The position numbers and the translations under genes were made by a program. 64,000 nt of DNA from the IMG/VR virus record IMGVR_UViG_3300036770_003943, positions 1 to 64,000 of that record, one strand, 5' to 3'. Of the stretch, positions 1-64,000 are shown one piece after another (within the stretch, counting starts at the first letter, position 1; each line of letters opens with the position of its first letter). A model generated the notes under the pieces. It was not told the DNA's origin. It did no database searches and saw nothing but the letters and a program-made list of their open reading frames with translations. The stretch is from a virus.

Positions 1-121
1 CTTTCCATTTACCTTCAAAACTTTTTTCTGTGATTGTTTCAAAAGCATTGTCTGGTGTTAATGCTCCTGGTTTTACGCCTGTCATTGCGAAAGGCTCAAT
101 TGTGTGTCCAACTGTCTTCAT
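1..121 (-). CDS. Peroxiredoxin (AhpC/Prx type), N-terminal part only
   Basis: The minus strand opens at an ATG (119-121) nine bases after an AAGGA ribosome site and runs off the window after 40 residues. The visible start MKTVGHTIEPF, then TGVKPG and AFETITEKSFEGKWK, matches the N-terminus of AhpC-type 2-Cys peroxiredoxins, especially betaproteobacterial ones. Such enzymes reduce hydrogen peroxide and alkyl hydroperoxides in the cytoplasm. The peroxidatic cysteine lies beyond the window, so activity cannot be judged. It has its own sigma70-type promoter. A peroxiredoxin is unusual in a T4-like phage and is probably an auxiliary stress gene. Family call fairly sure, function inferred. Confidence 0.72.
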   Translation of the reverse strand, partial: MKTVGHTIEPFAMTGVKPGALTPDNAFETITEKSFEGKWK

Positions 122-149
122 AGGTCATGTTCCTTATGTTAAAAATATA

Positions 150-177
150 ATTATACATTAGATTCAAAGAAAGTCAA
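150..177 (-). promoter_or_regulatory. Sigma70-type promoter of the peroxiredoxin gene
   Basis: Minus strand: TTGACT at 177-172, 16-base spacer, TATAAT at 155-150, with a TG just before the -10 box. It lies about 30 bases before the ATG and its AAGGA site. Confidence 0.6.
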
Positions 178-180
178 CAC

Positions 181-819
181 TTATTTTACTAATTGGTTGA
201 CAAAATCTAGTAACAATTTATGATGATGGTAGTTATGCCAATGCGGGGCAAGAACTTTTTTGTCATACCAATAGATATCACTTTCGGGATGAGGTCCAAT
301 TAGGCCTATATTATTTTGAATAATAGCCGCTGGATCGCCGTTTTGATACTGTGCTAGATTATGATAATTGCTTCTGTTTGAAAGAAATGTACAACCATCA
401 TAAAAAAACATCGTTTCAGGCTGTTTTAGCCATGTAACAGTGGCTACGGTACTGTAACTTCGCCGAATCTCTGAGTAAGGTCTTTTTATATACTGTACAA
501 CATCTATATTTTCTACTATATCGAAATAATGTTTACCTGCCCAATAGGCTCCCATACATATTCCTAGATAGGCCTTGCCTTTGCTTATTTGATTTTTAAT
601 GACATCCTGCTTTTCGGAAATTATTTTATAAAAACTATCACTATCACCGATACCGCCTGGAAAAGCAATTACATCAAAACGTTTAAAATACCTATCTCTT
701 ATTTGGTTACTGTTAAAACACTCGATATCGTATTCATTGTTTAGTGCTCTTATAATACCGTGTACACACTGTACACTACATTCAGGATGGTTCAGAAAAA
801 CTGCTAGTTTAATTTTCAT
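181..819 (-). CDS. Class I glutamine amidotransferase-like (BPL_N type) protein
   Basis: This 212-residue protein resembles the N-terminal domain family of biotin-protein ligases, which has a class I glutamine amidotransferase fold. Visible motifs are the FPGGIGDS loop (about 53-60), a nucleophile elbow GICMGAYWAG with Cys88, and a C-terminal HPE with His177 and Glu179, so a full Cys-His-Glu triad is present. No synthetase partner domain is fused and the substrate cannot be told. The adjacent gene is a methyltransferase. The start lies seven bases after a GTAAATA late-promoter-like box with no clear Shine-Dalgarno site. Confidence 0.65.
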   Translation of the reverse strand: MKIKLAVFLNHPECSVQCVHGIIRALNNEYDIECFNSNQIRDRYFKRFDVIAFPGGIGDSDSFYKIISEKQDVIKNQISKGKAYLGICMGAYWAGKHYFDIVENIDVVQYIKRPYSEIRRSYSTVATVTWLKQPETMFFYDGCTFLSNRSNYHNLAQYQNGDPAAIIQNNIGLIGPHPESDIYWYDKKVLAPHWHNYHHHKLLLDFVNQLVK

Positions 820-826
820 AATTATA

Positions 827-833
827 TATTTAC
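827..833 (-). promoter_or_regulatory. Late-promoter-like box before the amidotransferase-like gene
   Basis: Minus-strand GTAAATA, a variant of the T4 late motif TATAAATA, followed by TATAATT and then the ATG at 819. There is no ribosome site between box and start. Confidence 0.4.
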
Positions 834-891
834 TAATTCTAAACCAGAATTCTGGGTAAATAGTTCAACAAGAATCTATTATGCCATTATC

Positions 892-919
892 TATAGCAGT
901 GTAAATATAGCAGTGTAAA
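892..919. repeat. Two-copy 14-base tandem repeat
   Basis: TATAGCAGTGTAAA occurs twice head to tail (892-905, 906-919) in the 111-base gap between the methyltransferase and amidotransferase-like genes. A 12-base perfect palindrome, CCAGAATTCTGG, lies at 844-855. No function can be assigned. Confidence 0.6.
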
Positions 920-930
920 CTAGCAAGAAA

Positions 931-1551
931 TTACCTAACTTTCCACAATGTCATACATTTGTCTTTGCGATTATAATAGTTAAATTCATCAATTAATTCA
1001 AATTGCGTTGATAGTAACTTTCTAATATCAAGTCCATCGTCTACCCATTGAACCTGATTGAACCTATCTGAACCGATGGGCACAAAACGTATCGGTTCAT
1101 TAACTACAACCAATTGGCCGTCGGGCTTGAGTAGTTTTTTAATAAACTTAATATCATCCTTAGGATGTTCGCTGTGTTGAAGCACAAGACTAGCAATGGC
1201 TAAATCAAATCGAACATCTTGCTCAAAAGGTTCATTCTTTTTATAATGATAAGGAGAAAAATCTATATTATCAATATACTTAACCGCACAGGATAGCATA
1301 CCGTCACTTATGTCCATGCCCATTACTTTACAGTTAGTTTTTTCAAGTAATTTTTTACTTACTCTTCCAACTCCGCACCCAAAGTCTAAAACCATACTTT
1401 CGCTGCTGACTAGTTCTTGGTCAATAAGCCAATTAACAAAAAAGTTAGTTTCTTCTTCGAACTTGTTTGGATTACGCTTATCTGGCGTAAGGCATATGGC
1501 TTTAGCATGTTCAATACTTTGCGGATTAAATACATTAACATAATAAGACAT
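931..1551 (-). CDS. Class I SAM-dependent methyltransferase
   Basis: This 206-residue protein is a stand-alone Rossmann-fold methyltransferase of the UbiE/small-molecule type. Motif I (VLDFGCGVGRVSKKL, about 54-68) and the acidic end of strand 2 (VMGMDIS, about 75-81) form the SAM site. A SLVLQHS motif follows strand 4, and the YNRKDKCMTLWKVR C-terminus is typical of the fold. The acceptor substrate is unknown: small molecule, glycan or protein are all possible. It overlaps the upstream gene boundary as TAATAATG, so the two genes are probably co-translated. Confidence 0.75.
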   Translation of the reverse strand: MSYYVNVFNPQSIEHAKAICLTPDKRNPNKFEEETNFFVNWLIDQELVSSESMVLDFGCGVGRVSKKLLEKTNCKVMGMDISDGMLSCAVKYIDNIDFSPYHYKKNEPFEQDVRFDLAIASLVLQHSEHPKDDIKFIKKLLKPDGQLVVVNEPIRFVPIGSDRFNQVQWVDDGLDIRKLLSTQFELIDEFNYYNRKDKCMTLWKVR

Positions 1552-1553
1552 TA

Positions 1554-2471
1554 TTATCCACCAAAAGGAATAAATTCTAATCCAGTTGATTGAATTCCTA
1601 CTAGATCAATGTCATTCAATAGCTCAGGTCGTTTAGCAGCAACAAGTAAAACATCAGCTTGACTGTAACCATATTTTTCAATAGTTTCAACTATTTCAGC
1701 TACCTGTTGAGCTGTGGCCTGTACACCAAATGTATTTTTCCATACTTGTTTGGCAAATGTTTCATTGCTTACTCCACCTGCGTCGTTTTTGTATTCATCG
1801 CTGGTTAAAATTTTAGCAGCAATTTCTTTATCAGTCCAGCCAAGTGTTTCTGCTAAAAATAATCCTGCGCCAATATAAGCTGGTGTTACATCTGTTTTAC
1901 CTACGGCTGCTGACATCATGGCATAAATTTTTCCGGCTGTGCCGCCATTATCAATATCAAATGCTAGATGTTTATCTTGAAATTTAAGTCGTTCTACATC
2001 GTGTAGAGAAAATTCAATTATTGATGATAATGTGCTGGTTATCGCCAAATTACCGTCATTGTAAATAATATTAAATTTATTTTTAGTATCGTTAAAAGTG
2101 TAAGTGTCAACGGCACTGGTTCCAGTTACATCAACTAAAATATCAATAATGCCATCGCCAATTCTTCCTAGGCCAGCCTGTGAAAATGTAGCGATTTTAC
2201 CTTGTAATCCTACTGTGTTAACAGTAAGCAGCAAATCATTATCAGGACTTAGGCCGCCAAGAGTAGTCCCAGGAATAGTCACTGTATTTCCTGGTATGTA
2301 GCCAGTGCCTAGATTTTCACTGTCTAATGACACATTATAGTAGCCATTTGTTTTGACTACATCAAATTTAGCGCCGTCGCCTGGCTCACTAGTTCCGTTT
2401 AGTCCGGTAACATTTTGATAACTGACGTTAACTGGTTTATCTTTAATACTAATGCTAGTAGTTATTGGCAT
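1554..2471 (-). CDS. DUF4214-like secreted/surface-type protein
   Basis: This 305-residue protein has a Gly/Asn/Asp-rich beta-type N-terminal half (about 1-150). Its C-terminal half (about 155-265) follows the DUF4214 pattern: VERLKFQDKHLAFDIDNGG, a GKIYAMMSAAVGKT helix, LAETLGWTDKEIAAKIL, SDEYKN and FAKQVWKNTFG. DUF4214 is usually found in large type I-secreted or S-layer-associated proteins of Proteobacteria. No signal peptide is visible. In a virion it could be a fibre or decoration protein, or it may be a captured host surface module. A strong AAAGGA site precedes the ATG and an inverted repeat lies upstream. Confidence 0.6.
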   Translation of the reverse strand: MPITTSISIKDKPVNVSYQNVTGLNGTSEPGDGAKFDVVKTNGYYNVSLDSENLGTGYIPGNTVTIPGTTLGGLSPDNDLLLTVNTVGLQGKIATFSQAGLGRIGDGIIDILVDVTGTSAVDTYTFNDTKNKFNIIYNDGNLAITSTLSSIIEFSLHDVERLKFQDKHLAFDIDNGGTAGKIYAMMSAAVGKTDVTPAYIGAGLFLAETLGWTDKEIAAKILTSDEYKNDAGGVSNETFAKQVWKNTFGVQATAQQVAEIVETIEKYGYSQADVLLVAAKRPELLNDIDLVGIQSTGLEFIPFGG

Positions 2472-2485
2472 TCTGTTTCCTTTAA

Positions 2486-2512
2486 GTTTACATATAATTA
2501 TGCGATGTAAAC
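2486..2512. promoter_or_regulatory. Inverted repeat upstream of the DUF4214-like gene
   Basis: Perfect 8-base inverted repeat GTTTACAT/ATGTAAAC with an 11-base centre that holds a TATAAT-like stretch on the minus strand. Its size and position fit an operator over a -10 region, but no binding protein is known. Confidence 0.35.
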
Positions 2513-2557
2513 AGTTTTTTTGAGCAATTTTCTATCGTTATCAAGCGAATTGGCAAA

Positions 2558-3304
2558 CTAACTCATTGCTATGTCGAACATCCAACTGTCCCAAACATTA
2601 TTTTTAATATAATCAAAGGGCATATAAAAGTAACCTTTTTCTCCCCAGTCCTCACCAAAGCTATTTCTAATTATTAACTTTTTTTGATCTAGATCATAAC
2701 CAACCACTGTGACTGCATGGCCGCCGATAATTTGTTCGTAAGCCTGGGGTAAGGGTAATTCATACTTACCGGGCAGCTCTAAATCATAAAAGCTATTATA
2801 TACACTCATGCTAATAACCACTGGATATTCCAAGTTGACAGCATAGAGTATATCGTCTAAATTTTTAACTCTATAATATTTGTTTATCATACGAGTTCGA
2901 GCATCCATGTAGCTATCTAGACTAGGTGCCTCACTAAATTTATAGGTTATGTAGGGCCAAATTGATTCAGCACATACACCAAAGTGATTTACACTTTTAA
3001 TACCATATCTTACATAGGTTCCAGCATCTTCATCAACCATATTATCATAGGCTCTAGCATTATAGTAAACAAATAATCGACTCAGGTCAACAAATCTATC
3101 CTTGAATAGTCGGTTGACCATGAGTTCAAAAGCTCCTACGACAGCTTGCCCAACACAACTGCCAAGATGCAATTGATCTTCTATCGGACTACACCAATCT
3201 CTGAGATCAACTTTATTTTTTATTTTTGTTTGATCGAATCGACACACTAGGTCTCTATTATCTGGTCTGTCCGGTCTTACTGTAAAAGTTGATCTAGAGA
3301 TCAT
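2558..3304 (-). CDS. C1A papain-family cysteine protease
   Basis: This 248-residue protein has the complete papain-family catalytic set: oxyanion Gln44 and nucleophile Cys50 (DQLHLGSCVGQA), His196 (GGHAVTVVGYD) and Asn214 (IIRNSFGEDWGEKGYFYMP). There is no signal peptide and no long inhibitory propeptide, so it should act in the cytoplasm or ride in the virion. It sits in a run of structural genes two bases from the next gene. Virion maturation, cleavage of a surface protein, or attack on a host target are all possible. Family assignment is firm; the target is unknown. Confidence 0.85.
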   Translation of the reverse strand: MISRSTFTVRPDRPDNRDLVCRFDQTKIKNKVDLRDWCSPIEDQLHLGSCVGQAVVGAFELMVNRLFKDRFVDLSRLFVYYNARAYDNMVDEDAGTYVRYGIKSVNHFGVCAESIWPYITYKFSEAPSLDSYMDARTRMINKYYRVKNLDDILYAVNLEYPVVISMSVYNSFYDLELPGKYELPLPQAYEQIIGGHAVTVVGYDLDQKKLIIRNSFGEDWGEKGYFYMPFDYIKNNVWDSWMFDIAMS

Positions 3305-3305
3305 A

Positions 3306-4001
3306 TCACATTATTGTTGGATCTCGTAACATCGGTGTAGGCGACGGTGTTGGCATGCTAGTAAATCTATTGGGAAACTGTTGTATGATCCTATCAGCAA
3401 ATAATGTACTAAATTCAGAAATGAATTCATTTAATTTGTTTGTAGACAATGTGATTTCTGTAGCATTCTTAGCTTTCCTTGCCTTTACTTGTCCAATAAT
3501 ACCGTCTGCCAGTTTTGCTAACAAGTCTCGTGTAGGTTGCCATTGGTATTGCTGATTAAAGGTATTCAATGACGTAGCTAATTCATTTAACACTGTATTC
3601 ATTTTAGTTTGACTATATGCTGCGTCTGTACCTGTTTTTACAGCATGGACTAGTAATGCGGTAAGCACAGGAATACTACGCATGGCTAGATTAATTCGTT
3701 CTCCGAATTCACTGTTGTAAAAAGGCTTGGTCATATTGCCCAATCTATCTACGTCAGAGTAAATAGCTTCAAAATTATTGACTAAACTGTCTTCGGTACC
3801 ATCTACACTCATTATCATACCATTTAATTTATTAGCCAAGTTGTCAAAGTAGTTTGAAACATTTGATCTAAAAGTTAATTCATCGAAAGTTTCGTTAGTA
3901 GGTATCCTACTACGCCTGCGTTCTAAGCTAGATTTGATTTGATTGGCTAGCGGATGATCAAAATGTTCTTCTACTATGGTGTGAGTAATCTTTTTATACA
4001 C
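3306..4001 (-). CDS. Unknown protein with the MYK-ITHTIVEEHFD N-terminal tag
   Basis: This 231-residue protein is mostly helical with polar, coiled-coil-like segments. Its first 16 residues (MYKKITHTIVEEHFDH) are nearly identical to the start of the next upstream gene, after which the two diverge completely. A low-complexity proline/threonine tail (PTPSPTP) ends the protein. The shared N-terminus suggests a sorting or packaging signal, for example for head incorporation before proteolysis; this is inferred from the repeat alone. A GGAG-type ribosome site precedes the ATG. Confidence 0.6.
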   Translation of the reverse strand: MYKKITHTIVEEHFDHPLANQIKSSLERRRSRIPTNETFDELTFRSNVSNYFDNLANKLNGMIMSVDGTEDSLVNNFEAIYSDVDRLGNMTKPFYNSEFGERINLAMRSIPVLTALLVHAVKTGTDAAYSQTKMNTVLNELATSLNTFNQQYQWQPTRDLLAKLADGIIGQVKARKAKNATEITLSTNKLNEFISEFSTLFADRIIQQFPNRFTSMPTPSPTPMLRDPTIM

Positions 4002-4010
4002 AATTTTCTC

Positions 4011-4274
4011 CTAAGGTTTGCTTACGTATTCGTCGCAAATATAAGTTGGTCTTACCAATGCGTCCCATCTAACACACATGCTAGTTTCTGGATTATAGGC
4101 TAAACAATTGGCACAACTACTTTCTCCGCTGGCTAACACGTAGCTTTGTGGTAATTTATACGGTATGACAGATCCGTCGTCGTAATACCTTTGCGGGTAG
4201 TGCCAGCTTGTTTTAGAGTTGGGAGGATTGTCAAAATGCTCCTCTACAATGGTATGTGTTATGCGCTTATACAT
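4011..4274 (-). CDS. Small Cys-containing protein with the same N-terminal tag
   Basis: The protein is 87 residues when started at the ATG at 4274, which overlaps the upstream stop as TAATG. That start also aligns its N-terminus (MYKRITHTIVEEHFDN) with the neighbouring 231-residue protein. Upstream in-frame TTG and GTG codons are less likely. The rest contains ESSCANCLAYNPETSMC and a later YICDEY, four cysteines that could bind a metal. Not otherwise recognised. Confidence 0.6.
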   Translation of the reverse strand: MYKRITHTIVEEHFDNPPNSKTSWHYPQRYYDDGSVIPYKLPQSYVLASGESSCANCLAYNPETSMCVRWDALVRPTYICDEYVSKP

Positions 4275-4900
4275 TACATTATCCACCAATTACTGTTACG
4301 ATATACCACCTGCACACTTTGGTATGGTGTACTAATTACGTAATTGATCTTGTTATCTATTTTTTCTCCCACCTGCGGTTGAATGGTAATTTTGCCCGAA
4401 CCTTGCCCATATTCATCTTTGATAATATAAACACGCCCATCTACTGCTGTGGGCAATGTTATAGTGATATTGCTAATACTGCTAACACCAATATATTCGT
4501 CTGTTAATGTAGCAGTATAGTTGGTTGTAGTTCCGTAGACATTTATAAGATCTGCTCCGTAACTACTGATAGTAATGTCACCTGTGCCACCGCTTATGCT
4601 GATGCCTGCTCCAGCTGTTAGGCTTAGAACGCCTGTGTTTTTTATGGTAAAAGATGTAGCAGGCCCATCACTTACCAATGACAGTACGCTGATGCCAACA
4701 TCAGCTGTGGGTGTAACACTGGTAACAACTCTGTCGCCGTTGTCAAATAATTCATTGGCTTCTACTGTGTTAAATGTGACATCGGCTGTGGGGCTGAGAT
4801 CCTGATTTAGGCTGATCACTCCATTGGTAACAGTGATATAATTACCAACTTGAACTACACCTAGTTCTGTTTCTGATGTCAATGGTGCTAGATATGACAT
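4274..4900 (-). CDS. Fibre-like virion protein
   Basis: This 208-residue, Gly/Thr/Ile-rich protein has phage fibre composition. It has short beta repeats (about 20-125), including GAGISISGGTGDITI, and a C-terminal domain (about 140-208) with ITITLPTAVDGRVYIIKDE and a YQSVQVVYRNSNWWIM end. The same end domain closes the adjacent collagen-like protein ([16 protein letters not shown]), so the two probably share an attachment or trimerisation tip. AAGGAATTAATT precedes the ATG. A tail fibre or whisker role is inferred from composition and neighbourhood. Confidence 0.6.
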   Translation of the reverse strand: MSYLAPLTSETELGVVQVGNYITVTNGVISLNQDLSPTADVTFNTVEANELFDNGDRVVTSVTPTADVGISVLSLVSDGPATSFTIKNTGVLSLTAGAGISISGGTGDITISSYGADLINVYGTTTNYTATLTDEYIGVSSISNITITLPTAVDGRVYIIKDEYGQGSGKITIQPQVGEKIDNKINYVISTPYQSVQVVYRNSNWWIM

Positions 4901-4910
4901 AATTAATTCC

Positions 4911-5543
4911 TTATACTATAAACCAATTGCCATCGCGGCAAAATAAATGAACACTTTGCCACGGCACTTCCATGACGTATTCTGACTCACCATCAATGGT
5001 ACTTCCGTCACTGGCGGTAACAGTTACTTTACGATTGCCGATAGGCGGGCCCATTTCAACCTTTACAATAATTTGATGACTATCTGGGCAATCTGAGGGA
5101 AGAGTGATAGTAACCGGTCCAGAACTATTAATGCCAATATAACAATCATTGTCATCAGCAGTGTAGTCTTGTGTAACCAAAATTGCTTCGCAGTGGTAAT
5201 CACAGTCTCCAGGCGGTCCAGGAGGGCCAGCTGGTCCTGTGTCACCTTGAGGACCTTGTTCTCCAGGCGGTCCTGGCGGTCCTTCAGGTCCTTGAATGCC
5301 TTGTTCTCCAGGAGGTCCAGGCGGACCAGGAGGTCCAGGAGGTCCGGGTGGACAGTCGCAGTTTTTCTCTTGGTTTTGATTAATGATGACGGTATCATTA
5401 CCTGCTCCAGTGTCAATGTCAATTCTTGCGCCTGCTAGAACTCTTTGAGCCTGTTGAACAAGTTCAGGATTAGGTCTTTCTCCAGATGTTAATTTTAAAA
5501 GAGCTTCGTTGAGTTCAACTAGTCTTCTTTCCATGGGCGTCAT
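4911..5543 (-). CDS. Collagen-like repeat virion protein
   Basis: The protein is 210 residues from the ATG at 5543, six bases after GGAG; an upstream in-frame TTG at 5555 is less likely. An N-terminal helix (1-35) is followed by about 15 uninterrupted Gly-X-Y triplets (about 67-112, many Gly-Pro-Pro). The triplets are flanked by CDCPP and GDCDYHC cysteines, which could covalently lock a triple helix. A C-terminal beta domain resembles that of the neighbouring fibre-like protein. Such proteins form trimeric stalks in phage tails and head fibrils. The exact virion position is unknown. Confidence 0.75.
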
Positions 5544-5553
5544 AGCAGTCTCC

Positions 5554-5583
5554 AAAAAGCAGCAGCCTCGTGAGCCGCTGCCT
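5554..5583 (-). terminator. Probable terminator after the coiled-coil gene
   Basis: On the minus strand GCAGCGGCTC and GAGGCTGCTGC form a GC-rich hairpin followed by TTTTT, between the gene ending at 5607 and the collagen-like gene. Pairing is imperfect. Confidence 0.5.
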
Positions 5584-5606
5584 TGTTTAAGTTAATTTTG
5601 GTTAAA

Positions 5607-6212
5607 TTAACCTACGTTATTGCTGGTTGCACGTTGGCCAACACCTAATTGTGTGCCAAAGTTGACCATACTATTGCGTGTGTCATTTAACTGACTGCCA
5701 AATGCCTGTAGTTGGCTTTGTAGTGAAGCAACTTGGCTTTGACCAGCAAAGTCTCTCCAATAACGACGTCCCCAACGTTCTTCTACCAGTTCGCTGTTGC
5801 GTTCTACTAGAGCACGATTTAGATCGTTGTACTTGAGATCATTGATCAGAGCACGTGTCTTCTCACCGTCTGCGTCAATCTTGTCGCTGACATAGGTCGT
5901 CTGCTTTTGCATTTCAACTTGATTTCTCAGTGCGTTGATTTCACTGTCCTTGGCTGCTGTGGCAAATCCTGCTACCATTTGTTGTTGCTGTGCTATAACC
6001 TGAGCACGAAGGTCCATGGTGTCACGTCCCACTGTAAACAAACGATCAGCAATGCTCATTTGATGATTATTAAGCGCCGATGTTAGTGTATCTGTGTTAC
6101 TACTAGTTGATGTTATAACATCATGAGCATTTTTATTGGCTTCTAATTGAATTTCAGATGCCTGTTTTTGTTGCTCAAAACGGATATCATTTAATTGGTC
6201 TTCTACTGCCAT
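5607..6212 (-). CDS. Coiled-coil protein of unknown function
   Basis: This 201-residue protein is almost entirely helical and rich in Gln, Asn and Ala, with heptad-like stretches (about 1-125) and a Gln-rich segment IAQQQQMVAGF. The centre carries ELVEERWGRRYWRDF. No signal peptide or membrane segment is visible. It precedes the collagen-like and fibre-like genes in the same direction, so a structural or chaperone role for fibres is possible. TAGGAGAAACAT precedes the ATG. Confidence 0.55.
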   Translation of the reverse strand: MAVEDQLNDIRFEQQKQASEIQLEANKNAHDVITSTSSNTDTLTSALNNHQMSIADRLFTVGRDTMDLRAQVIAQQQQMVAGFATAAKDSEINALRNQVEMQKQTTYVSDKIDADGEKTRALINDLKYNDLNRALVERNSELVEERWGRRYWRDFAGQSQVASLQSQLQAFGSQLNDTRNSMVNFGTQLGVGQRATSNNVG

Positions 6213-6311
6213 ATGTTTCTCCTATTTAAATATGAGATTGAAAGTCTCATAATTACTTACAGAGAAAACTAGTGGACCAATATAACGTTTAGTATTAGTC
6301 CACTCGAAGTA

Positions 6312-6977
6312 TTATCTAGCAGTCAGAGCCAATTGTGTTCTATTACGCACACACATATTTTTCATTACCGCACTGACATGAATCTTTACAGTGCTTTCAC
6401 TTATTTTTAACACCGTGGCAATTTGCTTATTACTGAGTCCGCGATTGGCAATAAGATCAAATACCTGCCGTTGCCTATCAGTCAGATGAATTTCGTTTGT
6501 TTTGTTGGGTCTTATTGTATTACCTGACAAATTTTGTATAATATGCTTTGGCCAATAGGATTTCTGTTCCAACAATGTTGTTATAGACTGTTTACCTTCG
6601 TCGATACCATAATCAGACAGCAATGGAAAAAGTCCGTCAACCCCAGATTTTTGCATCTCTTTGATATCAGATATATGCGTGTCTTTACCCACACCAAGAA
6701 CGACCAAAGGCCTTTTATCAACACTGTTGAATTTGAACAAGGTATCCATCATTAACATAAATTCACTTAAAGAACTGTGTTTTTTTACAAAGGTAGAAGA
6801 GATTGCAATGACATCTATGCCAGATTTCAAATAGCTGTTGAGTTCTTTGAAATTCTCACAGTACTTTACTTTCACTGGCCAATCTTCAAAGTCACTTTCT
6901 TTGACATTGTTTTCATCTAAATACTGTCGATAATTTTCACGAAAAATTACTAACCTGGGTTTTTTGTTTGCTGGCAT
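6312..6977 (-). CDS. LuxR-type transcription regulator with receiver-like N-terminus
   Basis: The protein is 221 residues from the ATG at 6977, seven bases after TAAGGAG; an in-frame ATG 45 bases upstream lacks such a site. The C-terminus (about 160-215) is a LuxR/GerE helix-turn-helix: LTDRQRQVFDLIANRG, LSNKQIATVLKISESTVKIH and VSAVMKNM. The N-terminal 120 residues resemble a degenerate response-regulator receiver without the usual acidic pocket, so control by phosphorylation is doubtful. It may regulate phage or host promoters. It lies beside the tmRNA. Confidence 0.8.
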   Translation of the reverse strand: MPANKKPRLVIFRENYRQYLDENNVKESDFEDWPVKVKYCENFKELNSYLKSGIDVIAISSTFVKKHSSLSEFMLMMDTLFKFNSVDKRPLVVLGVGKDTHISDIKEMQKSGVDGLFPLLSDYGIDEGKQSITTLLEQKSYWPKHIIQNLSGNTIRPNKTNEIHLTDRQRQVFDLIANRGLSNKQIATVLKISESTVKIHVSAVMKNMCVRNRTQLALTAR

Positions 6978-7034
6978 AATTAACTCCTTATTAACAATAC
7001 TTAAAGTGTTTAATACTTTCAACTATCCAAACTT

Positions 7035-7071
7035 AGTATTATTATTAATGAAGTATTATTAGTAGTATTAG
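7035..7071. repeat. AGTATTA-type direct repeats upstream of the LuxR-type gene
   Basis: AGTATTATTA occurs at 7035-7044 and 7052-7061, with a shorter AGTATTA at 7064-7070. A 10-base palindrome ACGATATCGT lies at 7083-7092. The cluster is between the regulator and the tmRNA terminator, so it could be an operator region. Confidence 0.35.
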
Positions 7072-7153
7072 CTTCTATTTTAACGATATCGTAGTAAAAT
7101 GTCTACAAAATTTATATAACTTTAGTAAGTATTTGTAAGCAAGATTGCCAATG

Positions 7154-7176
7154 AAAAAGGGCACCTAAGTGCCCTT
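7154..7176 (-). terminator. Rho-independent terminator of the tmRNA
   Basis: Minus strand: GGGCAC-TTAG-GTGCCC followed by TTTTT. The perfect six-pair stem ends the tmRNA coding piece and faces away from the LuxR-type gene. Confidence 0.85.
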
Positions 7177-7215
7177 GGTAAGTTTGGTAACAAGGTCTTT
7201 CCTACCCCGTCAGGC

Positions 7216-7260
7216 TTAAGCGGCTAGCTTAACTTCCTGATAAAAATAGTCGTCATTTGC
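7216..7260 (-). other. tmRNA tag reading frame (ANDDYFYQEVKLAA)
   Basis: The resume codon GCA (7260-7258) starts a 14-codon frame ending in TAA (7218-7216). The product begins AND, like most tmRNA tags, and ends LAA, the signal read by ClpXP and ClpAP. It is longer than the common 10-residue proteobacterial tags, with a Tyr/Phe-rich middle. Confidence 0.9.
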
Positions 7261-7293
7261 GTCTATTTAGTTTGCTAGGATTACGTCCTTCGC

Positions 7294-7452
7294 CTATCGC
7301 ATCGTCTGGTCAAATACTGCATCACCTGTCGAACCTAATTCCGGCCCATCATAATCAGTCTGTATCGCCATTGACCCAATCAACTGTCCATATTGCTGCT
7401 TCTTCAGTTTTTGCCAGCAATCTTTTATGAACTCATTGATTTTCTGCCACAT
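7294..7452 (-). CDS. Possible 52-residue ORF starting in the tmRNA intervening segment
   Basis: Directly after the tmRNA CCA end lies TAAGGAG, then an ATG at 7452. The frame stays open 52 codons through the intervening segment and into the coding piece, stopping at TAG 7296-7294. The first 30 residues (MWQKINEFIKDCWQKLKKQQ...) would form a basic amphipathic helix. It may be a real peptide read from the precursor RNA, or only a chance frame beside processing signals. No homologue is recognised. Confidence 0.35.
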   Translation of the reverse strand: MWQKINEFIKDCWQKLKKQQYGQLIGSMAIQTDYDGPELGSTGDAVFDQTMR

Positions 7453-7536
7453 ACAAACTCCTTATGGTGGACCGGGCGGGGAACTGCCCCCCGCGTCCAG
7501 TTAATTCTTCTTATTCCTTCATACGATGATAACAAG

Positions 7537-7543
7537 TATTTAT
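7537..7543 (-). promoter_or_regulatory. Late promoter of the tmRNA
   Basis: Minus-strand ATAAATA in the context AAAATAAATAC. Transcription starting six to seven bases downstream (near 7531) would begin just before the first acceptor-piece base that pairs in P2 (7528). Confidence 0.6.
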
Positions 7544-7544
7544 T

Positions 7545-7628
7545 TTATGTAAACATTACTGCTAATACAAACATTAGCACTAGCAATGAGAATATTACAG
7601 TGGTATTTTTATTTTCCGGGTCGACCAT
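7545..7628 (-). CDS. 27-residue single-span membrane peptide
   Basis: The ATG at 7628 lies directly after the stop of the preceding gene, with GGGGGA at a good distance, so it is probably translationally coupled. The sequence has a short polar start (MVDPENKN) and one hydrophobic helix (VIFSLLVLMFVLAVMF). Too short for homology; the ribosome site, coupling and membrane character support it. A role in membrane function or lysis is only a guess. Confidence 0.45.
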   Translation of the reverse strand: MVDPENKNTTVIFSLLVLMFVLAVMFT

Positions 7629-7629
7629 T

Positions 7630-7824
7630 TTATTTCCCCCAATACATGTCGCCTATTATCCAAGGTTTCTCAGATTCAGCAGCACGACTAATTAAATCAG
7701 TAATTTGTTCTGTTTGACTTTTTATTTCAATCTGTTGATTTGACAAAATTTTTCTTTGTCTATCAACATCGACTCTATCTAACGAATCTTCAATAAACTT
7801 TTTTACTTGTTCGTTAGCAGACAT
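7630..7824 (-). CDS. Small helical protein, unknown
   Basis: This 64-residue charged helical protein (VKKFIEDSLDRVDVDRQRK, then a Gln/Ile-rich heptad stretch) has an aromatic end (PWIIGDMYWGK). It lies between a glycine-zipper envelope protein and a membrane peptide, three bases from the former. No family recognised. Confidence 0.5.
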   Translation of the reverse strand: MSANEQVKKFIEDSLDRVDVDRQRKILSNQQIEIKSQTEQITDLISRAAESEKPWIIGDMYWGK

Positions 7825-7827
7825 GAC

Positions 7828-8223
7828 TCATTGAAATGTTTGCGTAAACCTGCGACCTCGATATTCAAATGTAACTATTTCACCAGCTAAAACTTGAACA
7901 GGCTGTTGACTACAACGTATCTGCATTTCTACTGTGCCACCGTCGTTTTGACTACCCAGTTGTCCGCCAATTACAGCACCAGCTGCTGTGGCAATTTCTC
8001 TGCCATGACCTCCGCCAATTTGATTACCAATGGCAGCACCGACAATGGCGCCGACTACACCACCTCCTGTATTTCGTCTTTCAACTGGGACCTGAGTACA
8101 CTGTTGTTGATAGCTAGTAACATATCTAGGCTGACGTGCCACAACAACAGCAACATCTTGTGTCATTGACTGGGCGTAGACGGTTGGACTAATTAACAAA
8201 AGTGATAGAATAAGTTTTTTCAT
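7828..8223 (-). CDS. Exported glycine-zipper (17 kDa antigen-like) protein
   Basis: This 131-residue protein begins with a signal peptide (MKKLILSLLLISPTVYAQS, predicted cleavage after YAQ or nearby). The middle (about 53-92) is a glycine-zipper double helix (GGGVVGAIVGAAIGNQIGGG, then ATAAGAVIGGQLG), as in the 17 kDa surface antigen/SlyB family of outer-membrane-associated proteins. No lipobox cysteine is evident at the cleavage site. It should sit in the host envelope and might alter outer-membrane stability or superinfection. Host origin is likely. Confidence 0.75.
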   Translation of the reverse strand: MKKLILSLLLISPTVYAQSMTQDVAVVVARQPRYVTSYQQQCTQVPVERRNTGGGVVGAIVGAAIGNQIGGGHGREIATAAGAVIGGQLGSQNDGGTVEMQIRCSQQPVQVLAGEIVTFEYRGRRFTQTFQ

Positions 8224-8229
8224 TTTATG

Positions 8230-8442
8230 TTATAGAATAGTTGCAATGTCTTGCTCAATGGTCATTTTACCTTCGCAGGCTACGTTCCATTTAACTACCC
8301 CATCTTCTATAGTTTTTTCACCGTACATCGGTACAAAAATTTTAAAATCTTTTACCAAATGTTCTACACCATTTTCAAAAATTCTCCACACATAATCACT
8401 TGAACCATGGTGAGTATTATACCTAATATGATACTTTTTCAT
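8230..8442 (-). CDS. Small conserved-type phage protein, unknown
   Basis: This 70-residue protein overlaps the upstream exported gene by ATGA. It reads MKKYHIRYNTHHGSSDYVWRI..., has no signal peptide and looks like a small alpha/beta fold (WRIFENGVEHLVKDFKI, then VVKWNVACEGKM). Similar short proteins occur in T4-like marine phages; function unknown. Confidence 0.5.
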   Translation of the reverse strand: MKKYHIRYNTHHGSSDYVWRIFENGVEHLVKDFKIFVPMYGEKTIEDGVVKWNVACEGKMTIEQDIATIL

Positions 8443-8768
8443 TGTGCCTCTGCTCGAATTAAAACTTCTTGTGCTGCTCCGTTTACTAACATAATTACTT
8501 TCTTATATGTTATTCCATCAATAACAACATATTGTGGATTTTGAACTATTTGTGGTTGCTGAACAATTACAGGATCCGGACGAGTTGCCGCATAGACCAC
8601 TGTGCCACCTATTAAGGCGGGAACGATCCAGCTATGATTATGATGCCAGTGATGGGCAGGCGGAGCCCAATGTCTGTGCTGTCTGTGTCCATGATGTGGT
8701 CCTGCTAGTGTTTGACCGGCATATGTTATGCCTAGAGCTGCTACTAAACCTATAACAAAATGTTTCAT
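8439..8768 (-). CDS. Exported histidine-rich protein
   Basis: This 109-residue protein has a signal peptide (MKHFVIGLVAALGITYAGQT, cleavage probably after the TLA at 20-22). A His-rich segment follows (about 24-47: GPHHGHRQHRHW, HHWHHNHSW), then a hydrophobic stretch (IVPALIGGTVVYAA) and a C-terminal beta unit (QYVVIDGITYKKVIMLVNG). The His cluster could bind zinc, nickel or copper in the periplasm. An AGGAG site precedes the ATG. It overlaps the next gene, so it is phage-expressed. Confidence 0.6.
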   Translation of the reverse strand: MKHFVIGLVAALGITYAGQTLAGPHHGHRQHRHWAPPAHHWHHNHSWIVPALIGGTVVYAATRPDPVIVQQPQIVQNPQYVVIDGITYKKVIMLVNGAAQEVLIRAEAQ

Positions 8769-8816
8769 AATAGTTCTCCTATATACTATTTAATGCTTTG
8801 AGCAAAATTTGGTTGA

Positions 8817-9665
8817 CTATGTCCAAAGACTTTCCCGAATTTTGATCAAACGACACATCATTTCGGTATCTTCGTCTTGTTGTTCTTGCTCAATCTTTTG
8901 ACATAGATCCAAAATTCTCATAGTTTCCTTACGCTCATCCTCGGTCTCGCTTTCGCTGCCTAAAAATGCCAAATCACTTAACCCTTGTTCTCTGGCTTTT
9001 TCTCTACTCAAATCACAGCGAGCACTCCAACCACTGGCATCGTGTGGGTCTGGACGGTTGGGATAGACTTCTTTCCACCAAGTGTATAGTTCAAGAATTT
9101 CCCGTGCTGCTATGGCTTGATGAGTGGGTTCTTCCCGTTCGCCCTCTTCAATAAAGTCTTTATTGGTCAAAGTCATTGCCCATTTAAGATGATCTACACC
9201 GGCTTCTGGACTACGCCAAGTACGCCAACGGAACCATCCTGTGGAATACCAAGGACTCTTATATTTCTCACGAGCCTCCTTGTCCCAGGCTATGTGACTC
9301 CAAGCAGACTCAACTTCAACAAAATCAACGAGCTCATTGAAAAGACAAGGCAGAAAACGATTACCAACATCACGCCACTGCCCCCGTGGAATATCTCTTG
9401 GGTGTGCAGTAAGAGCGTGAGTGCGAGTGATCCAACGATTATTAATATAATACTTAAGGTCATAAACACGATCAATAGGCCACCATAAAAAACTCTGTAC
9501 GTAGTCAAGACCTTCTTCAGTGATCCAATATCTAATGGGATACTTTTCCTTGGAGGCCTTATGCCATGTGGCCCAACCCAGACTGGTCTCGGCAGTGGGC
9601 TTGTCTGATCCACGTAGCCAATCAGCAAACCTGCTACAACTCCAGTAATGTTTTCTAGTGGCCAT
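8817..9665 (-). CDS. Tryptophan-rich protein, unknown
   Basis: This 282-residue cytosolic protein has about twenty tryptophans (FLWWPIDRVYDLKYYINNRW, STGWFRWRTWRSPEAG). A central segment, HLKWAMTLTN..., precedes a C-terminal charged helical region. The type occurs among T4-like phages of aquatic bacteria as a conserved unknown. The ATG overlaps the upstream stop region at 9665. No catalytic motif identified. Confidence 0.5.
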   Translation of the reverse strand: MATRKHYWSCSRFADWLRGSDKPTAETSLGWATWHKASKEKYPIRYWITEEGLDYVQSFLWWPIDRVYDLKYYINNRWITRTHALTAHPRDIPRGQWRDVGNRFLPCLFNELVDFVEVESAWSHIAWDKEAREKYKSPWYSTGWFRWRTWRSPEAGVDHLKWAMTLTNKDFIEEGEREEPTHQAIAAREILELYTWWKEVYPNRPDPHDASGWSARCDLSREKAREQGLSDLAFLGSESETEDERKETMRILDLCQKIEQEQQDEDTEMMCRLIKIRESLWT

Positions 9666-9964
9666 TAAATGTTTCCTTTTTTCAATCTTTGGATAAATCT
9701 CGCCTGTACCAACAATTCAGCCGATTCGGGATCTCGCAATATTTCATGCCATTCTTTCGCTATAATAAGCAATTTTTCCAAGTCCTCTTCGGGAATTTGA
9801 GCTTCGATAATGTTTATGTCGTCATGAATCATATTATTTGTCTTGTCAATATCGATGATTGGATCTAAAAAAACATTTAATGTCATTATTCTTGGACGTT
9901 TTGTTATACTACTAACATTGATATTATAGTAGTTAGCAATACTAGTCAAGGACTTATTTTTCAT
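9665..9964 (-). CDS. Unknown helical protein
   Basis: The protein is 99 residues from the ATG at 9964, inside the end of the upstream gene; an alternative start lies 24 bases earlier. The N-terminal part (SLTSIANYYNINVSSITKRP) resembles a helix-turn-helix; the C-terminus is an acidic helix (IPEEDLEKLLIIAKEWHEI). No family recognised. Confidence 0.45.
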   Translation of the reverse strand: MKNKSLTSIANYYNINVSSITKRPRIMTLNVFLDPIIDIDKTNNMIHDDINIIEAQIPEEDLEKLLIIAKEWHEILRDPESAELLVQARFIQRLKKGNI

Positions 9965-10391
9965 TGTTAATAACACCTTCCAATGCATTGTTTATTTGAC
10001 TGAGGCAAATATTCGACTGTGTATAACCATCGACTAAAGCCTGCTTGTAACTTTCAGTAGGTAAGGAATACTGACTATCTCGAGTCATCTTATAGACCAT
10101 AGCGATAATATTTTCATATGGTTTGCCATTCAATGGCTTGACTACTACTTCTTTCTTTATGTAGTAAAAGGGAAAACCTTCAAATTGATCTAAACTAAAC
10201 TCGCAGTCCTTTGATAAACTCCAAAGTACTCCCCACATACCTTTAGATAAATCATGTTCAATATCCGCATGATTTCTAAATACCAATTTATAATTTTCTA
10301 AATAAGCAGGTCCGATACAATCGGCTGCTGGACACCTTATTTTCATATGACTTTTATTGGTATTATATCCATAGGCAAAGTAGTATCTCAT
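9954..10391 (-). CDS. Gamma-glutamylcyclotransferase-fold (AIG2-like) protein
   Basis: The protein is 145 residues from the ATG at 10391, which overlaps the upstream stop as ATGA. The start MRYYFAYGYNTN is the GGCT substrate loop (usually YFAYGSN). GMWGVLWSLSKDCEFSLDQFEGFPFYY matches the GVxW and LDxxEG-YxR region, including the catalytic-type acidic residue in DQFEG. Family members cleave gamma-glutamyl peptides to 5-oxoproline; the AIG2-like set is broader. In a phage it may affect glutathione or peptide turnover. Confidence 0.7.
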   Translation of the reverse strand: MRYYFAYGYNTNKSHMKIRCPAADCIGPAYLENYKLVFRNHADIEHDLSKGMWGVLWSLSKDCEFSLDQFEGFPFYYIKKEVVVKPLNGKPYENIIAMVYKMTRDSQYSLPTESYKQALVDGYTQSNICLSQINNALEGVINNEK

Positions 10392-10711
10392 ACTGTAACT
10401 TTTATTATATTCTTTACTGTAAAACTGCGCCATCCAGCGGCCTCTAAATCATACACTGCTATTGTAGTTGTGCTTTCTTTACGCTTAACTTCGGTTTGAG
10501 ATTCAGTTATCGCAGGAATCAGCCGTGTGCTTCGCGTACATCGCATGGTTCTTTCTGTGCCATCTTTTTTAAAAAAGACCACGGTAATTTCCTGATTACT
10601 TAATAAACCCAGTAACCATTCACGCAGCTTGGCCCAGTCATATTCGGTCCAGTCTTTGCTGTCATCGAAATTAAACTGTGCTTGATTTTGCTCTTGATTT
10701 AACATAGTCAT
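10388..10711 (-). CDS. DUF2693-like SH3-barrel protein
   Basis: This 107-residue protein has a polar N-terminus (1-25) and then VVFFKKDGTERTMRCTRSTRLIP and VYDLEAAGWRSFTVKNI. Together these match the DUF2693/SH3 beta-barrel family found in many T4-like phages, where a conserved RTMRCT strand precedes a WR(S/T)F end. Function unknown; early expression is suggested by the sigma70-type promoter upstream. Confidence 0.6.
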   Translation of the reverse strand: MTMLNQEQNQAQFNFDDSKDWTEYDWAKLREWLLGLLSNQEITVVFFKKDGTERTMRCTRSTRLIPAITESQTEVKRKESTTTIAVYDLEAAGWRSFTVKNIIKVTV

Positions 10712-10757
10712 AGATCCATTAATTGTTAACTGCTAGTCTTTTTTCTAAATTTGGTTA

Positions 10758-10775
10758 ATACACTAGTAAGTGTAT
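10758..10775. repeat. Inverted repeat in the leader of the DUF2693-like gene
   Basis: ATACACT-AGTA-AGTGTAT, a perfect seven-pair hairpin downstream of the promoter and 47 bases before the ATG. Possible regulatory hairpin. Confidence 0.35.
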
Positions 10776-10790
10776 AAACTCCTTAATATG

Positions 10791-10819
10791 AGTATACGAT
10801 ATAATCTTTACGTTGTCAA
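10791..10819 (-). promoter_or_regulatory. Sigma70-type promoter for the 10.7-8.8 kb gene run
   Basis: Minus strand: TTGACA (10819-10814), 17-base spacer, TATACT (10796-10791), the same consensus as the 40-41.5 kb early promoters. Confidence 0.75.
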
Positions 10820-10835
10820 GCCCTGAATAACCAAT

Positions 10836-11216
10836 CTAGTAAATTTCTTCGTAACTGGCTATTACACTGACATTAGTAACTGTACTGGCACCAGTTACTG
10901 CTAGGTTTATACTTTGGCCTTCTTCCAAATATAAGGTATTAACTTTGGTTATGATATCTCGACGATCCCACCAAACTATCGGTGATGCTGGTGTAGTTGC
11001 TTGCCAATTATCTAATACATAATTTACACTATTTTGGTTAATTCTAAAACTAAACACATAGGCAATATTGTTAGTCCAAATACTCAGATGATTTATTTTA
11101 ATTAATTTACCGCTATTAGCAGCATTGGTTAGTAAAGTGGTAGACAGTGCGGTGATATTAAAGGTAGCTGTTTTACCAATAATTCTTATTGCTGCTATTA
11201 TATTAGGTGCGGCCAT
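10836..11216 (-). CDS. Small virion-type protein
   Basis: This 126-residue beta-rich protein (NIIAAIRIIGKTATFNIT, IAYVFSFRIN, LYLEEGQSINLAVTG, SVIASYEEIY) looks like a compact jelly-roll-type structural unit. It follows the 758-residue virion protein with only eight bases between. Head-decoration or tail-accessory role likely by position; not proven. Confidence 0.5.
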   Translation of the reverse strand: MAAPNIIAAIRIIGKTATFNITALSTTLLTNAANSGKLIKINHLSIWTNNIAYVFSFRINQNSVNYVLDNWQATTPASPIVWWDRRDIITKVNTLYLEEGQSINLAVTGASTVTNVSVIASYEEIY

Positions 11217-11224
11217 GTTAATAC

Positions 11225-13501
11225 TTATCCAAAGACCATTGAAATTCCCACGGCTCTTGCCTGAGCACTAGCATTTGCTGAATTAGCTAGGTTTAATTGT
11301 GGCTCATCTGCCGGAGGGCTAACTGGACCAAGACTATCATGATACTCTATCAGAGTTTGAATTTTAGTATTATTTTTTCCTTTAATATGAAGGTAAAGTT
11401 TATAATTAACTGGATTGGTTGTAATATAAGTTCTAGTAGTATCTGTTAAACTGGTGCTTACCTTATTACTATATATAAATTCGTTTACTGGTAGACTTGA
11501 TACATTTGCTTCGCGATTAGTACTAAGATTAAGTTCAATGATATTACTAGATATTTCTGCAGTTAATTCTTCTACTCCAGTTAACTTGCTGTTAATTGGA
11601 CTGCTATCGTTTTCTGGATTTGATATAGTAAGAAGATAGTCGTAGTTATCTGTTAACGGTAATTTAGTGTCGTTTATGATTTCTATATTAGGATCAAATT
11701 TGATAGCTGCTAAAATTTCTGTTGGAGCAGCAGATGGGCTATTGCTGTTAGCAAGGTAGCAGATAATCTGATTTATGTCGTAGCCACTGTCATCATTTAT
11801 ATATTGTTTTAGGAAAAAATACTTACCAACCCCAACTTGTTGTACATATTTTATAATACGATTTCCTTCAATCACCAGTCCTTCATCATCAAAAGTTTCT
11901 TCATCGTTTTGAATAGTATATCCATTATTATACTCTAACACAGTGTTTGATGTAGTATAGCTAGCAGTTTCACTGACCACGGTGGTTGTAATACGATACC
12001 GTCTTCTCTTATAGGCATAATCATAATTTACAGTAGCTCCTAATGGATCAGTGTTAGTAGCATTGACCAAATTTAGCCATGCTTTACGATAAGCCTGACT
12101 AAGATCATAGGTTCTATCAGCCAATGGTATAACAGTTGGACTAGTGCTGTCAACTACTATGGTACCTGATTGACTGCCTCCTTGTTGTCGCCAATATAGT
12201 GTATTTGGAGTGGTAGGGTTTTGTATATTCACTGCCCAATCTATTTCACCAGTGGAAAATTCTGTAGTAGTGTCTGCGGTAATTACATCTAAGCCTAATC
12301 CATATTCAGGATCTTTTGTATATCTTATACCACTAGTCCAAACTAGGGTATGGCTGGCATCACTGTAAAATTTAATTATGGTAGAGGATAATTCTAGACC
12401 AATTCTATAATGCTTGCCTCTGGCTATGTTCACATCTGATACCACGGTTCCTTGATTATTTTTTATCTTAATAGAGCCAGATTCTTCGTAAAACAAATAG
12501 TCATACTGTTCATAGCCAGCGGTGGGATTAGTAGTTGGTGTAGCAATATTAAGATCGGTATTAACTGTATCCCACCCCATGTAGTTTGGATCTCCTGTTA
12601 TAGTTTTTTTCTCAAAGCCAATTACATTACCGCAATAGTCTAAGATTTCTACAACTTGAAACCGAACATTATCAGCAAATAATGGATCTGTTCTATTCAA
12701 GACAAAATCCACATCTCCAGGAATCATCATTGTGGTTGGATTCTTATATTCGATACCATTTTTATCTTTTACCACAATATCATCGCTGGCACTTTTAGTT
12801 CTTCTTATGGCATTTACAGTATTTCTTTTTTCATTAATACCCAATGGATCAGTAAGATTTTTACCTAAACGTTTTAATTCACTGTTAAGTCTGCGCTTCT
12901 GTCCTTTAAGGTTAGCTTCAAATGCTGTCATTGTGCCGGATAAATTGACAGGATCATTTTTGAATTGCTGTATAGCATTTTTTAATGATTTTAAATCACC
13001 AGTTACATTACTCCAATCTATTCTTAATCCAGTTGGGCCGCCGCCGAGACATACCTTAGGATTGCTGGTTTGTGCCAAAGCATTCATTATATTGTTTGCT
13101 TGGCCAAATAAGTTTTGATTAAGTTGTCCAAGTACATCAGGAATTTTAGGAGCCGCAACTGGGCTAGGACAGAGGCCACCTAGACTGAATACATTACTAA
13201 TTTGTCCTAAGGTAGCATTAACTTGTCCCAGTATTCTATCATAGCCACTTAGACTTTTGAAGTTATTAAGGGATGACTTGAGTTGAACCAAGGCAGCACT
13301 TAGAGTTGACAGTGCGCTAACACCGCTTAAGTCTTTGATCAAATCGTCTATAGCTAATTGTACACAAACTAATTTTCCTTTCCATAAATCTTTAAGACGC
13401 CCAGCCAGCAACATACAAATAAGATCTTTTTCATTCCTTGGTAAGTTGGCTGGAAATGTTACCTTTAGTGCGCCTGTGTTTAATGGAGGAATTGTGGCCA
13501 T
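11225..13501 (-). CDS. Large virion structural protein
   Basis: This 758-residue protein has a helical N-terminal third (1-240, amphipathic helices with ALSTLSAALVQLKSSLNNFK). A long beta-rich remainder carries Asn/Thr/Ser-rich stretches, including GKHYRIGLELSSTIIKFY, a concanavalin-like strand pattern, and ends SAQARAVGISMVFG. Its size, composition and place between PAAR and small structural genes fit a tail or baseplate-associated fibre protein. No enzymatic motif was seen. Confidence 0.6.
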   Translation of the reverse strand: MATIPPLNTGALKVTFPANLPRNEKDLICMLLAGRLKDLWKGKLVCVQLAIDDLIKDLSGVSALSTLSAALVQLKSSLNNFKSLSGYDRILGQVNATLGQISNVFSLGGLCPSPVAAPKIPDVLGQLNQNLFGQANNIMNALAQTSNPKVCLGGGPTGLRIDWSNVTGDLKSLKNAIQQFKNDPVNLSGTMTAFEANLKGQKRRLNSELKRLGKNLTDPLGINEKRNTVNAIRRTKSASDDIVVKDKNGIEYKNPTTMMIPGDVDFVLNRTDPLFADNVRFQVVEILDYCGNVIGFEKKTITGDPNYMGWDTVNTDLNIATPTTNPTAGYEQYDYLFYEESGSIKIKNNQGTVVSDVNIARGKHYRIGLELSSTIIKFYSDASHTLVWTSGIRYTKDPEYGLGLDVITADTTTEFSTGEIDWAVNIQNPTTPNTLYWRQQGGSQSGTIVVDSTSPTVIPLADRTYDLSQAYRKAWLNLVNATNTDPLGATVNYDYAYKRRRYRITTTVVSETASYTTSNTVLEYNNGYTIQNDEETFDDEGLVIEGNRIIKYVQQVGVGKYFFLKQYINDDSGYDINQIICYLANSNSPSAAPTEILAAIKFDPNIEIINDTKLPLTDNYDYLLTISNPENDSSPINSKLTGVEELTAEISSNIIELNLSTNREANVSSLPVNEFIYSNKVSTSLTDTTRTYITTNPVNYKLYLHIKGKNNTKIQTLIEYHDSLGPVSPPADEPQLNLANSANASAQARAVGISMVFG

Positions 13502-13503
13502 GT

Positions 13504-13776
13504 TTAGTTAACAAATACGTTTGGACTATAAGGTTTGTGTCGCTCATGGCCACAAGTATCTTTATCACCTACACGATTAATACCTTTATTTTCAATGTAA
13601 ACATTTTTACTACCATTTTCAGTGAAAGCAATAACGTGCGCTTTTTTCCCATGAGGCGCTACGTTACTACCGTCAACACTAACTAGTAGATTATTCGCAT
13701 ATACACTGTTTTGCAGTACCTTTGTGATTTCTGCGTCAGCATCATTTCGATCAGAGTATCTGTGAACCTGCGGCAT
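13504..13776 (-). CDS. PAAR-repeat tail spike tip
   Basis: This 90-residue protein has the PAAR pattern: HGKKAHVIAFTENGSKNVYIENKGINRVGDKDTCGHERH. PAAR proteins form a metal-bound cone at the end of the gp5/VgrG spike and start membrane piercing. The HGKKAH histidines and the C-G-H end are likely metal ligands. Equivalent to T4 gp5.4. It overlaps the LSm-like gene by 26 bases. Confidence 0.75.
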   Translation of the reverse strand: MPQVHRYSDRNDADAEITKVLQNSVYANNLLVSVDGSNVAPHGKKAHVIAFTENGSKNVYIENKGINRVGDKDTCGHERHKPYSPNVFVN

Positions 13777-14077
13777 GTAATATACTGGATTTTCTAACCG
13801 GCGAAATTCCAGTGGTGCTTTCTATATAGGCATCTTCTACCTTGTCATTGGTAGCTGCTATACAAATAATATTGGTTGTTTTAAACAAATATTCAGCATC
13901 TGGATCTGCGGTCATCATAAAAGGCACCATCGCGAGCCCATCCCTACTGGCAGCAAGAATAACTGGTTTACTCATGGTAATTCCTTCTGAATCTTGAAGA
14001 ATTACACGACCAACCACTTCATCTCCACTGGTTAACTTAAGACTTAGTGTTTTTCCTACATTATTTTCTTTTAACAT
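13751..14077 (-). CDS. LSm-like small beta-barrel protein
   Basis: This 108-residue protein reads GKTLSLKLTSGDEVVGRVILQDSEGITMSKPVILA and TTNIICIAATNDKVEDAYIE. The order resembles an Sm1 motif (strands with S/TGxxxxGxL) followed by a late strand like Sm2. Such phage proteins could bind RNA or act in tail assembly. The start follows an ATAAATA late box by five bases with no ribosome site. The fold call is an inference. Confidence 0.45.
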   Translation of the reverse strand: MLKENNVGKTLSLKLTSGDEVVGRVILQDSEGITMSKPVILAASRDGLAMVPFMMTADPDAEYLFKTTNIICIAATNDKVEDAYIESTTGISPVRKSSILHAAGSQIL

Positions 14078-14082
14078 ATTAG

Positions 14083-14089
14083 TATTTAT
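14083..14089 (-). promoter_or_regulatory. Late promoter directly before the LSm-like gene
   Basis: Minus-strand ATAAATA, then CTAAT, then the ATG (14077). No Shine-Dalgarno site fits between, suggesting a leaderless late mRNA. Confidence 0.5.
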
Positions 14090-14325
14090 TGTGTTTTAAG
14101 CCACGCAACTAGATCAGTATAACCACCAACGGCCTGATCATTGATAAAGATTTGAGGAACTGTGCGTGGGGCAACTCCTAAACGAGTCGTTAATTGTTCT
14201 AACAACTGTTCTCTTGTATCGATATTAATGTAATGCTCTGTATATTCCCATCCTTTGCTGTCAAACAATTTCTTTGCTTGGACACAATAAGGGCAATTAT
14301 CTTTTGTGTAAATCTCCACTTTCAT
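14086..14325 (-). CDS. Glutaredoxin
   Basis: This 79-residue glutaredoxin has the active site CPYC (Cys11-Cys14). It keeps the cis-proline TVPQIF (about 56-61) and the glutathione-binding GGYTDL motif (about 67-72). It should reduce the disulfide that NrdA forms in each turnover. It lies just downstream of nrdA and nrdB in the same direction, supporting this role. T4 has the similar NrdC. Length is typical. Confidence 0.9.
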   Translation of the reverse strand: MKVEIYTKDNCPYCVQAKKLFDSKGWEYTEHYINIDTREQLLEQLTTRLGVAPRTVPQIFINDQAVGGYTDLVAWLKTQ

Positions 14326-14494
14326 TTTCTTTATCCATTTCCTTTGCTATCTTTTCGCATTGATCTTTGAGACTGCACCTCCGTGTGCTGACCCTAACAG
14401 TGGCTACTTGATCCATACAAGACCCTGCTACTCCCATACCCGCTAGCGGACACCAATCATCTTCCTGGGGGATTGTAAGTTTGTTCGTATTCAT
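14297..14494 (-). CDS. Small four-cysteine protein, unknown
   Basis: The protein is 65 residues from the ATG at 14494. It contains DWCPLAGMGVAGSC and RRCSLKDQC, four cysteines that could bind a metal, then a charged helical end. It overlaps glutaredoxin at its 3' end and the PGDYG-like gene at its 5' end. No family recognised. Confidence 0.45.
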   Translation of the reverse strand: MNTNKLTIPQEDDWCPLAGMGVAGSCMDQVATVRVSTRRCSLKDQCEKIAKEMDKENESGDLHKR

Positions 14495-14987
14495 AGCGAG
14501 CAACTCTATAGAACTGGTCTTGAGTGCCAGGTTCCTGAACTAGATAGTCCCCTGGCTTTAATGTCATTGGCGAACCCCAGGGTGCTGTAAAATTAACAGC
14601 CTGTGATCCGGTGTATTTGGCCACCATTCTAACTGCATTGATATCAGGTTTGCGTCGACCATTGCCGGCTTCGATGGGATAATTTTTAACTAACTTAGAT
14701 TCTGCACCAATGTTGTATTTTTCTTTGCTGGGCCCGCTAACAATGACATCTCCTATATTGACAGCCTTGAAGGTTTCGTGCCCATCCTCGGTTATAGTTT
14801 CAAGTTGAAACTGTTCACCGCTTTTTCCAAAACTTAGAGCAGGCATTTGATCAATGTTTTCTTGATCAATTGGCTGTTGTACAGGACTATAAGTTAGATC
14901 CTTTTTATGAGTTGGTAAAAACTTTAGTTGGCTAGCAACTTGATTGATATCAACTTCATTTAATGTTATTTCATTTATTTTCATCAT
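14457..14987 (-). CDS. PGDYG-motif protein
   Basis: This 176-residue protein has a Lys/Asp-rich N-terminus beginning MMKINEITLNE, like the other short MK..E starts in this genome. Its C-terminal domain (about 120-170) has SPMTLKPGDYLVQEPGT and YRVARYEYEQTY, the PGDYG-type pattern. Function unknown; it sits between nrdB and glutaredoxin. GGAGCT precedes the double ATG. Confidence 0.5.
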   Translation of the reverse strand: MMKINEITLNEVDINQVASQLKFLPTHKKDLTYSPVQQPIDQENIDQMPALSFGKSGEQFQLETITEDGHETFKAVNIGDVIVSGPSKEKYNIGAESKLVKNYPIEAGNGRRKPDINAVRMVAKYTGSQAVNFTAPWGSPMTLKPGDYLVQEPGTQDQFYRVARYEYEQTYNPPGR

Positions 14988-14995
14988 AGCTCCTA

Positions 14996-16108
14996 TTATA
15001 ACGCAGGTAATGCGTCGTAGTCAATACTGTCGCTCATCACACCAATCACATAATTAGTGCTTTCATTTTCCTGTAAGGCTGTTTGCTTCTTGCTAGTGTC
15101 GCTGTGTTTATTAAACCAAGGAATAGGGGTTGTTTTTGGTGCAGGTTCATGATACTTGAGACCAATTTCTTTTAGAGCACCAGCAGCAGTATAATCAACA
15201 AAGTCTTTTAATATATGTGCGTTCAATCCAATCACAGGACCTTTCTTAAACAAATAATCAGCCCAGGCTTTTTCTTCACGTATAACATCCATGTAGAGTT
15301 GATAGACTTCTGCTTCGCATTCCTGTTTGGCCTGTGAGAATCTTAGATCTTCTTTAGCCACCTGATTAATCAACCAAGCAGTCCAACCTTTGTGCAATAA
15401 TTCATCTTGTAGTATTAAACTGATAATGTTTCCATTACCAATAAAGATCTTATTCTCCACCATTGCCAGGCTAGTGGCAAAACTTACCATAAACCTTAGT
15501 GCCTCAAGAGCATAACTGGCATTAAGTGCTAACCAAATTGCTTTAATATGTGTTGATTCAAGAAATGGTATAGATGGAGGCTCGGAAGTTTCTTTAATAC
15601 AATTTAATTTATGCAGGTCATCGTAATATTTGCCTACACTACTTGCCATACTTACAATCTCTTGTGTATCGTGTATAGTGTTGAATACATCCTTGGGTAC
15701 ATTATAGATGTTACGAATAATATGACTGTAACTGCGACTATGTATGTTAGTCTCAAAGAATGTCCAATTGTAAACTAAGGCTTCTAATTCAGGTAAACTA
15801 ATTACAGGAGTAAAAATTTGACTAGGTCCACGACCCTGTATACTGTCAAGAGCAGTTTGTCTAAGCAAGTTGCTGGTAAAAATATGTTTCACAGCATCGC
15901 TAGCTTCTTTGAAATCTTGTGCGTCTTTAGTTAAACTAATCTCTTCTGGTACCCAAAAGAAACCACGAGCAGTTTTTTCAAACTCGGCGAGTTTATTGTA
16001 TTTGACTTCTTCGAACCTTTGTACGGTCACTGGACCCATGACATCCAAAAACATCTTGCGATTGGTATAGTCGGTAGATTTGGTAAGATTATACTGTGCT
16101 GAACTCAT
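14996..16108 (-). CDS. nrdB: Ribonucleotide reductase class Ia, small subunit
   Basis: This 370-residue R2 protein keeps the di-iron/tyrosyl-radical framework. FFWVPEEISLTKD and ALVYNWTFFETNIHSRSYSHIIRNIY contain the metal-ligand Glu and His and the radical Tyr. DELLHKGWTAWL gives the later Glu/His ligands. It works with NrdA to make dNTPs during phage replication. The 2OG oxygenase gene overlaps its start by 20 bases, so the set is one operon. Length is typical. Confidence 0.93.
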   Translation of the reverse strand: MSSAQYNLTKSTDYTNRKMFLDVMGPVTVQRFEEVKYNKLAEFEKTARGFFWVPEEISLTKDAQDFKEASDAVKHIFTSNLLRQTALDSIQGRGPSQIFTPVISLPELEALVYNWTFFETNIHSRSYSHIIRNIYNVPKDVFNTIHDTQEIVSMASSVGKYYDDLHKLNCIKETSEPPSIPFLESTHIKAIWLALNASYALEALRFMVSFATSLAMVENKIFIGNGNIISLILQDELLHKGWTAWLINQVAKEDLRFSQAKQECEAEVYQLYMDVIREEKAWADYLFKKGPVIGLNAHILKDFVDYTAAGALKEIGLKYHEPAPKTTPIPWFNKHSDTSKKQTALQENESTNYVIGVMSDSIDYDALPAL

Positions 16109-17003
16109 TTATATTTCCTATTTTATTTACTCTGGCAAAATTGCTAATACATTCATCGTAACTTTTAAATAATGGTCTCCATGCTGGTCTTAGCATAGTT
16201 GTTACACAAAATACAGCATGTAATCGAGGCATGGTTCCTTTGTTGTAAAAAGTATGGCGCATATGGCCGTTAAAAAGATATAATGATCCATCTGCTGGCA
16301 TATGAAATGTACCCATTGATTTTCCTGTTTGAGGATGATAGAATTCTGTAGCGCAATATTCATTTGTATATACAGGGATATGTACTCTTATATCTCCGTC
16401 AACGTGGCTACTACTTATCATATTATCTTTTGTAAGTAAAAATCGTCCATAATATAAAACAAGGTTACTGTTTAAAAATGTGTCTAGCATAGGACGAAAG
16501 ATGTCTGCCCAGTCGTTTAAAACAAAATAGCTAGTTCCCTTTGTTCTTGTTTTTTTAATATCATAACTTAGTTTAAGATCTGGACGGTCATCCCAATTAA
16601 TTAAATCGATGCTATCTTCAGTCTTCTTTTTATCCCATTTTTCAAACCAAAGAGAATCAAAGGTATATCCATAAGGTGTAAAGTAAAGAGTTTGACCAGT
16701 CTTTGGATCGGGATTATTTGTTATGCTACTAGCATCTAAACTGTCATAATTTGGATCTACAATTTTGTCTTTTACATAATCATGTTGTATACTAATACCA
16801 CTATATTTTTCCCCATAGATTGTGGTATCTTTTTTCCTATAGTTAAGTTTTTTACTCAATGAATCTAATTTACGTATAAATTGTTCACTGGCCTTGAAAA
16901 ACGGATTCTCAAATCTAATAACAGTCCATGTGGCCTGTTCTATTTCAGCTGAATGAACCAATTGTGGTATTTCTTCCCACTTTACTGAAGGCATCATGGT
17001 CAT
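16089..17003 (-). CDS. 2OG-Fe(II) oxygenase located between nrdA and nrdB
   Basis: This 304-residue protein shows a jelly-roll oxygenase core: SSSHVDGDIRVHIPVYTN (His200 and Asp202), then MPADGSLYLFNGHMRHTFYNKG with a distal His (His250) and Arg260 for 2-oxoglutarate. The pattern resembles the aspartyl/asparaginyl beta-hydroxylase and phytanoyl groups. Its ATG overlaps the nrdA stop as ATGA and its end overlaps nrdB. A role tied to reductase maturation or nucleotide modification is suggested by position only. Confidence 0.7.
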   Translation of the reverse strand: MTMMPSVKWEEIPQLVHSAEIEQATWTVIRFENPFFKASEQFIRKLDSLSKKLNYRKKDTTIYGEKYSGISIQHDYVKDKIVDPNYDSLDASSITNNPDPKTGQTLYFTPYGYTFDSLWFEKWDKKKTEDSIDLINWDDRPDLKLSYDIKKTRTKGTSYFVLNDWADIFRPMLDTFLNSNLVLYYGRFLLTKDNMISSSHVDGDIRVHIPVYTNEYCATEFYHPQTGKSMGTFHMPADGSLYLFNGHMRHTFYNKGTMPRLHAVFCVTTMLRPAWRPLFKSYDECISNFARVNKIGNINEFSTV

Positions 17004-19345
17004 AGAACACAGCTTTCGCAGACTTCATCATCTTGTTCTAGTTCATATTTGATTGTGTTCAAATGAATAATGTTTTCATCTTCATTGGCTACTCGAGATC
17101 CGGCTTTGTTTATTAAACTATAATAAAAAGTTTTCAAACCCCAATGGTGAGCCAACATTAAATTTTTAGCTATTAAAGTTGTTGGCACTTTGCGATCATG
17201 ATACCAAGCAGGGTTATAGAATGTATTAGTGCTTATGCTTTGATCTACATAGGCTGCTAACACTGCTGCGGTTTTTAAGTAGTCAGTACAATCACGTTGT
17301 TCCCACATCAATTGATATTTGTTCTTAAGTTTTTGATATTCAGGGACTACCTGTGTAAAACTACCTGCTTTACTTTCTTTGGTTGAAATCAAGCTCATAG
17401 GTAATTCAATTCCGTTAGTAGAATTGATAACAACAGAACTAGATTCAACAGGAGCAATAGCCATGAGTGTCGCATTTCGAACTCCATACTGTTTCATATT
17501 TTCTCTCAATGGTTCCCAATCTAACTCAGGAGTAAAGTCAGTTAATTCATTGCTTCCTTGGGCCCTACGCTCCCAAGGAAATATGCCTCGGCCATAATAA
17601 GTTAATTTACTATCCTTACATGGACCACGTTCCTTAGCTAGTTCTACCGTGGCTTCTGTTAGATAAAATGCTTGATGTTCCATCCATGTTTTTACTTCAT
17701 GTAGCGCATCAGCTGCTCCGTACTTATAGCCACGTTTAGCATGCCAATAAGCCAAATTAGTTACACCAATACCTAATGGCTGTATTTCATCATTACTGAG
17801 TTTACTTTGTATACTTAAGAAGTCTTGATAATCAAGTATGTTACAAAGACTGCGCTGAAGAATGCGACAAGCCCTACGCATGTCTTCAGGATTACGGAAT
17901 GAGCCCCAATTTATACTACCGAGTGTACATAAGGATATGCGGCCTGTATCATCATCCAAACGTTTAAAGGGCACAGTAGGAAGTAATATTTCACAACATA
18001 AATTTGACTGATATATGGTATGATACTCAGGATCAAACGGACCTTGGTTCATTACATTATCAATGAACACAAGATATATACGTCCTGTATCAGTTCTTTC
18101 CTTAAGTATTCCTCCCTTAAATACTTCCTCAGCACTCATAATCTTTTTACGTAGATCCGGTTGCTTCTCGTATTTAACATATAATTCTTCAAATAATTCA
18201 ACATCCCTATAAAATGCTTCATAGAGATCTGGTACTTCATTAGGATCAAAGAAAGTAATGTTTTCTTTATTTTTGAATCGGCGCCAAAAGAATGCTGATA
18301 AAACTACTCCGTAGTCCATATGGCGAACGCGAGTTTCTTCTGTTCCTTGATTATTTTTTAGTACAATAAGATCGTCAAATTGATAATGCCAAATTGGATA
18401 AAACACTGTTGCGCTGGCATTACGAATACCACCTTGACTACAACTACGTAGGTCTCCAAACCATTTTTTCAAAAAAGGAATCATACCAGTGTGCATGATC
18501 TCCCCGCCTCTAATGGGACTACCTAAAGGTCTAAGTCTTCCAATCTCTAAACCAATACCAGCTCGCTTACTGGCATATTTGGCCATCATCTCTCCGCTAG
18601 CAAAGATACTGTCCAAGTCATCATCACTGCGAATAAGCACACAACTAGAGAACTGTTTGGTGGGTGTGCCCAGACCAGCGAGCACAGGAGTAGCCAAAGT
18701 AAAGAGACCGTCACTTGCGGCACTATAGTATTCTTTAATGTAGCGCATTCTGGCATTGTTAGGTTCCTCTTTGTGAAATACTGTAGCGGCTGCTATCATG
18801 TAGCGTATCTGTGGTGTTTCGTAAATTTCTTTTGTAGCACGGTTGCGAACAAGATATTTTTCAATTAGTTGTTCAATAGCAGCATAACTATACTGTTCAT
18901 CTTTGTCGTGTTCTAACATATTGTTCATTCTGTCCCAATCTTCAGGAGTATACCAAGTTAATAATTCTTCACTGTATAGTCCAACCGCGACATTTTTTAG
19001 TACAATATCATAGATGTGCGGCACTGCGTAGCTGCCGTAGACATCCTTACGTAACATGCTAACACGTTGTTTTCCAGCCACATATTGATAGTTTGTGTGG
19101 CCGATATCTGGATTATGTTCTACATCAATTAAATCGACAACTGCTCTGAGTGTAACTTCGTCAATTTCTCTAGTTGTAATTCCGTCATAAAAATGTGGCT
19201 GTGCTTTGATTTCTATCATGCTTTGGCTTACATCTGCTATGCCTTTTACTATTTTTGCTATTTGGGATTGCCATTTTTCTATTTGTAGGGGTTCTGTTGT
19301 GCCATTTCGTTTTAGGACATTAATACTTTTGCCTGATATTGTCAT
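17000..19345 (-). CDS. nrdA: Ribonucleotide reductase class Ia, large subunit
   Basis: This 781-residue R1 protein has an N-terminal ATP-cone (INVLKRNGTTEPLQIEKWQ, about 8-100). Active-site cysteines lie in FSSCVLIRSDDD and SNLCCEIL, the radical-transfer tyrosines in LKTFYYSLI, and a C-terminal redox pair in CESCVL, the substrate for the glutaredoxin encoded nearby. It reduces ribonucleoside diphosphates. AAAAGGAAACTGCTA precedes the ATG. Length and motifs are intact. Confidence 0.95.
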   Translation of the reverse strand: MTISGKSINVLKRNGTTEPLQIEKWQSQIAKIVKGIADVSQSMIEIKAQPHFYDGITTREIDEVTLRAVVDLIDVEHNPDIGHTNYQYVAGKQRVSMLRKDVYGSYAVPHIYDIVLKNVAVGLYSEELLTWYTPEDWDRMNNMLEHDKDEQYSYAAIEQLIEKYLVRNRATKEIYETPQIRYMIAAATVFHKEEPNNARMRYIKEYYSAASDGLFTLATPVLAGLGTPTKQFSSCVLIRSDDDLDSIFASGEMMAKYASKRAGIGLEIGRLRPLGSPIRGGEIMHTGMIPFLKKWFGDLRSCSQGGIRNASATVFYPIWHYQFDDLIVLKNNQGTEETRVRHMDYGVVLSAFFWRRFKNKENITFFDPNEVPDLYEAFYRDVELFEELYVKYEKQPDLRKKIMSAEEVFKGGILKERTDTGRIYLVFIDNVMNQGPFDPEYHTIYQSNLCCEILLPTVPFKRLDDDTGRISLCTLGSINWGSFRNPEDMRRACRILQRSLCNILDYQDFLSIQSKLSNDEIQPLGIGVTNLAYWHAKRGYKYGAADALHEVKTWMEHQAFYLTEATVELAKERGPCKDSKLTYYGRGIFPWERRAQGSNELTDFTPELDWEPLRENMKQYGVRNATLMAIAPVESSSVVINSTNGIELPMSLISTKESKAGSFTQVVPEYQKLKNKYQLMWEQRDCTDYLKTAAVLAAYVDQSISTNTFYNPAWYHDRKVPTTLIAKNLMLAHHWGLKTFYYSLINKAGSRVANEDENIIHLNTIKYELEQDDEVCESCVL

Positions 19346-19412
19346 TAGCAGTTTCCTTTTTCTCTCGTATATTTTATAGGTAGTGAGTATTTAACTGTCT
19401 CAAGTGATAATT

Positions 19413-19871
19413 CTACTGTATTTTAATATGGTTCAAATCCTGTTTGGAGAATCGTTTAAGTGTTTCAAATTCACAGTCTACTAGGTTTAATACTTGTCCT
19501 AGCGTATAATTTAGCAGATATTTCTCATCAATAACTACCACTAGATGAATATCTTTTTCACTAAAGTTATTAATTAATTCGATAGCCACGGGTAGTTCAG
19601 GCATACACATCCATAAAGTGTAGGCTTGTCCTAAAGCTATAGCACTGCGACAAAATTCGCCTCGATTTATCAATTCCCAAGGAGTAGGCCAATGCTGACT
19701 ATCATAAGGATCTATAGTTTTACGAACCCAGGGTGCATAGGTCCACCATGACATAACGGAATGTATCGATTCAGTTAAATCTAGTCCAGCTAAATTCGCT
19801 CTAAGTTTTCTCCAAGCTAAGATTTTTTCACTAGTAGTGCCGTACCAGAGTGTAGTGTCGTACTCTATCAT
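19413..19871 (-). CDS. Conserved-type phage protein, unknown
   Basis: The protein is 152 residues from the ATG at 19871, overlapping the exonuclease stop as ATGA. It has a Trp-rich N-terminal half (WRKLRANLAGLDLT, VMSWWTYAPWV) and ends DLNHIKIQ. The pairing with a RecB-like exonuclease suggests a DNA-metabolism role. No motif recognised. Confidence 0.5.
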   Translation of the reverse strand: MIEYDTTLWYGTTSEKILAWRKLRANLAGLDLTESIHSVMSWWTYAPWVRKTIDPYDSQHWPTPWELINRGEFCRSAIALGQAYTLWMCMPELPVAIELINNFSEKDIHLVVVIDEKYLLNYTLGQVLNLVDCEFETLKRFSKQDLNHIKIQ

Positions 19872-20533
19872 TGGCTGTAGAAACGATCTACTCTTTTTGT
19901 CCATTCTTCGCAATAATAATCAAACTCGTTGCCTTCGATAACAAAAGGCTGTAAGTTAGCATCTCTATCTACAATATTGATTACACATTTATTAATATTT
20001 GTTCCATGTATTTCGTTATGAGCTAAAGCATAGGCGCAGGTTTGTAAAAAGTAATCAGTAATCCATTCTCGACGTTTGGGTTTTTTACTGGTTTTGTGAT
20101 CAATAATAGCAGCCTGACCTTGATGTAGACCAACCATGTCTGTAGTTCCAGCATATAATCCAGGATAATAAACACTGGCTTCAATGCCCCAAACTTCATC
20201 AACATGACAAAAAGCAGACTCAATCATTGTGTCTGCCATCTTTTTAGCCATTTCGTGTATGATGTTTGTGCCGGAAGGTCTTGGTTCACCTAGTACATGA
20301 CGTTCTAGATGAGTATGCATCAGTGTGCCTAACTCAGCCGCTTCTTTACTAATTTGATTAGCATTCGCTTGGCCAACACGATTGCGCCACTCAATAAGAT
20401 GCGTTTTATCAGCAGTTTTATCAAGTATAGTAGTAACGCTGGCAATTTTACCAGAGGGAGTATCATAAAGTCTTTGTCCGTTTACTTCTACTCGTTTTAA
20501 TTTTTCATAAGTGTATTTAGGATTAAGTAACAT
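19868..20533 (-). CDS. PD-(D/E)XK (RecB/Cas4-like) exonuclease
   Basis: This 221-residue nuclease has the ordered motifs of the RecB-like family: GTLMHTHLERH (motif with His), EASVYYPGLYAGTTDMVG (catalytic Asp), AAIIDHKTSKKPK (the D..xK core) and LQTCAYALAH (QxxxY). Such enzymes process DNA ends in T4-like marine phages. Its start lies six bases after a TATAAT box, so the mRNA is probably leaderless. Confidence 0.85.
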   Translation of the reverse strand: MLLNPKYTYEKLKRVEVNGQRLYDTPSGKIASVTTILDKTADKTHLIEWRNRVGQANANQISKEAAELGTLMHTHLERHVLGEPRPSGTNIIHEMAKKMADTMIESAFCHVDEVWGIEASVYYPGLYAGTTDMVGLHQGQAAIIDHKTSKKPKRREWITDYFLQTCAYALAHNEIHGTNINKCVINIVDRDANLQPFVIEGNEFDYYCEEWTKRVDRFYSQ

Positions 20534-20539
20534 CTGTTT

Positions 20540-20568
20540 ATTATACTACAATAACTAAACAATGTCTA
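20540..20568 (-). promoter_or_regulatory. Promoter of the exonuclease gene (leaderless type)
   Basis: Minus strand: TAGACA (20568-20563), 17-base spacer, TATAAT (20545-20540), then AAACAG and ATG. Confidence 0.6.
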
Positions 20569-20916
20569 CCAACTAACTAACCACTCAAAGGTATCACTTG
20601 TCATTGCGTTGGTTCTCCTTTCTATAGAATAACCCAAATCAATGAAATAGGAAATAATTTGCCCCATCTGTAGAAATTTTGCTCTATCTTCCAAATTGCC
20701 TTGCCATACATTATAGTAGGCTATAGCAGTTGTTCTGTCAGATGTTCCAATGGCCGCTATACTGGTCATCGTTGTGCCTGTAACAGTTATTTCATATAAG
20801 CCTGAGGCAGCCGCAGTTAAAATTGATTCTTCAATATCTCTAATTTCGTTAAAAATTACCAAATCATTTTGTGCTTTAGCTCTGGCTGCTGTAGCTGTTA
20901 ACATTATGTTGTTCAT
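20566..20916 (-). CDS. Unknown small phage protein
   Basis: This 116-residue protein is helical at the start (TAAAARAKAQND-like) with a short beta segment (LYEITVTGTTMTSIA), then FLQMGQIISYFIDLGYSIERRTN. It overlaps the upstream gene as ATGA. The composition resembles head or tail accessory proteins. Function unknown. Confidence 0.5.
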   Translation of the reverse strand: MNNIMLTATAARAKAQNDLVIFNEIRDIEESILTAAASGLYEITVTGTTMTSIAAIGTSDRTTAIAYYNVWQGNLEDRAKFLQMGQIISYFIDLGYSIERRTNAMTSDTFEWLVSW

Positions 20917-21242
20917 CGAAGTTGATCCAATGCCTGTTTTGTTGCGACTTTTTTCATTTTTTCGTTATTTTTATCTAGTTTGGTAGTCATCAATTTTGGT
21001 TCATTTTTGTTTATAGCTATACTATCAAGTGTGGCCGAAAGTACTATATCTTTTAAATCATTTCGATGCCTATTTAAAAGATCGATCATTAGCTCCGCTG
21101 TAATATTATCTTCGCTATCTAGATCGTTAAGCAGCTGATCCATATTAATTGAATCAGCGCCTTCTGCCTTAGCTCTTAATAATATTGGTTTGATGAGGCT
21201 AAGAACCTGCTGATCACTGTCAACCAACTCGTATAAACGCAT
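20913..21242 (-). CDS. Small acidic protein with MRLYELVD start, possibly head core
   Basis: This 109-residue protein begins MRLYELVDSD, like several other products here that start with a Met-basic-x-x-Glu-(Leu/Ile) helix. The middle is helical and acidic; the C-terminus is Lys-rich (KLDKNNEKMKKVATKQ). Such starts resemble the capsid-targeting peptides of T4 internal head proteins. Role inferred. Confidence 0.45.
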   Translation of the reverse strand: MRLYELVDSDQQVLSLIKPILLRAKAEGADSINMDQLLNDLDSEDNITAELMIDLLNRHRNDLKDIVLSATLDSIAINKNEPKLMTTKLDKNNEKMKKVATKQALDQLR

Positions 21243-21910
21243 TATTTTAGCTCTCGTCCTGTTGGCAACTCTTCTCCACTAGCAGCATCAGCCATTCCAA
21301 ATTCATCCTCTTCAGGCTCTAATGCTGGTTCCATGCTTGGCTCTTGGCCTGGCATTTCCATTGGACTTTCACCACGTAGTATACCTTCTGCTTGACTAAC
21401 ACTATCTTTTCCTGCTTTAACTGCGGTGAGCAATGTGGCAAAGGCAGCGTCAGCAGCATCATTGAATTGCTGTCCTATGTCTTGACCAAATTCTACCTTA
21501 ACTCTTTCTACTAAAGGCATTAGATCGTCAGTTTGCATTTGAGCTACATCTTCGGCCATACCTTGTAGTTTTTCAACCATGTTCTTAACTACGAGAATTA
21601 ATTCTGCTTTAGCTAGTTCTTCGCCGCTTTGCTCGTTAACTCTACGCTGTGTACGCATTGGGGCTATTTCTTTTAATACATGCTTAAGAGCTTCAATGAT
21701 CATGGTATTTTTGACATATCTATTGTCATTTTGATAATTTCTAACTGAAGCAGATAGATTTCGGTTTTCTACTACCAGCTTGTTTATGAGTGATTGAACC
21801 TGTAGCGCATCGCCGTGTGCTTGTAGTTTCAAACCATATTGACTGTTTAGAAAATTCTCGATAATACGCTTTTTGCGTTGATCTGGATTAAAAATTTCAG
21901 TGGTATTCAT
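21242..21910 (-). CDS. Helical virion/prohead-type protein
   Basis: This 222-residue protein has N-terminal helices (IFNPDQRKKRIIENFLNSQYG) and a long coiled-coil centre (VVENRNLSASVRNYQ, LAKAELILVVKNMVEKLQG). An acidic, Met/Pro/Glu-rich tail (about 180-222) follows. Helical core plus acidic tail resembles head scaffold or core components of T4-like phages. A late box and an AAAGGA site lie upstream. Confidence 0.5.
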   Translation of the reverse strand: MNTTEIFNPDQRKKRIIENFLNSQYGLKLQAHGDALQVQSLINKLVVENRNLSASVRNYQNDNRYVKNTMIIEALKHVLKEIAPMRTQRRVNEQSGEELAKAELILVVKNMVEKLQGMAEDVAQMQTDDLMPLVERVKVEFGQDIGQQFNDAADAAFATLLTAVKAGKDSVSQAEGILRGESPMEMPGQEPSMEPALEPEEDEFGMADAASGEELPTGRELK

Positions 21911-21928
21911 AGTGTCGATCCTTTGATG

Positions 21929-21935
21929 TATTTAT
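21929..21935 (-). promoter_or_regulatory. Late promoter
   Basis: Minus-strand ATAAATA in TGATAAATACATC, 18 bases before the ATG at 21910. Confidence 0.55.
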
Positions 21936-22417
21936 CAATATATTTTAGATAATCGTCTTTTTATTTCTAGTAGTCTATGTCGTTTTTCTAAAAGTACATG
22001 ACTGTAGAATTCATTTTTATTGGTTTTTGTTTTTTCACTAAAAAAATGAATATCTTCTCTACACCTATAATATTCTTGATCTAATTCATAAATCATAACA
22101 TACTTAGGACAAGCTGTACCAATAGTTTTGTTTAAGTTAAAAATAATATTAAGGGCACTATTAAATAAACTTATACTTTTATATACAGTATTCCCTGTGT
22201 GTTTATCATAGATATCATATCGATGTTGTTCGTGTGGAATTAAAAGATATCTGTCATAAAATAGCACTCCTTGGGATGTTTCTTTAGCTGTCGCTATCAT
22301 GCCTAATACACTGTCCGGCAAAGTTTTTTCAATAAGATTTTTAACTTTTTTGTTTATGTGTTCAACGTCTAGTTTATCTTTTTTGTAGTTTGTAAAATAC
22401 TGTTTTTGTTTCTTCAT
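21935..22417 (-). CDS. Unknown Lys/Tyr-rich protein
   Basis: The protein is 160 residues from the ATG at 22417. It has a basic N-terminus (MKKQKQYFTNYKKDKLD) and a beta-rich middle (GVLFYDRYLLIP, HRYDIYDKHTGNTVYKS), ending with a basic helix (LLEKRHRLLEIKRRLSKIY). Basic ends suggest nucleic-acid contact. It overlaps the upstream gene by 44 bases. No family recognised. Confidence 0.45.
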   Translation of the reverse strand: MKKQKQYFTNYKKDKLDVEHINKKVKNLIEKTLPDSVLGMIATAKETSQGVLFYDRYLLIPHEQHRYDIYDKHTGNTVYKSISLFNSALNIIFNLNKTIGTACPKYVMIYELDQEYYRCREDIHFFSEKTKTNKNEFYSHVLLEKRHRLLEIKRRLSKIY

Positions 22418-22589
22418 TATAAAATCTATCAATTATTCCATTCTTAGTCATTTCTTCTGCCAATCGCTGTTGCCTTTCTTCGAGGTCATGACGATTTACA
22501 ATGTCTTGTTTTTTTAGTAAATGAATGAAAGCACGTTGTTCGTTGGTAATCATATAGCCTAGGCCAGTTACCAGTTCGCTCACTTTCAT
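22374..22589 (-). CDS. Small protein with MKVSELV start
   Basis: This 71-residue protein starts MKVSELVTGLGYMI, then a winged-helix-like arrangement (NEQRAFIHLLKKQDIVNRHDL, RLAEEMTKNGIIDRF, TKTVFYKL). Its ATG overlaps the upstream stop (ATGA). The start resembles other putative head-targeted proteins here. Confidence 0.45.
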   Translation of the reverse strand: MKVSELVTGLGYMITNEQRAFIHLLKKQDIVNRHDLEERQQRLAEEMTKNGIIDRFYNEETKTVFYKLQKR

Positions 22590-22984
22590 TTTTTTCTCCA
22601 GCTGGTATCTGCCACCGGACTTTGCTTGTTTACATCTGTTCTTTCTTGACTACCTTTATGACTTATTTGAATTCCTTTTATTCCCATCATTTTGTCTGCT
22701 TTTTTAATTAGATCAATTTCTTCAGAAGTATAACCGATCATGGCTAAGTTTTCAGCCCATACACTTTCTTGTCCCCAATTTGGATCGTCGCTGGCTGCTG
22801 CTGCTGCCAATGCTATACCATAACGCATTTGCATATAAGTATCAGTATTTCTTATTCTAGGTTCAATTATTGCGCTGGGAATAGCTTCATCAACACCACC
22901 GTGTTTTACAACGCCATAGTCTTTTAGTCGATGCCCGACATAGCCATGGTAAATTCCTTCTTTTATAATTTCCTTTATTTTCAT
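22586..22984 (-). CDS. MKIKEIIKE-start protein, possibly head-associated
   Basis: This 132-residue protein begins MKIKEIIKEGIYHGYVG. The rest has MRYGIALAAAAASDDPNWG, AMIGYTSEEIDLIKKA and a basic SPVADTSWRKK end. That end recalls SPVASSKWKKK at the end of the gene at 49.0-49.4 kb, so the two are probably distant paralogues. Function unknown. Confidence 0.5.
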   Translation of the reverse strand: MKIKEIIKEGIYHGYVGHRLKDYGVVKHGGVDEAIPSAIIEPRIRNTDTYMQMRYGIALAAAAASDDPNWGQESVWAENLAMIGYTSEEIDLIKKADKMMGIKGIQISHKGSQERTDVNKQSPVADTSWRKK

Positions 22985-23403
22985 CGTTTCATTCTCAACA
23001 ATAAGTTTTGTATTTGTTTAACTTCAGGTCTGTTGGTCATTGAAGGATCATTTAGCACATTTATTAAGTCTGTCGTTTCTTGATCTTTATCCGAATCCAT
23101 CTGTCCGTTTGGGTTTGTTGGTTTACCGGCTATAGTCGGGCTTGAAGGAGTTGGTTGTATAGGTTTGAATCCACTTTTAGGTTTAGGCACTTGACTGTAT
23201 TCTATGGCTACGTTAAACCTATCATCATATTTGGATAGTAAATTTCTAGCATCTTGAAGATTATCTTTGCTGATAAAATCGACTAGATCAAGTACCTCGG
23301 TAAATTTAAGGTCTTTAGTAATAGCTGCTATGTCGGCATCATCCATGTTACCGCTTGGGTCTACAAATCTTATAAGATCTTTTAAACTTCTATCATCTGC
23401 CAT
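22981..23403 (-). CDS. Unknown protein with Pro-rich middle
   Basis: This 140-residue protein has an acidic helical N-terminus (DLIRFVDPSGNMDDADIAAI), a Pro/Ser linker (KPKSGFKPIQPTPSSPT) and a short helical end (PEVKQIQNLLLRMKR). It is in the small-gene run with overlapping ATGA junctions. Function unknown. Confidence 0.45.
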   Translation of the reverse strand: MADDRSLKDLIRFVDPSGNMDDADIAAITKDLKFTEVLDLVDFISKDNLQDARNLLSKYDDRFNVAIEYSQVPKPKSGFKPIQPTPSSPTIAGKPTNPNGQMDSDKDQETTDLINVLNDPSMTNRPEVKQIQNLLLRMKR

Positions 23404-23406
23404 ATA

Positions 23407-23703
23407 TTACCTATTTACTGACTTATTCAAAGATTTGAGTCTCTTACTCAAAGGGTTAAACATTTTGGTTCTACGTGCCTTTCGAACTATCTTTGCATTG
23501 AAACGCTTACGTATACGTTTCATCATGAATCTCTTCTTTACATTTATTGCTCGGCTACAAGCTCCAAAACTGCTTACTGTTCGACCTTTCTTTTTACCAC
23601 TAGTACAGCGTATCATACGCTTGAGCTTTTTACCACGCTTGGCCCAAACACGTTTTGCTTCTGTTACTGTATCTTCTCCGACAATTTCAATCTGTTCATT
23701 CAT
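23407..23703 (-). CDS. Highly basic head-type protein
   Basis: This 98-residue protein has roughly one-third Lys and Arg. KRGKKLKRMIRCTSGKKKG and a C-terminal Lys/Arg tail follow a short acidic start. Similar basic proteins with an RCTSG-KKG element are common in T4-like phages of marine bacteria and are thought to be packaged with DNA. DNA binding is inferred from charge. Confidence 0.6.
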   Translation of the reverse strand: MNEQIEIVGEDTVTEAKRVWAKRGKKLKRMIRCTSGKKKGRTVSSFGACSRAINVKKRFMMKRIRKRFNAKIVRKARRTKMFNPLSKRLKSLNKSVNR

Positions 23704-24047
23704 ACCGGAATCTTAGTTACAACATAGGCCAAGGCACTTATTAATGCGGCCACTATAGTGGCACTGGCGGCCACTATAGCCTTAAATCTATGTTCGCTTG
23801 AACGTTGGATGATTTCTTTCAATTCTTCCATGTCTTCAGATTGTTTACGCTTCATTTCGTGAACTTCTTCCGACAATTTTTCCAAGCGGACGTCTAAGGT
23901 GACAAATTTATCTTCCAATCTTTTATACCTCTCAGCACATAGTGTGACATGAGTTTCTAAATTCTGTTTCTCTATATCATAAACATTATCAGACACAATC
24001 TTATCCTTTCGTTTAAATAACTTATTAATGAGCCTAGATTGTGCCAA
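23700..24047 (-). CDS. Coiled-coil protein with C-terminal membrane anchor
   Basis: This 115-residue protein has a basic start and a long coiled coil (about 30-82, RYKRLEDKFVTLDVRLEKL). One C-terminal membrane helix (FKAIVAASATIVAALISALAYVV) ends before a positive tail. The layout is that of XhlA-type holin partners. A lysis role is possible but no endolysin is seen nearby. Confidence 0.5.
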   Translation of the reverse strand: MAQSRLINKLFKRKDKIVSDNVYDIEKQNLETHVTLCAERYKRLEDKFVTLDVRLEKLSEEVHEMKRKQSEDMEELKEIIQRSSEHRFKAIVAASATIVAALISALAYVVTKIPV

Positions 24048-24065
24048 AATGAATGCCTAATAGTG

Positions 24066-24072
24066 TATTTAT
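24066..24072 (-). promoter_or_regulatory. Late promoter
   Basis: Minus-strand ATAAATA in TTCGATAAATACAC, 18 bases before the ATG at 24047. Confidence 0.55.
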
Positions 24073-24078
24073 CGAATT

Positions 24079-24522
24079 TTACAAGTTATCATTACGAACG
24101 AAATAGATGCTTCTTTGACTATTAGCAGATGTTTCAAACACATTCACATCAAAACTTGCTGTTTCATCTAAATTATCATAAATCGGTAGTCCGTCAATAT
24201 CTCTTTCTAGTGTTTGAACAGTAATGCTGCCAACTCGTTCGCTGGCAAATCTCAGTATCCAAATGTTATGATTTCCTGTAAAATCTCCTCCAAAACTAAA
24301 TTCGTCCATGTCAGCTGCTACTATTTTTTCAACGCTGGCCAGTATAGGCTGACTACCTAAACTAATTGCCTGTAATAAAACATTTAAATTCTGTGCTTGT
24401 TCGTAGGTATTACCAGCTGCTGGATCATACACGCCTGTGTCAGTTATATCTACTAATGTATAGCAGGTAAAATATTCAATGTTACCGCCGACTACTTCAC
24501 CGGTTCTTGCTGTGGATGGCAT
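24079..24522 (-). CDS. Small virion-type protein
   Basis: This 147-residue beta-rich protein (EYFTCYTLVDITDTGVYDP, NVLLQAISLGSQP, NIWILRFASERVGSITVQ) ends SIYFVRNDNL. It belongs to a block of late-promoter-driven small proteins that are probably structural. AAAAGGAG precedes the ATG. Confidence 0.5.
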   Translation of the reverse strand: MPSTARTGEVVGGNIEYFTCYTLVDITDTGVYDPAAGNTYEQAQNLNVLLQAISLGSQPILASVEKIVAADMDEFSFGGDFTGNHNIWILRFASERVGSITVQTLERDIDGLPIYDNLDETASFDVNVFETSANSQRSIYFVRNDNL

Positions 24523-24540
24523 ATTAAAACTCCTTTTAAT

Positions 24541-24547
24541 TATTTAT
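24541..24547 (-). promoter_or_regulatory. Late promoter
   Basis: Minus-strand ATAAATA in TTCATAAATAATTAAAAGGAG, directly upstream of the ribosome site of the gene starting at 24522. Confidence 0.6.
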
Positions 24548-24552
24548 GAACT

Positions 24553-24585
24553 AAAAGAAAAACCGCAGAACTTTCGTTGCTGCGG
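24553..24585 (-). terminator. Rho-independent terminator
   Basis: Minus strand: CCGCAG, an 11-base loop, CTGCGG, then TTTTTCTTTT. It follows the gene ending at 24610 and precedes a new late promoter. Confidence 0.75.
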
Positions 24586-24609
24586 CTTCCCATCCCAAAA
24601 CTAGTAGGA

Positions 24610-24987
24610 TTAAACTGCGCTTGCAGATACTGTAAAACCAACACCCGCTGATACAGTTGAACCTGTTAAATCTACTGGACCAACACCAACGCTATCGCCT
24701 AAAGCACGAATTGCTGCTTGTAATGTTGCAGCTGACGGAGCAGCGTGTCCATCACAAATTACATGAATAACACCAGTTGAAGCATTTGCCATGTCATAAG
24801 CAATTATCCCTGTTGGCAAAGCAAACAAAATTGATTCTGCTGCACCTAGAGTAACATCTTCTGCACGTAGATCAACCGCTGTTGCGCTAGCATCTTTCGC
24901 TGTAATTAAATAAAACGCTAATGTTGCACCTGGATTATAAATACCACCATCTGTGGTTCCAACATTTCCATTAACTCGAGTTACCAT
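24610..24987 (-). CDS. Small virion-type protein
   Basis: This 125-residue Ala/Gly/Val-rich protein (YLITAKDASATAVDLRAEDVT, GVIHVICDGHAAPSAATLQ, ALGDSVGVGPVDLTGSTV) looks like a beta-sandwich head decoration or tail protein. AAAGGAGAAGTAAA precedes the ATG and a terminator ends the unit, so it is strongly and separately expressed. Confidence 0.5.
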   Translation of the reverse strand: MVTRVNGNVGTTDGGIYNPGATLAFYLITAKDASATAVDLRAEDVTLGAAESILFALPTGIIAYDMANASTGVIHVICDGHAAPSAATLQAAIRALGDSVGVGPVDLTGSTVSAGVGFTVSASAV

Positions 24988-25029
24988 TTTACTTCTCCTT
25001 TAATCTGTCGAAAACTTTGTTTCTTAAGT

Positions 25030-25797
25030 TTATTTATCATCTTTAGGTCCAAATAAGCTGTAACCCAACTTATATCCTCCTAACAAACCAGCTATAGGCG
25101 CCAGTTTAGTCAAACTACCAGCAGCAGTTTTTGTACCGTAGCCTAAATTAGCTAACTCGGCATCTATTGGTCCTGAAATCTTGTAGCCTTTAGTTTTGCC
25201 CATATCCTCGATAAAAACTGATAATTCACTGCGTTTAGCAAAACGTTTATAATATTGTAGCATTCTGGTTACTACTAAGCTACGTTGCATATCATTTAAG
25301 GCAGGCCATTCTTGTACCAGTCGCCTTATGCTGCGTAATTTACTGTCTGTTATATTTAACTGTTTTTCTAATCTCAGCAATAAAATACCCGCATCGGGTG
25401 GTGTGATCGAGCCTGATGCAATTAAATCTAAGTATCTTTTAATAGTAGGCACATTAATGTTTAGTTTTTTTCTCAATAATTCATCAGCTTCATAGTTTTG
25501 ATCTATTTTTTTACTAAAAATACTGTTTGGGTCACTGAGAATATTCATACTAACATATAGATCTGTACCGCTTAATCTTGCTTTATTAAAGGACCTATAA
25601 AACATAGTACGATCGGCATATGTACTGCTCACTGGAGCTGTTTCGTACTCGTTATATAATACAAACAAACTGAGTAAATCTAAGAAGGCAAAATTTGCTA
25701 CGTTTCTTAAATTTAAGCTGCCTATTAATCCAGCAGTCCGATATTGTCTACTTTCAACAAGTAGATCCCAAGATTCTAATTGTTCAAATTGACTCAT
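25030..25797 (-). CDS. Unknown helical protein
   Basis: This 255-residue, mainly alpha-helical protein has a C-terminal hydrophobic Gly/Ala/Leu stretch (LTKLAPIAGLLGGYKLGYSLFG) that may touch a membrane. The middle carries LRRLVQEW-like basic helices. It overlaps the upstream gene by 14 bases. No family recognised. Confidence 0.45.
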   Translation of the reverse strand: MSQFEQLESWDLLVESRQYRTAGLIGSLNLRNVANFAFLDLLSLFVLYNEYETAPVSSTYADRTMFYRSFNKARLSGTDLYVSMNILSDPNSIFSKKIDQNYEADELLRKKLNINVPTIKRYLDLIASGSITPPDAGILLLRLEKQLNITDSKLRSIRRLVQEWPALNDMQRSLVVTRMLQYYKRFAKRSELSVFIEDMGKTKGYKISGPIDAELANLGYGTKTAAGSLTKLAPIAGLLGGYKLGYSLFGPKDDK

Positions 25798-26044
25798 ACT
25801 TTGATTCTTTTATTTGTTTAATTCCCCGTTTGAACTTCATATCATCTCCGGTTTTAAGACTATTAAATAGACGTTTGAGTAAATCATCACTTTGATTTTT
25901 TGGAAAATTCTCTTGTATATATTCAACAAGATACTTTGTACTTGCTATGAGATTGATAGCTTTATTTTCGATAAAACTTTCTTTGTCTCTCTGTGGTACA
26001 ATGTTAGTAATTTCTTCTAAGATTGACTTGGTTTGCCTACGCAC
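25784..26044 (-). CDS. Unknown small protein, GTG start
   Basis: This 86-residue protein starts at GTG (26044), 11 bases after AAGGA, downstream of a late box. Helical, with SILEEITNIVPQRD and a Lys-rich end. Function unknown. Confidence 0.45.
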   Translation of the reverse strand: MRRQTKSILEEITNIVPQRDKESFIENKAINLIASTKYLVEYIQENFPKNQSDDLLKRLFNSLKTGDDMKFKRGIKQIKESKYESI

Positions 26045-26064
26045 GATAAAAATTCCTTGTATTT

Positions 26065-26071
26065 TATTTAT
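26065..26071 (-). promoter_or_regulatory. Late promoter (minus-strand half of a divergent pair)
   Basis: ATAAATA in TTCGATAAATAAAAT, 20 bases before the GTG at 26044. The plus-strand late box lies about 65 bases away. Confidence 0.55.
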
Positions 26072-26136
26072 CGAAATTTTTTATTAACTAGCAGCCTTAG
26101 ACGTTGAGTCTAAACACAAAAGCACACAATATAAAG

Positions 26137-26143
26137 ATAAATA
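26137..26143 (+). promoter_or_regulatory. Late promoter (plus-strand half of a divergent pair)
   Basis: ATAAATA in AAGATAAATAAACTT, 22 bases before the ATG at 26166, with CGGAGCAG as ribosome site. Confidence 0.55.
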
Positions 26144-26165
26144 AACTTAACATCGGAGCAGAATT

Positions 26166-26633
26166 ATGACATTTCAAAGCACATCATTTGATATGAACAG
26201 CGTTATCAATAAACTACGTACTATAGCAGAAAACGGGGCTGAAAATCTAAGTGAACTAGATCCGGGCGCAGAAGTTGGCGGCCAAGAAATTGATAATGCC
26301 AGTTTTACTAGAACCATGGCAAGACTAGCAGCAATTAAAGATGCTGTAGCCGAAGAAAACTATAACGCTTTAAGGGCAGGGGTTCGTAGCTTATACATGA
26401 ATCGTCGGCCTAATCTACAACAAATGACAGCACTAATGGATCTTCTAGAAACTGTACTTAGTTACGTAGCTGAAGATAATGCTTTATTCCAAAGACTTAA
26501 ATCAGACCTAGCACAGGACAAAGCTGGAGATGTATTCCCTAATGAACCAGCTAGTACGGCAGAACCAACTGCTGGCACTGCTGCCAGCGCACCTGTTGCT
26601 CAACCTCCAGCAATGAGAGGCATGAAAGTTTAA
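26166..26633 (+). CDS. Late protein, probably structural
   Basis: This 155-residue plus-strand protein is helical (NKLRTIAENGAENLSEL, RTMARLAAIKDAVAEENY, MTALMDLLETVLSYVAEDN) with a Pro/Ala tail (about 125-155). Expression from a late box suggests a virion or assembly role. Its stop overlaps the convergent gp41 end by four bases. Confidence 0.5.
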   Translation: MTFQSTSFDMNSVINKLRTIAENGAENLSELDPGAEVGGQEIDNASFTRTMARLAAIKDAVAEENYNALRAGVRSLYMNRRPNLQQMTALMDLLETVLSYVAEDNALFQRLKSDLAQDKAGDVFPNEPASTAEPTAGTAASAPVAQPPAMRGMKV

Positions 26634-28036
26634 ACTTTCTTCAATATATTAGCTAACCGATTGCTCGAGTCCATAGTTCGCAACTGCGGCGTGGGCTCTT
26701 TTTTATCAATGATTTCCCCTGTTTCTGGATCTATTGTAGTACTGTGACGGCGTAGTCTTTCGTGTAAGATATCCACTGTAGTAGGAACCGATTCAGCATC
26801 TTCAGCTATGTCTGTTATCCTAAGGCTAGTAGTATCAAATTGTAATTCAATTTTAGTTCCCACCGCACTGCTACTGCGAGTTTTCATAAACTGTATTTGA
26901 ACACGTTGGCGCTCACGCATGGTAATACTGTTAAAAATACCAATAACATTATCCGCAGTCTGTATCTTACTAAGACCTCCTGCGATATGACTATGATCAA
27001 ACTCTACACTTTCTACAGCACCTCTATTCAACTGGCTGGCTGTACAAAATAGATAATTACCCTGTGTAGACATTGCTCTTAGTTCTTCACTTACCAATTT
27101 ATCCTTAATAAACAAGTCTGCTACACTGATCTTTTGACTAGCTGGCATCATCAAGTCTAAATAATCTACGATTATCCAATCAATCTTTTTATTATGTTGT
27201 ATTTGGAATTCTTTAATCCAACTCTTAAGATCATTGACAGTAATGCCGGCTGTGAGTTGTACTATTTGTATCCGACCTGCTGTTTTTCCTTTAAGGCGAA
27301 TCTTCATGTCAACTTCATCGATATTGCGATATATTTCTTTTGTAGCAATGCCCATGAGCATGGCATCCATACGCATACTACAAAGTCCTTCGCTGAGTTC
27401 TAGACTAAAGTAAACACCATTAAATCCAAGTTGACTCCAGTTAAGTGCGAGGTTCTGTAAGAACAAGCTCTTACCCGCTCCGCTACCGCCAGCAAAAATA
27501 TTAAGCTCACCACGATTAAAACCACCATATAATTTATCATCAATACTTTTCCAGCCAGTGCTGGTTCCTCCGTTCATATTCTTAAGTCTAGTAAGACGCT
27601 CTATGGGATCAGCATAATAGTCTGTTCCAAAGCTCTTAGGTAATCCCACACTGGTGGCATCTTTGATTATTCGTTCTACTTCTCCGTACCGCTGCTTGTC
27701 TAATAAATCAGCACTTTTTAATATGGCTTTTTCTAATGCTTTATGTCTGGCAAACTGCTCAAACTCACTGAGAAACCAATCCTTGTGTGCTTGAATTTCG
27801 TGTACAGTTAGTTCCAGGCCAGTTACTGCTTTGATCTGCTCGATAGTCGGGCAGTCACTATATTTGTTAACATAATCTTTAATAAACTCTGCTGTTTGTT
27901 GTAGACTTTTACTGAAGTATAAGGATTCGAGTACGTTCTGACAGCGGCTCAATAGATCCTTGTCACTGATTAAGAATTCTAAAAATAGTTTTTGTAAATC
28001 ATTGCTGTATTCTTTTATTTCTTCATTCATTTGCAA
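26630..28036 (-). CDS. Replicative DNA helicase (T4 gp41, DnaB-like)
   Basis: This 468-residue helicase has Walker A GGSGAGKS (183-190), an H1a-type GVYFSLELSE, Walker B IDWIIVDYLDLM and sensor/arginine region TASQLNRGAVES, then RERQRVQIQFMKTRSS. It is the hexameric 5'-3' helicase that loads with primase gp61, encoded directly upstream with a 10-base overlap. N-terminal domain 1-135 is helical as in DnaB. Length matches gp41. Confidence 0.92.
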   Translation of the reverse strand: MQMNEEIKEYSNDLQKLFLEFLISDKDLLSRCQNVLESLYFSKSLQQTAEFIKDYVNKYSDCPTIEQIKAVTGLELTVHEIQAHKDWFLSEFEQFARHKALEKAILKSADLLDKQRYGEVERIIKDATSVGLPKSFGTDYYADPIERLTRLKNMNGGTSTGWKSIDDKLYGGFNRGELNIFAGGSGAGKSLFLQNLALNWSQLGFNGVYFSLELSEGLCSMRMDAMLMGIATKEIYRNIDEVDMKIRLKGKTAGRIQIVQLTAGITVNDLKSWIKEFQIQHNKKIDWIIVDYLDLMMPASQKISVADLFIKDKLVSEELRAMSTQGNYLFCTASQLNRGAVESVEFDHSHIAGGLSKIQTADNVIGIFNSITMRERQRVQIQFMKTRSSSAVGTKIELQFDTTSLRITDIAEDAESVPTTVDILHERLRRHSTTIDPETGEIIDKKEPTPQLRTMDSSNRLANILKKV

Positions 28037-28998
28037 TACCTTTTTGCCATAAGTCGTATTTTAGTTGGACTATGTTCAACTGCTTGTAGTATACTATAGA
28101 CTGCGAACAGTCTTCCGTATTTAAGTACAGCGTCGCTTACATCTTTACAATCTTCCCATTCAGGAAAACTAGCACTCCAACCATAGTCTGCTGCTCGCAT
28201 AACCAAGTCTCGTCCAGCTAGATCCCTGTCAGGGATCACCACAGGTTCTATATTTAATTCTTCTATCAATTGTATTTGTCTTTCGCTGATATTATTACTG
28301 CCCACACTAACGCCTTGCGTAAATAAGGCGTCAAACTCCCCTTCACTGACTATGATATATTCACTATTTAAAGAAATATTGTCTAAGCCAAATACATACT
28401 CAGCCGGTGCTTTTCTTATATACTTCCTGACTTTTTCAGGAACCGTCCCGGCATATCTGGCCAGATAGCCGACTAGTTTATTTTCATAAGTATAAGGAAG
28501 AATTATGCGTTGATTCAAACCAAGATATTCATAATCTGTTTCAAGCCATACCGCCAAGTCAGATAGCTGTCTTTTTTCTAGATATTCTAATTTAACAGGA
28601 TCAGCAATTGGCCTGAACTCAAAGCCGGGATCAAAATCAGGCCAATCAGGTCGCCATTTAAATTCAGGTTCCCGCTTGACTAATTGTTCTAAGTCAGCTT
28701 GACTGAGTAGTTCTAAGGCTAGGCGTTGTATTTCGGCTTCGTCAAACCCTAGTTGCCGCATTAGCTTTCGTATCTTAAAACCCAAACTCCAACCAGGCAT
28801 CCATCCTGTTTTAAAATCACAGTTAAAACAGTGATAACTTAGTCCGCCATCTGGCTGATAGAGTATACCTCCTCTGCGTTTAGTATCTGGCCTGCTTTGG
28901 CCATTTACCACACACATGGGACAGTTTAAACTGATCCATCCTTTGGGACTAGGTTTTCCGTTTATTCTGCTTTTAAGCAGTGTTTGTAAGGCCATCAT
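28027..28998 (-). CDS. DNA primase (T4 gp61-like)
   Basis: This 323-residue primase has an N-terminal zinc-binding domain (Cys26, Cys29 and the HCFNC set about 56-60) and a TOPRIM core with YIIVSEGEFDAL (about 214-224). The later PDRDLAGRD supplies the second acidic pair. It makes RNA primers for lagging-strand synthesis with gp41, its neighbour. Length is close to T4 gp61. Confidence 0.88.
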   Translation of the reverse strand: MMALQTLLKSRINGKPSPKGWISLNCPMCVVNGQSRPDTKRRGGILYQPDGGLSYHCFNCDFKTGWMPGWSLGFKIRKLMRQLGFDEAEIQRLALELLSQADLEQLVKREPEFKWRPDWPDFDPGFEFRPIADPVKLEYLEKRQLSDLAVWLETDYEYLGLNQRIILPYTYENKLVGYLARYAGTVPEKVRKYIRKAPAEYVFGLDNISLNSEYIIVSEGEFDALFTQGVSVGSNNISERQIQLIEELNIEPVVIPDRDLAGRDLVMRAADYGWSASFPEWEDCKDVSDAVLKYGRLFAVYSILQAVEHSPTKIRLMAKRYCK

Positions 28999-29010
28999 AG
29001 CCTTGTAATT

Positions 29011-29793
29011 TTAACTTCTATACAAGACTTTGTCAACAGTTCCTGTGTTCGCTATATTTGGTGTATGTTTTATTCTTATCCATTTAGCATCGGCAGTAAA
29101 GTTTTCGCCCACTGGGCCTGTGTAATTTGTATAAGTTAATACAGCTGATCCTGAAGACCAAGTTATGGGAAAATATCCCAGTACACTGTTGTATTCTACC
29201 GTACCTTCGACTTCAATGGTACCAGTATAATTTGTCATATTAATTTGTACAGTGTGTAGGTTTCCAGTGTCATTATTTGCTATATTGCTGGTCAATGGCT
29301 GGCTGGTATAAGTACCAGCCGACACAGTGAAGGTACACGATTGACTGGCTATAAACTTAGGATATGCTCCGTCTAATATTTCAATTTCAAGTGTTACTCG
29401 ACGATTGTTATCAGTATATAAACTTTGTCCTAGCCCATCAGTTTGATGTAGTACTGCGCTTATTTGATAAAAACCAGGATCAACATTTACTATTTCACTT
29501 TGAAATATGGTTAGTTCGCAAAAACCAGATTCTGGTTTAACTAACTGTGCTCTCTTTTGAAAGATCAGTTCTCCTGTACGTACATTCATTAGATTAACGT
29601 AGACTGATTTGTTAAGTAGGTTAATTGGTTTACGATCCTGATTTTTAACGTCAAAACCTAACGTACTATCCACACCTTTATAGATAGTTTTTCTTGTGGT
29701 ATTGAAAGGCATATTTCTAGTCTCACTAAATCCTTGAGCACTTATTAGAGTACTCACTTGTGGATAATGTAATAGGGTAAATGTATCACTCAT
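29011..29793 (-). CDS. Beta-rich virion protein
   Basis: This 260-residue protein is mostly beta strands, with DSTLGFDVKNQDRKPINLLNK and VYVNLMNVRTGELIFQKRA (about 42-83). This is the arrangement of BppU-type N-terminal domains that attach receptor-binding parts to a baseplate. The C-terminus repeats Thr/Asn-rich strands. It follows a late box by five bases without a ribosome site. Confidence 0.5.
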   Translation of the reverse strand: MSDTFTLLHYPQVSTLISAQGFSETRNMPFNTTRKTIYKGVDSTLGFDVKNQDRKPINLLNKSVYVNLMNVRTGELIFQKRAQLVKPESGFCELTIFQSEIVNVDPGFYQISAVLHQTDGLGQSLYTDNNRRVTLEIEILDGAYPKFIASQSCTFTVSAGTYTSQPLTSNIANNDTGNLHTVQINMTNYTGTIEVEGTVEYNSVLGYFPITWSSGSAVLTYTNYTGPVGENFTADAKWIRIKHTPNIANTGTVDKVLYRS

Positions 29794-29798
29794 AATTA

Positions 29799-29805
29799 TA
29801 TTTAT
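29799..29805 (-). promoter_or_regulatory. Late promoter, minus strand, leaderless type
   Basis: ATAAATA followed by TAATT and the ATG at 29793. It is the partner of the plus-strand box 22 bases away. Confidence 0.5.
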
Positions 29806-29826
29806 TTAAAATAATGGTTAGCAGAT

Positions 29827-29834
29827 TATAAATA
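29827..29834 (+). promoter_or_regulatory. Late promoter, plus strand, leaderless type
   Basis: Perfect T4 late consensus TATAAATA, then AACCCG, then ATG at 29841. No Shine-Dalgarno site is present. Confidence 0.6.
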
Positions 29835-29840
29835 AACCCG

Positions 29841-30209
29841 ATGGCAGATTATCACAACATACTCAACAAGTTCCCGTTTTTGTGTTTATGTAAGACAGGG
29901 GAAGAAGAACTTATAGGAATAATGCAAAACTACAGTAATACTCTAGTTAGTATCTACGTCTATAATTTTTTAAACACTAAAGAAGACAAACAACTATTCT
30001 TAGAATACGGCGATGAATGGTGGTGGCAAAGCAATCGACAATTACCGATAAACTTGGTAGTAGGTTTAAAATTTAAAAAACTTAGCTATTGTCTAAGAAC
30101 CTACAATGTAAAAGATTTTGAACTGGTACAAGGTGAACCAGTAAGTCTACAAAATATTATTACTAAAAGAATTAAACGTCGTCAAATACAACTAGTTCAG
30201 AAACTATAA
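29841..30209 (+). CDS. Unknown late protein
   Basis: This 122-residue protein has an SH3-like or LSm-like beta pattern (GEEELIGIMQNYSNTLVSIYV, LPINLVVGLKF, FELVQGEPVSL) and a basic C-terminal helix (KRIKRRQIQLVQKL) that suggests nucleic-acid contact. One of only a few plus-strand genes; it converges on the DnaE-like gene with a 13-base overlap. Confidence 0.45.
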   Translation: MADYHNILNKFPFLCLCKTGEEELIGIMQNYSNTLVSIYVYNFLNTKEDKQLFLEYGDEWWWQSNRQLPINLVVGLKFKKLSYCLRTYNVKDFELVQGEPVSLQNIITKRIKRRQIQLVQKL

Positions 30210-30760
30210 CTAAGACGGTTCATCTGTAGTACAATAGCCATGGCGTAGCCAATCGCATGGCTCTTTTTAAAGCTGTAAACATCATCGGTTTTAACCCATA
30301 CTTCACGTTCAATTACCGACCAGGGTTGATTTATTAAATGTCGTTTGCCTGGTCTTATCACAGCCAGTACCATAGCTAGTTGTTCTATACTTCGTGGTCG
30401 CATTTGTCTTACAATGTCCGAATGATTATGGATGTGAAACAATTGCTCAATAATTTCCTTATGCTCTAACAACTCCCATTGAGGTTCAAATTCAAGCAAA
30501 TGATCTATTTGTTCGTTACTGGTAAAATCGCAGTATATACCTACATTTAAAAGATCTATCTTAAACCATCCTTTATCTTCAGCTTGTTTGTAATCAAGAG
30601 TAGCCATACTAGTAAATGGGTTAACAGGAGCTTCATGGAAATAAACTCCTGTGTTATGCTTACGAGGTTTATTATCATCCAAAATCATAGCAGGAACATG
30701 TGGTATTATCTTTAGTATTTGTTCTCGATCAGCAAAATCAATGTCAATATCTGTGCTCAA
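30197..30760 (-). CDS. Miniature DnaE/PolC-like fragment
   Basis: This 187-residue protein reads like pieces of the bacterial Pol III alpha palm and fingers. MSTDIDIDFADREQI matches the DIDFxxxRR region, GWFKIDLLN matches GLxKfDFLGL, and IRPGKRHLI plus FKKSHAIGYAMAIVLQMN match the FNKSHAxAYA motif. Only about one-sixth of alpha is present, so it cannot be a normal polymerase. It may be a regulator or a domesticated remnant. The start is TTG, overlapping the previous stop as TTGA. Confidence 0.6.
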   Translation of the reverse strand: MSTDIDIDFADREQILKIIPHVPAMILDDNKPRKHNTGVYFHEAPVNPFTSMATLDYKQAEDKGWFKIDLLNVGIYCDFTSNEQIDHLLEFEPQWELLEHKEIIEQLFHIHNHSDIVRQMRPRSIEQLAMVLAVIRPGKRHLINQPWSVIEREVWVKTDDVYSFKKSHAIGYAMAIVLQMNRLSYSF

Positions 30761-30984
30761 TGTAAGGTTCCTTTGTTTTCAGGAAAAGGATAGATATTTT
30801 TACGTCGATCATAGATAGCACTGACGATTTGTTCGTAATCTTCTTCGTTTAACGCAGTTCTATATATGCTTAGAGCCATGGTGGTCATTATACTGGCCAC
30901 TGCCAATGGATCATGGTGGTCTAAACTTTTGTTAATCATGGCTAGAAAGTCATGATATAGATCTTCTGTACTTTTATTAGACAT
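30757..30984 (-). CDS. Small helical protein, unknown
   Basis: The protein is 75 residues from the ATG at 30984, a few bases inside the preceding gene. Helical (EDLYHDFLAMINKSL, AVASIMTTMALSIYRTAL). It is translationally linked to the DnaE-like gene that follows. No family recognised. Confidence 0.45.
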   Translation of the reverse strand: MSNKSTEDLYHDFLAMINKSLDHHDPLAVASIMTTMALSIYRTALNEEDYEQIVSAIYDRRKNIYPFPENKGTLH

Positions 30985-31210
30985 TATTTTTTCTAACTTT
31001 TTTATTAGCACGATTTTCTGCTGTGTACAATCGCTGTTCAAGTTGATGTACACGCTTTAGTAGTCGTTGAAATGTTTCCGCACTAGGTACGTATATTAAA
31101 TTATTATCAATTTCTAATTCTACCATACCGTTTAGAGTACGTGCCTTAGGAGTATTTCTTCTATCTTTAAGTAAAGCTGGCACTGCTTGTTGACTTGAAT
31201 ACTGACTCAT
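30977..31210 (-). CDS. Small protein with C-terminal coiled coil
   Basis: The protein is 77 residues from the ATG at 31210, overlapping the previous stop as ATGA. A beta segment (GMVELEIDNNLIYVPSAET) precedes a coiled coil (FQRLLKRVHQLEQRLYTAENR). Function unknown; embedded in the replication block. Confidence 0.5.
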   Translation of the reverse strand: MSQYSSQQAVPALLKDRRNTPKARTLNGMVELEIDNNLIYVPSAETFQRLLKRVHQLEQRLYTAENRANKKVRKNNV

Positions 31211-31887
31211 TTTATCTCCGCTTGATTGAAAACCGTTTGAACCCATTCGGCATCTTCACGTTGTCGCAATACTTTTGCTCTCCAACTGTTGGGTTCCATA
31301 TAGTCTATAAGAGTTTGTATTTGACCTGGTTCAAATCTATCTATTAATCTACTACCCTGATCTGTGGCAAATGTACACCAAGGACTAATTCGACCCATTC
31401 TTATATCCTGTACAGCCTGGGCAGTATCCACTGATTGAAAATAATTCTGCCAGTCTTGTTTGGTTCTTTCTGCCCATGCTTTCATATTTAACACACTTCG
31501 TTCGATTGCCCGTTCTACTGATTCCTTTTTAGTTTGCTCCTTTACATAGTGATCGAACACAGCATCGCTGGTCCATCTTCTCATAGGAACACTATTCATA
31601 ATTAAAAATCGAACAAAATCTTCTCCTTTAGCTAGATTAAGATCAATTATGTACTTGGCCAATTTCATGAATCCTTTGTACAAACTATTGCCAACAAAAT
31701 CTTCATAGCTTTTTTCTTTTTTAGCATTAGGCATAGTAAGTTTACGAAACAGTAACCAGCTTTGAAAAGCTATACGATTTTGAACCTGATCTTTATCCAA
31801 TATTCTACGTTTGGCTTCGCAAAGATGCGAAGTTAATGTAGATTCTCGCGAAAATTCTTTTTTACAATACCTACACAGGTAAGTCAT
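31207..31887 (-). CDS. C2H2 zinc-finger-like protein of the replication block
   Basis: The protein is 226 residues from the ATG at 31887. It starts with a C2H2-like finger (YLCRYCKKEFSRESTLTSHLC) and continues with a large helical domain rich in aromatic and charged residues (about 30-220). A DNA-binding accessory role in replication or recombination is plausible. Similar zinc-finger proteins occur in T4-like marine phages. Confidence 0.55.
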   Translation of the reverse strand: MTYLCRYCKKEFSRESTLTSHLCEAKRRILDKDQVQNRIAFQSWLLFRKLTMPNAKKEKSYEDFVGNSLYKGFMKLAKYIIDLNLAKGEDFVRFLIMNSVPMRRWTSDAVFDHYVKEQTKKESVERAIERSVLNMKAWAERTKQDWQNYFQSVDTAQAVQDIRMGRISPWCTFATDQGSRLIDRFEPGQIQTLIDYMEPNSWRAKVLRQREDAEWVQTVFNQAEIK

Positions 31888-32431
31888 TAGCAGCAGCAAT
31901 TATATCTTTGTCTTTAATTTGAAACTGATCGAGAATGTCCCGAGCATGTGACCTTGTATAGGATCTAAACAATAGATCTAACTCCTGTTCATTGAACTCA
32001 GGATTCCTATCAGCTAACCAATTACGAAAAGCGTTGGATTTAGTTCGTCGACCTTTTCCAGGCTGTATATATGGGTGTTTAACTGATTGTCCAATACCAA
32101 CCATACTCATTAGCTTCCATTGTAGGTCGGGGCAGTGTTTAAGGTCGCTAAAGTTAGTGTTAACTAGCTCGTTGGTCATTATCAGGTAATGTTCTATGAT
32201 GTCATTATTGGCACTTTCAGCACTGCTTAAATAACGCATAACTAACCATGGACTAAAACCTTTAGTTTCTTCGGTATTTAAACTTTGATAAAAATCTTTT
32301 TTTCTAGTGTCAGCAGCTGGTAAGACACGCTTAAACATATCTAACATAGGTGCTTTCTTTTTCTTATCCTTGTCAGGGAAGCTCTGCTTGCTCCAGTTAG
32401 TTACATCAGTTAGATCATATTTTTCTTTCAT
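31871..32431 (-). CDS. Unknown replication-block protein
   Basis: This 186-residue helical protein has a charged start (MKEKYDLTDVTNW) and KHPYIQPGKGRRTKSNAFRNW in the middle, possibly a basic DNA contact. Its length and place recall the small clamp-loader subunit gp62, but no sequence match was seen, so this is not asserted. A TATAAT box lies five bases before the ATG. Confidence 0.45.
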   Translation of the reverse strand: MKEKYDLTDVTNWSKQSFPDKDKKKKAPMLDMFKRVLPAADTRKKDFYQSLNTEETKGFSPWLVMRYLSSAESANNDIIEHYLIMTNELVNTNFSDLKHCPDLQWKLMSMVGIGQSVKHPYIQPGKGRRTKSNAFRNWLADRNPEFNEQELDLLFRSYTRSHARDILDQFQIKDKDIIAAANDLPV

Positions 32432-32436
32432 ATACT

Positions 32437-32465
32437 ATTATATTATATCATCTTCTCAATAGCAA
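32437..32465 (-). promoter_or_regulatory. Promoter of leaderless type before the 32.4 kb gene
   Basis: Minus strand: TTGCTA (32465-32460), 17-base spacer, TATAAT (32442-32437), AGTAT, ATG. The -35 is weak and lies in the end of the upstream gene. Confidence 0.45.
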
Positions 32466-32943
32466 GTACTTCTGGTAACTTGTTAGTTTCTTTGACAAAA
32501 TAAGCACACAGTGGTTTTTCGCCAGAATCCAATGGTACTGCTAATATGTGCCCGTGCTTTAACTTGGGAGTAAACCAACGTATGTCTTGAAAAATATTTA
32601 CTATTTCAAGTGGCTGAAAGTCAGGCCTAAAACTACTGATTGGGTTAAAAACAAATGCGCTAAACCCTCTATCATTTACATTCATAATAGGGACTATTTC
32701 AGGATCTCCATGATCCTTTTCTCCAATAACAATGTACCAGTCTAAGGGAACCTGTACAGTGTACTCACCAATTTTAAGTACAGCAGCAGGTGCGTGAAAT
32801 GTTTCCATAAAGATTAAAGGTACGAAATGGTAATCAACATTACGTGGATCAATCCAATCTAGCACTGCGTATCGAAGATCTTCAACTTCGTCGGGCAACT
32901 GATTTAGTTCAAATGCTGTATTGTCTACTGTTAGTATCTTCAT
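32443..32943 (-). CDS. Unknown beta-rich protein next to UvsW
   Basis: This 166-residue protein (AVLDWIDPRNVDYHFVPLIF, YTVQVPLDWYIVIGEKDHGD, FSAFVFNPISSFRPDF, HILAVPLDSGEKPLCAYFV) is a compact beta-rich fold. It overlaps uvsW by four bases. Conserved-looking in T4-like phages; function unknown. Confidence 0.5.
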   Translation of the reverse strand: MKILTVDNTAFELNQLPDEVEDLRYAVLDWIDPRNVDYHFVPLIFMETFHAPAAVLKIGEYTVQVPLDWYIVIGEKDHGDPEIVPIMNVNDRGFSAFVFNPISSFRPDFQPLEIVNIFQDIRWFTPKLKHGHILAVPLDSGEKPLCAYFVKETNKLPEVLAIEKMI

Positions 32944-34391
32944 TTATATTTTACTTTCTGTAAGTTGTAAGGATAACCTGCTTCCTCATAGTATTTCTTT
33001 CTTGTAGCAAGATGTCGCTTGCTAAACTTCGCACTGCTGGTTACGTCCCAAATTTCCACATGGTCCTTATCTTCTGCCCGTCGAATTCCACGGCCAATAC
33101 TTTGGATAACCCTAACAAAACTCTTTCCCGGCTCCAACAAAACAAGATTAAATATCCTAGGTATATTAATGCCTACAGCAGCAACACCATATGTGGCCAC
33201 GATAACTTTATTTTGACTAGTAGCTACTTCATCATATTCGTCTTTTCTATCTGAAGTTTTCATTGCACCGCTGACAAAACTACTTTCTGGAATACGTTCT
33301 ACTAACATTTCTCCGCATTTAACTCTGTCAACCAATACCAAAGTGTTTCCAGTCGAGCTAATGCGTTTGACAAAGTTTGCTATATGGTCGATTCGTTGTA
33401 TATTTGTGGTAAGAAATGTAAGCTCTTCTTGATAACTAGAATACTCTGCTGTATCCTGCAACTGAAGAATATTTACTTGACAGTTGGCTAATACTCCAAT
33501 ATCTTGTAAATCACGAGCAGCAATTTTATTTATTACTGGACCAATGGAGGCTAACAAGGTAACTTGTTCATAATTTTCTTTAGGGATGGTTCCAGTCAAC
33601 CCCCAGCGAATGGGCACATGAGCAAAACTAGAAGTTAATAGTTGTTTGAGTATATCAGCCTTAGCTTGATGACACTCATCCACTATCACTGCGATTACAT
33701 CCTGGGCAAAATCGTCAAGACTAACTTGACTTTCGCCGTTTTTAAATTTTTTTTCCATACTATTAAGGCTTTGCCAAGTACAAATAGTATGACGCTTATC
33801 TAACTCTTTCTTATCACCGAAGTAGACACCAACATCTAAGCCTAATAGGTCATAATCTTCGTAGGTCTGTTTTACTAAGTCTTTATTTGGCACTATAACT
33901 AGACTACGCCCATACTGTTCAACAGACTTACTTAATGTGGCAGTCATTACAGTTTTACCAGCTCCGGTGGCAATCTCTTGAACACACTGAGGTGCTTCTA
34001 AGAATTTGTTTATGGCCTCAATTTGATAGTCACGAAGGCTAACCGGCTCACCTGCCTTAGGATGTTTTTTTGGCCACTGTATATGACTGTGCATGTTTTC
34101 ATGCGCCGGTGTAAAAGAGAAATTATGATGAGGTCTGAGATCATCTATTGTTATATGATAACCGTGATCAATTATGCTAGGTAAAATTTCTTCTAGTAGA
34201 TTAAAAAAACTCGAACCTCCTAGGCTAAAGAAACTTACACAGCCATCCCATCGGCCTAACTTATAAGCAGGGCTGTGATAAGCCCATGGCTGGAAATACT
34301 TTAATTTCTTTTCTAGACTACGTCTAAGCCCTGCGTCTAATCCTATGAACTTTATGTTTACTTCATCTTTAATTTGTATAGTACATTCCAT
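32940..34391 (-). CDS. uvsW: UvsW-type DNA helicase
   Basis: This 483-residue SF2 helicase has an N-terminal UvsW-type domain (about 1-100, with YHSPAYKLGRWDGCVSFF), motif I ATGAGKT (141-147) and motif II VIVDECHQA (about 231-239). Motif III WGLTGTI and motif VI QSIGRGIRR follow. UvsW unwinds branched DNA and R-loops, switching origin-dependent to recombination-dependent replication. The ATG lies five bases after TATAAT, so the mRNA is probably leaderless. Confidence 0.9.
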   Translation of the reverse strand: MECTIQIKDEVNIKFIGLDAGLRRSLEKKLKYFQPWAYHSPAYKLGRWDGCVSFFSLGGSSFFNLLEEILPSIIDHGYHITIDDLRPHHNFSFTPAHENMHSHIQWPKKHPKAGEPVSLRDYQIEAINKFLEAPQCVQEIATGAGKTVMTATLSKSVEQYGRSLVIVPNKDLVKQTYEDYDLLGLDVGVYFGDKKELDKRHTICTWQSLNSMEKKFKNGESQVSLDDFAQDVIAVIVDECHQAKADILKQLLTSSFAHVPIRWGLTGTIPKENYEQVTLLASIGPVINKIAARDLQDIGVLANCQVNILQLQDTAEYSSYQEELTFLTTNIQRIDHIANFVKRISSTGNTLVLVDRVKCGEMLVERIPESSFVSGAMKTSDRKDEYDEVATSQNKVIVATYGVAAVGINIPRIFNLVLLEPGKSFVRVIQSIGRGIRRAEDKDHVEIWDVTSSAKFSKRHLATRKKYYEEAGYPYNLQKVKYK

Positions 34392-34396
34392 AGACT

Positions 34397-34425
34397 ATTA
34401 TAGCATACCTGTCATAGTATATCAA
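34397..34425 (-). promoter_or_regulatory. Leaderless-type promoter of uvsW
   Basis: Minus strand: TTGATA (34425-34420), 17-base spacer, TATAAT (34402-34397), AGTCT, ATG. Confidence 0.65.
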
Positions 34426-35306
34426 CCTTGTTTAGGTTCAAAGTAAGTATTATACACCGTTGAATAGTTCATAATTAGAATCTCTGTTCCTTTACTTTTC
34501 TTCTTGTAAGTTTTAGGATTATTAATATGTCCTCGAGTAGCGGCACTACGGTAGACACTTTGCTTGTGCCATGTAAACTTATCTTCAGGATAAAAGTGAT
34601 GAAGGTCATCAAAATCGTAATAGCTTAAGGCAAATTTGCCTTTTATATTGGCTAAAACATCTGCTAGTTCTTGATGTTTTTCTCTTGGAAAGTCTTTGCT
34701 GTAGTAAAACTCCATATTGTAGTAAGGAGGATCAACATAGAAAAAAGTAGTTTCACTGTCATATTTTTTAATAAGATCAATACAGTCGATTTTTTCAACT
34801 TGATTTATGCTGGCTAATCGATGCGTGATTTTGTCTGTAGATAGTTTTTTAATCAGTGTATCGTATTTGCTAGGATATTTGCCACCTGCTTTTTGCTCAG
34901 TAAAGTAAGGTACATTGTTAATACTAAGGGCTGTGCCGGCAAAGACCTGCGTTTGAAGATAAAGATATTTCAAGGCTAGATCCAAATCGCCTAGTCTAAC
35001 TGTCTGCCAATCCAAGTCACCAAATAGCTCTTGTTGGTATTGTTTGTATAAAGCAAGATTGCTTTTAGGTGTTTGGATCATTAGGGATAATAAATCTTTT
35101 GATCTAGTTCGAAAGCATTCGAACACATTAGCCAGCAATGGATTAAAGTCATTATATACCTTAAATTTAGCTGACTCAACCTTTTGACTTTTGACTGAGA
35201 CCCACCCAGCACCACCAAACACTTCTATAAAATTATCAAAGCGATGTGGAAACAGTGGATCCATCCACTTAACGTGATGTGCTTTACCGCCAATATAAGG
35301 AAACAT
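34422..35306 (-). CDS. DNA adenine N6-methyltransferase (D12 class)
   Basis: This 294-residue Dam-type enzyme has PYIGGKAHHVKWM (SAM-binding start), FIEVFGGAGWVSV (motif I, about 26-38), a NDFNPLLAN element and the catalytic DPPYYN (192-197). It would methylate adenine in phage DNA, giving protection from restriction or timing signals. The C-terminus has EILIMNY typical of the class. It has its own leaderless-type promoter. Confidence 0.9.
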   Translation of the reverse strand: MFPYIGGKAHHVKWMDPLFPHRFDNFIEVFGGAGWVSVKSQKVESAKFKVYNDFNPLLANVFECFRTRSKDLLSLMIQTPKSNLALYKQYQQELFGDLDWQTVRLGDLDLALKYLYLQTQVFAGTALSINNVPYFTEQKAGGKYPSKYDTLIKKLSTDKITHRLASINQVEKIDCIDLIKKYDSETTFFYVDPPYYNMEFYYSKDFPREKHQELADVLANIKGKFALSYYDFDDLHHFYPEDKFTWHKQSVYRSAATRGHINNPKTYKKKSKGTEILIMNYSTVYNTYFEPKQG

Positions 35307-35311
35307 AGTGT

Positions 35312-35340
35312 ATTATATACTTCTAATAAGTAAAAATCAA
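35312..35340 (-). promoter_or_regulatory. Leaderless-type promoter of the adenine methyltransferase
   Basis: Minus strand: TTGATT (35340-35335), 17-base spacer, TATAAT (35317-35312), ACACT, ATG. Confidence 0.65.
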
Positions 35341-35344
35341 TCTT

Positions 35345-35749
35345 TTATTTATCGGCTAGCCAAGCTGCGAAATCTTCGCAGTTGTTCATGGTTAGTGGAA
35401 TGTAATCTTCTGGGCCGTTCTCGAGTTTAATAAAATGTTTTTCTTTTAATTCTTGTATATAATCTAAAATTTCTTCTAGACTGATATTACTGATCCATTC
35501 ACTAAGACCAGCTTCGTTACTCAATCTGCGAGACTTAAAATGTCGTTTTATCTTTTTTTCGGCTTCTTTGACGTCTATATCTTCACCAAGATATATACAA
35601 ATAAACTTTTCTGTCCATACCGGACCTACTGCTTGTTGATAAGCAGCAAGCCTTGTTCTTATTTTATCTAAAGCAGATATACCTACCTTATAGTGAGTAG
35701 CGTTGACGACTCCCGGGCAAGTTCTGATATAAAGAGCGTAGGGTCTCAT
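35345..35749 (-). CDS. T5orf172/Mug113-type GIY-YIG-fold protein
   Basis: This 134-residue protein reads YALYIRTCPG, HYKVGISALDKIRTRLAAYQQ and KEAEKKIKRHFKSRRL. This is the order of the T5orf172 family, a GIY-YIG-related fold in many phage proteins. Whether it cuts DNA is unclear. The gene upstream overlaps it by four bases (ATGA). Confidence 0.6.
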   Translation of the reverse strand: MRPYALYIRTCPGVVNATHYKVGISALDKIRTRLAAYQQAVGPVWTEKFICIYLGEDIDVKEAEKKIKRHFKSRRLSNEAGLSEWISNISLEEILDYIQELKEKHFIKLENGPEDYIPLTMNNCEDFAAWLADK

Positions 35750-36837
35750 TGTACAGGAAAGGTACTTTCTGGTTGTGCTAGTCGAAACTTTGAGCCATGC
35801 TTTAGATAGGTTAAAATTAAGCCGCTGGTTACTACGACTGGGTGCGCCGCAAGACTGCCAAAGTGACTTAAAAATTGCTCTTTCAATCTAATATGAACTT
35901 TCTCACTTTGACCATATACGTTAGTAAGTATGTTTCCAAATTCTAAATCAAAGTCACGTGATAACATTTGACCTGTTTGTAATTCTGTCTGTTGATAGAG
36001 CCTTGCCATGGCCAACATCATAATACCACGTACTTCTTCCATGGGCCAAGTATCCCGATGAAACTTTAAGCTACGAGCAAGATATACACCTTTAATTCCA
36101 CTGCTAGCTTGAACTAGATCATAAGCACCATACAAATGTTCAATGTGACTGATATCACCGGCCTTATCACTGGTTCTCTTAATCTGACAGTGGTTACTGT
36201 CTACAATGTTTTGAATAATAACAGGTTCGGTTATTCCGCATTCAACTGAAACCATGTGTGCGTCATAATTACCACAAATTCGTTTACCAAATCTATTAAT
36301 AGTCAAAAAGCTGCGACCGGCTTTAAGTATAAGAATCTTCTCAGCTTCTTCTAAACTATGTTCATCATCAACGTCAGCTTCAGTATACCATATAGGCAAG
36401 TGACTCCATCCTTGCCGTTCGCATTCTGCCCTAGTATGACTTCCATCCCATAACAGAAAAGTTTCGCTTTTAGGATCTTTAATAGCACATGGAACAATAA
36501 TCATGTCTGGTTCAAACATACCTTCGATCTTAGCTACATGATTGGGACTTAGATCACGTTGAAATATTGGATTAATTCCAACTGAATCCATATGAGCCCA
36601 AGTAAATTTAGGTATATTTAAATTTCTAGGATCTACACTACAGCGAGGTTTTGGCGGAGGACCCAAAACTGCGTCTATTACTTCATTTATATCTTTACTG
36701 GGTATAATCCCGGAACTATAATTTTTGGCCATTTCTCTTAAATCAATGGCCGCATCTTCGACATCAAAGGGTATTGAGAATTTACTCAGAACGTCCGTGA
36801 TACGCTGCTCTTTTTGTTTGGTTTTGCTAAGTTTCAT
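35746..36837 (-). CDS. ParB/sulfiredoxin-fold protein
   Basis: This 363-residue protein has a ParB-like domain around 85-150 (NPIFQRDLSPNHVAKIEGMF, LLWDGSHTRAECERQGW), giving the RxxxP/GxHR-type nucleotide pocket. It continues into a large unassigned helical region. Relatives in phages act as DNA-binding or nuclease-like proteins. It follows the subtilase gene by one base. Confidence 0.6.
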   Translation of the reverse strand: MKLSKTKQKEQRITDVLSKFSIPFDVEDAAIDLREMAKNYSSGIIPSKDINEVIDAVLGPPPKPRCSVDPRNLNIPKFTWAHMDSVGINPIFQRDLSPNHVAKIEGMFEPDMIIVPCAIKDPKSETFLLWDGSHTRAECERQGWSHLPIWYTEADVDDEHSLEEAEKILILKAGRSFLTINRFGKRICGNYDAHMVSVECGITEPVIIQNIVDSNHCQIKRTSDKAGDISHIEHLYGAYDLVQASSGIKGVYLARSLKFHRDTWPMEEVRGIMMLAMARLYQQTELQTGQMLSRDFDLEFGNILTNVYGQSEKVHIRLKEQFLSHFGSLAAHPVVVTSGLILTYLKHGSKFRLAQPESTFPVQ

Positions 36838-36838
36838 A

Positions 36839-38941
36839 TTAGAATACTTTGTTAAACATTACACCAGCACCAGTAGCAGTATTACCTGCTTGCCCTGCTA
36901 CATTATATTGTCTGGCCAGGTTCACTGTCAATCTTGCGTTTTGATTATTAATCACAGTGTAACCTAATACTAGATCCAAAGGACGAATATCTGATTTCAG
37001 ATTCACAATTTCCTTAGTTACAATAGGATCCGCACTAACTGTACCATCAGCCAATTCAGTAAACTTGTAATCTGTTACTGCGCTCACAGTAGCTGAACCA
37101 TTCTTAATGGCAACCGGACTAACTAAGCTAAGACTAACTTGATCTCGAACACTATCTTTGAATACTATATTGTGATGCGCTATACCAACCTTCCAAGTCT
37201 GGCTAGTAATAGCCCCATTGAATTGGACAAGACTACCACTTAGGTTACTGACCTGCGTAACAGCCAAACCATAATGGCCAAACAAACTTGTATCACCAAA
37301 CTGTCGGGCTAGCCCTAATTGGGCATAACTAGTGCTGCTGTCACCATAGGCTAGACTACCTGCTCCGTGATTACCCAAAAAGCCTGAACGTTCAGACAAG
37401 CCTCCGAGTTGGAAACTCGCTGTAGTTGAACCCATATAGTAATCTACTTGGTTAGCTAAACCGTTATCAGACTTCATTAATTTTACTGAGTAGTCAGAGC
37501 CTGTGGGCAATACAACTTCACTATAGTTATAGGGTGTTAAGGCTAACCAAGCACTGCCGTATTGGTAAGTTTGTAGTTTATTTACAGCAGTAGCTTTAGT
37601 CAAATCAACTGCGTAATGACGCCCAATTTCATCTAAAGTCATTGTATTCTTTAATACATAACTGTTGGATAATCCTGTGTTAACTGAATTTACTGTACCT
37701 GTTCCAGCAATGCTAGAACCTGCTACTAGCCCTTGACTAGGCATGGCCATTTTTAATGTACCTGTTGGCTTAGTTGCCTGGCTGAAGTTGACTAACCCAT
37801 ATCCATAAACTTCATCAACGCCAGGGGCACCTAAATCTGTAGCAGTAGTCTTAACTAGACTGACAATCTGTGCCGCACTAAGTTGTGGCCAAACCTGTTT
37901 GATTAGTGCAACACCCCCACTGACATAGGCAGCGGCCGGACTTGTACCAGAGACATAACTTGTCACACTTCCTGGAATAATCTGGTTTGGAGTTGCGGTG
38001 GGAATATTTTCTCCTGGTGCTACTACGTAAAAATCTTTTACACTGTATTTGTCGGCACAAACTGTGCCTTGTACGTCAGAACAAAAGCCCCCAGCCCGGT
38101 TGCTAAAACTGCTAATTACATTCTTGTTATTCACACTACCTACAATCAGCATCCTGCCTCCTAACATAAGGTTACCTACTGAATCGGTTTTAGTAGCATA
38201 AGCACCCGGATATTGGCTATAAGCCAAGCCTTGGTTGCCTGCCGCGGCAACTATTACCATGGTCTTACTAGCATTGGCAAAATTTGCCAAGTCTTGGGCC
38301 GAGTTACTGTATAAGTCTGTATACGGAGCAGGAGCCTTGTATACTCCTGGAGACATTTTTATTACTCCACGCTGAAACGCAGTGTCATAAGTGGCGCCTA
38401 AACTTAGATTTGCTACAGTAGCACCGTTAGCTTCGGCCCAAGTTAATGCTTGATTGATGCCGTTTGTGCTAATACCATTAGTAACAGGAACCCATTTTTT
38501 CTGGTAATTATTCCAAACTAACCCTTGTGCGACCTGAGCCAGTAATAACTTAGCTCCAGGTGCTACGCCTACCGTTCCAATATTATCCAACTTACCTGCC
38601 GCCACTGCCGCCATCTGCGTTCCATGTGTACTCCAGCTAGCTGTGAAGAAAAGATTTGAACGAAAATTATTTGGATTAAGGCGAGTGTTTTCAGCTACAA
38701 TTTCACTAAAGTTTCTAAATCCTAATACCTGACCTCTAAGGTCATTATGAGTAATATCAAACCCACTGTCTAGTATAGCAATCTTAACACCGGTTCCAGT
38801 AATACCTCGACTCCATGCTTCTGTTACACCGGTTTGGTTTAACACCGATGTGCTTAGTGATTCTTTATTTGCCTGAGCTAGCACACTTTGACTAATTGCC
38901 AAAGCTATCGATACGCTAAGAACTTTTGCTTTAAATTTCAT
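36839..38941 (-). CDS. Secreted subtilase (S8) with outer-membrane barrel-like C-terminus
   Basis: This 700-residue protein begins with a signal peptide (MKFKAKVLSVSIALAISQ, cleavage about residue 23). The subtilase domain (about 30-400) has the full triad Asp58 (ILDSGFD), His106 (THGTQMAAVAAG) and Ser334 (SGTSPAAAYVSGG), with oxyanion Asn236 (AAAGNQG). The last 250 residues alternate polar and hydrophobic residues and end VMFNKVF with terminal Phe, as in outer-membrane barrels and autotransporters. It should be exported by the host Sec system and may stay on the cell surface. AAGGATAATTT precedes the ATG. Confidence 0.88.
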   Translation of the reverse strand: MKFKAKVLSVSIALAISQSVLAQANKESLSTSVLNQTGVTEAWSRGITGTGVKIAILDSGFDITHNDLRGQVLGFRNFSEIVAENTRLNPNNFRSNLFFTASWSTHGTQMAAVAAGKLDNIGTVGVAPGAKLLLAQVAQGLVWNNYQKKWVPVTNGISTNGINQALTWAEANGATVANLSLGATYDTAFQRGVIKMSPGVYKAPAPYTDLYSNSAQDLANFANASKTMVIVAAAGNQGLAYSQYPGAYATKTDSVGNLMLGGRMLIVGSVNNKNVISSFSNRAGGFCSDVQGTVCADKYSVKDFYVVAPGENIPTATPNQIIPGSVTSYVSGTSPAAAYVSGGVALIKQVWPQLSAAQIVSLVKTTATDLGAPGVDEVYGYGLVNFSQATKPTGTLKMAMPSQGLVAGSSIAGTGTVNSVNTGLSNSYVLKNTMTLDEIGRHYAVDLTKATAVNKLQTYQYGSAWLALTPYNYSEVVLPTGSDYSVKLMKSDNGLANQVDYYMGSTTASFQLGGLSERSGFLGNHGAGSLAYGDSSTSYAQLGLARQFGDTSLFGHYGLAVTQVSNLSGSLVQFNGAITSQTWKVGIAHHNIVFKDSVRDQVSLSLVSPVAIKNGSATVSAVTDYKFTELADGTVSADPIVTKEIVNLKSDIRPLDLVLGYTVINNQNARLTVNLARQYNVAGQAGNTATGAGVMFNKVF

Positions 38942-38955
38942 AAATTATCCTTAAT

Positions 38956-38976
38956 AAAAAGGGCAGTTTCCTGCCC
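38956..38976 (-). terminator. Terminator between the AAA ATPase and the subtilase
   Basis: Minus strand: GGGCAG-GAAA-CTGCCC then TTTTT, a perfect six-pair stem with a GAAA loop. It ends 15 bases before the subtilase ATG, leaving no room for a separate promoter. Confidence 0.85.
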
Positions 38977-38982
38977 ATAAAA

Positions 38983-40062
38983 CTATGCTTCCTTACGCTT
39001 AAGGATTGTAGTTTCTGCGAGACGTCTCCAATTGCTAGGACTAAGTTTACGTAAGTCCGCAATCTTAAGCACTGTACGCAAACTGAGTTCACGCAAGCGA
39101 CTACGCTCTGTCCAAACAAAGTCAACAATTTCCTGATCTGCACCATCTTCAAAATTGTACGAGTTCAACATGCCATCACGCACAATCTGCTTGATACGCA
39201 AAAACTTGTCACGCATAGTGTCAAGTGTAAGATCCAGATAGTGACAACGACTTTCTAATGCGTCCAAATGGTCCTTGAGTTTCTTGCTACGAACATGCTC
39301 AAACTTAATGTTAGTAATAAAAATCACACTACCTTTGAACTCAAACTTGTCGGGCACACCTTCACGACGCAACATGCTGGAGTCTGTGTTCCAACTAATG
39401 GTACGCTTCTTGCTTGAATCCAATGCTGCCTTGAGGATGTTAAGTGACAAGTCGTCAAGCAAAATGCTGTCGCAGTCATCAAACACTAGAACATTGTTTT
39501 TGTCTGCGTATTGAAACAACTTGCAGTAGAGTCCAATAGCACTCATAGCACCTTTGACTACTTCAAAGCGATTTTTACGCTGAGCCATTTTGTCAAAGAG
39601 GCTGGCCTGTTCAAGTACCTTCTCAACACCAAAACTCTTGCCAACTCCTGGGGGACCTGACACAATCATTGCACGAACGGCACCTGTAGTTGCACCTTCT
39701 GCCATTTCATCTAGAATGTCAAAACGCTCACGAATTCGTTCAATCGCTTGTTCTTCTGTTTCTGTATATGTTGCGGGTTCGACTGCCTTGAGCATTTGAA
39801 AGACATTATCGTCTTCTTTGTTAGCACGATTGCGTTCACTGTCTGACATGTCTACGATACTTTGTCCGCTCAACGTAATATCCTCACGTGAATTAATTTT
39901 GATTTTGACTTCTGCTGGGAAGCCAGGAAAGTTTCCTTCGTTAGCTACCTTAATAACAAAGCCACCTTTTGCGCTATCTTTGATATCGCCAAGTAAGCGA
40001 AAAGTTTGACCACGAACATCTATGTTACGATAACTGCCACGAAGAACGGTAACTTGAGCCAT
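38983..40062 (-). CDS. AAA-type ATPase
   Basis: The protein is 359 residues from the ATG at 40062, eight bases after AGGAG. Walker A is GPPGVGKS (about 136-143), Walker B is NNVLVFDDCDS (about 190-199), with a sensor FITNIKF. The C-terminal helical part is rich in Lys and Arg (LRELSLRTVLKIADLRKLSP). The N-terminal 90 residues are beta-rich. Substrate unknown. It is led by an early promoter and closed by a terminator, so it is a single unit. Confidence 0.8.
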   Translation of the reverse strand: MAQVTVLRGSYRNIDVRGQTFRLLGDIKDSAKGGFVIKVANEGNFPGFPAEVKIKINSREDITLSGQSIVDMSDSERNRANKEDDNVFQMLKAVEPATYTETEEQAIERIRERFDILDEMAEGATTGAVRAMIVSGPPGVGKSFGVEKVLEQASLFDKMAQRKNRFEVVKGAMSAIGLYCKLFQYADKNNVLVFDDCDSILLDDLSLNILKAALDSSKKRTISWNTDSSMLRREGVPDKFEFKGSVIFITNIKFEHVRSKKLKDHLDALESRCHYLDLTLDTMRDKFLRIKQIVRDGMLNSYNFEDGADQEIVDFVWTERSRLRELSLRTVLKIADLRKLSPSNWRRLAETTILKRKEA

Positions 40063-40096
40063 TTTCAAAACTCCTGTTTTGTTTAACTATAGAGCT

Positions 40097-40125
40097 AGTA
40101 TAACACTCTAGCCAATTTGTGTCAA
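40097..40125 (-). promoter_or_regulatory. Early sigma70 promoter of the AAA ATPase
   Basis: Minus strand: TTGACA (40125-40120), 17-base spacer starting CAAATTGG, TATACT (40102-40097). Confidence 0.85.
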
Positions 40126-40323
40126 TTAAACTACCAATTCATCGCTGTCAACGAGCACACGAGTTGTGGGCTCTGACCTCCAACGGAGTTGGACGGGCTT
40201 GTCCAGGACAACTGTATACTGGACCTTACCACCGTATTTTACACGACTGGATTCAACCAGGCCCGAAACTGTATTACCATGGTAGTTAGCAGTAACTTGC
40301 TCGCCGTCTTTGATCCAACCCAT
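40126..40323 (-). CDS. Small early SH3-like protein
   Basis: This 65-residue protein reads WIKDGEQVTANYHGNTVSG, ESSRVKYGGKVQYTVVLDKP and LRWRSEPTTRVLVDSDELVV, a compact barrel-like set of strands common among small T4-like phage proteins. It is expressed from its own early promoter; GGAGCACTAA precedes the ATG. Confidence 0.55.
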   Translation of the reverse strand: MGWIKDGEQVTANYHGNTVSGLVESSRVKYGGKVQYTVVLDKPVQLRWRSEPTTRVLVDSDELVV

Positions 40324-40353
40324 TTAGTGCTCCTTGTTGCTGTCTATGTGTAT

Positions 40354-40382
40354 ATTATAACAAATCGGCTAATTCTGGTCAA
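40354..40382 (-). promoter_or_regulatory. Early sigma70 promoter
   Basis: Minus strand: TTGACC (40382-40377), 17-base spacer, TATAAT (40359-40354), upstream of the 65-residue gene. Confidence 0.75.
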
Positions 40383-40400
40383 CCAAAATCTGTGTTGTTT

Positions 40401-40610
40401 TTACGCCACAAAATCAAAGATGTAGCCATAGGAGCCATCTGGGCTGATCTGAACCTTGCCCACGCCGTAGTCCTTGCTCAACCGGTGAAACACCTTGCGG
40501 GCTTCAGCTTCGGTGCAAACCACTGACAGCGAACCACAAAAGAAACTAGCCGCATTGTCCTGCTTGAGCACCTTAGCGACCTTGTCCAACACCACTGCTT
40601 CAAATCCCAT
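40401..40610 (-). CDS. Small early protein, unknown
   Basis: The protein is 69 residues from the ATG at 40610, preceded by AAGGAGCAGCAA. It contains FFCGSLSVVCTEAEARKVFHRL and VGKVQISPDGSYGYIFDFVA, a small alpha/beta fold. Early expression; function unknown. Confidence 0.5.
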   Translation of the reverse strand: MGFEAVVLDKVAKVLKQDNAASFFCGSLSVVCTEAEARKVFHRLSKDYGVGKVQISPDGSYGYIFDFVA

Positions 40611-40640
40611 TTGCTGCTCCTTGTTATTTACTATACCTAC

Positions 40641-40669
40641 AGTATACAATCTTGTCCAATTTGTGTCAA
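40641..40669 (-). promoter_or_regulatory. Early sigma70 promoter
   Basis: Minus strand: TTGACA (40669-40664), spacer of 17 beginning CAAATTGG, TATACT (40646-40641). Confidence 0.85.
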
Positions 40670-40891
40670 TTAAAGTGACACGCAGTGCCAGCCTTCACGC
40701 TCAATTTTACGACGTGCTTCTAACATAGTCTGGCGCAATTTTGCCACTTCTGGAGTAAACGGTGCTGCGAGTCCACCCAATTGCTGTAATTTAAGCAGAG
40801 CAGCATCACGACGCTGATAGGTCTTGACAGCAATCTCAGGCACTAAAAACTTACGATTTGATAACGCTGGGCTGGTATAAACTACTTTCAT
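40670..40891 (-). CDS. Small early protein, unknown
   Basis: The protein is 73 residues from the ATG at 40891, after AAGGAGCAAGAG. A short beta start (MKVVYTSPALSNRKFLVPEI) precedes basic helices (YQRRDAALLKLQQ, LRQTMLEARRKIE). The promoter of the next gene begins at its last codon. Function unknown. Confidence 0.5.
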   Translation of the reverse strand: MKVVYTSPALSNRKFLVPEIAVKTYQRRDAALLKLQQLGGLAAPFTPEVAKLRQTMLEARRKIEREGWHCVSL

Positions 40892-40921
40892 CTCTTGCTC
40901 CTTGTTTTTCACTATACCTAT

Positions 40922-40950
40922 AGTATATAACCGAGACCAATTTGTGTCAA
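40922..40950 (-). promoter_or_regulatory. Early sigma70 promoter
   Basis: Minus strand: TTGACA (40950-40945), spacer of 17 beginning CAAATTGG, TATACT (40927-40922). Confidence 0.85.
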
Positions 40951-41373
40951 TTATTCTACCGTGTAGGGACGATTCCACGTACCGATATTGACGTCAACGT
41001 ACCAGCCCACATCGAAGTAATCCGTTTGAATGTCCGAATTATCATGGTTTCCATCGTTCATAGCGGGCATCAATTCTTGTAGAAACTTGAGTGCTTTACC
41101 GCTAAAATGGTCCTGATACCAGTAGGGATTGACGTCAATAGCCTGCTTGTCACGCAGGTATTTTACTCTGTCGGGTTCCATTTGGGAGCCGTAGGGCTTG
41201 GTAGTAAGGGTGGTAATATAATTTTCTACGAAGTCAATCTTGCCGCTCTTAATTTTGAGCATGAGAGTTGAATGGTTACGTACTGACAGTGAGCCTTTTA
41301 CGCCGTATTTTTTCAATACTGCTTTGATTTTTGGGGCTAATTTTGCCTTGCGTTCTTGACTGATATAAGCCAT
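40951..41373 (-). CDS. Small early protein, unknown
   Basis: This 140-residue protein has a Lys-rich helical start (ISQERKAKLAPKIKAVLKKYG), then GSLSVRNHSTLMLKIKSGK, a two-strand unit, and a Trp/Asp-rich end (FDVGWYVDVNIGTWNRP). A similar layout occurs in phage and plasmid proteins of unknown role. GGAGCAGACG precedes the ATG. Confidence 0.5.
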   Translation of the reverse strand: MAYISQERKAKLAPKIKAVLKKYGVKGSLSVRNHSTLMLKIKSGKIDFVENYITTLTTKPYGSQMEPDRVKYLRDKQAIDVNPYWYQDHFSGKALKFLQELMPAMNDGNHDNSDIQTDYFDVGWYVDVNIGTWNRPYTVE

Positions 41374-41382
41374 CGTCTGCTC

Positions 41383-41466
41383 CTAGAGGTACTTGAAAAT
41401 ATTGACAATTAATACTAAACTTCCTGATCCAACAATGCCTACTGTGAAGTCTTTTATGTCCTGCAT
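41383..41466 (-). CDS. Possible 27-residue membrane peptide
   Basis: The first ATG after the promoter at 41496-41524 gives a 27-residue frame with one hydrophobic helix (FTVGIVGSGSLVLIVNIF). The ribosome site is weak (AAAGATAT). Together with a similar peptide at 7.6 kb it may be real, but it could be chance. Confidence 0.3.
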   Translation of the reverse strand: MQDIKDFTVGIVGSGSLVLIVNIFKYL

Positions 41467-41495
41467 AACTATATCTTTATTTACACTATACCTAT

Positions 41496-41524
41496 AGTAT
41501 ACGGATCTTCCCAATTTGTGTCAA
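41496..41524 (-). promoter_or_regulatory. Early sigma70 promoter
   Basis: Minus strand: TTGACA (41524-41519), spacer of 17 beginning CAAATTGG, TATACT (41501-41496). It drives the 140-residue gene and the possible small peptide. Confidence 0.85.
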
Positions 41525-41986
41525 TTAACCCAACGTAGTGTCTTCCATGCCTGCGACCCTAAGTTTTGTGATATTGTTAATTTGGAAGGATTTACTATCG
41601 ATGGCTTTCATAAGCCCTAAAAACTTATTTCTAACCATGGCAAATTCGTTGATTAATAGCTGCCATTCATAAACTTCTGGGTCTCCGTCAACATAGCGAT
41701 CAGCGTCTCTACTAGTTAATGCTCTATTATATGTTTCAGTATATTTCTTAAAGGTGTCACTGCGCCGACGTCTAAGTTGTATATTAAGATATTCTAATAT
41801 AGCTTCAATTTCTTGAAGTTGGTTAAACCGATGTTCGACTATGCCTGGCATTAGTCTGGCATTCATTTCTAGATTACCTTTAAGACTTGTTTCTATCCTA
41901 GCACTAAGTATCTCAGATTCGAAATAGGCAATAGCATCGGGCAATAGTTCAATATTTCCCGTTACTTTTCGATACCAGTCACTCAT
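41525..41986 (-). CDS. uvsY: UvsY-like recombination mediator
   Basis: This 153-residue helical protein matches the UvsY layout: long helices with EIEAILEYLNIQLRRRRSDTF, then RALTSRDADRYVDGDPEVYEWQ and a C-terminal NKFLGLMKAIDSKSFQINNI-(T)KLR. UvsY loads UvsX onto gp32-coated single-stranded DNA. Position beside uvsX and gp32 supports the call, made from pattern rather than strong identity. Confidence 0.72.
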   Translation of the reverse strand: MSDWYRKVTGNIELLPDAIAYFESEILSARIETSLKGNLEMNARLMPGIVEHRFNQLQEIEAILEYLNIQLRRRRSDTFKKYTETYNRALTSRDADRYVDGDPEVYEWQLLINEFAMVRNKFLGLMKAIDSKSFQINNITKLRVAGMEDTTLG

Positions 41987-42243
41987 TGATCATCGTAATC
42001 GTAATTATCTTCTTCGTAACTGTCTTCTTCTGCAAAATTTTCAACAGCGTACAAATCTTTAATAACGGTATCTAGAACTGCGTCTGTGCCTAACAGTTCT
42101 TCACTTACACTATCCATATCATAGTGATTTTCCAAGCTGCGAAGAAACGCATTAGCAGCATCATATCTTTCTTTTTTATCAATATAACTCTTTACACTCG
42201 CCCAAACATCAGCAATCAAATTAACTTCATCATCATGTAGCAT
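41983..42243 (-). CDS. Small acidic protein between uvsX and uvsY
   Basis: This 86-residue protein is acidic, especially at the end (FAEEDSYEEDNYDYDDQ), with helices VNLIADVWASVKSYIDKKERY and AANAFLRSLENHY. It overlaps both neighbours. Acidic tails in this context could compete with DNA or bind gp32/UvsX, but this is speculative. Confidence 0.5.
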   Translation of the reverse strand: MLHDDEVNLIADVWASVKSYIDKKERYDAANAFLRSLENHYDMDSVSEELLGTDAVLDTVIKDLYAVENFAEEDSYEEDNYDYDDQ

Positions 42244-43300
42244 CCACAGTCTCCTTGGTCGTGTCTGCTTTATTTACATTAGATGCTAAATCTCTTAGCA
42301 TTATGTCTGCCATTACTCGATCTAACATTTCACCAGTCCATGCTTTGCGAAATGCTTTGTCTGTGTTGCCATCTTTATAGGTATAAACGTAGCTGTTGCC
42401 TTCACGTTTAAGCTGACCTTTTTCTTCGAGCATGTCAAAAAGGCCGCTGTATGGATCCATTCCAGTGGAATAGGGAATTTTGACTTGTACACTTTCAAAA
42501 GGTTTAGCATAGCGTGTTTTCATAACTTTACAAGCAGCTCTAATTCCATTTACTTCACTAGTTTTATTGCCGTCTTCATCTTCTTTCAATTTGAGTTTTC
42601 GCATGGCAACTACAATACTACTGGCGTAAATAAAGCCTTGGCCTCCGCTAATTTTATCGTCTGGATCAAACATATCTTGACTAGCGTAGGTGTGGTTGGT
42701 AGCTACTAATCCCACATTGTGACTACCAAACATATTTACACAGTTACGTACCAGTGCGGTTAGTGCTTTGGGTTTACGACCCATATCACCTTTAAGGTCG
42801 CCTGCGTCAAACTGATTAACATCTGTAGGAGTCAGCAACATGCCTAGGCTGTCAATAATAAACAAAACTTTTGGCCGATCTGTTACAGGCAATTCTTTGT
42901 AGTCAGCAATAAACTTGCTAATGGTCTTGGCCACATCGTCAATCATGGCCATGTTAAGTTTGAGCAACTTGTCATCGGCAGTGCTGACTCCCAGGGCGTG
43001 TAACCATGCCTCGTCTAAGGCATTTTCACTGTCAACTAATACTACAAAGATACCCTGTTCTTGGGCGTGTCGCACAAGGTTGCCTGAACAGATATAACTT
43101 TTACCTGCTCCACTTTCACCAGCGAACACTGTGACCTTACCCAATGGAACTCCTTTGAAAAAGTCTCCACTGATAAGATAATTCAGTGTATAGTTGCCAG
43201 TGCTGATCCAATCTGTAGGATCGTTAAAACCAATACTAAGGCCGTCAATGGCCTTGGTTAAATCTTTTCTAAATTTGCTTACATCAAACGGGCGTGTCAT
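42233..43300 (-). CDS. uvsX: UvsX RecA-like recombinase
   Basis: This 355-residue RecA-family protein has Walker A GESGAGKS (61-68), the catalytic Glu region DSENALDEAW and Walker B VLFIIDSLGML. The L2-region motif GGQGFIYASSIVVAMRKLK follows. It forms filaments on single-stranded DNA for strand exchange. It clusters with UvsY and gp32. Length is near T4 UvsX. Confidence 0.93.
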   Translation of the reverse strand: MTRPFDVSKFRKDLTKAIDGLSIGFNDPTDWISTGNYTLNYLISGDFFKGVPLGKVTVFAGESGAGKSYICSGNLVRHAQEQGIFVVLVDSENALDEAWLHALGVSTADDKLLKLNMAMIDDVAKTISKFIADYKELPVTDRPKVLFIIDSLGMLLTPTDVNQFDAGDLKGDMGRKPKALTALVRNCVNMFGSHNVGLVATNHTYASQDMFDPDDKISGGQGFIYASSIVVAMRKLKLKEDEDGNKTSEVNGIRAACKVMKTRYAKPFESVQVKIPYSTGMDPYSGLFDMLEEKGQLKREGNSYVYTYKDGNTDKAFRKAWTGEMLDRVMADIMLRDLASNVNKADTTKETVDAT

Positions 43301-43586
43301 TGTAGTTATCCCTTTGGTATTCCATGATCATCTTAGTCACAGGGTCTAATTCTTTGGCAAAGTAATTGGGCATGTCTTTAGACATCATTTCCAAAATATA
43401 ATCACTAGGGTAGTGTTTTAGTAAATTCCTAGCACGTTCACGTACAACCTTTGGAACTTTTGGAGTCATAAGTGGGCTAGTAAGTTCCATAAGAAACTTC
43501 CTAGTTTGAATAATATTACGATAACGTTCGTCTGGTAAAGTCATGCTGTCATACCTTGCTTTGCTTAATCTGCGTTTTTTCAACAT
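43284..43586 (-). CDS. BPSL0761-like protein
   Basis: This 100-residue protein has the core MTLPDERYRNIIQTRKFLMEL, TPKVPKVVRERARNLLKHYPSDYILEMM, which fits the BPSL0761 family known mainly from betaproteobacteria (TPDERxRAxxxTRxFL, RxVRxxAxxLLRHYPSxxD). Function unknown. It lies between uvsX and gp32, an unexpected place for a host-type family. Confidence 0.6.
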   Translation of the reverse strand: MLKKRRLSKARYDSMTLPDERYRNIIQTRKFLMELTSPLMTPKVPKVVRERARNLLKHYPSDYILEMMSKDMPNYFAKELDPVTKMIMEYQRDNYNDTPV

Positions 43587-43593
43587 TGTGGTA

Positions 43594-43609
43594 AGGGGCT
43601 TTCGCCCCT
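43594..43609 (-). promoter_or_regulatory. RNA hairpin after gp32
   Basis: Minus strand: AGGGGC-GAAA-GCCCCT, six-pair stem with a GAAA loop, then TTACC rather than a T tract. It may protect the gp32 3' end or act as a weak terminator before the BPSL0761-like gene. Confidence 0.55.
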
Positions 43610-43613
43610 GTCT

Positions 43614-44597
43614 TTATTTGGCTTGCTGACGATTGCGAATCATAGCAAGAATGTCATTGACATTCTTTTTGCCTTCGGGTGTAGCCGCAGGATCTGGATC
43701 AAACGGAGGATCATCTTCTTCCTCAATCACTGGCTTGCTAGCTACTACTGTAGGCTTAGATTGAACAGGAGCACTTACTTCTGAAGTTTCAGTGTCAGTA
43801 GCACCTAAGTTTAAACCGCTAGGCTTAAAATGTTGTCCCCAGCGTTGAGGATCATATAATTCACCATCTACACTAGCTTTAAACATTTCATACATAATCT
43901 CAATTTCTTCTTTGCTAGGTTTCTTTGGCATAAAATCGTTTAGATTAAATAGACCATGTGTAGCAATACTTTGAAGTTCGACTTCGGTCAGACTGCGTTC
44001 ACGTCGAGCAAAACTGCTGGTTGTGTAATCAGCATATTGACCTTTGGTAGTTTTAGTAAGACGGAAATCGGTGCCGCTGACATAATCTGTGAATAGATGT
44101 TCCATTTCCGGATCCATTAACGCAGCCTTGACAAGATTAAAGATGCTGCTATTAATAATAAATCTACGGATTGGATTTTCTGGCACTGTTTCTTCCGCTA
44201 GTGCGCTTTGTACTACGAATCCTTGAAAAACGTAACTACGTTTTTTCCAATACTTGTTTGCTAGTTCTTTGAGACTAGCGTCCTTGTACCAAGGACGAAT
44301 CTCAGCATGGATTGGACAGGTTTCTTTCCACATCTCCACACAGGGAACTTTTACTGTAACACGACGATTCTCATCATGGCCTTTTATTCCGCCAAATTCA
44401 ATATTAATGATTTGACGTTCGCGCCATGGAAAATCATTGGTTTGATCACCGTCAGGTAAAAACCTTAATACTGTTGTTGAATTTTCGGGGATATTCCAAA
44501 AAGGAAAGATTGCGTTGTCGCCGCCGCCGGTTTTATTTCCAGCGTTTTTGCTTTCTTGCTCTAATAAACGAGCTCTAATTTCTGCCAATGTAGCCAT
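43614..44597 (-). CDS. Single-stranded DNA-binding protein (T4 gp32-like)
   Basis: The protein is 327 residues from the ATG at 44597, nine bases after GGAGAAA. The N-terminal basic B region (MATLAEIRARLLEQ) mediates cooperativity. The core has FPFWNIPENSTTVLRFLPDGD, VPCVEMWKETCPIHAEI (zinc-type Cys/His) and YWKKRSYVFQGFVV. The Asp/Glu/Pro tail (about 270-327) binds partners. It coats replication intermediates. Strong promoter upstream. Confidence 0.92.
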   Translation of the reverse strand: MATLAEIRARLLEQESKNAGNKTGGGDNAIFPFWNIPENSTTVLRFLPDGDQTNDFPWRERQIINIEFGGIKGHDENRRVTVKVPCVEMWKETCPIHAEIRPWYKDASLKELANKYWKKRSYVFQGFVVQSALAEETVPENPIRRFIINSSIFNLVKAALMDPEMEHLFTDYVSGTDFRLTKTTKGQYADYTTSSFARRERSLTEVELQSIATHGLFNLNDFMPKKPSKEEIEIMYEMFKASVDGELYDPQRWGQHFKPSGLNLGATDTETSEVSAPVQSKPTVVASKPVIEEEDDPPFDPDPAATPEGKKNVNDILAMIRNRQQAK

Positions 44598-44661
44598 AGT
44601 TTTTCTCCATAATATGCCAGTTAAATGTGCCTGGATCATGAAACACTTGTCTCATGAACGA

Positions 44662-44691
44662 ATTATAGCAAATTAATATCTGCTAAGTCAA
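44662..44691 (-). promoter_or_regulatory. Sigma70-type promoter of gp32
   Basis: Minus strand: TTGACT (44691-44686), 18-base spacer, TATAAT (44667-44662). Confidence 0.7.
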
Positions 44692-44714
44692 GAGCAAGTT
44701 CACCGAACTTGCTC
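44692..44714. repeat. 10-base perfect inverted repeat upstream of the gp32 promoter
   Basis: GAGCAAGTTC-ACC-GAACTTGCTC, a strong hairpin directly before the -35 box and after the 421-residue gene. It lacks a T tract in the minus direction; it could still be a transcript end or an operator. Confidence 0.6.
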
Positions 44715-44729
44715 TATATATTTACCTTA

Positions 44730-45995
44730 TTATTTCAATATCTGTTCTACTGTGTATTTTTTCAATGCCGATTCAAAAAAATCATTAAGCCTAAAATTGT
44801 AGTCTTGTTTGGTTTCTGCTACCTGTGCTTTGCCAATAATGCCTCGGGTTAAATTTTCTACATCAACTGGGTCCAAATATCCTTGACTCATGTGTTCTTG
44901 TACTTGAGAAAGAGATTTTTCTAACTCAGCATCTTCCAAAACAGGAAGAACCAAGTTAATTAGTTCGGTGGTATTAACTGTTGGACTTTCATATACAACA
45001 AATGAATATAGACTGGTGTCAGGCATTTCTTTTACTGTAATGCTGGTGCTTTCTTCGATTTGTTTTTTGAGTTCTTCGTAGGTTTTCATTGCTTCCATTT
45101 TAGCTTGGTACTCTTTTAAGTACCCATTAATTTTAGGAAGCAGGTCAGTTATGCTTTCATCAAATACATTTTTTGTTAGTTTTTCTTTTAAACTTTCGAT
45201 GTTTTCTTCGTTACTTTCGTGTACATCTTTCATTAAACGTTCTGAGTTGTACCTGCCTACAAGATCTTTGATTTCTGATAAACGCTGTCCTAAAGCAAAG
45301 TGTATATCATTGGCCTGTTCTTGTAACCCGTTGCTTTTAATGTAACGTGCTAACTGTAGTAATTGATTGCGCTCCTCACTTAGGCTAATAATTTTCTGTC
45401 CGATTTCATCGTAAGGAGTTCCGCCTTCGGCAACATGACGAGTCATTGTTCGTGCTGCGCCTAAATGAATGAAAGGAAATTTAAATCTTTCACCTTGATT
45501 GTTTTCGATAAAAAGTGCTCGAATATTTCTGCTTCGGCTACCATGTATTTCTTCGTTCACTGGTTTGCTGTGCCTAATAATTAGTTTGGCACCATTGGCC
45601 TGCTGGTAGCTAGTTTTTTGACTGCCAGCTATAGGGCCCAGACTTTCATTCATTTTAACCATATTTTCAACATCCTTTAATTCTATTTCTTTACCTGTAT
45701 AAGGACGCAAATCAACATTCATCCCAAACATTTTTGCTATTCCGTCTCGAATAGTATGATGTAATTTTTTAATTTTGTCGTAACCACCATCGCTATATTT
45801 TATTTTTATAACACGTTGATCTTCGCCGTCTTCTACTATTTCGACAGTAAACTTTTCATCTGTACTGTAAAAATATCTGCCTTTTTTAGCATTGAGAATT
45901 CTTTTTCCATCTTTGTCGAATATAATAACAGTATGTCCGAACCCTTTTAGTTGATCGAACACCCTATCAGCAACGGTATCGTAATCTATAGCCAT
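44730..45995 (-). CDS. Conserved-type T4-like phage protein, unknown
   Basis: This 421-residue protein has an N-terminal beta-rich part (about 1-100: RYFYSTDEKFTVEIVEDGE) and a central segment (about 140-185: LIIRHSKPVNEE, FKFPFIHLGAARTMTRHV). Long charged helices (about 195-300) and a helical C-terminus follow. Similar proteins sit near terminase in aquatic T4-like phages. Function unknown; a late box lies five bases before the ATG. Confidence 0.55.
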   Translation of the reverse strand: MAIDYDTVADRVFDQLKGFGHTVIIFDKDGKRILNAKKGRYFYSTDEKFTVEIVEDGEDQRVIKIKYSDGGYDKIKKLHHTIRDGIAKMFGMNVDLRPYTGKEIELKDVENMVKMNESLGPIAGSQKTSYQQANGAKLIIRHSKPVNEEIHGSRSRNIRALFIENNQGERFKFPFIHLGAARTMTRHVAEGGTPYDEIGQKIISLSEERNQLLQLARYIKSNGLQEQANDIHFALGQRLSEIKDLVGRYNSERLMKDVHESNEENIESLKEKLTKNVFDESITDLLPKINGYLKEYQAKMEAMKTYEELKKQIEESTSITVKEMPDTSLYSFVVYESPTVNTTELINLVLPVLEDAELEKSLSQVQEHMSQGYLDPVDVENLTRGIIGKAQVAETKQDYNFRLNDFFESALKKYTVEQILK

Positions 45996-46000
45996 GTATA

Positions 46001-46007
46001 TATTTAC
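46001..46007 (-). promoter_or_regulatory. Late-type box before the 421-residue gene
   Basis: Minus-strand GTAAATA, then TATAC, then ATG (45995). Leaderless arrangement. Confidence 0.45.
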
Positions 46008-46015
46008 CTATTTTA

Positions 46016-47551
46016 TTAAATTATACCGATCGGCATTGGGGCAAGGAATTCGGTACTGTCTCGTTCTACTAGACGTTTGTAAGTTCTGTCGTCATATTTC
46101 ATTAAATGTTCGATAAGTCTAACAGCCAACAGGGTGCCCATAACTAAGTCATCTGTTTCACCTTCCTTAGCAGCGAAACTAGTTCCATGGGCTACAAATG
46201 TTTTAAATTCTTGTATAAGATTTTTACTTCGTGGCACCATCTTACCTGACTCTAGATAGTATTTTAGCTTGGTACAAGCAGCAATTTTACTTTTATTAGT
46301 AGTATTGAATCCTTTACGCTTACCACCAGGCTCGCTGAGAAAATATCCTGGTATTCGTTCTTCACCATATTCTTGTATGGCTACTAGAGCAGCTTCACCT
46401 AAAGTATTATTTTCAACGCTCCAGTATATTTGATCGTTACCTATACCACTATCTCTAACATGTTCGAGGATATTAATTAATACTCGCAATTGTCCACGCA
46501 CATCGGTTTTATTGTGCTGCCATTCTGCCACTTGAATTAAATCTGGTAATCTATATACTTCAATAGCAGCAGGATCTCCTCCGGTACCCAAGCTCGGGTC
46601 CCAAGCAATGACGTACATAGAGTCTTTTTCAATAGTGTCATATATGCGTAATTGTCCTATTCTACCAATAGGATCAACTCCTGACATATTAGCCAGGAAC
46701 ATACTGTTAATAAGAGTTTCATCGGCACTGATAAATTTACATTCATGTTCTCGCAAAAAGCGTTCTTCTCCGATTTTACTGCGTTCAGTATTTCCCCATT
46801 GGTCATCTCTATCTGGGTGATCACTCCATATATATTTTATACTGGCAAAACCATTCTTACCTAACTTTTGATTATTACCATATTCGTCAATGTTTTTTGT
46901 AGCTTCGTTCCAAATTTGAGCAAACTGATCATTATCTTGGTTTGGTGTGCTGGTAATAATACACTTACCGCCGGTTGCTAGGGTAGGACTCAATGAAGTC
47001 CAGAATTCCTTAGCGATACGTGGTGGTACAAACGCAAACTCATCTAAGTATACTAAGGTCAAGCTCATACCACGGCCAGTGTTTTCAGTTGTTGTGGCAC
47101 TGACTATTCTACTACCATTATCAAAGTCTATACTGCCTTTGTTATAGCTAGTAGCACCAGCTTTAATCCAACTAGGAACATTTTCATACATGAATCGCAC
47201 ACGTTGCATTATTTCTTGTGCGCCAGTGTATTTGTGAGCTGCTATTAATATAGTACTATCAGGCACAAACATAGCATACCAAAGCAAATAAGCAGCAGCA
47301 CAGGTAGATTTGCCCATCTGTCTACCTAGCATGTTAATGCTATATTTGTTTTGATGGTAGCAGGCTATTAGTTCGATTTGGTAATCATATAACTCGAAAG
47401 GTACACGACCTTTCGTCGGGTGCTGAATCCAAATATAGTTGCGTATAAAATATACAGGATCAGTAGCGGATTTAATAATTTCCGCTATCTGATTTTCTGA
47501 ATAATTTTCTTTTTTATATGCCGGCTTAATTAAACCTGCTTGAGTGCTCAT
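46016..47551 (-). CDS. Terminase large subunit (T4 gp17)
   Basis: This 511-residue packaging motor has an adenine-binding LYDYQIELIACYHQ, Walker A GRQMGKS (76-82), a Walker B LTLVYLDEFAFVP with catalytic Glu (about 165-177) and motif III ITSTPNQ. The RNase H-like nuclease domain holds MYVIAWDPSLGTGGDP and later acidic residues. It cuts and pumps DNA into the prohead. Its start overlaps the previous gene by four bases. Confidence 0.95.
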   Translation of the reverse strand: MSTQAGLIKPAYKKENYSENQIAEIIKSATDPVYFIRNYIWIQHPTKGRVPFELYDYQIELIACYHQNKYSINMLGRQMGKSTCAAAYLLWYAMFVPDSTILIAAHKYTGAQEIMQRVRFMYENVPSWIKAGATSYNKGSIDFDNGSRIVSATTTENTGRGMSLTLVYLDEFAFVPPRIAKEFWTSLSPTLATGGKCIITSTPNQDNDQFAQIWNEATKNIDEYGNNQKLGKNGFASIKYIWSDHPDRDDQWGNTERSKIGEERFLREHECKFISADETLINSMFLANMSGVDPIGRIGQLRIYDTIEKDSMYVIAWDPSLGTGGDPAAIEVYRLPDLIQVAEWQHNKTDVRGQLRVLINILEHVRDSGIGNDQIYWSVENNTLGEAALVAIQEYGEERIPGYFLSEPGGKRKGFNTTNKSKIAACTKLKYYLESGKMVPRSKNLIQEFKTFVAHGTSFAAKEGETDDLVMGTLLAVRLIEHLMKYDDRTYKRLVERDSTEFLAPMPIGII

Positions 47552-48363
47552 TTTTCAGATTTAAATTGTTTGTATTCTTTTATCATTTGCTGTTCACTGA
47601 GCGGATTATCTCCCTGACCAGCTGGTCTATTCAAAGCACTTCCGGGCTTACCTCTGCCACTGCCCTTCAATGCCCAATCACGAATATCACCGTAGGGTTT
47701 CGGATCTCGTTCATTAGTATGAATAGGTGTATTTTCCCATGCTTCTTGTGTCATTTGTTCTTGGCTAACCTGAGTTCCTTGTGCTACACCGGCCAACTTC
47801 ATTAACATCATTAGTTCAGCGGGATTATCTGTAGTAACATTTAAATTCTTATCACCACGCTGAATGTTTAACGTATAACGGTCAGGTGATTGCTGTTCCT
47901 GTGCTGCCATCGCTCCTGGCATACTCAATGGACTCATGTCACCACATTCTTCCAATGACTCCTTAGTAGCTTCCTGTTCATCATCTTCGCCGATACTACG
48001 TTTTTTCATTGAAGCAAGGCCAGCTTGACTGCTCGGATGGACTTGTGATCTTTCAAGATCGCCAAGACTTAGTGGACTACGCTTACTGGGAGGTAATTTC
48101 ATTTTATCTCGGGCTTGTTTTCCAGCTTCAATTGAATCAAACTCATCCTCATCATCCATTGGTGTTTCTTGAATAGACTGTAAGTGTCGCAAAACATTTT
48201 CAATATCTTCGTTTTTTTGTTTACGCATTTGTGCAAAGTCGTGTTTATCGATATCGCCGTCTTTATCTTTGTCTAGTTTTTTTTGGCCGCCTACAAGTTC
48301 CTTAGTTTCTTGTACAGTGACATCTAGTTGTTGTAGTTTAGTTAAAATATCAAACATTTCCAT
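47548..48363 (-). CDS. Head-core-type protein with EF-hand-like loop
   Basis: The protein is 271 residues from the ATG at 48363 (GAGGGACTAAT before it); an upstream TTG is less likely. Residues 31-42 (DKDKDGDIDKHD) match an EF-hand calcium loop at positions 1, 3, 5, 6, 8 and 9. The rest is low-complexity acidic, with YTLNIQRGDKNLNVTTDNP and LMMLMKLAG, a motif seen in T4-like marine phage head proteins. Prohead core or virion role inferred. Confidence 0.55.
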   Translation of the reverse strand: MEMFDILTKLQQLDVTVQETKELVGGQKKLDKDKDGDIDKHDFAQMRKQKNEDIENVLRHLQSIQETPMDDEDEFDSIEAGKQARDKMKLPPSKRSPLSLGDLERSQVHPSSQAGLASMKKRSIGEDDEQEATKESLEECGDMSPLSMPGAMAAQEQQSPDRYTLNIQRGDKNLNVTTDNPAELMMLMKLAGVAQGTQVSQEQMTQEAWENTPIHTNERDPKPYGDIRDWALKGSGRGKPGSALNRPAGQGDNPLSEQQMIKEYKQFKSEK

Positions 48364-48364
48364 A

Positions 48365-49018
48365 TTAGTCCCTCGCAAAGGTAGGCTGTTTACCTAGTTT
48401 AGCAGTTTTAGTTAAAGGGCTGGTCTTCACAGCATCTTTTGGATCTCCAATTATTGGTTCACTTAGAGGAACATCTGGGTCCTTTAGTTTTGGTTGCTTA
48501 GTCTCTTTTTTACGAGCATCGCTTAATTTTTTTAGTTCTTTAAGAAATGCGCTGTTATATTTGTCACCATATAAATCACTAGCTTTTTCTTCGGCTGCTT
48601 CATCTTTAGTGTAATCTGTGCCTATCTTAGCTTCTAACTTTTTTGGATTTTTTAGAAATTTTTCTTGTTCTTCGTCACGTTGAGCTTCGATTTCTCTTGG
48701 CTCATTGGCATTTCTGACTACTACTGATCCTTCAGGCAAGTCTAATAACTTAGCTAGTTCTATGTGTAACATTTCGGTGCTAACTGGCAAATTAGCAGTA
48801 AAATCTATAATATAAACTTCAGCCATATCCATGTTAGGAAAATCCAATGGACGTTTCATTAGTATTGTTTTGTTAGGACGACTTATACGCTCGGCATCAT
48901 ACTTTTCTAGATGATGTTCAATTTTATCCATCATTTCATCGGTAACATCACAGGCAATCTTAATCCGGATATCGTGTTTTTGTAAAATTGATTCTATATA
49001 TTCTCTAAGAGTTTTCAT
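48365..49018 (-). CDS. Head-associated-type protein with MKTLREYIES start
   Basis: This 217-residue protein begins MKTLREYIESI, recalling capsid-targeting starts. A folded N-terminal domain (about 10-115, with DVTDEMMDKIEHHLEKYDAE and DMAEVYIIDFTANLPVS) leads to a Lys/Glu-rich disordered tail. It sits between terminase subunits, led by a late box and a GGAG site. Function unknown. Confidence 0.5.
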   Translation of the reverse strand: MKTLREYIESILQKHDIRIKIACDVTDEMMDKIEHHLEKYDAERISRPNKTILMKRPLDFPNMDMAEVYIIDFTANLPVSTEMLHIELAKLLDLPEGSVVVRNANEPREIEAQRDEEQEKFLKNPKKLEAKIGTDYTKDEAAEEKASDLYGDKYNSAFLKELKKLSDARKKETKQPKLKDPDVPLSEPIIGDPKDAVKTSPLTKTAKLGKQPTFARD

Positions 49019-49036
49019 GGGTAGATCTCCAATAAA

Positions 49037-49441
49037 CTATTTATGCTTATGGCTATCTTTCTTTTTCCATTTAGAACTAGCAACTGGACTTACTTTGTTT
49101 ACTTGTTTATCTTCAACGCTTTTATTTTTAGGATTTGGATGTAATTCATCGGTCCAGACTAGACCATTGGCTTTATAAGCCTGTTTAAGCATATCTGTTT
49201 CATGTTTTGTGTAAGGATTAATTAAATTATTTCTTCCTACCCAGCTTTCGCTACTGCCTTTTAAGGGAGTAATACCATCAGCTTCTGCAGTTTTCATACC
49301 TAGTCTATACAAGTCGTAAACTCGATCAGCAGTACCAGATACTAAATGAGCACTAGGTAACGTGTTGATAGCATCAGTGTGAAGTCGACCTGCTGTCTTA
49401 GTGTAGTTTCTATCTTCGATTATTATTTCGCGAATTAGCAT
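49037..49441 (-). CDS. Small MLIREIIIE-start protein, possibly head core
   Basis: The protein is 134 residues from the ATG at 49441 and begins MLIREIIIEDRNY, like several small proteins here. The middle reads DRVYDLYRLGMKTAEADG and LKQAYKANGL, and it ends SPVASSKWKKKDSHKHK, similar to the end of the 22.6-23.0 kb protein. Function unknown. Confidence 0.5.
   Translation of the reverse strand: MLIREIIIEDRNYTKTAGRLHTDAINTLPSAHLVSGTADRVYDLYRLGMKTAEADGITPLKGSSESWVGRNNLINPYTKHETDMLKQAYKANGLVWTDELHPNPKNKSVEDKQVNKVSPVASSKWKKKDSHKHK
49038..49044 (-). promoter_or_regulatory. Late promoter
   Basis: Minus-strand ATAAATA in AGCATAAATAGTTT, 19 bases before the ATG at 49018 with GGAGATCTACCC between. Confidence 0.55.
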
Positions 49442-49474
49442 GATAGTATCTAGCAAAATAAGCTAGATATCTTA

Positions 49475-49969
49475 TCATACTTTAGTATTATTATTTTTTA
49501 AGTTTTGATTAATAATGTTTAATATAGCATTTCTATCTGTATTAAGTTCCGTCGGTTTGTCTGCGTCTTCGTCTTTGCCTAGATCTTTTTGTAGCCTTGC
49601 TAGTCTCAACTGAAGTTCGACCATCTTAAGTTTTTTTTCTAACTTAGTTGTTTTAGCAGTTATAGCATTGCCCATCATAGTGCTAGCGACTTCGAATATT
49701 TTACCAGCATTGCGATCATCTACATTAAAGCCTAAATCCATTAATTTTTCATAACTATCCATAGCCTTATTGGCATATTCATCTAAATCCCTGTCCTCTA
49801 TTTCTAAGCCACGAACTTGAGGTAGTGCTTCGTTAATACGATTAGCCACAGTAAGTTGATCTTTAACACGTTCTATAGTGTCAGGCATAGGGATAATTTC
49901 TGCTTTAGGTGCAGGTTCTTCGTCGGGCTGTGAATCTATGTTAAAAAATTCTTCTAGTCGTTTAGTCAT
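49475..49969 (-). CDS. Terminase small subunit (T4 gp16-like)
   Basis: This 164-residue protein has the gp16 layout: LEEFFNI start, Pro/Ala-rich linker, then a coiled-coil core (LDEYANKAMDSYEKLMDLGF, IFEVASTMMGNAITAKT, LEKKLKMVELQLRLARL) that forms the oligomeric ring. It recognises DNA ends and stimulates gp17. Located upstream of gp17 in the head-packaging run. Confidence 0.85.
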   Translation of the reverse strand: MTKRLEEFFNIDSQPDEEPAPKAEIIPMPDTIERVKDQLTVANRINEALPQVRGLEIEDRDLDEYANKAMDSYEKLMDLGFNVDDRNAGKIFEVASTMMGNAITAKTTKLEKKLKMVELQLRLARLQKDLGKDEDADKPTELNTDRNAILNIINQNLKNNNTKV

Positions 49970-50433
49970 CTTTTTTTCACTCTTGTTGTTGATTTAGTCT
50001 TAGGTTGCCAATTCCGATAAATGTCTTCCTCAGTGAGTATTCTAAATTTCATACCATGTGTTTGACACCAAGCACGACATGCCTCCCATTTGGCCATATT
50101 CAAAACTACTGCAGCTTTTTCTTGCTGCGTTCGTGCCTGTTCTAATAAGGCTTGATTTCGAGGTTTAACTTCTATAACTTCGCTAATTTTATTCCCATTC
50201 TTGTCTTGATACGTAATTAAAAAGTCGGGATAATAAAAAGTATTTCTTCCAGTAAAAGGATTACGGTAAGGAATCCTGAGACTTTCACTAGCCCAAGCTA
50301 TTATATTGGGGTGGTTATCACAAAATCTCATGACTGTTAGTTCCCAACCACTGCGATATTTAGGATTATTATTGCCTATATATTTTTGAGGATTAACAGG
50401 ACTGAAAAAACCCTGTGTATAATTATTGGCCAC
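49966..50433 (-). CDS. Head completion nuclease-like protein (T4 gp4)
   Basis: This 155-residue protein starts MANNYTQGFFSP, has NPKYRSGWELTVMRFCDNHPNIIAWASE (about 25-52), then TFYYPDFLITY and SEVIEVKPRNQ. The last matches a PD-(D/E)XK-type core. In T4, gp4 completes heads before tail joining. It overlaps gp16 by four bases. Confidence 0.88.
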   Translation of the reverse strand: MANNYTQGFFSPVNPQKYIGNNNPKYRSGWELTVMRFCDNHPNIIAWASESLRIPYRNPFTGRNTFYYPDFLITYQDKNGNKISEVIEVKPRNQALLEQARTQQEKAAVVLNMAKWEACRAWCQTHGMKFRILTEEDIYRNWQPKTKSTTRVKKR

Positions 50434-50712
50434 TTAAACCGCCTGTTGTCTGATATTGGCAGGTATAAAGCTAGAATCAACGTAACCGATCTGACTGCTG
50501 TTAGTGCGTGAGTTATTTAAGCTAGCATATATTTCCTGATCAAACCTTATACCCTGACTACTAATACTACGAACAATTTTGTCCAAACTTATATCTAATT
50601 CTAAACTTATGGTATAAAGATTTTTACCTAATAGTTTAGCCTGCTCTGGACTAAAATTCAATGATAATAGTTTGCCGTAGAGTAAATCAAATTTATTTGA
50701 TTCTATAGCCAT
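50434..50712 (-). CDS. Small helical protein between gp4 and tail tube genes
   Basis: This 92-residue protein (FDLLYGKLLSLNFSPEQAKLLG, LELDISLDKIVRSISSQG, SSFIPANIRQQAV) is helical. In T4, gp53 follows gp4, but this protein is half that length, so the equivalence is uncertain. Baseplate or tail accessory role by position. Confidence 0.45.
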   Translation of the reverse strand: MAIESNKFDLLYGKLLSLNFSPEQAKLLGKNLYTISLELDISLDKIVRSISSQGIRFDQEIYASLNNSRTNSSQIGYVDSSFIPANIRQQAV

Positions 50713-51365
50713 TATAGGACATCACTAAAAGTAGTTGTAGGATTACTAGCAGGACTGATTTGTTCTGTATCTTCGTCGTAGGTAACACTTTCATATCTAA
50801 CACTAATTTGCCAAGTTACAGCATCGCTAGCACTATAATCCAAAGTGTCGTGCTGTACATCAACAATTTTAGGACGCCATAGAGTTACTGTGCTTTTATT
50901 TTCTAATTCAGTCAAATCTTGATTACTATTGTAAAATCTAATAATTTCAATCTTATCTAATGGACAATCTTTTGTGGTATCTAATAATTTTAAACCAAAA
51001 TCATCAAAACCTTTTCTTAGACTGGTTTTTTGTTGTGCGAAATTGCCGCTAATAATATTCATGTAGGCCTTGATAAACTTTTGAAATCTATTATCTAGAG
51101 TATCATTAAAACTCATACTAATAGGTTCAAAGTTCATTTTAGTAGGTATAGGTTGTCTGACATTCCAACTATTAGCTATTTCTGTATCTATGCTATACTT
51201 TGGTAATTCAACTGTTCGTACACTGTCAAATATAAGTCGAGCAGGAGTTTGTAGTTTATCTACATATTGACTGCTGTAAAATGCGATCTGATAATGGTAC
51301 TTAGTGCGGACTGTTTTTAGTCCGCCCAAGTTATACCATGTCATAGCCTGCGTTAAAGCTGCCAT
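50712..51365 (-). CDS. Tail-tube-fold protein (second gp19-like)
   Basis: This 217-residue protein shares tube-fold landmarks with the adjacent gp19: LPKYSIDTEIANSWNVRQP, MNFEPISMSFNDTLDN and LDYSASDAVTWQISVRYESV, versus the related NYATSDVMTITLQIRYDNAD of gp19. A second tube-like protein may be the tube initiator or terminator (gp54/gp3-like). Divergent but same fold. Confidence 0.7.
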   Translation of the reverse strand: MAALTQAMTWYNLGGLKTVRTKYHYQIAFYSSQYVDKLQTPARLIFDSVRTVELPKYSIDTEIANSWNVRQPIPTKMNFEPISMSFNDTLDNRFQKFIKAYMNIISGNFAQQKTSLRKGFDDFGLKLLDTTKDCPLDKIEIIRFYNSNQDLTELENKSTVTLWRPKIVDVQHDTLDYSASDAVTWQISVRYESVTYDEDTEQISPASNPTTTFSDVL

Positions 51366-51374
51366 TGACTATCC

Positions 51375-51986
51375 TTATGTGGCCTGATTACCTGCTCCGA
51401 TAGGTAATACGCCAGATGTTAGAGCGCCAGTTGTAGTTGCTGATGCTTGTTCATCGCTGTGAATATCAGCATTATCATAACGAATCTGCAGAGTGATTGT
51501 CATAACATCGCTGGTAGCGTAGTTATTCTCACCGTAGTTTACGTTTTGAATAAAACATCCAGCCAAGCTCCATGTTTCTAATACTTCACCTGGTTGACTG
51601 CCATCTAGCTGTTCTATTACCATGCCAAACTTATAATCACGACCTGCTACTGGAGCACTTTGTAAACCATGGCTCAATTGCTTTTGTAATTGACTGGCCA
51701 CATGCTTACTCACTGTATTATTAATATCATCTCTTAGAGTTAGCGTAATTGGTTCCCAGGTATGCTTACCAGCCACGTATACTTTACTATTATAGGCATC
51801 AATAGTAATCTCATCGTGTGTTAGGCTAGGTCTCGATACACTAACTGTATTTTGTGTAACTTCTACAGTAGGACCATTATTACGACCAAAATCAAATAAT
51901 AATACTCTGAATCTATATTGAAGTTTAGGCATAACCATTGAGTTACCGCCTACTGTAGGAACTCCAAACTGTGTTAAATCTGCCAT
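51375..51986 (-). CDS. Tail tube protein (T4 gp19)
   Basis: This 203-residue tube protein reads MPKLQYRFRVLLFDFG, TVSVSRPSLTHDEITIDAYNSK, HTWEPITLTLRDDINNTVSK and IQNVNYGENNYATSDVMTITL, all typical of gp19. It forms the inner tail tube. It follows the sheath gene and has a late box and AAGGAGAT site. Confidence 0.9.
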   Translation of the reverse strand: MADLTQFGVPTVGGNSMVMPKLQYRFRVLLFDFGRNNGPTVEVTQNTVSVSRPSLTHDEITIDAYNSKVYVAGKHTWEPITLTLRDDINNTVSKHVASQLQKQLSHGLQSAPVAGRDYKFGMVIEQLDGSQPGEVLETWSLAGCFIQNVNYGENNYATSDVMTITLQIRYDNADIHSDEQASATTTGALTSGVLPIGAGNQAT

Positions 51987-52007
51987 CTTAATCTCCTTCG
52001 GCTCATT

Positions 52008-52014
52008 TATTTAT
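52008..52014 (-). promoter_or_regulatory. Late promoter of the tail tube gene
   Basis: Minus-strand ATAAATA in ATGATAAATAAATGAG, 21 bases before the ATG at 51986. Confidence 0.55.
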
Positions 52015-54431
52015 CATGCTGATAATTCGCCGGTGTTGACCACACGAATTGGAATGTAAATGAATTCAGCTGCCTTGGCTGGTTCAATGGCTACATCAAT
52101 CCAAAGTTCGTTTCTGTCAATTCTGGCAGGTGTGTTATTTGTTTCGTCGCAAACAACAATAAAATCGTAGATGGCTCTTTTGGCTAGTAAATCTCCTAAA
52201 AAGCTATCAAATACTTGTTTAGCATTTGCTCTTGTAATTTTGTCGTTGGGCTCGAAAATAAACGGACGAGCTAACGGATCAAAACGCTCACGTAGGTATG
52301 CTAATAGTCTGCTTACATTAACACGGTCTAATGCGCTGGTAAAGTTTTGTAAAGTTCTTTGACCAAATACAAATAAACCTTGTCCTGGGAATCTAGCGAT
52401 GGGATTAATACCTACCCTGCTACCATCACCATATAATGTATCTCGTTGTCCAGGTGTTAAAGATACTGCGATAAATTCGCCTTCGCTGTTAATATAACCA
52501 ACATTGCTGGCATTTGTTACTACACCTCGTGTCAAACCAGCTGGAGCGAACCAAGGATAAGCAACTTGATCATTATAGGCAAATGTTCGTAGTGCTATAT
52601 GACTAGCAGGTACTACTACGTTATTACCGTCTAAATCTGTAGTCAATCCACTGGGATAATAGGCAGCAGCTTGATTCGTTGATGTAACTAGGCCATCTTC
52701 GCCATTAGTTGTGGCCAATGATCCAGACATCCAATCTAACAATGATTGTCCAGCCGGATTCAGTCTAAATGGTGTATCAACAATAATAAAACCTGTTTCT
52801 TTTCTATCAACGTTTAAAGTCAGCATTTCATCTAGTAATTCTGGATAGCCAGGAGCAGCAATTAGTGTAAAGTAAGTCATTTCTTCTCTAATTTGTGTAT
52901 TAGAACTTACTGCTGCCTGCATAGCTTTGACGACTGCTTGACGCTGTGCTTTTCTTAACATATATGGAGAACCATCTGCTTTGTTTCCACTGTAAGTTGC
53001 CCAAACTTTTGCGCCAGTTGGAACACCTGAACCATCTAGTACATTTGAATAAATTTTCACATTGCCTGTACTTACAATGCTGTTCCAGCATAATATACCG
53101 TTTGGATATAGTGCAGGATCTGGGGCATTAGTGTCTATTAGTGTAGCACCACCTGCATTGCTAGTATCACCTGCTGTGTCAGTTAGGTCAGCGAAAATTA
53201 CACCGTTTGGTGTAGTTTGATCAGCTGTGTCTCTTGCTACCCATGCTGAACCATCATAGACATAAATTGCCGGATAGTTTTCAATGTCGCTGTTATTGAT
53301 CCAAACGTCTCCGCCAGATGGACTAGTTGGTTCTTCACTGTCAATTGTCACTGTACCCGAAACTGGAATCCAGTTTCCACTACTCTTAGTATATAAATCA
53401 GCTGTTAAACTACTATTATACCATAATGTACCTAATGTTGGCTCAGATGTAGGAGCATCAGCATTAGCTTCTTCACCTAGGCTACTCCAAGATGTTGTAT
53501 AATAGCGCAGTTCGATATTTGCTGTACCGTCTGCTACTTTAGCGTACATTTTTCCGCTGACTAATGAACTACCAAAACCAGTAGTAGCTGCGCTATCAGT
53601 ATCATAAACAGGAACATTTTGAATTACCCATGGGCTGCTTGCTGGTAAATTAGCACTTACATATTTTTTAACAATTACTTTTAGACCATTGTTGGGAGTA
53701 GTTGTTTTAATCCAAACATCACCGATCGCTGTAGCAGTAGGAATATTGTAGTGTGCTCTAGCAAAAACAGTTTTTCCTAATCCAGCATTGGTACAAATGA
53801 CCCAAGAGCCTGATACTTTTTTGTAGAATTGATAGCTGCTTACTGTGCTGGTAGCAACAAGGGCATAATCACCGTTACTACCTATTGTGTTTAATGGAGC
53901 AACACCTAAACTACTAACTGTATCTGCCAAATCTGTAATTATTGTAACATCCTTGTTGACCCAACTCGCTGTGCCAGTAGCACTCGCTTCAAACAGACCG
54001 TACACACTAGTTGTTAAATCAAACCAAAACGTACCATTGGCCGGAGCACTACGAGGTTCTCCGGGATTACTTTCTAATTGTGCTAAATCAATATCTGCCC
54101 TTAGAGCATATGCTCTATTAGCAATACCCAAAAAACTATAGACTGCTAGTAGCCCATATTCATTCGTTTCAGCACCGTGTACTGGGGTGCCATCGATTAC
54201 TTTAAATTGTGGCTGACCAAAATATTCAACTAATTCACGCTGACTGGTCAGCAAATAAGGTTTGTTAGCATTAACTGGCTTGGTTGCTTCTGCATAACCG
54301 GTAGCACTAAGATTAACTTTATTTGATTCTGTGGCTAGAATAATTAACGGTACAGAACCTTGCCCTGCTGATCCATATTGGCTTTCGTCTGTAACTGTAA
54401 CTGATACGCCCGGGGATACTAGTGTAGCCAT
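52014..54431 (-). CDS. Tail sheath protein (T4 gp18) with extra inserts
   Basis: This 805-residue protein begins ATLVSPGVSVTVTDESQYG. The conserved N-terminal part (about 1-120) and C-terminal part (about 490-805: FLGDLLAKRAIYDFIVVCDETNN, FIYIPIRVVNTG) bracket a large insertion. In the insert (about 130-480) about five or six short units recur with a G-W...Y-G-W pattern (GTLWYNS, GDVWINN, YVYDGSAWV). T4 gp18 has 659 residues. The units are surface-exposed in inference. It contracts to drive infection. Confidence 0.93.
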   Translation of the reverse strand: MATLVSPGVSVTVTDESQYGSAGQGSVPLIILATESNKVNLSATGYAEATKPVNANKPYLLTSQRELVEYFGQPQFKVIDGTPVHGAETNEYGLLAVYSFLGIANRAYALRADIDLAQLESNPGEPRSAPANGTFWFDLTTSVYGLFEASATGTASWVNKDVTIITDLADTVSSLGVAPLNTIGSNGDYALVATSTVSSYQFYKKVSGSWVICTNAGLGKTVFARAHYNIPTATAIGDVWIKTTTPNNGLKVIVKKYVSANLPASSPWVIQNVPVYDTDSAATTGFGSSLVSGKMYAKVADGTANIELRYYTTSWSSLGEEANADAPTSEPTLGTLWYNSSLTADLYTKSSGNWIPVSGTVTIDSEEPTSPSGGDVWINNSDIENYPAIYVYDGSAWVARDTADQTTPNGVIFADLTDTAGDTSNAGGATLIDTNAPDPALYPNGILCWNSIVSTGNVKIYSNVLDGSGVPTGAKVWATYSGNKADGSPYMLRKAQRQAVVKAMQAAVSSNTQIREEMTYFTLIAAPGYPELLDEMLTLNVDRKETGFIIVDTPFRLNPAGQSLLDWMSGSLATTNGEDGLVTSTNQAAAYYPSGLTTDLDGNNVVVPASHIALRTFAYNDQVAYPWFAPAGLTRGVVTNASNVGYINSEGEFIAVSLTPGQRDTLYGDGSRVGINPIARFPGQGLFVFGQRTLQNFTSALDRVNVSRLLAYLRERFDPLARPFIFEPNDKITRANAKQVFDSFLGDLLAKRAIYDFIVVCDETNNTPARIDRNELWIDVAIEPAKAAEFIYIPIRVVNTGELSA

Positions 54432-54456
54432 CTTGTTCTCCTTTTTAACTTAACTG

Positions 54457-54463
54457 TATTTAG
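54457..54463 (-). promoter_or_regulatory. Late promoter-like box of tail sheath
   Basis: Minus-strand CTAAATA in TTACTAAATACAG, 25 bases before the ATG with AAAAAGGAG between. Confidence 0.45.
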
Positions 54464-54492
54464 TAAAAAATTGGAGAAAAGACGATATTTAT

Positions 54493-55146
54493 TCAAATGG
54501 CCATTTTTTGTGGTTCATGATGCACCAATTGGAATACTTGCTTGTACAAGTCATCAATGCTGTGATTATTGTCAATTATCGCATCAAAATTTGTAGCAGT
54601 CCAGCTATACTCACTGGAATGAATATTAAAAGTATCTAACTCACTTTTACCTAAGGCCCAGCCGATAGTACTCGGACCGCTCATATAGGCACGAGCAGCA
54701 TCCATCCAGGCTGGCTCATCGCCACGCACTACTCTAATAACGATGCCACCTTGGTTTTTAATTGCTTTAATTTCATTAGGAAATCTACAATCACTGATAA
54801 CAATATCGTCGTTGGTTTTTCTTAATTTGTTTTCTAAACTAGCCACCCAAATGTCATCATTAAAGTGATTACGTAAAACATCAGTGCCCCAATATTGTAA
54901 AACCCATCTTGGGGTAAGATGATCTATTTCAAGTCTATTAGACCACCAAGTGTCGACTTGTTCTCTCCATTGCCGGGCTTCTTTAGTTCGACCTTCTAGT
55001 AAAGTTCGATCCCATCCAAACACGGCCGCTACCGCATCCTTTAAGGTATTAGCAAAACTTTCTCGTCTGAACTCATGTACATTAACAAGGTAATCAGCAA
55101 TAGTATCCTTACCGGCACCTATAAGGCCACACACACCAATAATCAT
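54493..55146 (-). CDS. Deoxynucleoside monophosphate kinase (T4 gp1)
   Basis: This 217-residue P-loop kinase has GLIGAGKDT (7-15), the RESFANTLKDAVAAVFGWDR substrate region, WVLQYWGTDVLR and the ISDCRFPNE motif typical of gp1. It phosphorylates dNMPs for phage DNA synthesis. Promoter directly upstream; length close to T4 gp1 (241). Confidence 0.9.
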   Translation of the reverse strand: MIIGVCGLIGAGKDTIADYLVNVHEFRRESFANTLKDAVAAVFGWDRTLLEGRTKEARQWREQVDTWWSNRLEIDHLTPRWVLQYWGTDVLRNHFNDDIWVASLENKLRKTNDDIVISDCRFPNEIKAIKNQGGIVIRVVRGDEPAWMDAARAYMSGPSTIGWALGKSELDTFNIHSSEYSWTATNFDAIIDNNHSIDDLYKQVFQLVHHEPQKMAI

Positions 55147-55165
55147 AAGTTATCCCTCTTGATGT

Positions 55166-55195
55166 ATTATATAGTATATAATGTCTCGATGTCAA
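55166..55195 (-). promoter_or_regulatory. Sigma70-type promoter of gp1
   Basis: Minus strand: TTGACA (55195-55190), 18-base spacer, TATAAT (55171-55166); an overlapping TATATA at 16 is an alternative -10. Confidence 0.6.
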
Positions 55196-55200
55196 TTGAA

Positions 55201-55440
55201 TTATTTGTTTTTATCCGTAGGACTTTCACCAGTAAGTGATGGCCTAGCAAACCAAAGTTTAAACCATTCATCGCTTCCAGGTCTAATATTATGCTTACGT
55301 TGATATTCAGCTTTACTCGTGCCTATACTACCACTCACTGGACTGTCACTGCCGTCTGTTTTTTCATGAATGCCTGCTAGTATCCTAAGTTTATCTAAAT
55401 CATCCAATGATAAATCCCCCGTAACCTCCGCCGTCAACAT
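55201..55440 (-). CDS. Small protein overlapping gp13, LAGI motif
   Basis: The protein is 79 residues from the ATG at 55440, inside the gp13 3' end; a TTG start further in, after GGGGG, is possible. It contains LDDLDKLRILAGIHEK, a motif common at the ends of head proteins in marine T4-like phages, and YQRKHNIRPGSDEWFKLWFA. Function unknown, start uncertain. Confidence 0.45.
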   Translation of the reverse strand: MLTAEVTGDLSLDDLDKLRILAGIHEKTDGSDSPVSGSIGTSKAEYQRKHNIRPGSDEWFKLWFARPSLTGESPTDKNK

Positions 55441-56146
55441 AATTCTTTAGATCTTCTTCTAGTTTTTCTATGTCTGCTTGTGCTTCACTTTTTAATGCGT
55501 CTCCATTTAAACTGGTCCCACCTTGTGGACCGGCAATGGTGGCAAACTTACTACGTGCTTCTCCTAACATAAACTTGGCCTTGGCAAAAGCGTAATCTCT
55601 CAACCAACCTGTAGCATAAGGATCCGTTAATAAATCTTCTTCGTCACGTTCAATCCAACACCACAAATACATAGTGTCATCTGATCTAAATTTACGATGA
55701 AACACAATTGTTTTATCAGTTTGTACAAAATGAAAAGTAACATAGCCGCCGAACATTCTTGCCAAAAGCTCACGTCTGTCAGCATACAATTCATAATTCA
55801 TTAGACCAGGAAAATTAGTAGCATTTTGTAGCAGCATGTTATTAAGGTACATAGTATTAAAAGGCTCAAAGTCTACTCCAGTACCGCTAGTTCCAGCCGT
55901 ACCTGTTTGCCTTAGTATAGCTTCTCTTACTAAGACAACGTTAGTTGGCAACTGATATTCTTGCTTTTCTGGTATGATATCTAAGGGAATAAATCGTTCT
56001 GCTACGGCGCGACTGCTACGAGCTCTATATTTTCTAAATGCTTGACTTAGAGCGAGATCATAATGAGCAGAGTCGAGTTCTACATCGACCATGCCTCCTC
56101 CTAGTCTAAGTTCTATGTCTTTTATTACGTCTTCTTTAATACCCAT
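55400..56146 (-). CDS. Neck protein gp13
   Basis: This 248-residue protein begins GIKEDVIKDIELRLGGGMVDVEL, then ALSQAFRKYRARSSRAVAE and LWCWIERDEEDLLTDPYATGWLRDYAFAKAKFMLGE, matching the T4-like neck protein gp13. It ends with a Gly-rich segment (GGGYGGFIIG). Gp13 and gp14 close the head and join the tail. Preceded by a terminator hairpin holding a late box. Confidence 0.85.
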   Translation of the reverse strand: MGIKEDVIKDIELRLGGGMVDVELDSAHYDLALSQAFRKYRARSSRAVAERFIPLDIIPEKQEYQLPTNVVLVREAILRQTGTAGTSGTGVDFEPFNTMYLNNMLLQNATNFPGLMNYELYADRRELLARMFGGYVTFHFVQTDKTIVFHRKFRSDDTMYLWCWIERDEEDLLTDPYATGWLRDYAFAKAKFMLGEARSKFATIAGPQGGTSLNGDALKSEAQADIEKLEEDLKNYVDGGGYGGFIIG

Positions 56147-56181
56147 AAAAAATCCCCCGATAATATATTTATCGAGGGATT
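56147..56181 (-). terminator. Terminator hairpin with an embedded late promoter
   Basis: Minus strand: AATCCCTCGATAA, loop ATATA, TTATCGGGGGATT, then T tract; 12 of 13 pairs form. It ends the 398-residue gene, and its 5' arm and loop contain ATAAATA (56172-56166), which can start the gp13 transcript. Confidence 0.75.
56166..56172 (-). promoter_or_regulatory. Late promoter of gp13
   Basis: Minus-strand ATAAATA in TCGATAAATATATT, about 20 bases before the ATG at 56146; GGGGGATT serves as ribosome site. Confidence 0.5.
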
Positions 56182-56193
56182 AAGTATATGATA

Positions 56194-57390
56194 CTACTTA
56201 TAAACTTTGACTAAGACTGTTTCAGACCCAATACGTCCATTTAGTTTAATTTCGGTACTCTTAATACCTTTAAACCATTTTTTAGCTGCGGGTTTGCCAG
56301 TATCTGAGAACTCTTTAATTTGCTTGTCAGGCTTGCGTAGAGTTTTTTGGACACTAGTGGCTTCATCAAATCCAAAGATCTTTGACCCTTTTACACTGAG
56401 CTTACCCATATGGCTGTCAGCAATGTAAATACCCAACTTACGAGTCTTTGTATTATATACCCACAGTTCTTCCGCTGTAAGAATGTTAACTGGGTCCACA
56501 CTTTTAAGTTTTAAGTCAGCAAACTCTTTGAGATACTGTAGTTTAGCAACTACTTTTTCCGGCGGCACTGCTTTCTTTTTACGCGGAGCTTTAGCTGCCT
56601 TTTTAATCATGCCATAACTATTACAGTCATTAAGAGCTTGTTGCCACCAAGCAATTACAGCCTTGACTTGCCGCTTGCCCCAATGTTTATATGCTTCTAC
56701 TAACTGTCCTTCTTTGCCTTCGGCAACTAGTTCAAATTCATTAATGTTTCGTTGAACAGTGTTAGCAATGTATTTGACATGAGCAGGTTGAATATTGTGC
56801 CTAGTTAACAAGTCGACTAATTTTGGATCTCCTTTAAAGTCATTTTTGATAAAATCATCAAACGCACCTTCTAGGTCTCCCATACAGCCTTGAGCTTTTT
56901 CACGTAGGCGATCTTGAATGTTGAACTTAGGTACAACTGGCTTGGCCTGTTCGATGGCTACTGGAATTAATTTTGAATCATGTCCAGTCAATTTGAGTGC
57001 TCGGACCACACTACGTAAGGTACCGAACTTTAGCTTAAGTCCTAGTCGGCCAGCACGTAGAATAAAGCCAATAGTGCTTCCGGGACTAAGTTCTCCTTTT
57101 TTGATAGCTTCAACTTGACTGCGTCGACGTGGGTTACGGTTAAGGAATTCTAGCAGCCATTCCTGGCTTTGCTTGCTGTCTTGTGTAAAATTATACCAAT
57201 TTAAAGTGCGAGCAACACGAATACGATACTCACGATGACTCCAAATATCTTGTTCATCTAAACCAGGATGCTGCGGTTCGCTTCCCACATATTTGGCATC
57301 GGCATCTTTATAGACGACAGCTTTAGGCGCAGGCTCAAAACGCCAAGCAATTTTATTTCCGCTTAGTTTTGGTTGTTTTCGAGTTGCCAT
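56194..57390 (-). CDS. Conserved-type phage protein, unknown
   Basis: This 398-residue basic protein has RTLNWYNFTQDSKQSQEWLLEFL, AVIAWWQQALNDCNSYG and a C-terminal LYIADSH-like KLGIYIADSHMGKLSV part. The central region is Lys/Arg-rich. It resembles a T4-like conserved unknown encoded near neck genes. It overlaps the zinc protease gene by 38 bases. Role unknown. Confidence 0.5.
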   Translation of the reverse strand: MATRKQPKLSGNKIAWRFEPAPKAVVYKDADAKYVGSEPQHPGLDEQDIWSHREYRIRVARTLNWYNFTQDSKQSQEWLLEFLNRNPRRRSQVEAIKKGELSPGSTIGFILRAGRLGLKLKFGTLRSVVRALKLTGHDSKLIPVAIEQAKPVVPKFNIQDRLREKAQGCMGDLEGAFDDFIKNDFKGDPKLVDLLTRHNIQPAHVKYIANTVQRNINEFELVAEGKEGQLVEAYKHWGKRQVKAVIAWWQQALNDCNSYGMIKKAAKAPRKKKAVPPEKVVAKLQYLKEFADLKLKSVDPVNILTAEELWVYNTKTRKLGIYIADSHMGKLSVKGSKIFGFDEATSVQKTLRKPDKQIKEFSDTGKPAAKKWFKGIKSTEIKLNGRIGSETVLVKVYK

Positions 57391-57817
57391 ACTTTCTCCT
57401 AATTAGTTCAAATGCCTTATGCATCAATAATGATTCTTTACTATAGGCTTCAATTTCCCATGGTCTGTCCAAATACTTGTTTTTAGTTAGTTTACCTAAC
57501 CAAAAATAACCATATCGTTTATTATGAGGTTTGATCTTTAATTGTCCAAGAACAAACTGTTTGATATGTACCATTTCATGTGCTAGTATCCTAGCCATTT
57601 TGTCTTGTTTCAATGTACTCTGTAAGAAAATGAAATACTGCCCATCATGTTCGGTAGCAAAGCCATCTGCTTCAAAACTACTCTGAACATCCCGACGAGT
57701 TACTATAGTAACACTTTTTGGATTTTTGTCCAATTTTAATAGCAAGGCATAGGCCTGCGCCAATTCAACGAGTACCTCTCGTTTTAACTTGCTACGACAA
57801 TTAGCTTGAATGTCCAT
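57353..57817 (-). CDS. SprT-like zinc metalloprotease
   Basis: The protein is 154 residues from the ATG at 57817 (the transcript is predicted to begin at about this base). It has a HExxH motif, AHEMVHIKQFVLG (about 79-91), with a later Glu in RPWEIEAYSKE as the third zinc ligand, and a basic end (IRRKYGNSKTTKTKRK). The order suits SprT/wss-like or toxin-type peptidases. Target unknown. Leaderless-type promoter. Confidence 0.75.
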   Translation of the reverse strand: MDIQANCRSKLKREVLVELAQAYALLLKLDKNPKSVTIVTRRDVQSSFEADGFATEHDGQYFIFLQSTLKQDKMARILAHEMVHIKQFVLGQLKIKPHNKRYGYFWLGKLTKNKYLDRPWEIEAYSKESLLMHKAFELIRRKYGNSKTTKTKRK

Positions 57818-57823
57818 TTTCAC

Positions 57824-57852
57824 AGTATAGCAAATTAGTCATTTTATGTCAA
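57824..57852 (-). promoter_or_regulatory. Leaderless-type promoter of the metalloprotease
   Basis: Minus strand: TTGACA (57852-57847), 17-base spacer, TATACT (57829-57824), GTGAAA, ATG. It lies directly against the T tract of the porin terminator. Confidence 0.75.
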
Positions 57853-57853
57853 T

Positions 57854-57875
57854 AAAAAACCCGCCTAAGCGGGTT
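57854..57875 (-). terminator. Rho-independent terminator of the porin gene
   Basis: Minus strand: AACCCGC-TTAG-GCGGGTT then TTTT, a seven-pair stem 18 bases after the porin stop. Confidence 0.85.
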
Positions 57876-57892
57876 AAATTAAGTTCCTACGA

Positions 57893-58912
57893 TTAGAAAC
57901 GATGACGCACTCCAACGCCCATTACACGAGTATCTGCCCATGCTGCGTTAGTACGATTAACTCCATCATTTGTGTAGTCAGTGTCACGCAGAGCTGCGTA
58001 GATGTCTGTACGCTTGCTCATAGCATGACTTACTCCCAGTGCCCAACTAGCTGTTTCAGCACTGCGGCTACCTACAAAATTGTGGTCGAAGTGGCTGTAA
58101 CTAGCCATAATGGTATTGCCTTTGCCCATCGGCAAACTAGCACCAATGCTGTAACCTTTATCTTCTTTGGTTACTAGATCACTGTTTTCTACACGATTCC
58201 ATTGTGCGAATAGTTTGGCTTTTTTCAAGTCAATGCTGACGCCACTGATGAACGATGTCATATTATGACGTCCTGGTCCAGCATCAATTTCTTGCCATGT
58301 AGCGGTAAAACCAACTGGGCCTTGAAACATCATTGCTCCAACACTTTTACCACCTTGTTTACTGCCAAACGCATCGTCTTGTACACCAGCTGAATATACA
58401 CCAGTTAGTGCCAATGGACCAGCATTAGTTTTAACTAAAACAGAATTGTTCCAGCCTGTGTCGCTGCCACCGCCTGCTAGATTATAGTTGTTTACACCAA
58501 AACGCTGTGTAACCATGGGAGAAAATACAAAACTATCGCCTAACGCATTAAACGCAATAGTTGAAATAAAGTAAGGAGTGGTTACACGACCTACTTGTAG
58601 TTCAGCCGCCTTGTTGCTTAATCCAACATAGGCATTGCGAGCAAACATTACATCGCCATTAAAACGTCCTTGTTGAGCAGTGTCTGGGCGTAAAAATTGT
58701 TCTAATACAACATTAGCCTTTACTCCGCCACTTAGGTCTTCCGAACTACGAATACCAATGTAACTGGTTGTCATACCGCCGGCGTTAACCTGTGCAGGCG
58801 ATTTACCGTCAGTCTTACCAACATAACCGTCGACTAGACCATATATACTGGTTTGAGCTTGTGCTAATGAAGCAGCTCCAGCAAGTAATGCTGCCAATAA
58901 AAGTTTTTTCAT
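57893..58912 (-). CDS. Outer-membrane porin of the Burkholderiales type (Porin_4/OmpC-like)
   Basis: This 339-residue protein has a signal peptide (MKKLLLAALLAGAASLAQA, cleavage after residue 19 or 20). It continues SIYGLVDGYVGKTDG, TSYIGIRSSEDLSGGVKANVVLEQ, RNAYVGLSNKAAELQVGRVTTPY and ends MGVGVRHRF with terminal Phe. This is the general trimeric porin pattern of Burkholderiales: 16-stranded barrel, long L3-type segment. It is complete, with its own AAAGGAAAC ribosome site and terminator. It could replace the host porin, hide receptors or change nutrient uptake. Confidence 0.9.
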   Translation of the reverse strand: MKKLLLAALLAGAASLAQAQTSIYGLVDGYVGKTDGKSPAQVNAGGMTTSYIGIRSSEDLSGGVKANVVLEQFLRPDTAQQGRFNGDVMFARNAYVGLSNKAAELQVGRVTTPYFISTIAFNALGDSFVFSPMVTQRFGVNNYNLAGGGSDTGWNNSVLVKTNAGPLALTGVYSAGVQDDAFGSKQGGKSVGAMMFQGPVGFTATWQEIDAGPGRHNMTSFISGVSIDLKKAKLFAQWNRVENSDLVTKEDKGYSIGASLPMGKGNTIMASYSHFDHNFVGSRSAETASWALGVSHAMSKRTDIYAALRDTDYTNDGVNRTNAAWADTRVMGVGVRHRF

Positions 58913-59092
58913 TCTTGTTTCCTTTTTAAAATCATATACACTAATATATAGTTGCTTTTACCTATTAATGTACATGTAGTCATTATTTAAATCATCTCTT
59001 ACGGTAGGATAAAACAAACTATAACTATTATCGTTGTAGATTAGCAACAATAATATACCTACTTAAATTGAAAAGATAAAAATCAATAGCAG

Positions 59093-59099
59093 GTAAATA
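59093..59099 (+). promoter_or_regulatory. Late-type box of gp14
   Basis: GTAAATA, then CTATACT, then ATG at 59107. No ribosome site between; leaderless type. Confidence 0.45.
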
Positions 59100-59106
59100 C
59101 TATACT

Positions 59107-60153
59107 ATGCCTAGACTAAGCCTTTGGAAAACAGAAAAAACATCTGACTATCACTTTATGGATAAAGTGATTCGCGAACAATTTTTGGTTGGTGGTACTG
59201 GAGTTTTGGTACACAAATATCTTAAGCCGGCGGATCAAGGAGCCAGTAATGATGCTACCAGACCTAACTATAATGTTGAAAGTGAACTAAACGAAACTAA
59301 AATACAAGATCTATTATTTCTCGAAAATAGAGATAGAATTTATGATCCTGACATTTATGAACTACGTGGAGTATATAATGTAGGGGATCAAGACTTTGAC
59401 TTAACGCAGTTTGGGTTATTTCTTAGTGCTGATACTATTTTTATTACGTTTCACACCAATGATATGGTAGAACGAATGGGACGTAAGCTCATGGCTGGAG
59501 ATGTATTAGAATTACCGCATGTTAGAGACGACTTACTGTTAGATCAAACTAAACCAGCAATTAATAAATTCTATGTGGTACAAGATGCCAGTCGTGCTGC
59601 CGAGGGGTTTAGCCAAACTTGGTATCCTCATATATGGCGTGTCAAAGCTAGCCCGATGACTGATGCTCAAGAATATCGAGACATTCTTCAGAAAGTATCT
59701 GAAAACAATGTAGATACTTTAAAAGATGCCCTAAGCACATATCAGCGTGAATTAGAAATAAGCAATGCTATAGTTGAACGAGGTCAACAATTAGCTCCAA
59801 CTATTTTAGACAATGATAATAACCTATTAACCGATGCTACTAAAGGCTATCAGAAAAATGCCGACGATGTATATGATCACGGAGAAACTTTGGCTTCGGG
59901 ATTAAGTTTTCCAATTAACCCGCAGCAAGGCGATTTCTTTCAACGTACAGATTACAGCCCGCCAGTATTGTTTGTATATCGTGGTACAAGATGGCAAAGA
60001 ATGTCTGTACAAAATGGTGCTGTAGATGTTAAAGATAAAAACTTAAACGCAGCCCCGTTCATTAACAATGATGCTACCACTGTGGTAGGAAATGAAGAAG
60101 TTCCAGAGCGTCAAGCTCTAAGCCAAGTTATCAAACCCAAAACGGATTTCTAA
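59107..60153 (+). CDS. Neck protein gp14-like
   Basis: This 348-residue protein reads RDRIYDPDIYELRGVYNVG, DLTQFGLFLSADTIFITFH and AGDVLELPHVRDDLLLDQ, plus KFYVVQDASRAAEGFSQTWYPHIW. This is the order of the T4-like gp14 family (head-neck protein working with gp13). It is longer than T4 gp14 (256) and ends with an extra aromatic unit, QQGDFFQRT...LFVYRGTRWQRM (about 273-299), like units in the sheath. Confidence 0.7.
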   Translation: MPRLSLWKTEKTSDYHFMDKVIREQFLVGGTGVLVHKYLKPADQGASNDATRPNYNVESELNETKIQDLLFLENRDRIYDPDIYELRGVYNVGDQDFDLTQFGLFLSADTIFITFHTNDMVERMGRKLMAGDVLELPHVRDDLLLDQTKPAINKFYVVQDASRAAEGFSQTWYPHIWRVKASPMTDAQEYRDILQKVSENNVDTLKDALSTYQRELEISNAIVERGQQLAPTILDNDNNLLTDATKGYQKNADDVYDHGETLASGLSFPINPQQGDFFQRTDYSPPVLFVYRGTRWQRMSVQNGAVDVKDKNLNAAPFINNDATTVVGNEEVPERQALSQVIKPKTDF

Positions 60154-60155
60154 CT

Positions 60156-60293
60156 ATGCACATTTATAGAATAAAAAATTTAGTTAATGGCAAGATATAT
60201 ATAGGCCAAACTGTACAAAAAAATCCTAAGATGAGATGGTGCGCCCATATCAATAATGCTAGAAAAGGAGGCGACAGTTTAACGCTGTTGTAA
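60156..60293 (+). pseudogene. Fragment of a GIY-YIG homing endonuclease
   Basis: The ATG two bases after the gp14 stop opens 45 codons: MHIYRIKNLVNGKIYIGQTV, then MRWCAHINNARKGGDS. This is the GIY-YIG catalytic start, with the Arg and His of the second helix, ending at TAA. The rest of an endonuclease is missing, so it is a remnant or a very short frame. It occupies the place where gp15 should start. Confidence 0.75.
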
Positions 60294-60345
60294 GACTATC
60301 AATTTTTTTTACGATGAACAAATAAGAAGATACCTAACGCAGTTC

Positions 60346-61650
60346 ATGCGTATATTGGGTGGCTTTAGTGTCAAAACTGGTAAGGACAGAAATGGCAATG
60401 AGACCTACATACAAGTACCAGTAAGATATGGTGATATCAACCGTATGGCTGCTCACATCCTTAAGAATCAAAGTGAGAACATGATCAACACTGTGCCTTT
60501 TATCAGTTGTTATGTGACTGATTTACAGATTAGTGCTGAACGTAGAATGAATCCAACTCATACTGATAAGGTCAGAGTTTATGAAAAGAAATTCGATACG
60601 ACCACCGGAGAGTATATAGATAGTGAAGTAGGTAATACTTATACTATCGAAAGATATATGCCAGTGCCCTACGACCTTACAGTACAAGTAGATATATGGA
60701 CTAGTAATACAGATCAAAAATTACAAATATTAGAACAATTACTAGTGTTGTTTAACCCTAGTATTAACTTAAAAACTAACGACAATCCTTTTGATTGGAG
60801 TAATTTAACTTATACAGAATTAGTCAACGTAGTATGGAGTGTAAGACAAGTTCCGTCAGGGACTGATGATATCATTGACGTAGCAGCGTTAAACTTTACA
60901 TTGCCTATATTAATAAACCCCCCAGCAAAAGTAAAACGTCAAACTCTAATACATACCATACTGACTGAAATACGCAGATTGCGAGATGATCAAGAACTTG
61001 ACTGGGTGCCATCAAACCCTACTCCAAACAAAGAATGGGTCGTTGTTACTTTTGAAAACTTTAAACTACAGGTACGAATAGAAGGGGATCACGCACTCTT
61101 ACTTAATAGTTCTGGTGGAAATACCGATGCCAATGGTGATGTTTTAAGTTGGGAAGAAGTTCTTAAACCATTCGGCGAATTAAGATTGGGCATTAGTAAT
61201 TTGAGACTGCGTAGAGGAGCAGATCCTAGCGATTTCAGCGAAGATATTATCGCAACGTTCACAGGTTTAGATCCAACTGTTTTAAACAAGGCTTATATAT
61301 CCTTGGATACTGATAGTTTACCCAGTGCTACTGTGCCTGCAGTAAATGCTATTATTAACCCTACTAAGTCTGCCCCAGGATCTGGGTTACCGACAGCAGT
61401 AACTAACCAACGGTATCTTGTTCTTCAAGCAGTACCACAAAGTACATTTTGGGGAGTAAACACCGCGAAAGCCAATGACATAATTCAATATAACGGCAGT
61501 TCATGGATAGTTAGCTTTGATAGTTCAAGCAATTCTAGTGCCGTTGTCTTAAATACTGCTACAGGATATCTTTACGAATGGCGCAATCAACAATGGATCA
61601 GCGCAGTTGAAGGTACATATCAAAACGGTTATTGGAGATTGTATTTGTGA
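60346..61650 (+). CDS. Tail completion/sheath stabiliser protein gp15-like, start displaced
   Basis: The protein is 434 residues from the first ATG (60346). Homology with T4 gp15 begins earlier: the frame is open from 60283 and reads INFFYDEQIRRYLTQF just before the ATG, matching the family start, but holds no ATG or good ribosome site. The core has VPVRYGDINRM, VPFISCYVTDLQIS, RYMPVPYDLTVQVDIWTSNTDQ-type strands and FTLPILINPP. A C-terminal extension (about 348-434) with FWG...YNGSSWIV and YLYEWRNQQW units follows. Start codon doubtful. Confidence 0.75.
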   Translation: MRILGGFSVKTGKDRNGNETYIQVPVRYGDINRMAAHILKNQSENMINTVPFISCYVTDLQISAERRMNPTHTDKVRVYEKKFDTTTGEYIDSEVGNTYTIERYMPVPYDLTVQVDIWTSNTDQKLQILEQLLVLFNPSINLKTNDNPFDWSNLTYTELVNVVWSVRQVPSGTDDIIDVAALNFTLPILINPPAKVKRQTLIHTILTEIRRLRDDQELDWVPSNPTPNKEWVVVTFENFKLQVRIEGDHALLLNSSGGNTDANGDVLSWEEVLKPFGELRLGISNLRLRRGADPSDFSEDIIATFTGLDPTVLNKAYISLDTDSLPSATVPAVNAIINPTKSAPGSGLPTAVTNQRYLVLQAVPQSTFWGVNTAKANDIIQYNGSSWIVSFDSSSNSSAVVLNTATGYLYEWRNQQWISAVEGTYQNGYWRLYL

Positions 61651-62123
61651 AGCAGTTTAAAGGAGTTGGTGGTATAATAGTTAGTGAAAAAACAGGCAAA
61701 GTTCTAACAGTGTTACGTAGCAGCAAAGAAACCCATCCTAATACTTGGACTTTTGCGGGTGGTAAAGTAGATGCCAATGAAACAGCCAGCCAAGCTCTAA
61801 TCAGAGAACTAGAAGAAGAATTACAACTTATCAAAGTTAAAAAAATTATTCCCTTACATAGGTATCAAAGTAGAAGCAAAGATTTCATCTACGATACTTT
61901 TATTGTGTTAGTAAAACAAGAATTTATTCCTGAATTAAACTGGGAAAATAGTGGTTATGCTTGGACATATATAAATACTTTACCAACACCATTACACCCT
62001 AAGACAAGACAAATGATTACATCTAGCAGAATTATCAATAAGTTTAATAATTTTTATACTTGGGTAGACAAGAAGAATGGCAGCGACGATAATACCATTT
62101 CCGAAGAGCGAGTCGGCACTTAA
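61647..62123 (+). CDS. Nudix hydrolase
   Basis: The protein is 158 residues from the GTG at 61647, which overlaps the gp15 stop as GTGA; GGAG lies nine bases before. The Nudix box runs GGKVDANETASQALIRELEEEL (about 38-59), matching GX5EX7REUXEE. Such enzymes cleave nucleoside diphosphate derivatives; the substrate cannot be predicted. The overlap suggests coupling to late structural expression. Confidence 0.88.
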   Translation: MKQFKGVGGIIVSEKTGKVLTVLRSSKETHPNTWTFAGGKVDANETASQALIRELEEELQLIKVKKIIPLHRYQSRSKDFIYDTFIVLVKQEFIPELNWENSGYAWTYINTLPTPLHPKTRQMITSSRIINKFNNFYTWVDKKNGSDDNTISEERVGT

Positions 62124-62466
62124 AAAAGCTCGCAGCTTGGACCTTTATTACTGCTGGGACAGCAGGCTTAATAATCCTTTACTCAACAGCATATACCGTC
62201 AAGAAACTAGTTATGTAGAAAGATGGTTTCTACAAAGTCAATACTTATTAAATCAAGAAGAACTAGACCATCCCATCATGAAACAATTATTAACCAAAGA
62301 AGATAATACCCTAAGTTTACTTATTGATGTTACAGAAAAAGATTTAGCTGTTCAAAGATATTTTAGTGATGTAATTAATTATGACAGTGTTACAGTTAAT
62401 GTTAATAAGCTAAACAGATGGATGGCTAAGTGGCAATGTCTACAACAATATCGTCAACGACGCTAA
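62077..62466 (+). CDS. Unknown protein after the Nudix gene
   Basis: This 129-residue protein begins MAATIIPFPKSESALKKARSLD and has WDSRLNNPLLNSIYRQE, SLLIDVTEKDLAVQRYFSDVI and a basic end (QCLQQYRQRR). It overlaps the Nudix gene by 47 bases and converges with the glycosyltransferase-like gene by 41. Helical, unknown role. Confidence 0.45.
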   Translation: MAATIIPFPKSESALKKARSLDLYYCWDSRLNNPLLNSIYRQETSYVERWFLQSQYLLNQEELDHPIMKQLLTKEDNTLSLLIDVTEKDLAVQRYFSDVINYDSVTVNVNKLNRWMAKWQCLQQYRQRR

Positions 62467-63064
62467 AAGCCTTAGTGCCAATGTGAAGTAATTCGGCAGT
62501 TGTTTTTACGTCTAGCCAAGCTGTTATGTTTTTAGCTAACACTTTTCTAAAAAACTCTATATCTTCACCGGTATATTGCATTTGATTAGGATGAAACGCT
62601 ATCTCAAACCATGGTAATTCGATTTCATCAAACACAGTAATTTTGATTAGACAAAACCCCAAGGCCATACATTCAACGGGTATATGACTTTCGGTCTGTT
62701 CAGCTACATCTATATAACTTTCCCAAGCGTCAATTTTATGCCAAGCTGTAGTAATATAAGGTTCAACTCTTTTACTATAAGCAGCACCCACTAGATCTTC
62801 ATCAAATTGAATAAGATTTAAAACATGTTCAGGCTCAAATTGAATGTCACTGTCAATGAATAAAACATGCGTAGCTCCCCACTCATAAGCACACATTACT
62901 AGTTCATGTCTTTGATTTACGATTAATGTGCCTGGACATAAAAACAATCTATGTTCAATTTCATTTTTAGTTAAGAACTCACTGAGATTATACATGCTAT
63001 AGGCAAAGGCACTATGTACAGTATCTCTCGCTGGTACACAAACAGCAATTTTTACTTGATTCAT
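62426..63064 (-). CDS. Glycosyltransferase family 2-like protein
   Basis: This 212-residue protein has KIAVCVPARDTVHSAFAYSM as nucleotide-binding start and THVLFIDSDIQFEPEHVLNL with the metal-binding D-x-D (Asp71, Asp73). VPVECMALGFCLIKITVFD and YTGEDIEFFRKV match GT-A families. It could add sugar to a virion protein or modified base, or act on host surface sugars. The short length suits phage GT2-like proteins. Confidence 0.7.
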   Translation of the reverse strand: MNQVKIAVCVPARDTVHSAFAYSMYNLSEFLTKNEIEHRLFLCPGTLIVNQRHELVMCAYEWGATHVLFIDSDIQFEPEHVLNLIQFDEDLVGAAYSKRVEPYITTAWHKIDAWESYIDVAEQTESHIPVECMALGFCLIKITVFDEIELPWFEIAFHPNQMQYTGEDIEFFRKVLAKNITAWLDVKTTAELLHIGTKAFSVVDDIVVDIAT

Positions 63065-63597
63065 TTTACAGGTTTAAGAATAATACGTTGCTTGTTTAAG
63101 TTATTAGCAGTTTCGGTAGGTACTATACCAATCTCAGTTTCTGCTTTAACTGTAGCATTTTTTACTAGATTGGCCAACTTCAAACTATTCTGAATAGTTT
63201 TAATGTAACTTTCTTCGGGCAATCGAATTAACTTGGTCATAGTGTCTTCACTGAGTTTATCATTAACTAATAATTCAACAGCAGCAATTTTACCTAGTAG
63301 ATCAATCCAATAGTTTTCTTCGTAGGCCTGCCAATTTTTAACTACTCTTAGCATTTCTTGAATATTTTGTTGTTCTAAGTACTCTACTAACAAATCGTGT
63401 TCTTCTTTGAGGCATGTCTTTTCGTAGACAGGCAATTTAGAGTTAGCTAAATCACTGGTAATTTTTCTAACTCGATTAACGAGGCTAATGTAAAAACGTG
63501 CTTTACCTACTCCAGTATTTCCTCGGAAGTTTTCAAACTCGTAGCTACTTTCTACGTGATGCGGTGTTATTTCAAATAGTTCTTTTAATGATATCAT
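63061..63597 (-). CDS. Unknown protein with MISLKELFEI start
   Basis: This 178-residue protein starts MISLKELFEITPHHVESSYE and is helical (VRKITSDLANSK, LKEEHDLLVEYLEQQN, WIDLLGKIAAVELLVNDKL). The start resembles others that may target the head. It overlaps the glycosyltransferase-like gene by four bases. Function unknown. Confidence 0.45.
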   Translation of the reverse strand: MISLKELFEITPHHVESSYEFENFRGNTGVGKARFYISLVNRVRKITSDLANSKLPVYEKTCLKEEHDLLVEYLEQQNIQEMLRVVKNWQAYEENYWIDLLGKIAAVELLVNDKLSEDTMTKLIRLPEESYIKTIQNSLKLANLVKNATVKAETEIGIVPTETANNLNKQRIILKPVK

Positions 63598-64000
63598 AAA
63601 TGTAAACCAGTTAGAGTTTTGTCGTCGCCAATATATCCGACAGGAAAGGTATTAAATGCTAAACTTATTCTTGTTTTTTCATTTTCCACTGGCGGCACAT
63701 GATGACCAGTAGAACTTGGAAAAACTAAACAACTATACTGAGTAACAGGATACCACCAACTCGGACTATTAAACACATTGAATTCTTTTGCTGGTATGTC
63801 TAATTGTTTCCAAGAATCTTTATGGAAGTATATACGATCTGAATCGCTGGTTTGAATATAAAATACACCACTTAGAAAACTGTTTGGATGAGCATGTTTA
63901 TGATGGAATTGACCTTTTTCACTATAATTAAACCAGGTTTGAGTCAATCGAAGACGAATATCTTTTTCTGGACAATATAGTTGTGTGAAATATGTGTCCA
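63594..64000 (-). CDS. 2OG-Fe(II) oxygenase (TIGR02466-like), cut by the window edge
   Basis: The frame is open to the right edge, so the gene continues beyond it. Visible are RLTQTWFNYSEKGQFHHKHA, HPNSFLSGVFYIQ, a SPSWWYP segment and FPSSTGHHVPPVENEKTRISLAFN. These fit the small phage oxygenases with an H-x-H/D first pair and a distal H, then R-x-S. Such proteins are common next to structural genes in T4-like marine phages and their substrate is unknown. Confidence 0.7.
   Translation of the reverse strand, partial: DTYFTQLYCPEKDIRLRLTQTWFNYSEKGQFHHKHAHPNSFLSGVFYIQTSDSDRIYFHKDSWKQLDIPAKEFNVFNSPSWWYPVTQYSCLVFPSSTGHHVPPVENEKTRISLAFNTFPVGYIGDDKTLTGLHL

Follow-up and report, generated by a model that had tools for sequence, protein, structure and literature searches.

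A circularly permuted, two-piece tmRNA gene in a jumbo myovirus genome, with parts apparently shuffled between related phages

The tmRNA locus and its anatomy

The window analysed here (WIN) comprises the first 64,000 bases of the IMG/VR record IMGVR_UViG_3300036770_003943 (G000; 231,776 bases). The record is that of a myovirus, as identified by its tail sheath and terminase (PHROGs). Its terminase is most similar to those of the PA5oct group of Pseudomonas jumbo phages (54%), followed by those of Sinorhizobium phage Phosso and Agrobacterium phage Atu_ph07 (about 50-51%). In two relatives, at G006:C1:55596-58676 and G051:C1:216551-219554, the large terminase was matched in two pieces approximately 1.5 kb apart, as if these genes were interrupted by an intron or intein.

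A check of the minus strand with Rfam covariance models revealed a match to tmRNA_permuted (RF04321) at positions 7528-7216, with a score far above chance (108.7 bits, gathering cut-off 47, E 2.9e-20). The alpha_tmRNA model (RF01849), the best of its clan, matched positions 7574-7174 with 68.8 bits (gathering cut-off 50). Together with covariation in 20 relatives and a retained tag frame, both described below, these matches strongly support the original prediction that a phage-encoded, circularly permuted two-piece tmRNA lies at this site. L198, a close relative, scored best with the beta_tmRNA model (91.8 bits); thus, the alpha or beta sub-type is an unsafe marker of lineage or host in this group. 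ARAGORN missed the gene, reporting no tmRNA in the window, and annotation with ARAGORN only would therefore overlook it. A DNA search across phage records returned no relative. The mitochondrial-type tmRNA model had no match in this genome, an uninformative result given that it matched nowhere at all.

Directly downstream of the tmRNA gene, a LuxR-type (GerE) DNA-binding regulator is encoded on the minus strand (6312-7022), with a 28% identical relative in L082/L084. The window also encodes a 700-aa protein with a subtilase (Peptidase_S8) domain (36839-38941, minus strand, 138.9 bits).

The anatomy of the gene was read from the sequence and then checked by script (Table 1). The acceptor piece, with its encoded CCA, lies upstream of the mRNA piece, and the intervening segment lies between the two. 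Of the predicted parts, the acceptor strands with CCA, the intervening segment, a seven-pair stem with G3-U70, the tag, the P2 helix and the terminator were found in place, and the predicted ends at 7465 and 7347 are exact. The end of the gene, previously placed at 7177, has to be moved, since the terminator stem sits beyond it. RNase P would be expected to generate the 5' end of the mRNA piece at 7347, and AATTAGGTTCGACAGG comes directly after the acceptor 5' strand GGGCCGG. The T loop is without the canonical UUCRA. Such a loop on a six-pair T stem is unusual, though relatives share it; the T arm of the window is also present in L095, L097, L098, L100, L101, L102 and L104.

Table 1. Features of the tmRNA locus in window coordinates, listed in the direction of the minus strand
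Feature	Position	Strand	Basis
Weak sigma-70-like promoter candidate, TTTACA-16-TATCAT	7553-7526	-	Site number no higher than in shuffles
Acceptor piece with putative 5' end, forming the 3' half of the tRNA-like domain (P2 and acceptor 3' strands, T arm, CCA)	7465-7528	-	RF04321 match begins at 7528
P2 helix 5' strand CATCGT, acceptor piece	7528-7523	-	Perfect pairing with 7305-7300; covariation among relatives
T arm, six-pair stem GCGGGG/CCCCGC, loop GGCAGTT	7494-7476	-	Read from sequence
Acceptor stem 3' strand CCGGTCC, U70 at 7471	7475-7469	-	Script dissection
Discriminator A	7468	-	Sequence reading and script
Encoded CCA closing the acceptor piece	7467-7465	-	Sequence reading and script
Intervening segment of 117 nt, predicted to be excised	7464-7348	-	Closing stem, fold energy
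Open frame of 52 codons, ATG five bases after AAGGAG, from intervening segment into mRNA piece	7452-7294	-	Sequence
Acceptor stem 5' strand GGGCCGG, G3 at 7345	7347-7341	-	7/7 pairs with 7475-7469
P2 helix 3' strand ACGATG, mRNA piece	7305-7300	-	Covariation
Tag frame ANDDYFYQEVKLAA, resume codon GCA at 7260-7258	7260-7219	-	Script dissection
Stop codon TAA of tag	7218-7216	-	Sequence reading and script
Intrinsic rho-independent terminator AAGGGCAC-TTAG-GTGCCCTT, then T run	7176-7157	-	1 found versus 0.4 expected

Covariation, tags and intervening segments in related phages

Relatives were collected with the same Rfam model, which scored over its cut-off in 13 of 50 and a further 13 of 50 IMG/VR records; this total of 26 in 100 is not a frequency, as the records were reached via similarity of the terminase or a neighbour gene or via the tmRNA's own motif. 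A total of 21 phage tmRNA genes, that of the window and 20 relatives, were dissected. All seven acceptor pairs are formed in each of the 21 genes, which between them have nine distinct acceptor stems. At pairs 4 to 7, both partners vary: pair 4 occurs as C-G, G-C or U-A, pair 5 as C-G, G-C or A-U and pair 6 in four versions. Pairs 1 and 2 and G3-U70, by contrast, are invariant throughout. Similarly, the inter-piece P2 helix, the presence of which had been predicted, covaries in the relatives. All six of its pairs are formed with the gene's own partner in 13 of 17 genes, compared with 21% after partners were swapped between phages.

These observations bear on whether the locus is merely what is left, without function, of an ssrA gene captured from a host. 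Pieces of ssrA derived from integration sites are frequent in phages (PMC9004378), but in this case the anatomy is intact, the relatives show compensatory changes, and the gene is syntenically retained across phages at 56-84% terminase identity. In addition, the string GGGCCGG...TTCGACAGG is absent from 84,980 species genomes. A remnant is scarcely credible on this evidence and, given the covariation, already largely refuted.

The tag of the window, ANDDYFYQEVKLAA, ends in an ordinary LAA. Across the 21 genes, the tags open with AND or a similar sequence, and most close with AA after a hydrophobic residue, the ends in relatives being mostly LAA, VAA or MAA; ANDDYFIQDLKLAA (L198) and ANDDYFGEVRLAA (L096) are related tags. 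Five synonymous codon differences and one gap of a whole codon separate the tag frames of the window and L096. The earlier suggestion that the tag has an altered protease fate found no support, as its LAA end is like that of most relatives. The tags of L095 and L104/L105 are unusually long, at 27 and 28 residues (ANDTAFDFGALAFTGNTVRGARVAVAA and ATASTKGSFKFSGKGVKLASARREAVMA, respectively), and the latter ends in VMA and not AA.

The tags are also relevant to a reading in which the two-piece RNA acts as a decoy or competitor, dampening trans-translation by the host or sparing phage proteins from degradation. The atypical T arm would suit such a role, and a precedent is cited in PMC11915505, in which a tag-less tRNA-like RNA of phage DS6A inhibited endogenous tmRNA in E. 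coli. However, the RNA in the window has kept a full tag frame, resume codon and stop, and the tags of relatives keep their coding features and hydrophobic-AA ends, all of which would be needless in a decoy. We therefore consider this role very unlikely and favour a tmRNA that works by tagging.

The intervening segment folds at -34.7 kcal/mol (z -3.87), better than all of 200 shuffles. Its closing stem consists of AGTTTGTAT/ATACAGACT and of CATAA/TTATG, the first strand of the latter starting within the CCA. A closing stem is present in nearly all relatives despite sequence change, for example CATAAGCACT/AGTGCTTATG in L202 and CAAAAGCACATA/TATGTGTGCTTTTG in L198. The segment of the window had no match beyond background to those of the compared relatives. 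L103 (G045:C1, a 342-kb phage) has an intervening segment in which TACAGGTTCAAATCCTGTA resembles the T arm of a tRNA and is closed by CACACTTT/AAAGTGTG, with the look of a tRNA that has decayed within the tmRNA precursor; neither ARAGORN nor Rfam makes a tRNA call in this segment.

The 52-codon frame in the intervening segment raises the possibility of a second job for the precursor, namely translation of a small gene before processing. Its Shine-Dalgarno (SD) sequence AAGGAG and start codon lie within the closing stem, and translation would thus be switched off once the RNA folds and is processed; such a job would be compatible with a functional tmRNA. The SD and start codon are well spaced, a 61-codon frame is arranged in the same way in L102, a second phage, and L100 has a hydrophobic 37-codon frame at the same place. 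SD-led frames occur in two of the 21 segments against 0.35 expected from shuffles, for which the Poisson chance is about 5%. However, the 52-aa product has no homologue in phages (a weak match only, E 0.4) or viral contigs, and no phage homologue was found for that of the L102 segment. Further, the segments of L198, L200 and L207, the closest relatives, are plain hairpins without such a frame, and the likeness between the frames of the window and L102 is mostly within the tmRNA part. The frame was also a post hoc find. The lack of a homologue, the absence from the closest relatives, the position of the SD and start inside the closing stem and a chance of about 5% together suggest that the frame is probably fortuitous, and a translated small gene is thus regarded as improbable.

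Proposed working and control

In tmRNA biology, the RNA is matured by RNase P and 3' trimming, alanylated through G3-U70 and delivered by SmpB and EF-Tu, after which translation resumes on the tag frame and ClpXP recognises the tagged product. SmpB (PF01668) had no match in the 231,776-base record, which may be incomplete, and neither did ClpP or release-factor/ArfB domains; controls were matched in these searches. Likewise, no tRNA was found in this possibly incomplete record, again with controls matched, though it is of jumbo size. The host's partners would therefore be used. Apart from the tmRNA, no tRNA-like gene was detected in the 232-kb record; the tmRNA thus looks to have been kept for ribosome rescue itself and not within a set of tRNAs. 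In the relative L102, a tRNA with anticodon CTA lies approximately 0.75 kb from the tmRNA (L102:676-750, minus strand). It was called tRNA-Pyl by ARAGORN and a tRNA by Rfam (51.3 bits), and is possibly an amber-suppressor tRNA of that phage.

Judged from its sequence features, the region 7528-7157 (minus strand) is very probably a functional ssrA gene of the circularly permuted type, encoded in the genome of a jumbo myovirus. We infer from these features how it would be transcribed, processed, charged and used. One precursor RNA would be made from the locus; host RNase P would cut it at 7347 and host 3' processing would expose the CCA at 7465, the hairpin-closed intervening segment being discarded. 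The two pieces would be held together by acceptor and P2 pairing and charged by host alanyl-tRNA synthetase via G3-U70, assuming that they fit the host enzyme. Host SmpB, a fit to which is likewise assumed, and EF-Tu would then bring the tmRNA to ribosomes stalled on truncated mRNA, where translation would resume at GCA and add ANDDYFYQEVKLAA. Host ClpXP should recognise this tag, again on the assumption of a fit. The phage may benefit in that ribosomes stay free during mRNA degradation in infection.

The original prediction also placed a late promoter at the 5' end and the tmRNA under late control. In the window, the T4-type motif TATAAATA is rarer than chance (3 versus 9.5 expected), with all copies on the plus strand and none on the tmRNA strand, and AATAAATAC is at chance level (twice versus 1.96 expected). 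The sigma-70-like candidate TTTACA-16-TATCAT, the only promoter-like site at the 5' end, would start transcription inside P2 and has a -10 that overlaps the P2 strand, and thus it may not be the real promoter. Several relatives (L104, L200, L201 and L207) have TTGACA and TATAAT or TATACT about 17 bases apart before the gene. With such sites in relatives and TATAAATA depleted, neither the late promoter nor late control is supported.

Mosaic evolution and known systems

The tRNA-like and tag parts of the gene have different nearest relatives. Among the syntenic neighbours, G001/G003 (L096/L099) have the tmRNA directly after a 67% homologue of window 8230-8442, and in G060 (L198), the neighbour protein is 79% identical to that of the window. 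From P2 to the tag, the genes of these phages share 78-83% identity with that of the window, falling to 70-71% over the acceptor piece. The opposite pattern was seen in L098 and L102, with 97% identity to the window for the acceptor piece, 90% for the initial 42 bases of the mRNA piece and 69-72% for the tag part. The closest phages by terminase, G094 (84%) and G098 (83%), have other tmRNA versions again, with the tags ANDSQFALAA and ANDSQYLVAANA. Synteny around the locus was seen with G001/G003 and G094.

By these comparisons the gene is a mosaic. Judged from identities only, the pattern is best read as exchange of parts within the phage gene pool, since selection on the tRNA-like part alone would not lower its likeness in syntenic relatives. 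A broader proposal is that the gene is a recombining cassette of the jumbo-phage clade with three parts, the tRNA-like part, the intervening segment and the tag part, in which the intervening segment would serve as a cargo site, holding a small translated gene or a tRNA in some phages, to give a dual-function precursor. We consider this extension unlikely.

A bacterial source was also considered for the T arm, the 24-mer of which occurs in six species genomes, and was rejected. All six carry it in ordinary one-piece tmRNAs and are Bacillota/Firmicutes or Melainabacteria/Caenarcanales MAGs; the likeness is probably convergent and gives no clue to the host.

The novelty implied by the original prediction is not supported, as two-piece phage tmRNAs have already been published (PMC9004378, 2022). 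That study described a two-piece tmRNA in Methylophilales phage Melnitz and in other marine or aquatic phages, and listed 402 phages, 133 unique tmRNA structures and 53 two-piece forms by ARAGORN, of which 50 were marine or aquatic. The tmRNA of Melnitz is likewise phage-encoded, permuted and of alphaproteobacterial type with a full tag. In contrast to the present case, it lies in a 141.5-kb genome with a glutamine riboswitch and is reported behind an early promoter (PMC9004378), and its tag and tRNA-like part differ; no riboswitch was found here by Rfam. A current database holds 79 unique phage tmRNA sequences, and RF04321 was built in the same work (PMC11915505). Phage DS6A, a mycobacteriophage cited there, also encodes a tmRNA-type RNA; this RNA is without a tag frame and inhibits, whereas that of the window has a complete tag. 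Bacterial members of RF04321 and RF01849 (e.g. of Caulobacter) have the same gene order, acceptor stem with G3-U70, CCA, intervening segment and tag, and their T loop, GGCAGU, is also without UUCRA. They differ in having ATCGACG after the acceptor strand, where the window has TTCGACAGG, and the present gene is set apart by its six-pair T stem, long 117-nt intervening segment and modest alpha score of 68.8 bits. PMC7162821 reports tmRNA and SmpB in huge phages; the passages considered there deal neither with the permuted form nor with module exchange. These phages share with the present phage a ribosome-rescue gene in a genome of more than 200 kb, whereas no smpB was found in this record, which may be incomplete.

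The gene in the window is thus of a known kind, and a well-supported further example whose parts have apparently been exchanged among related phages. Of 84,980 bacterial and archaeal species genomes, none contains GGGCCGGAAWYAGGTTCGACAGG, whereas 13 viral stretches do. The finding adds a well-resolved phage tmRNA family, spread over several related jumbo phages, with an acceptor/D-loop string found in no sampled bacterial species. In the permuted order, both tRNA-like halves are adjacent to each other and apart from the tag, which may be what allows phages to exchange the tRNA-like domain and the tag independently.
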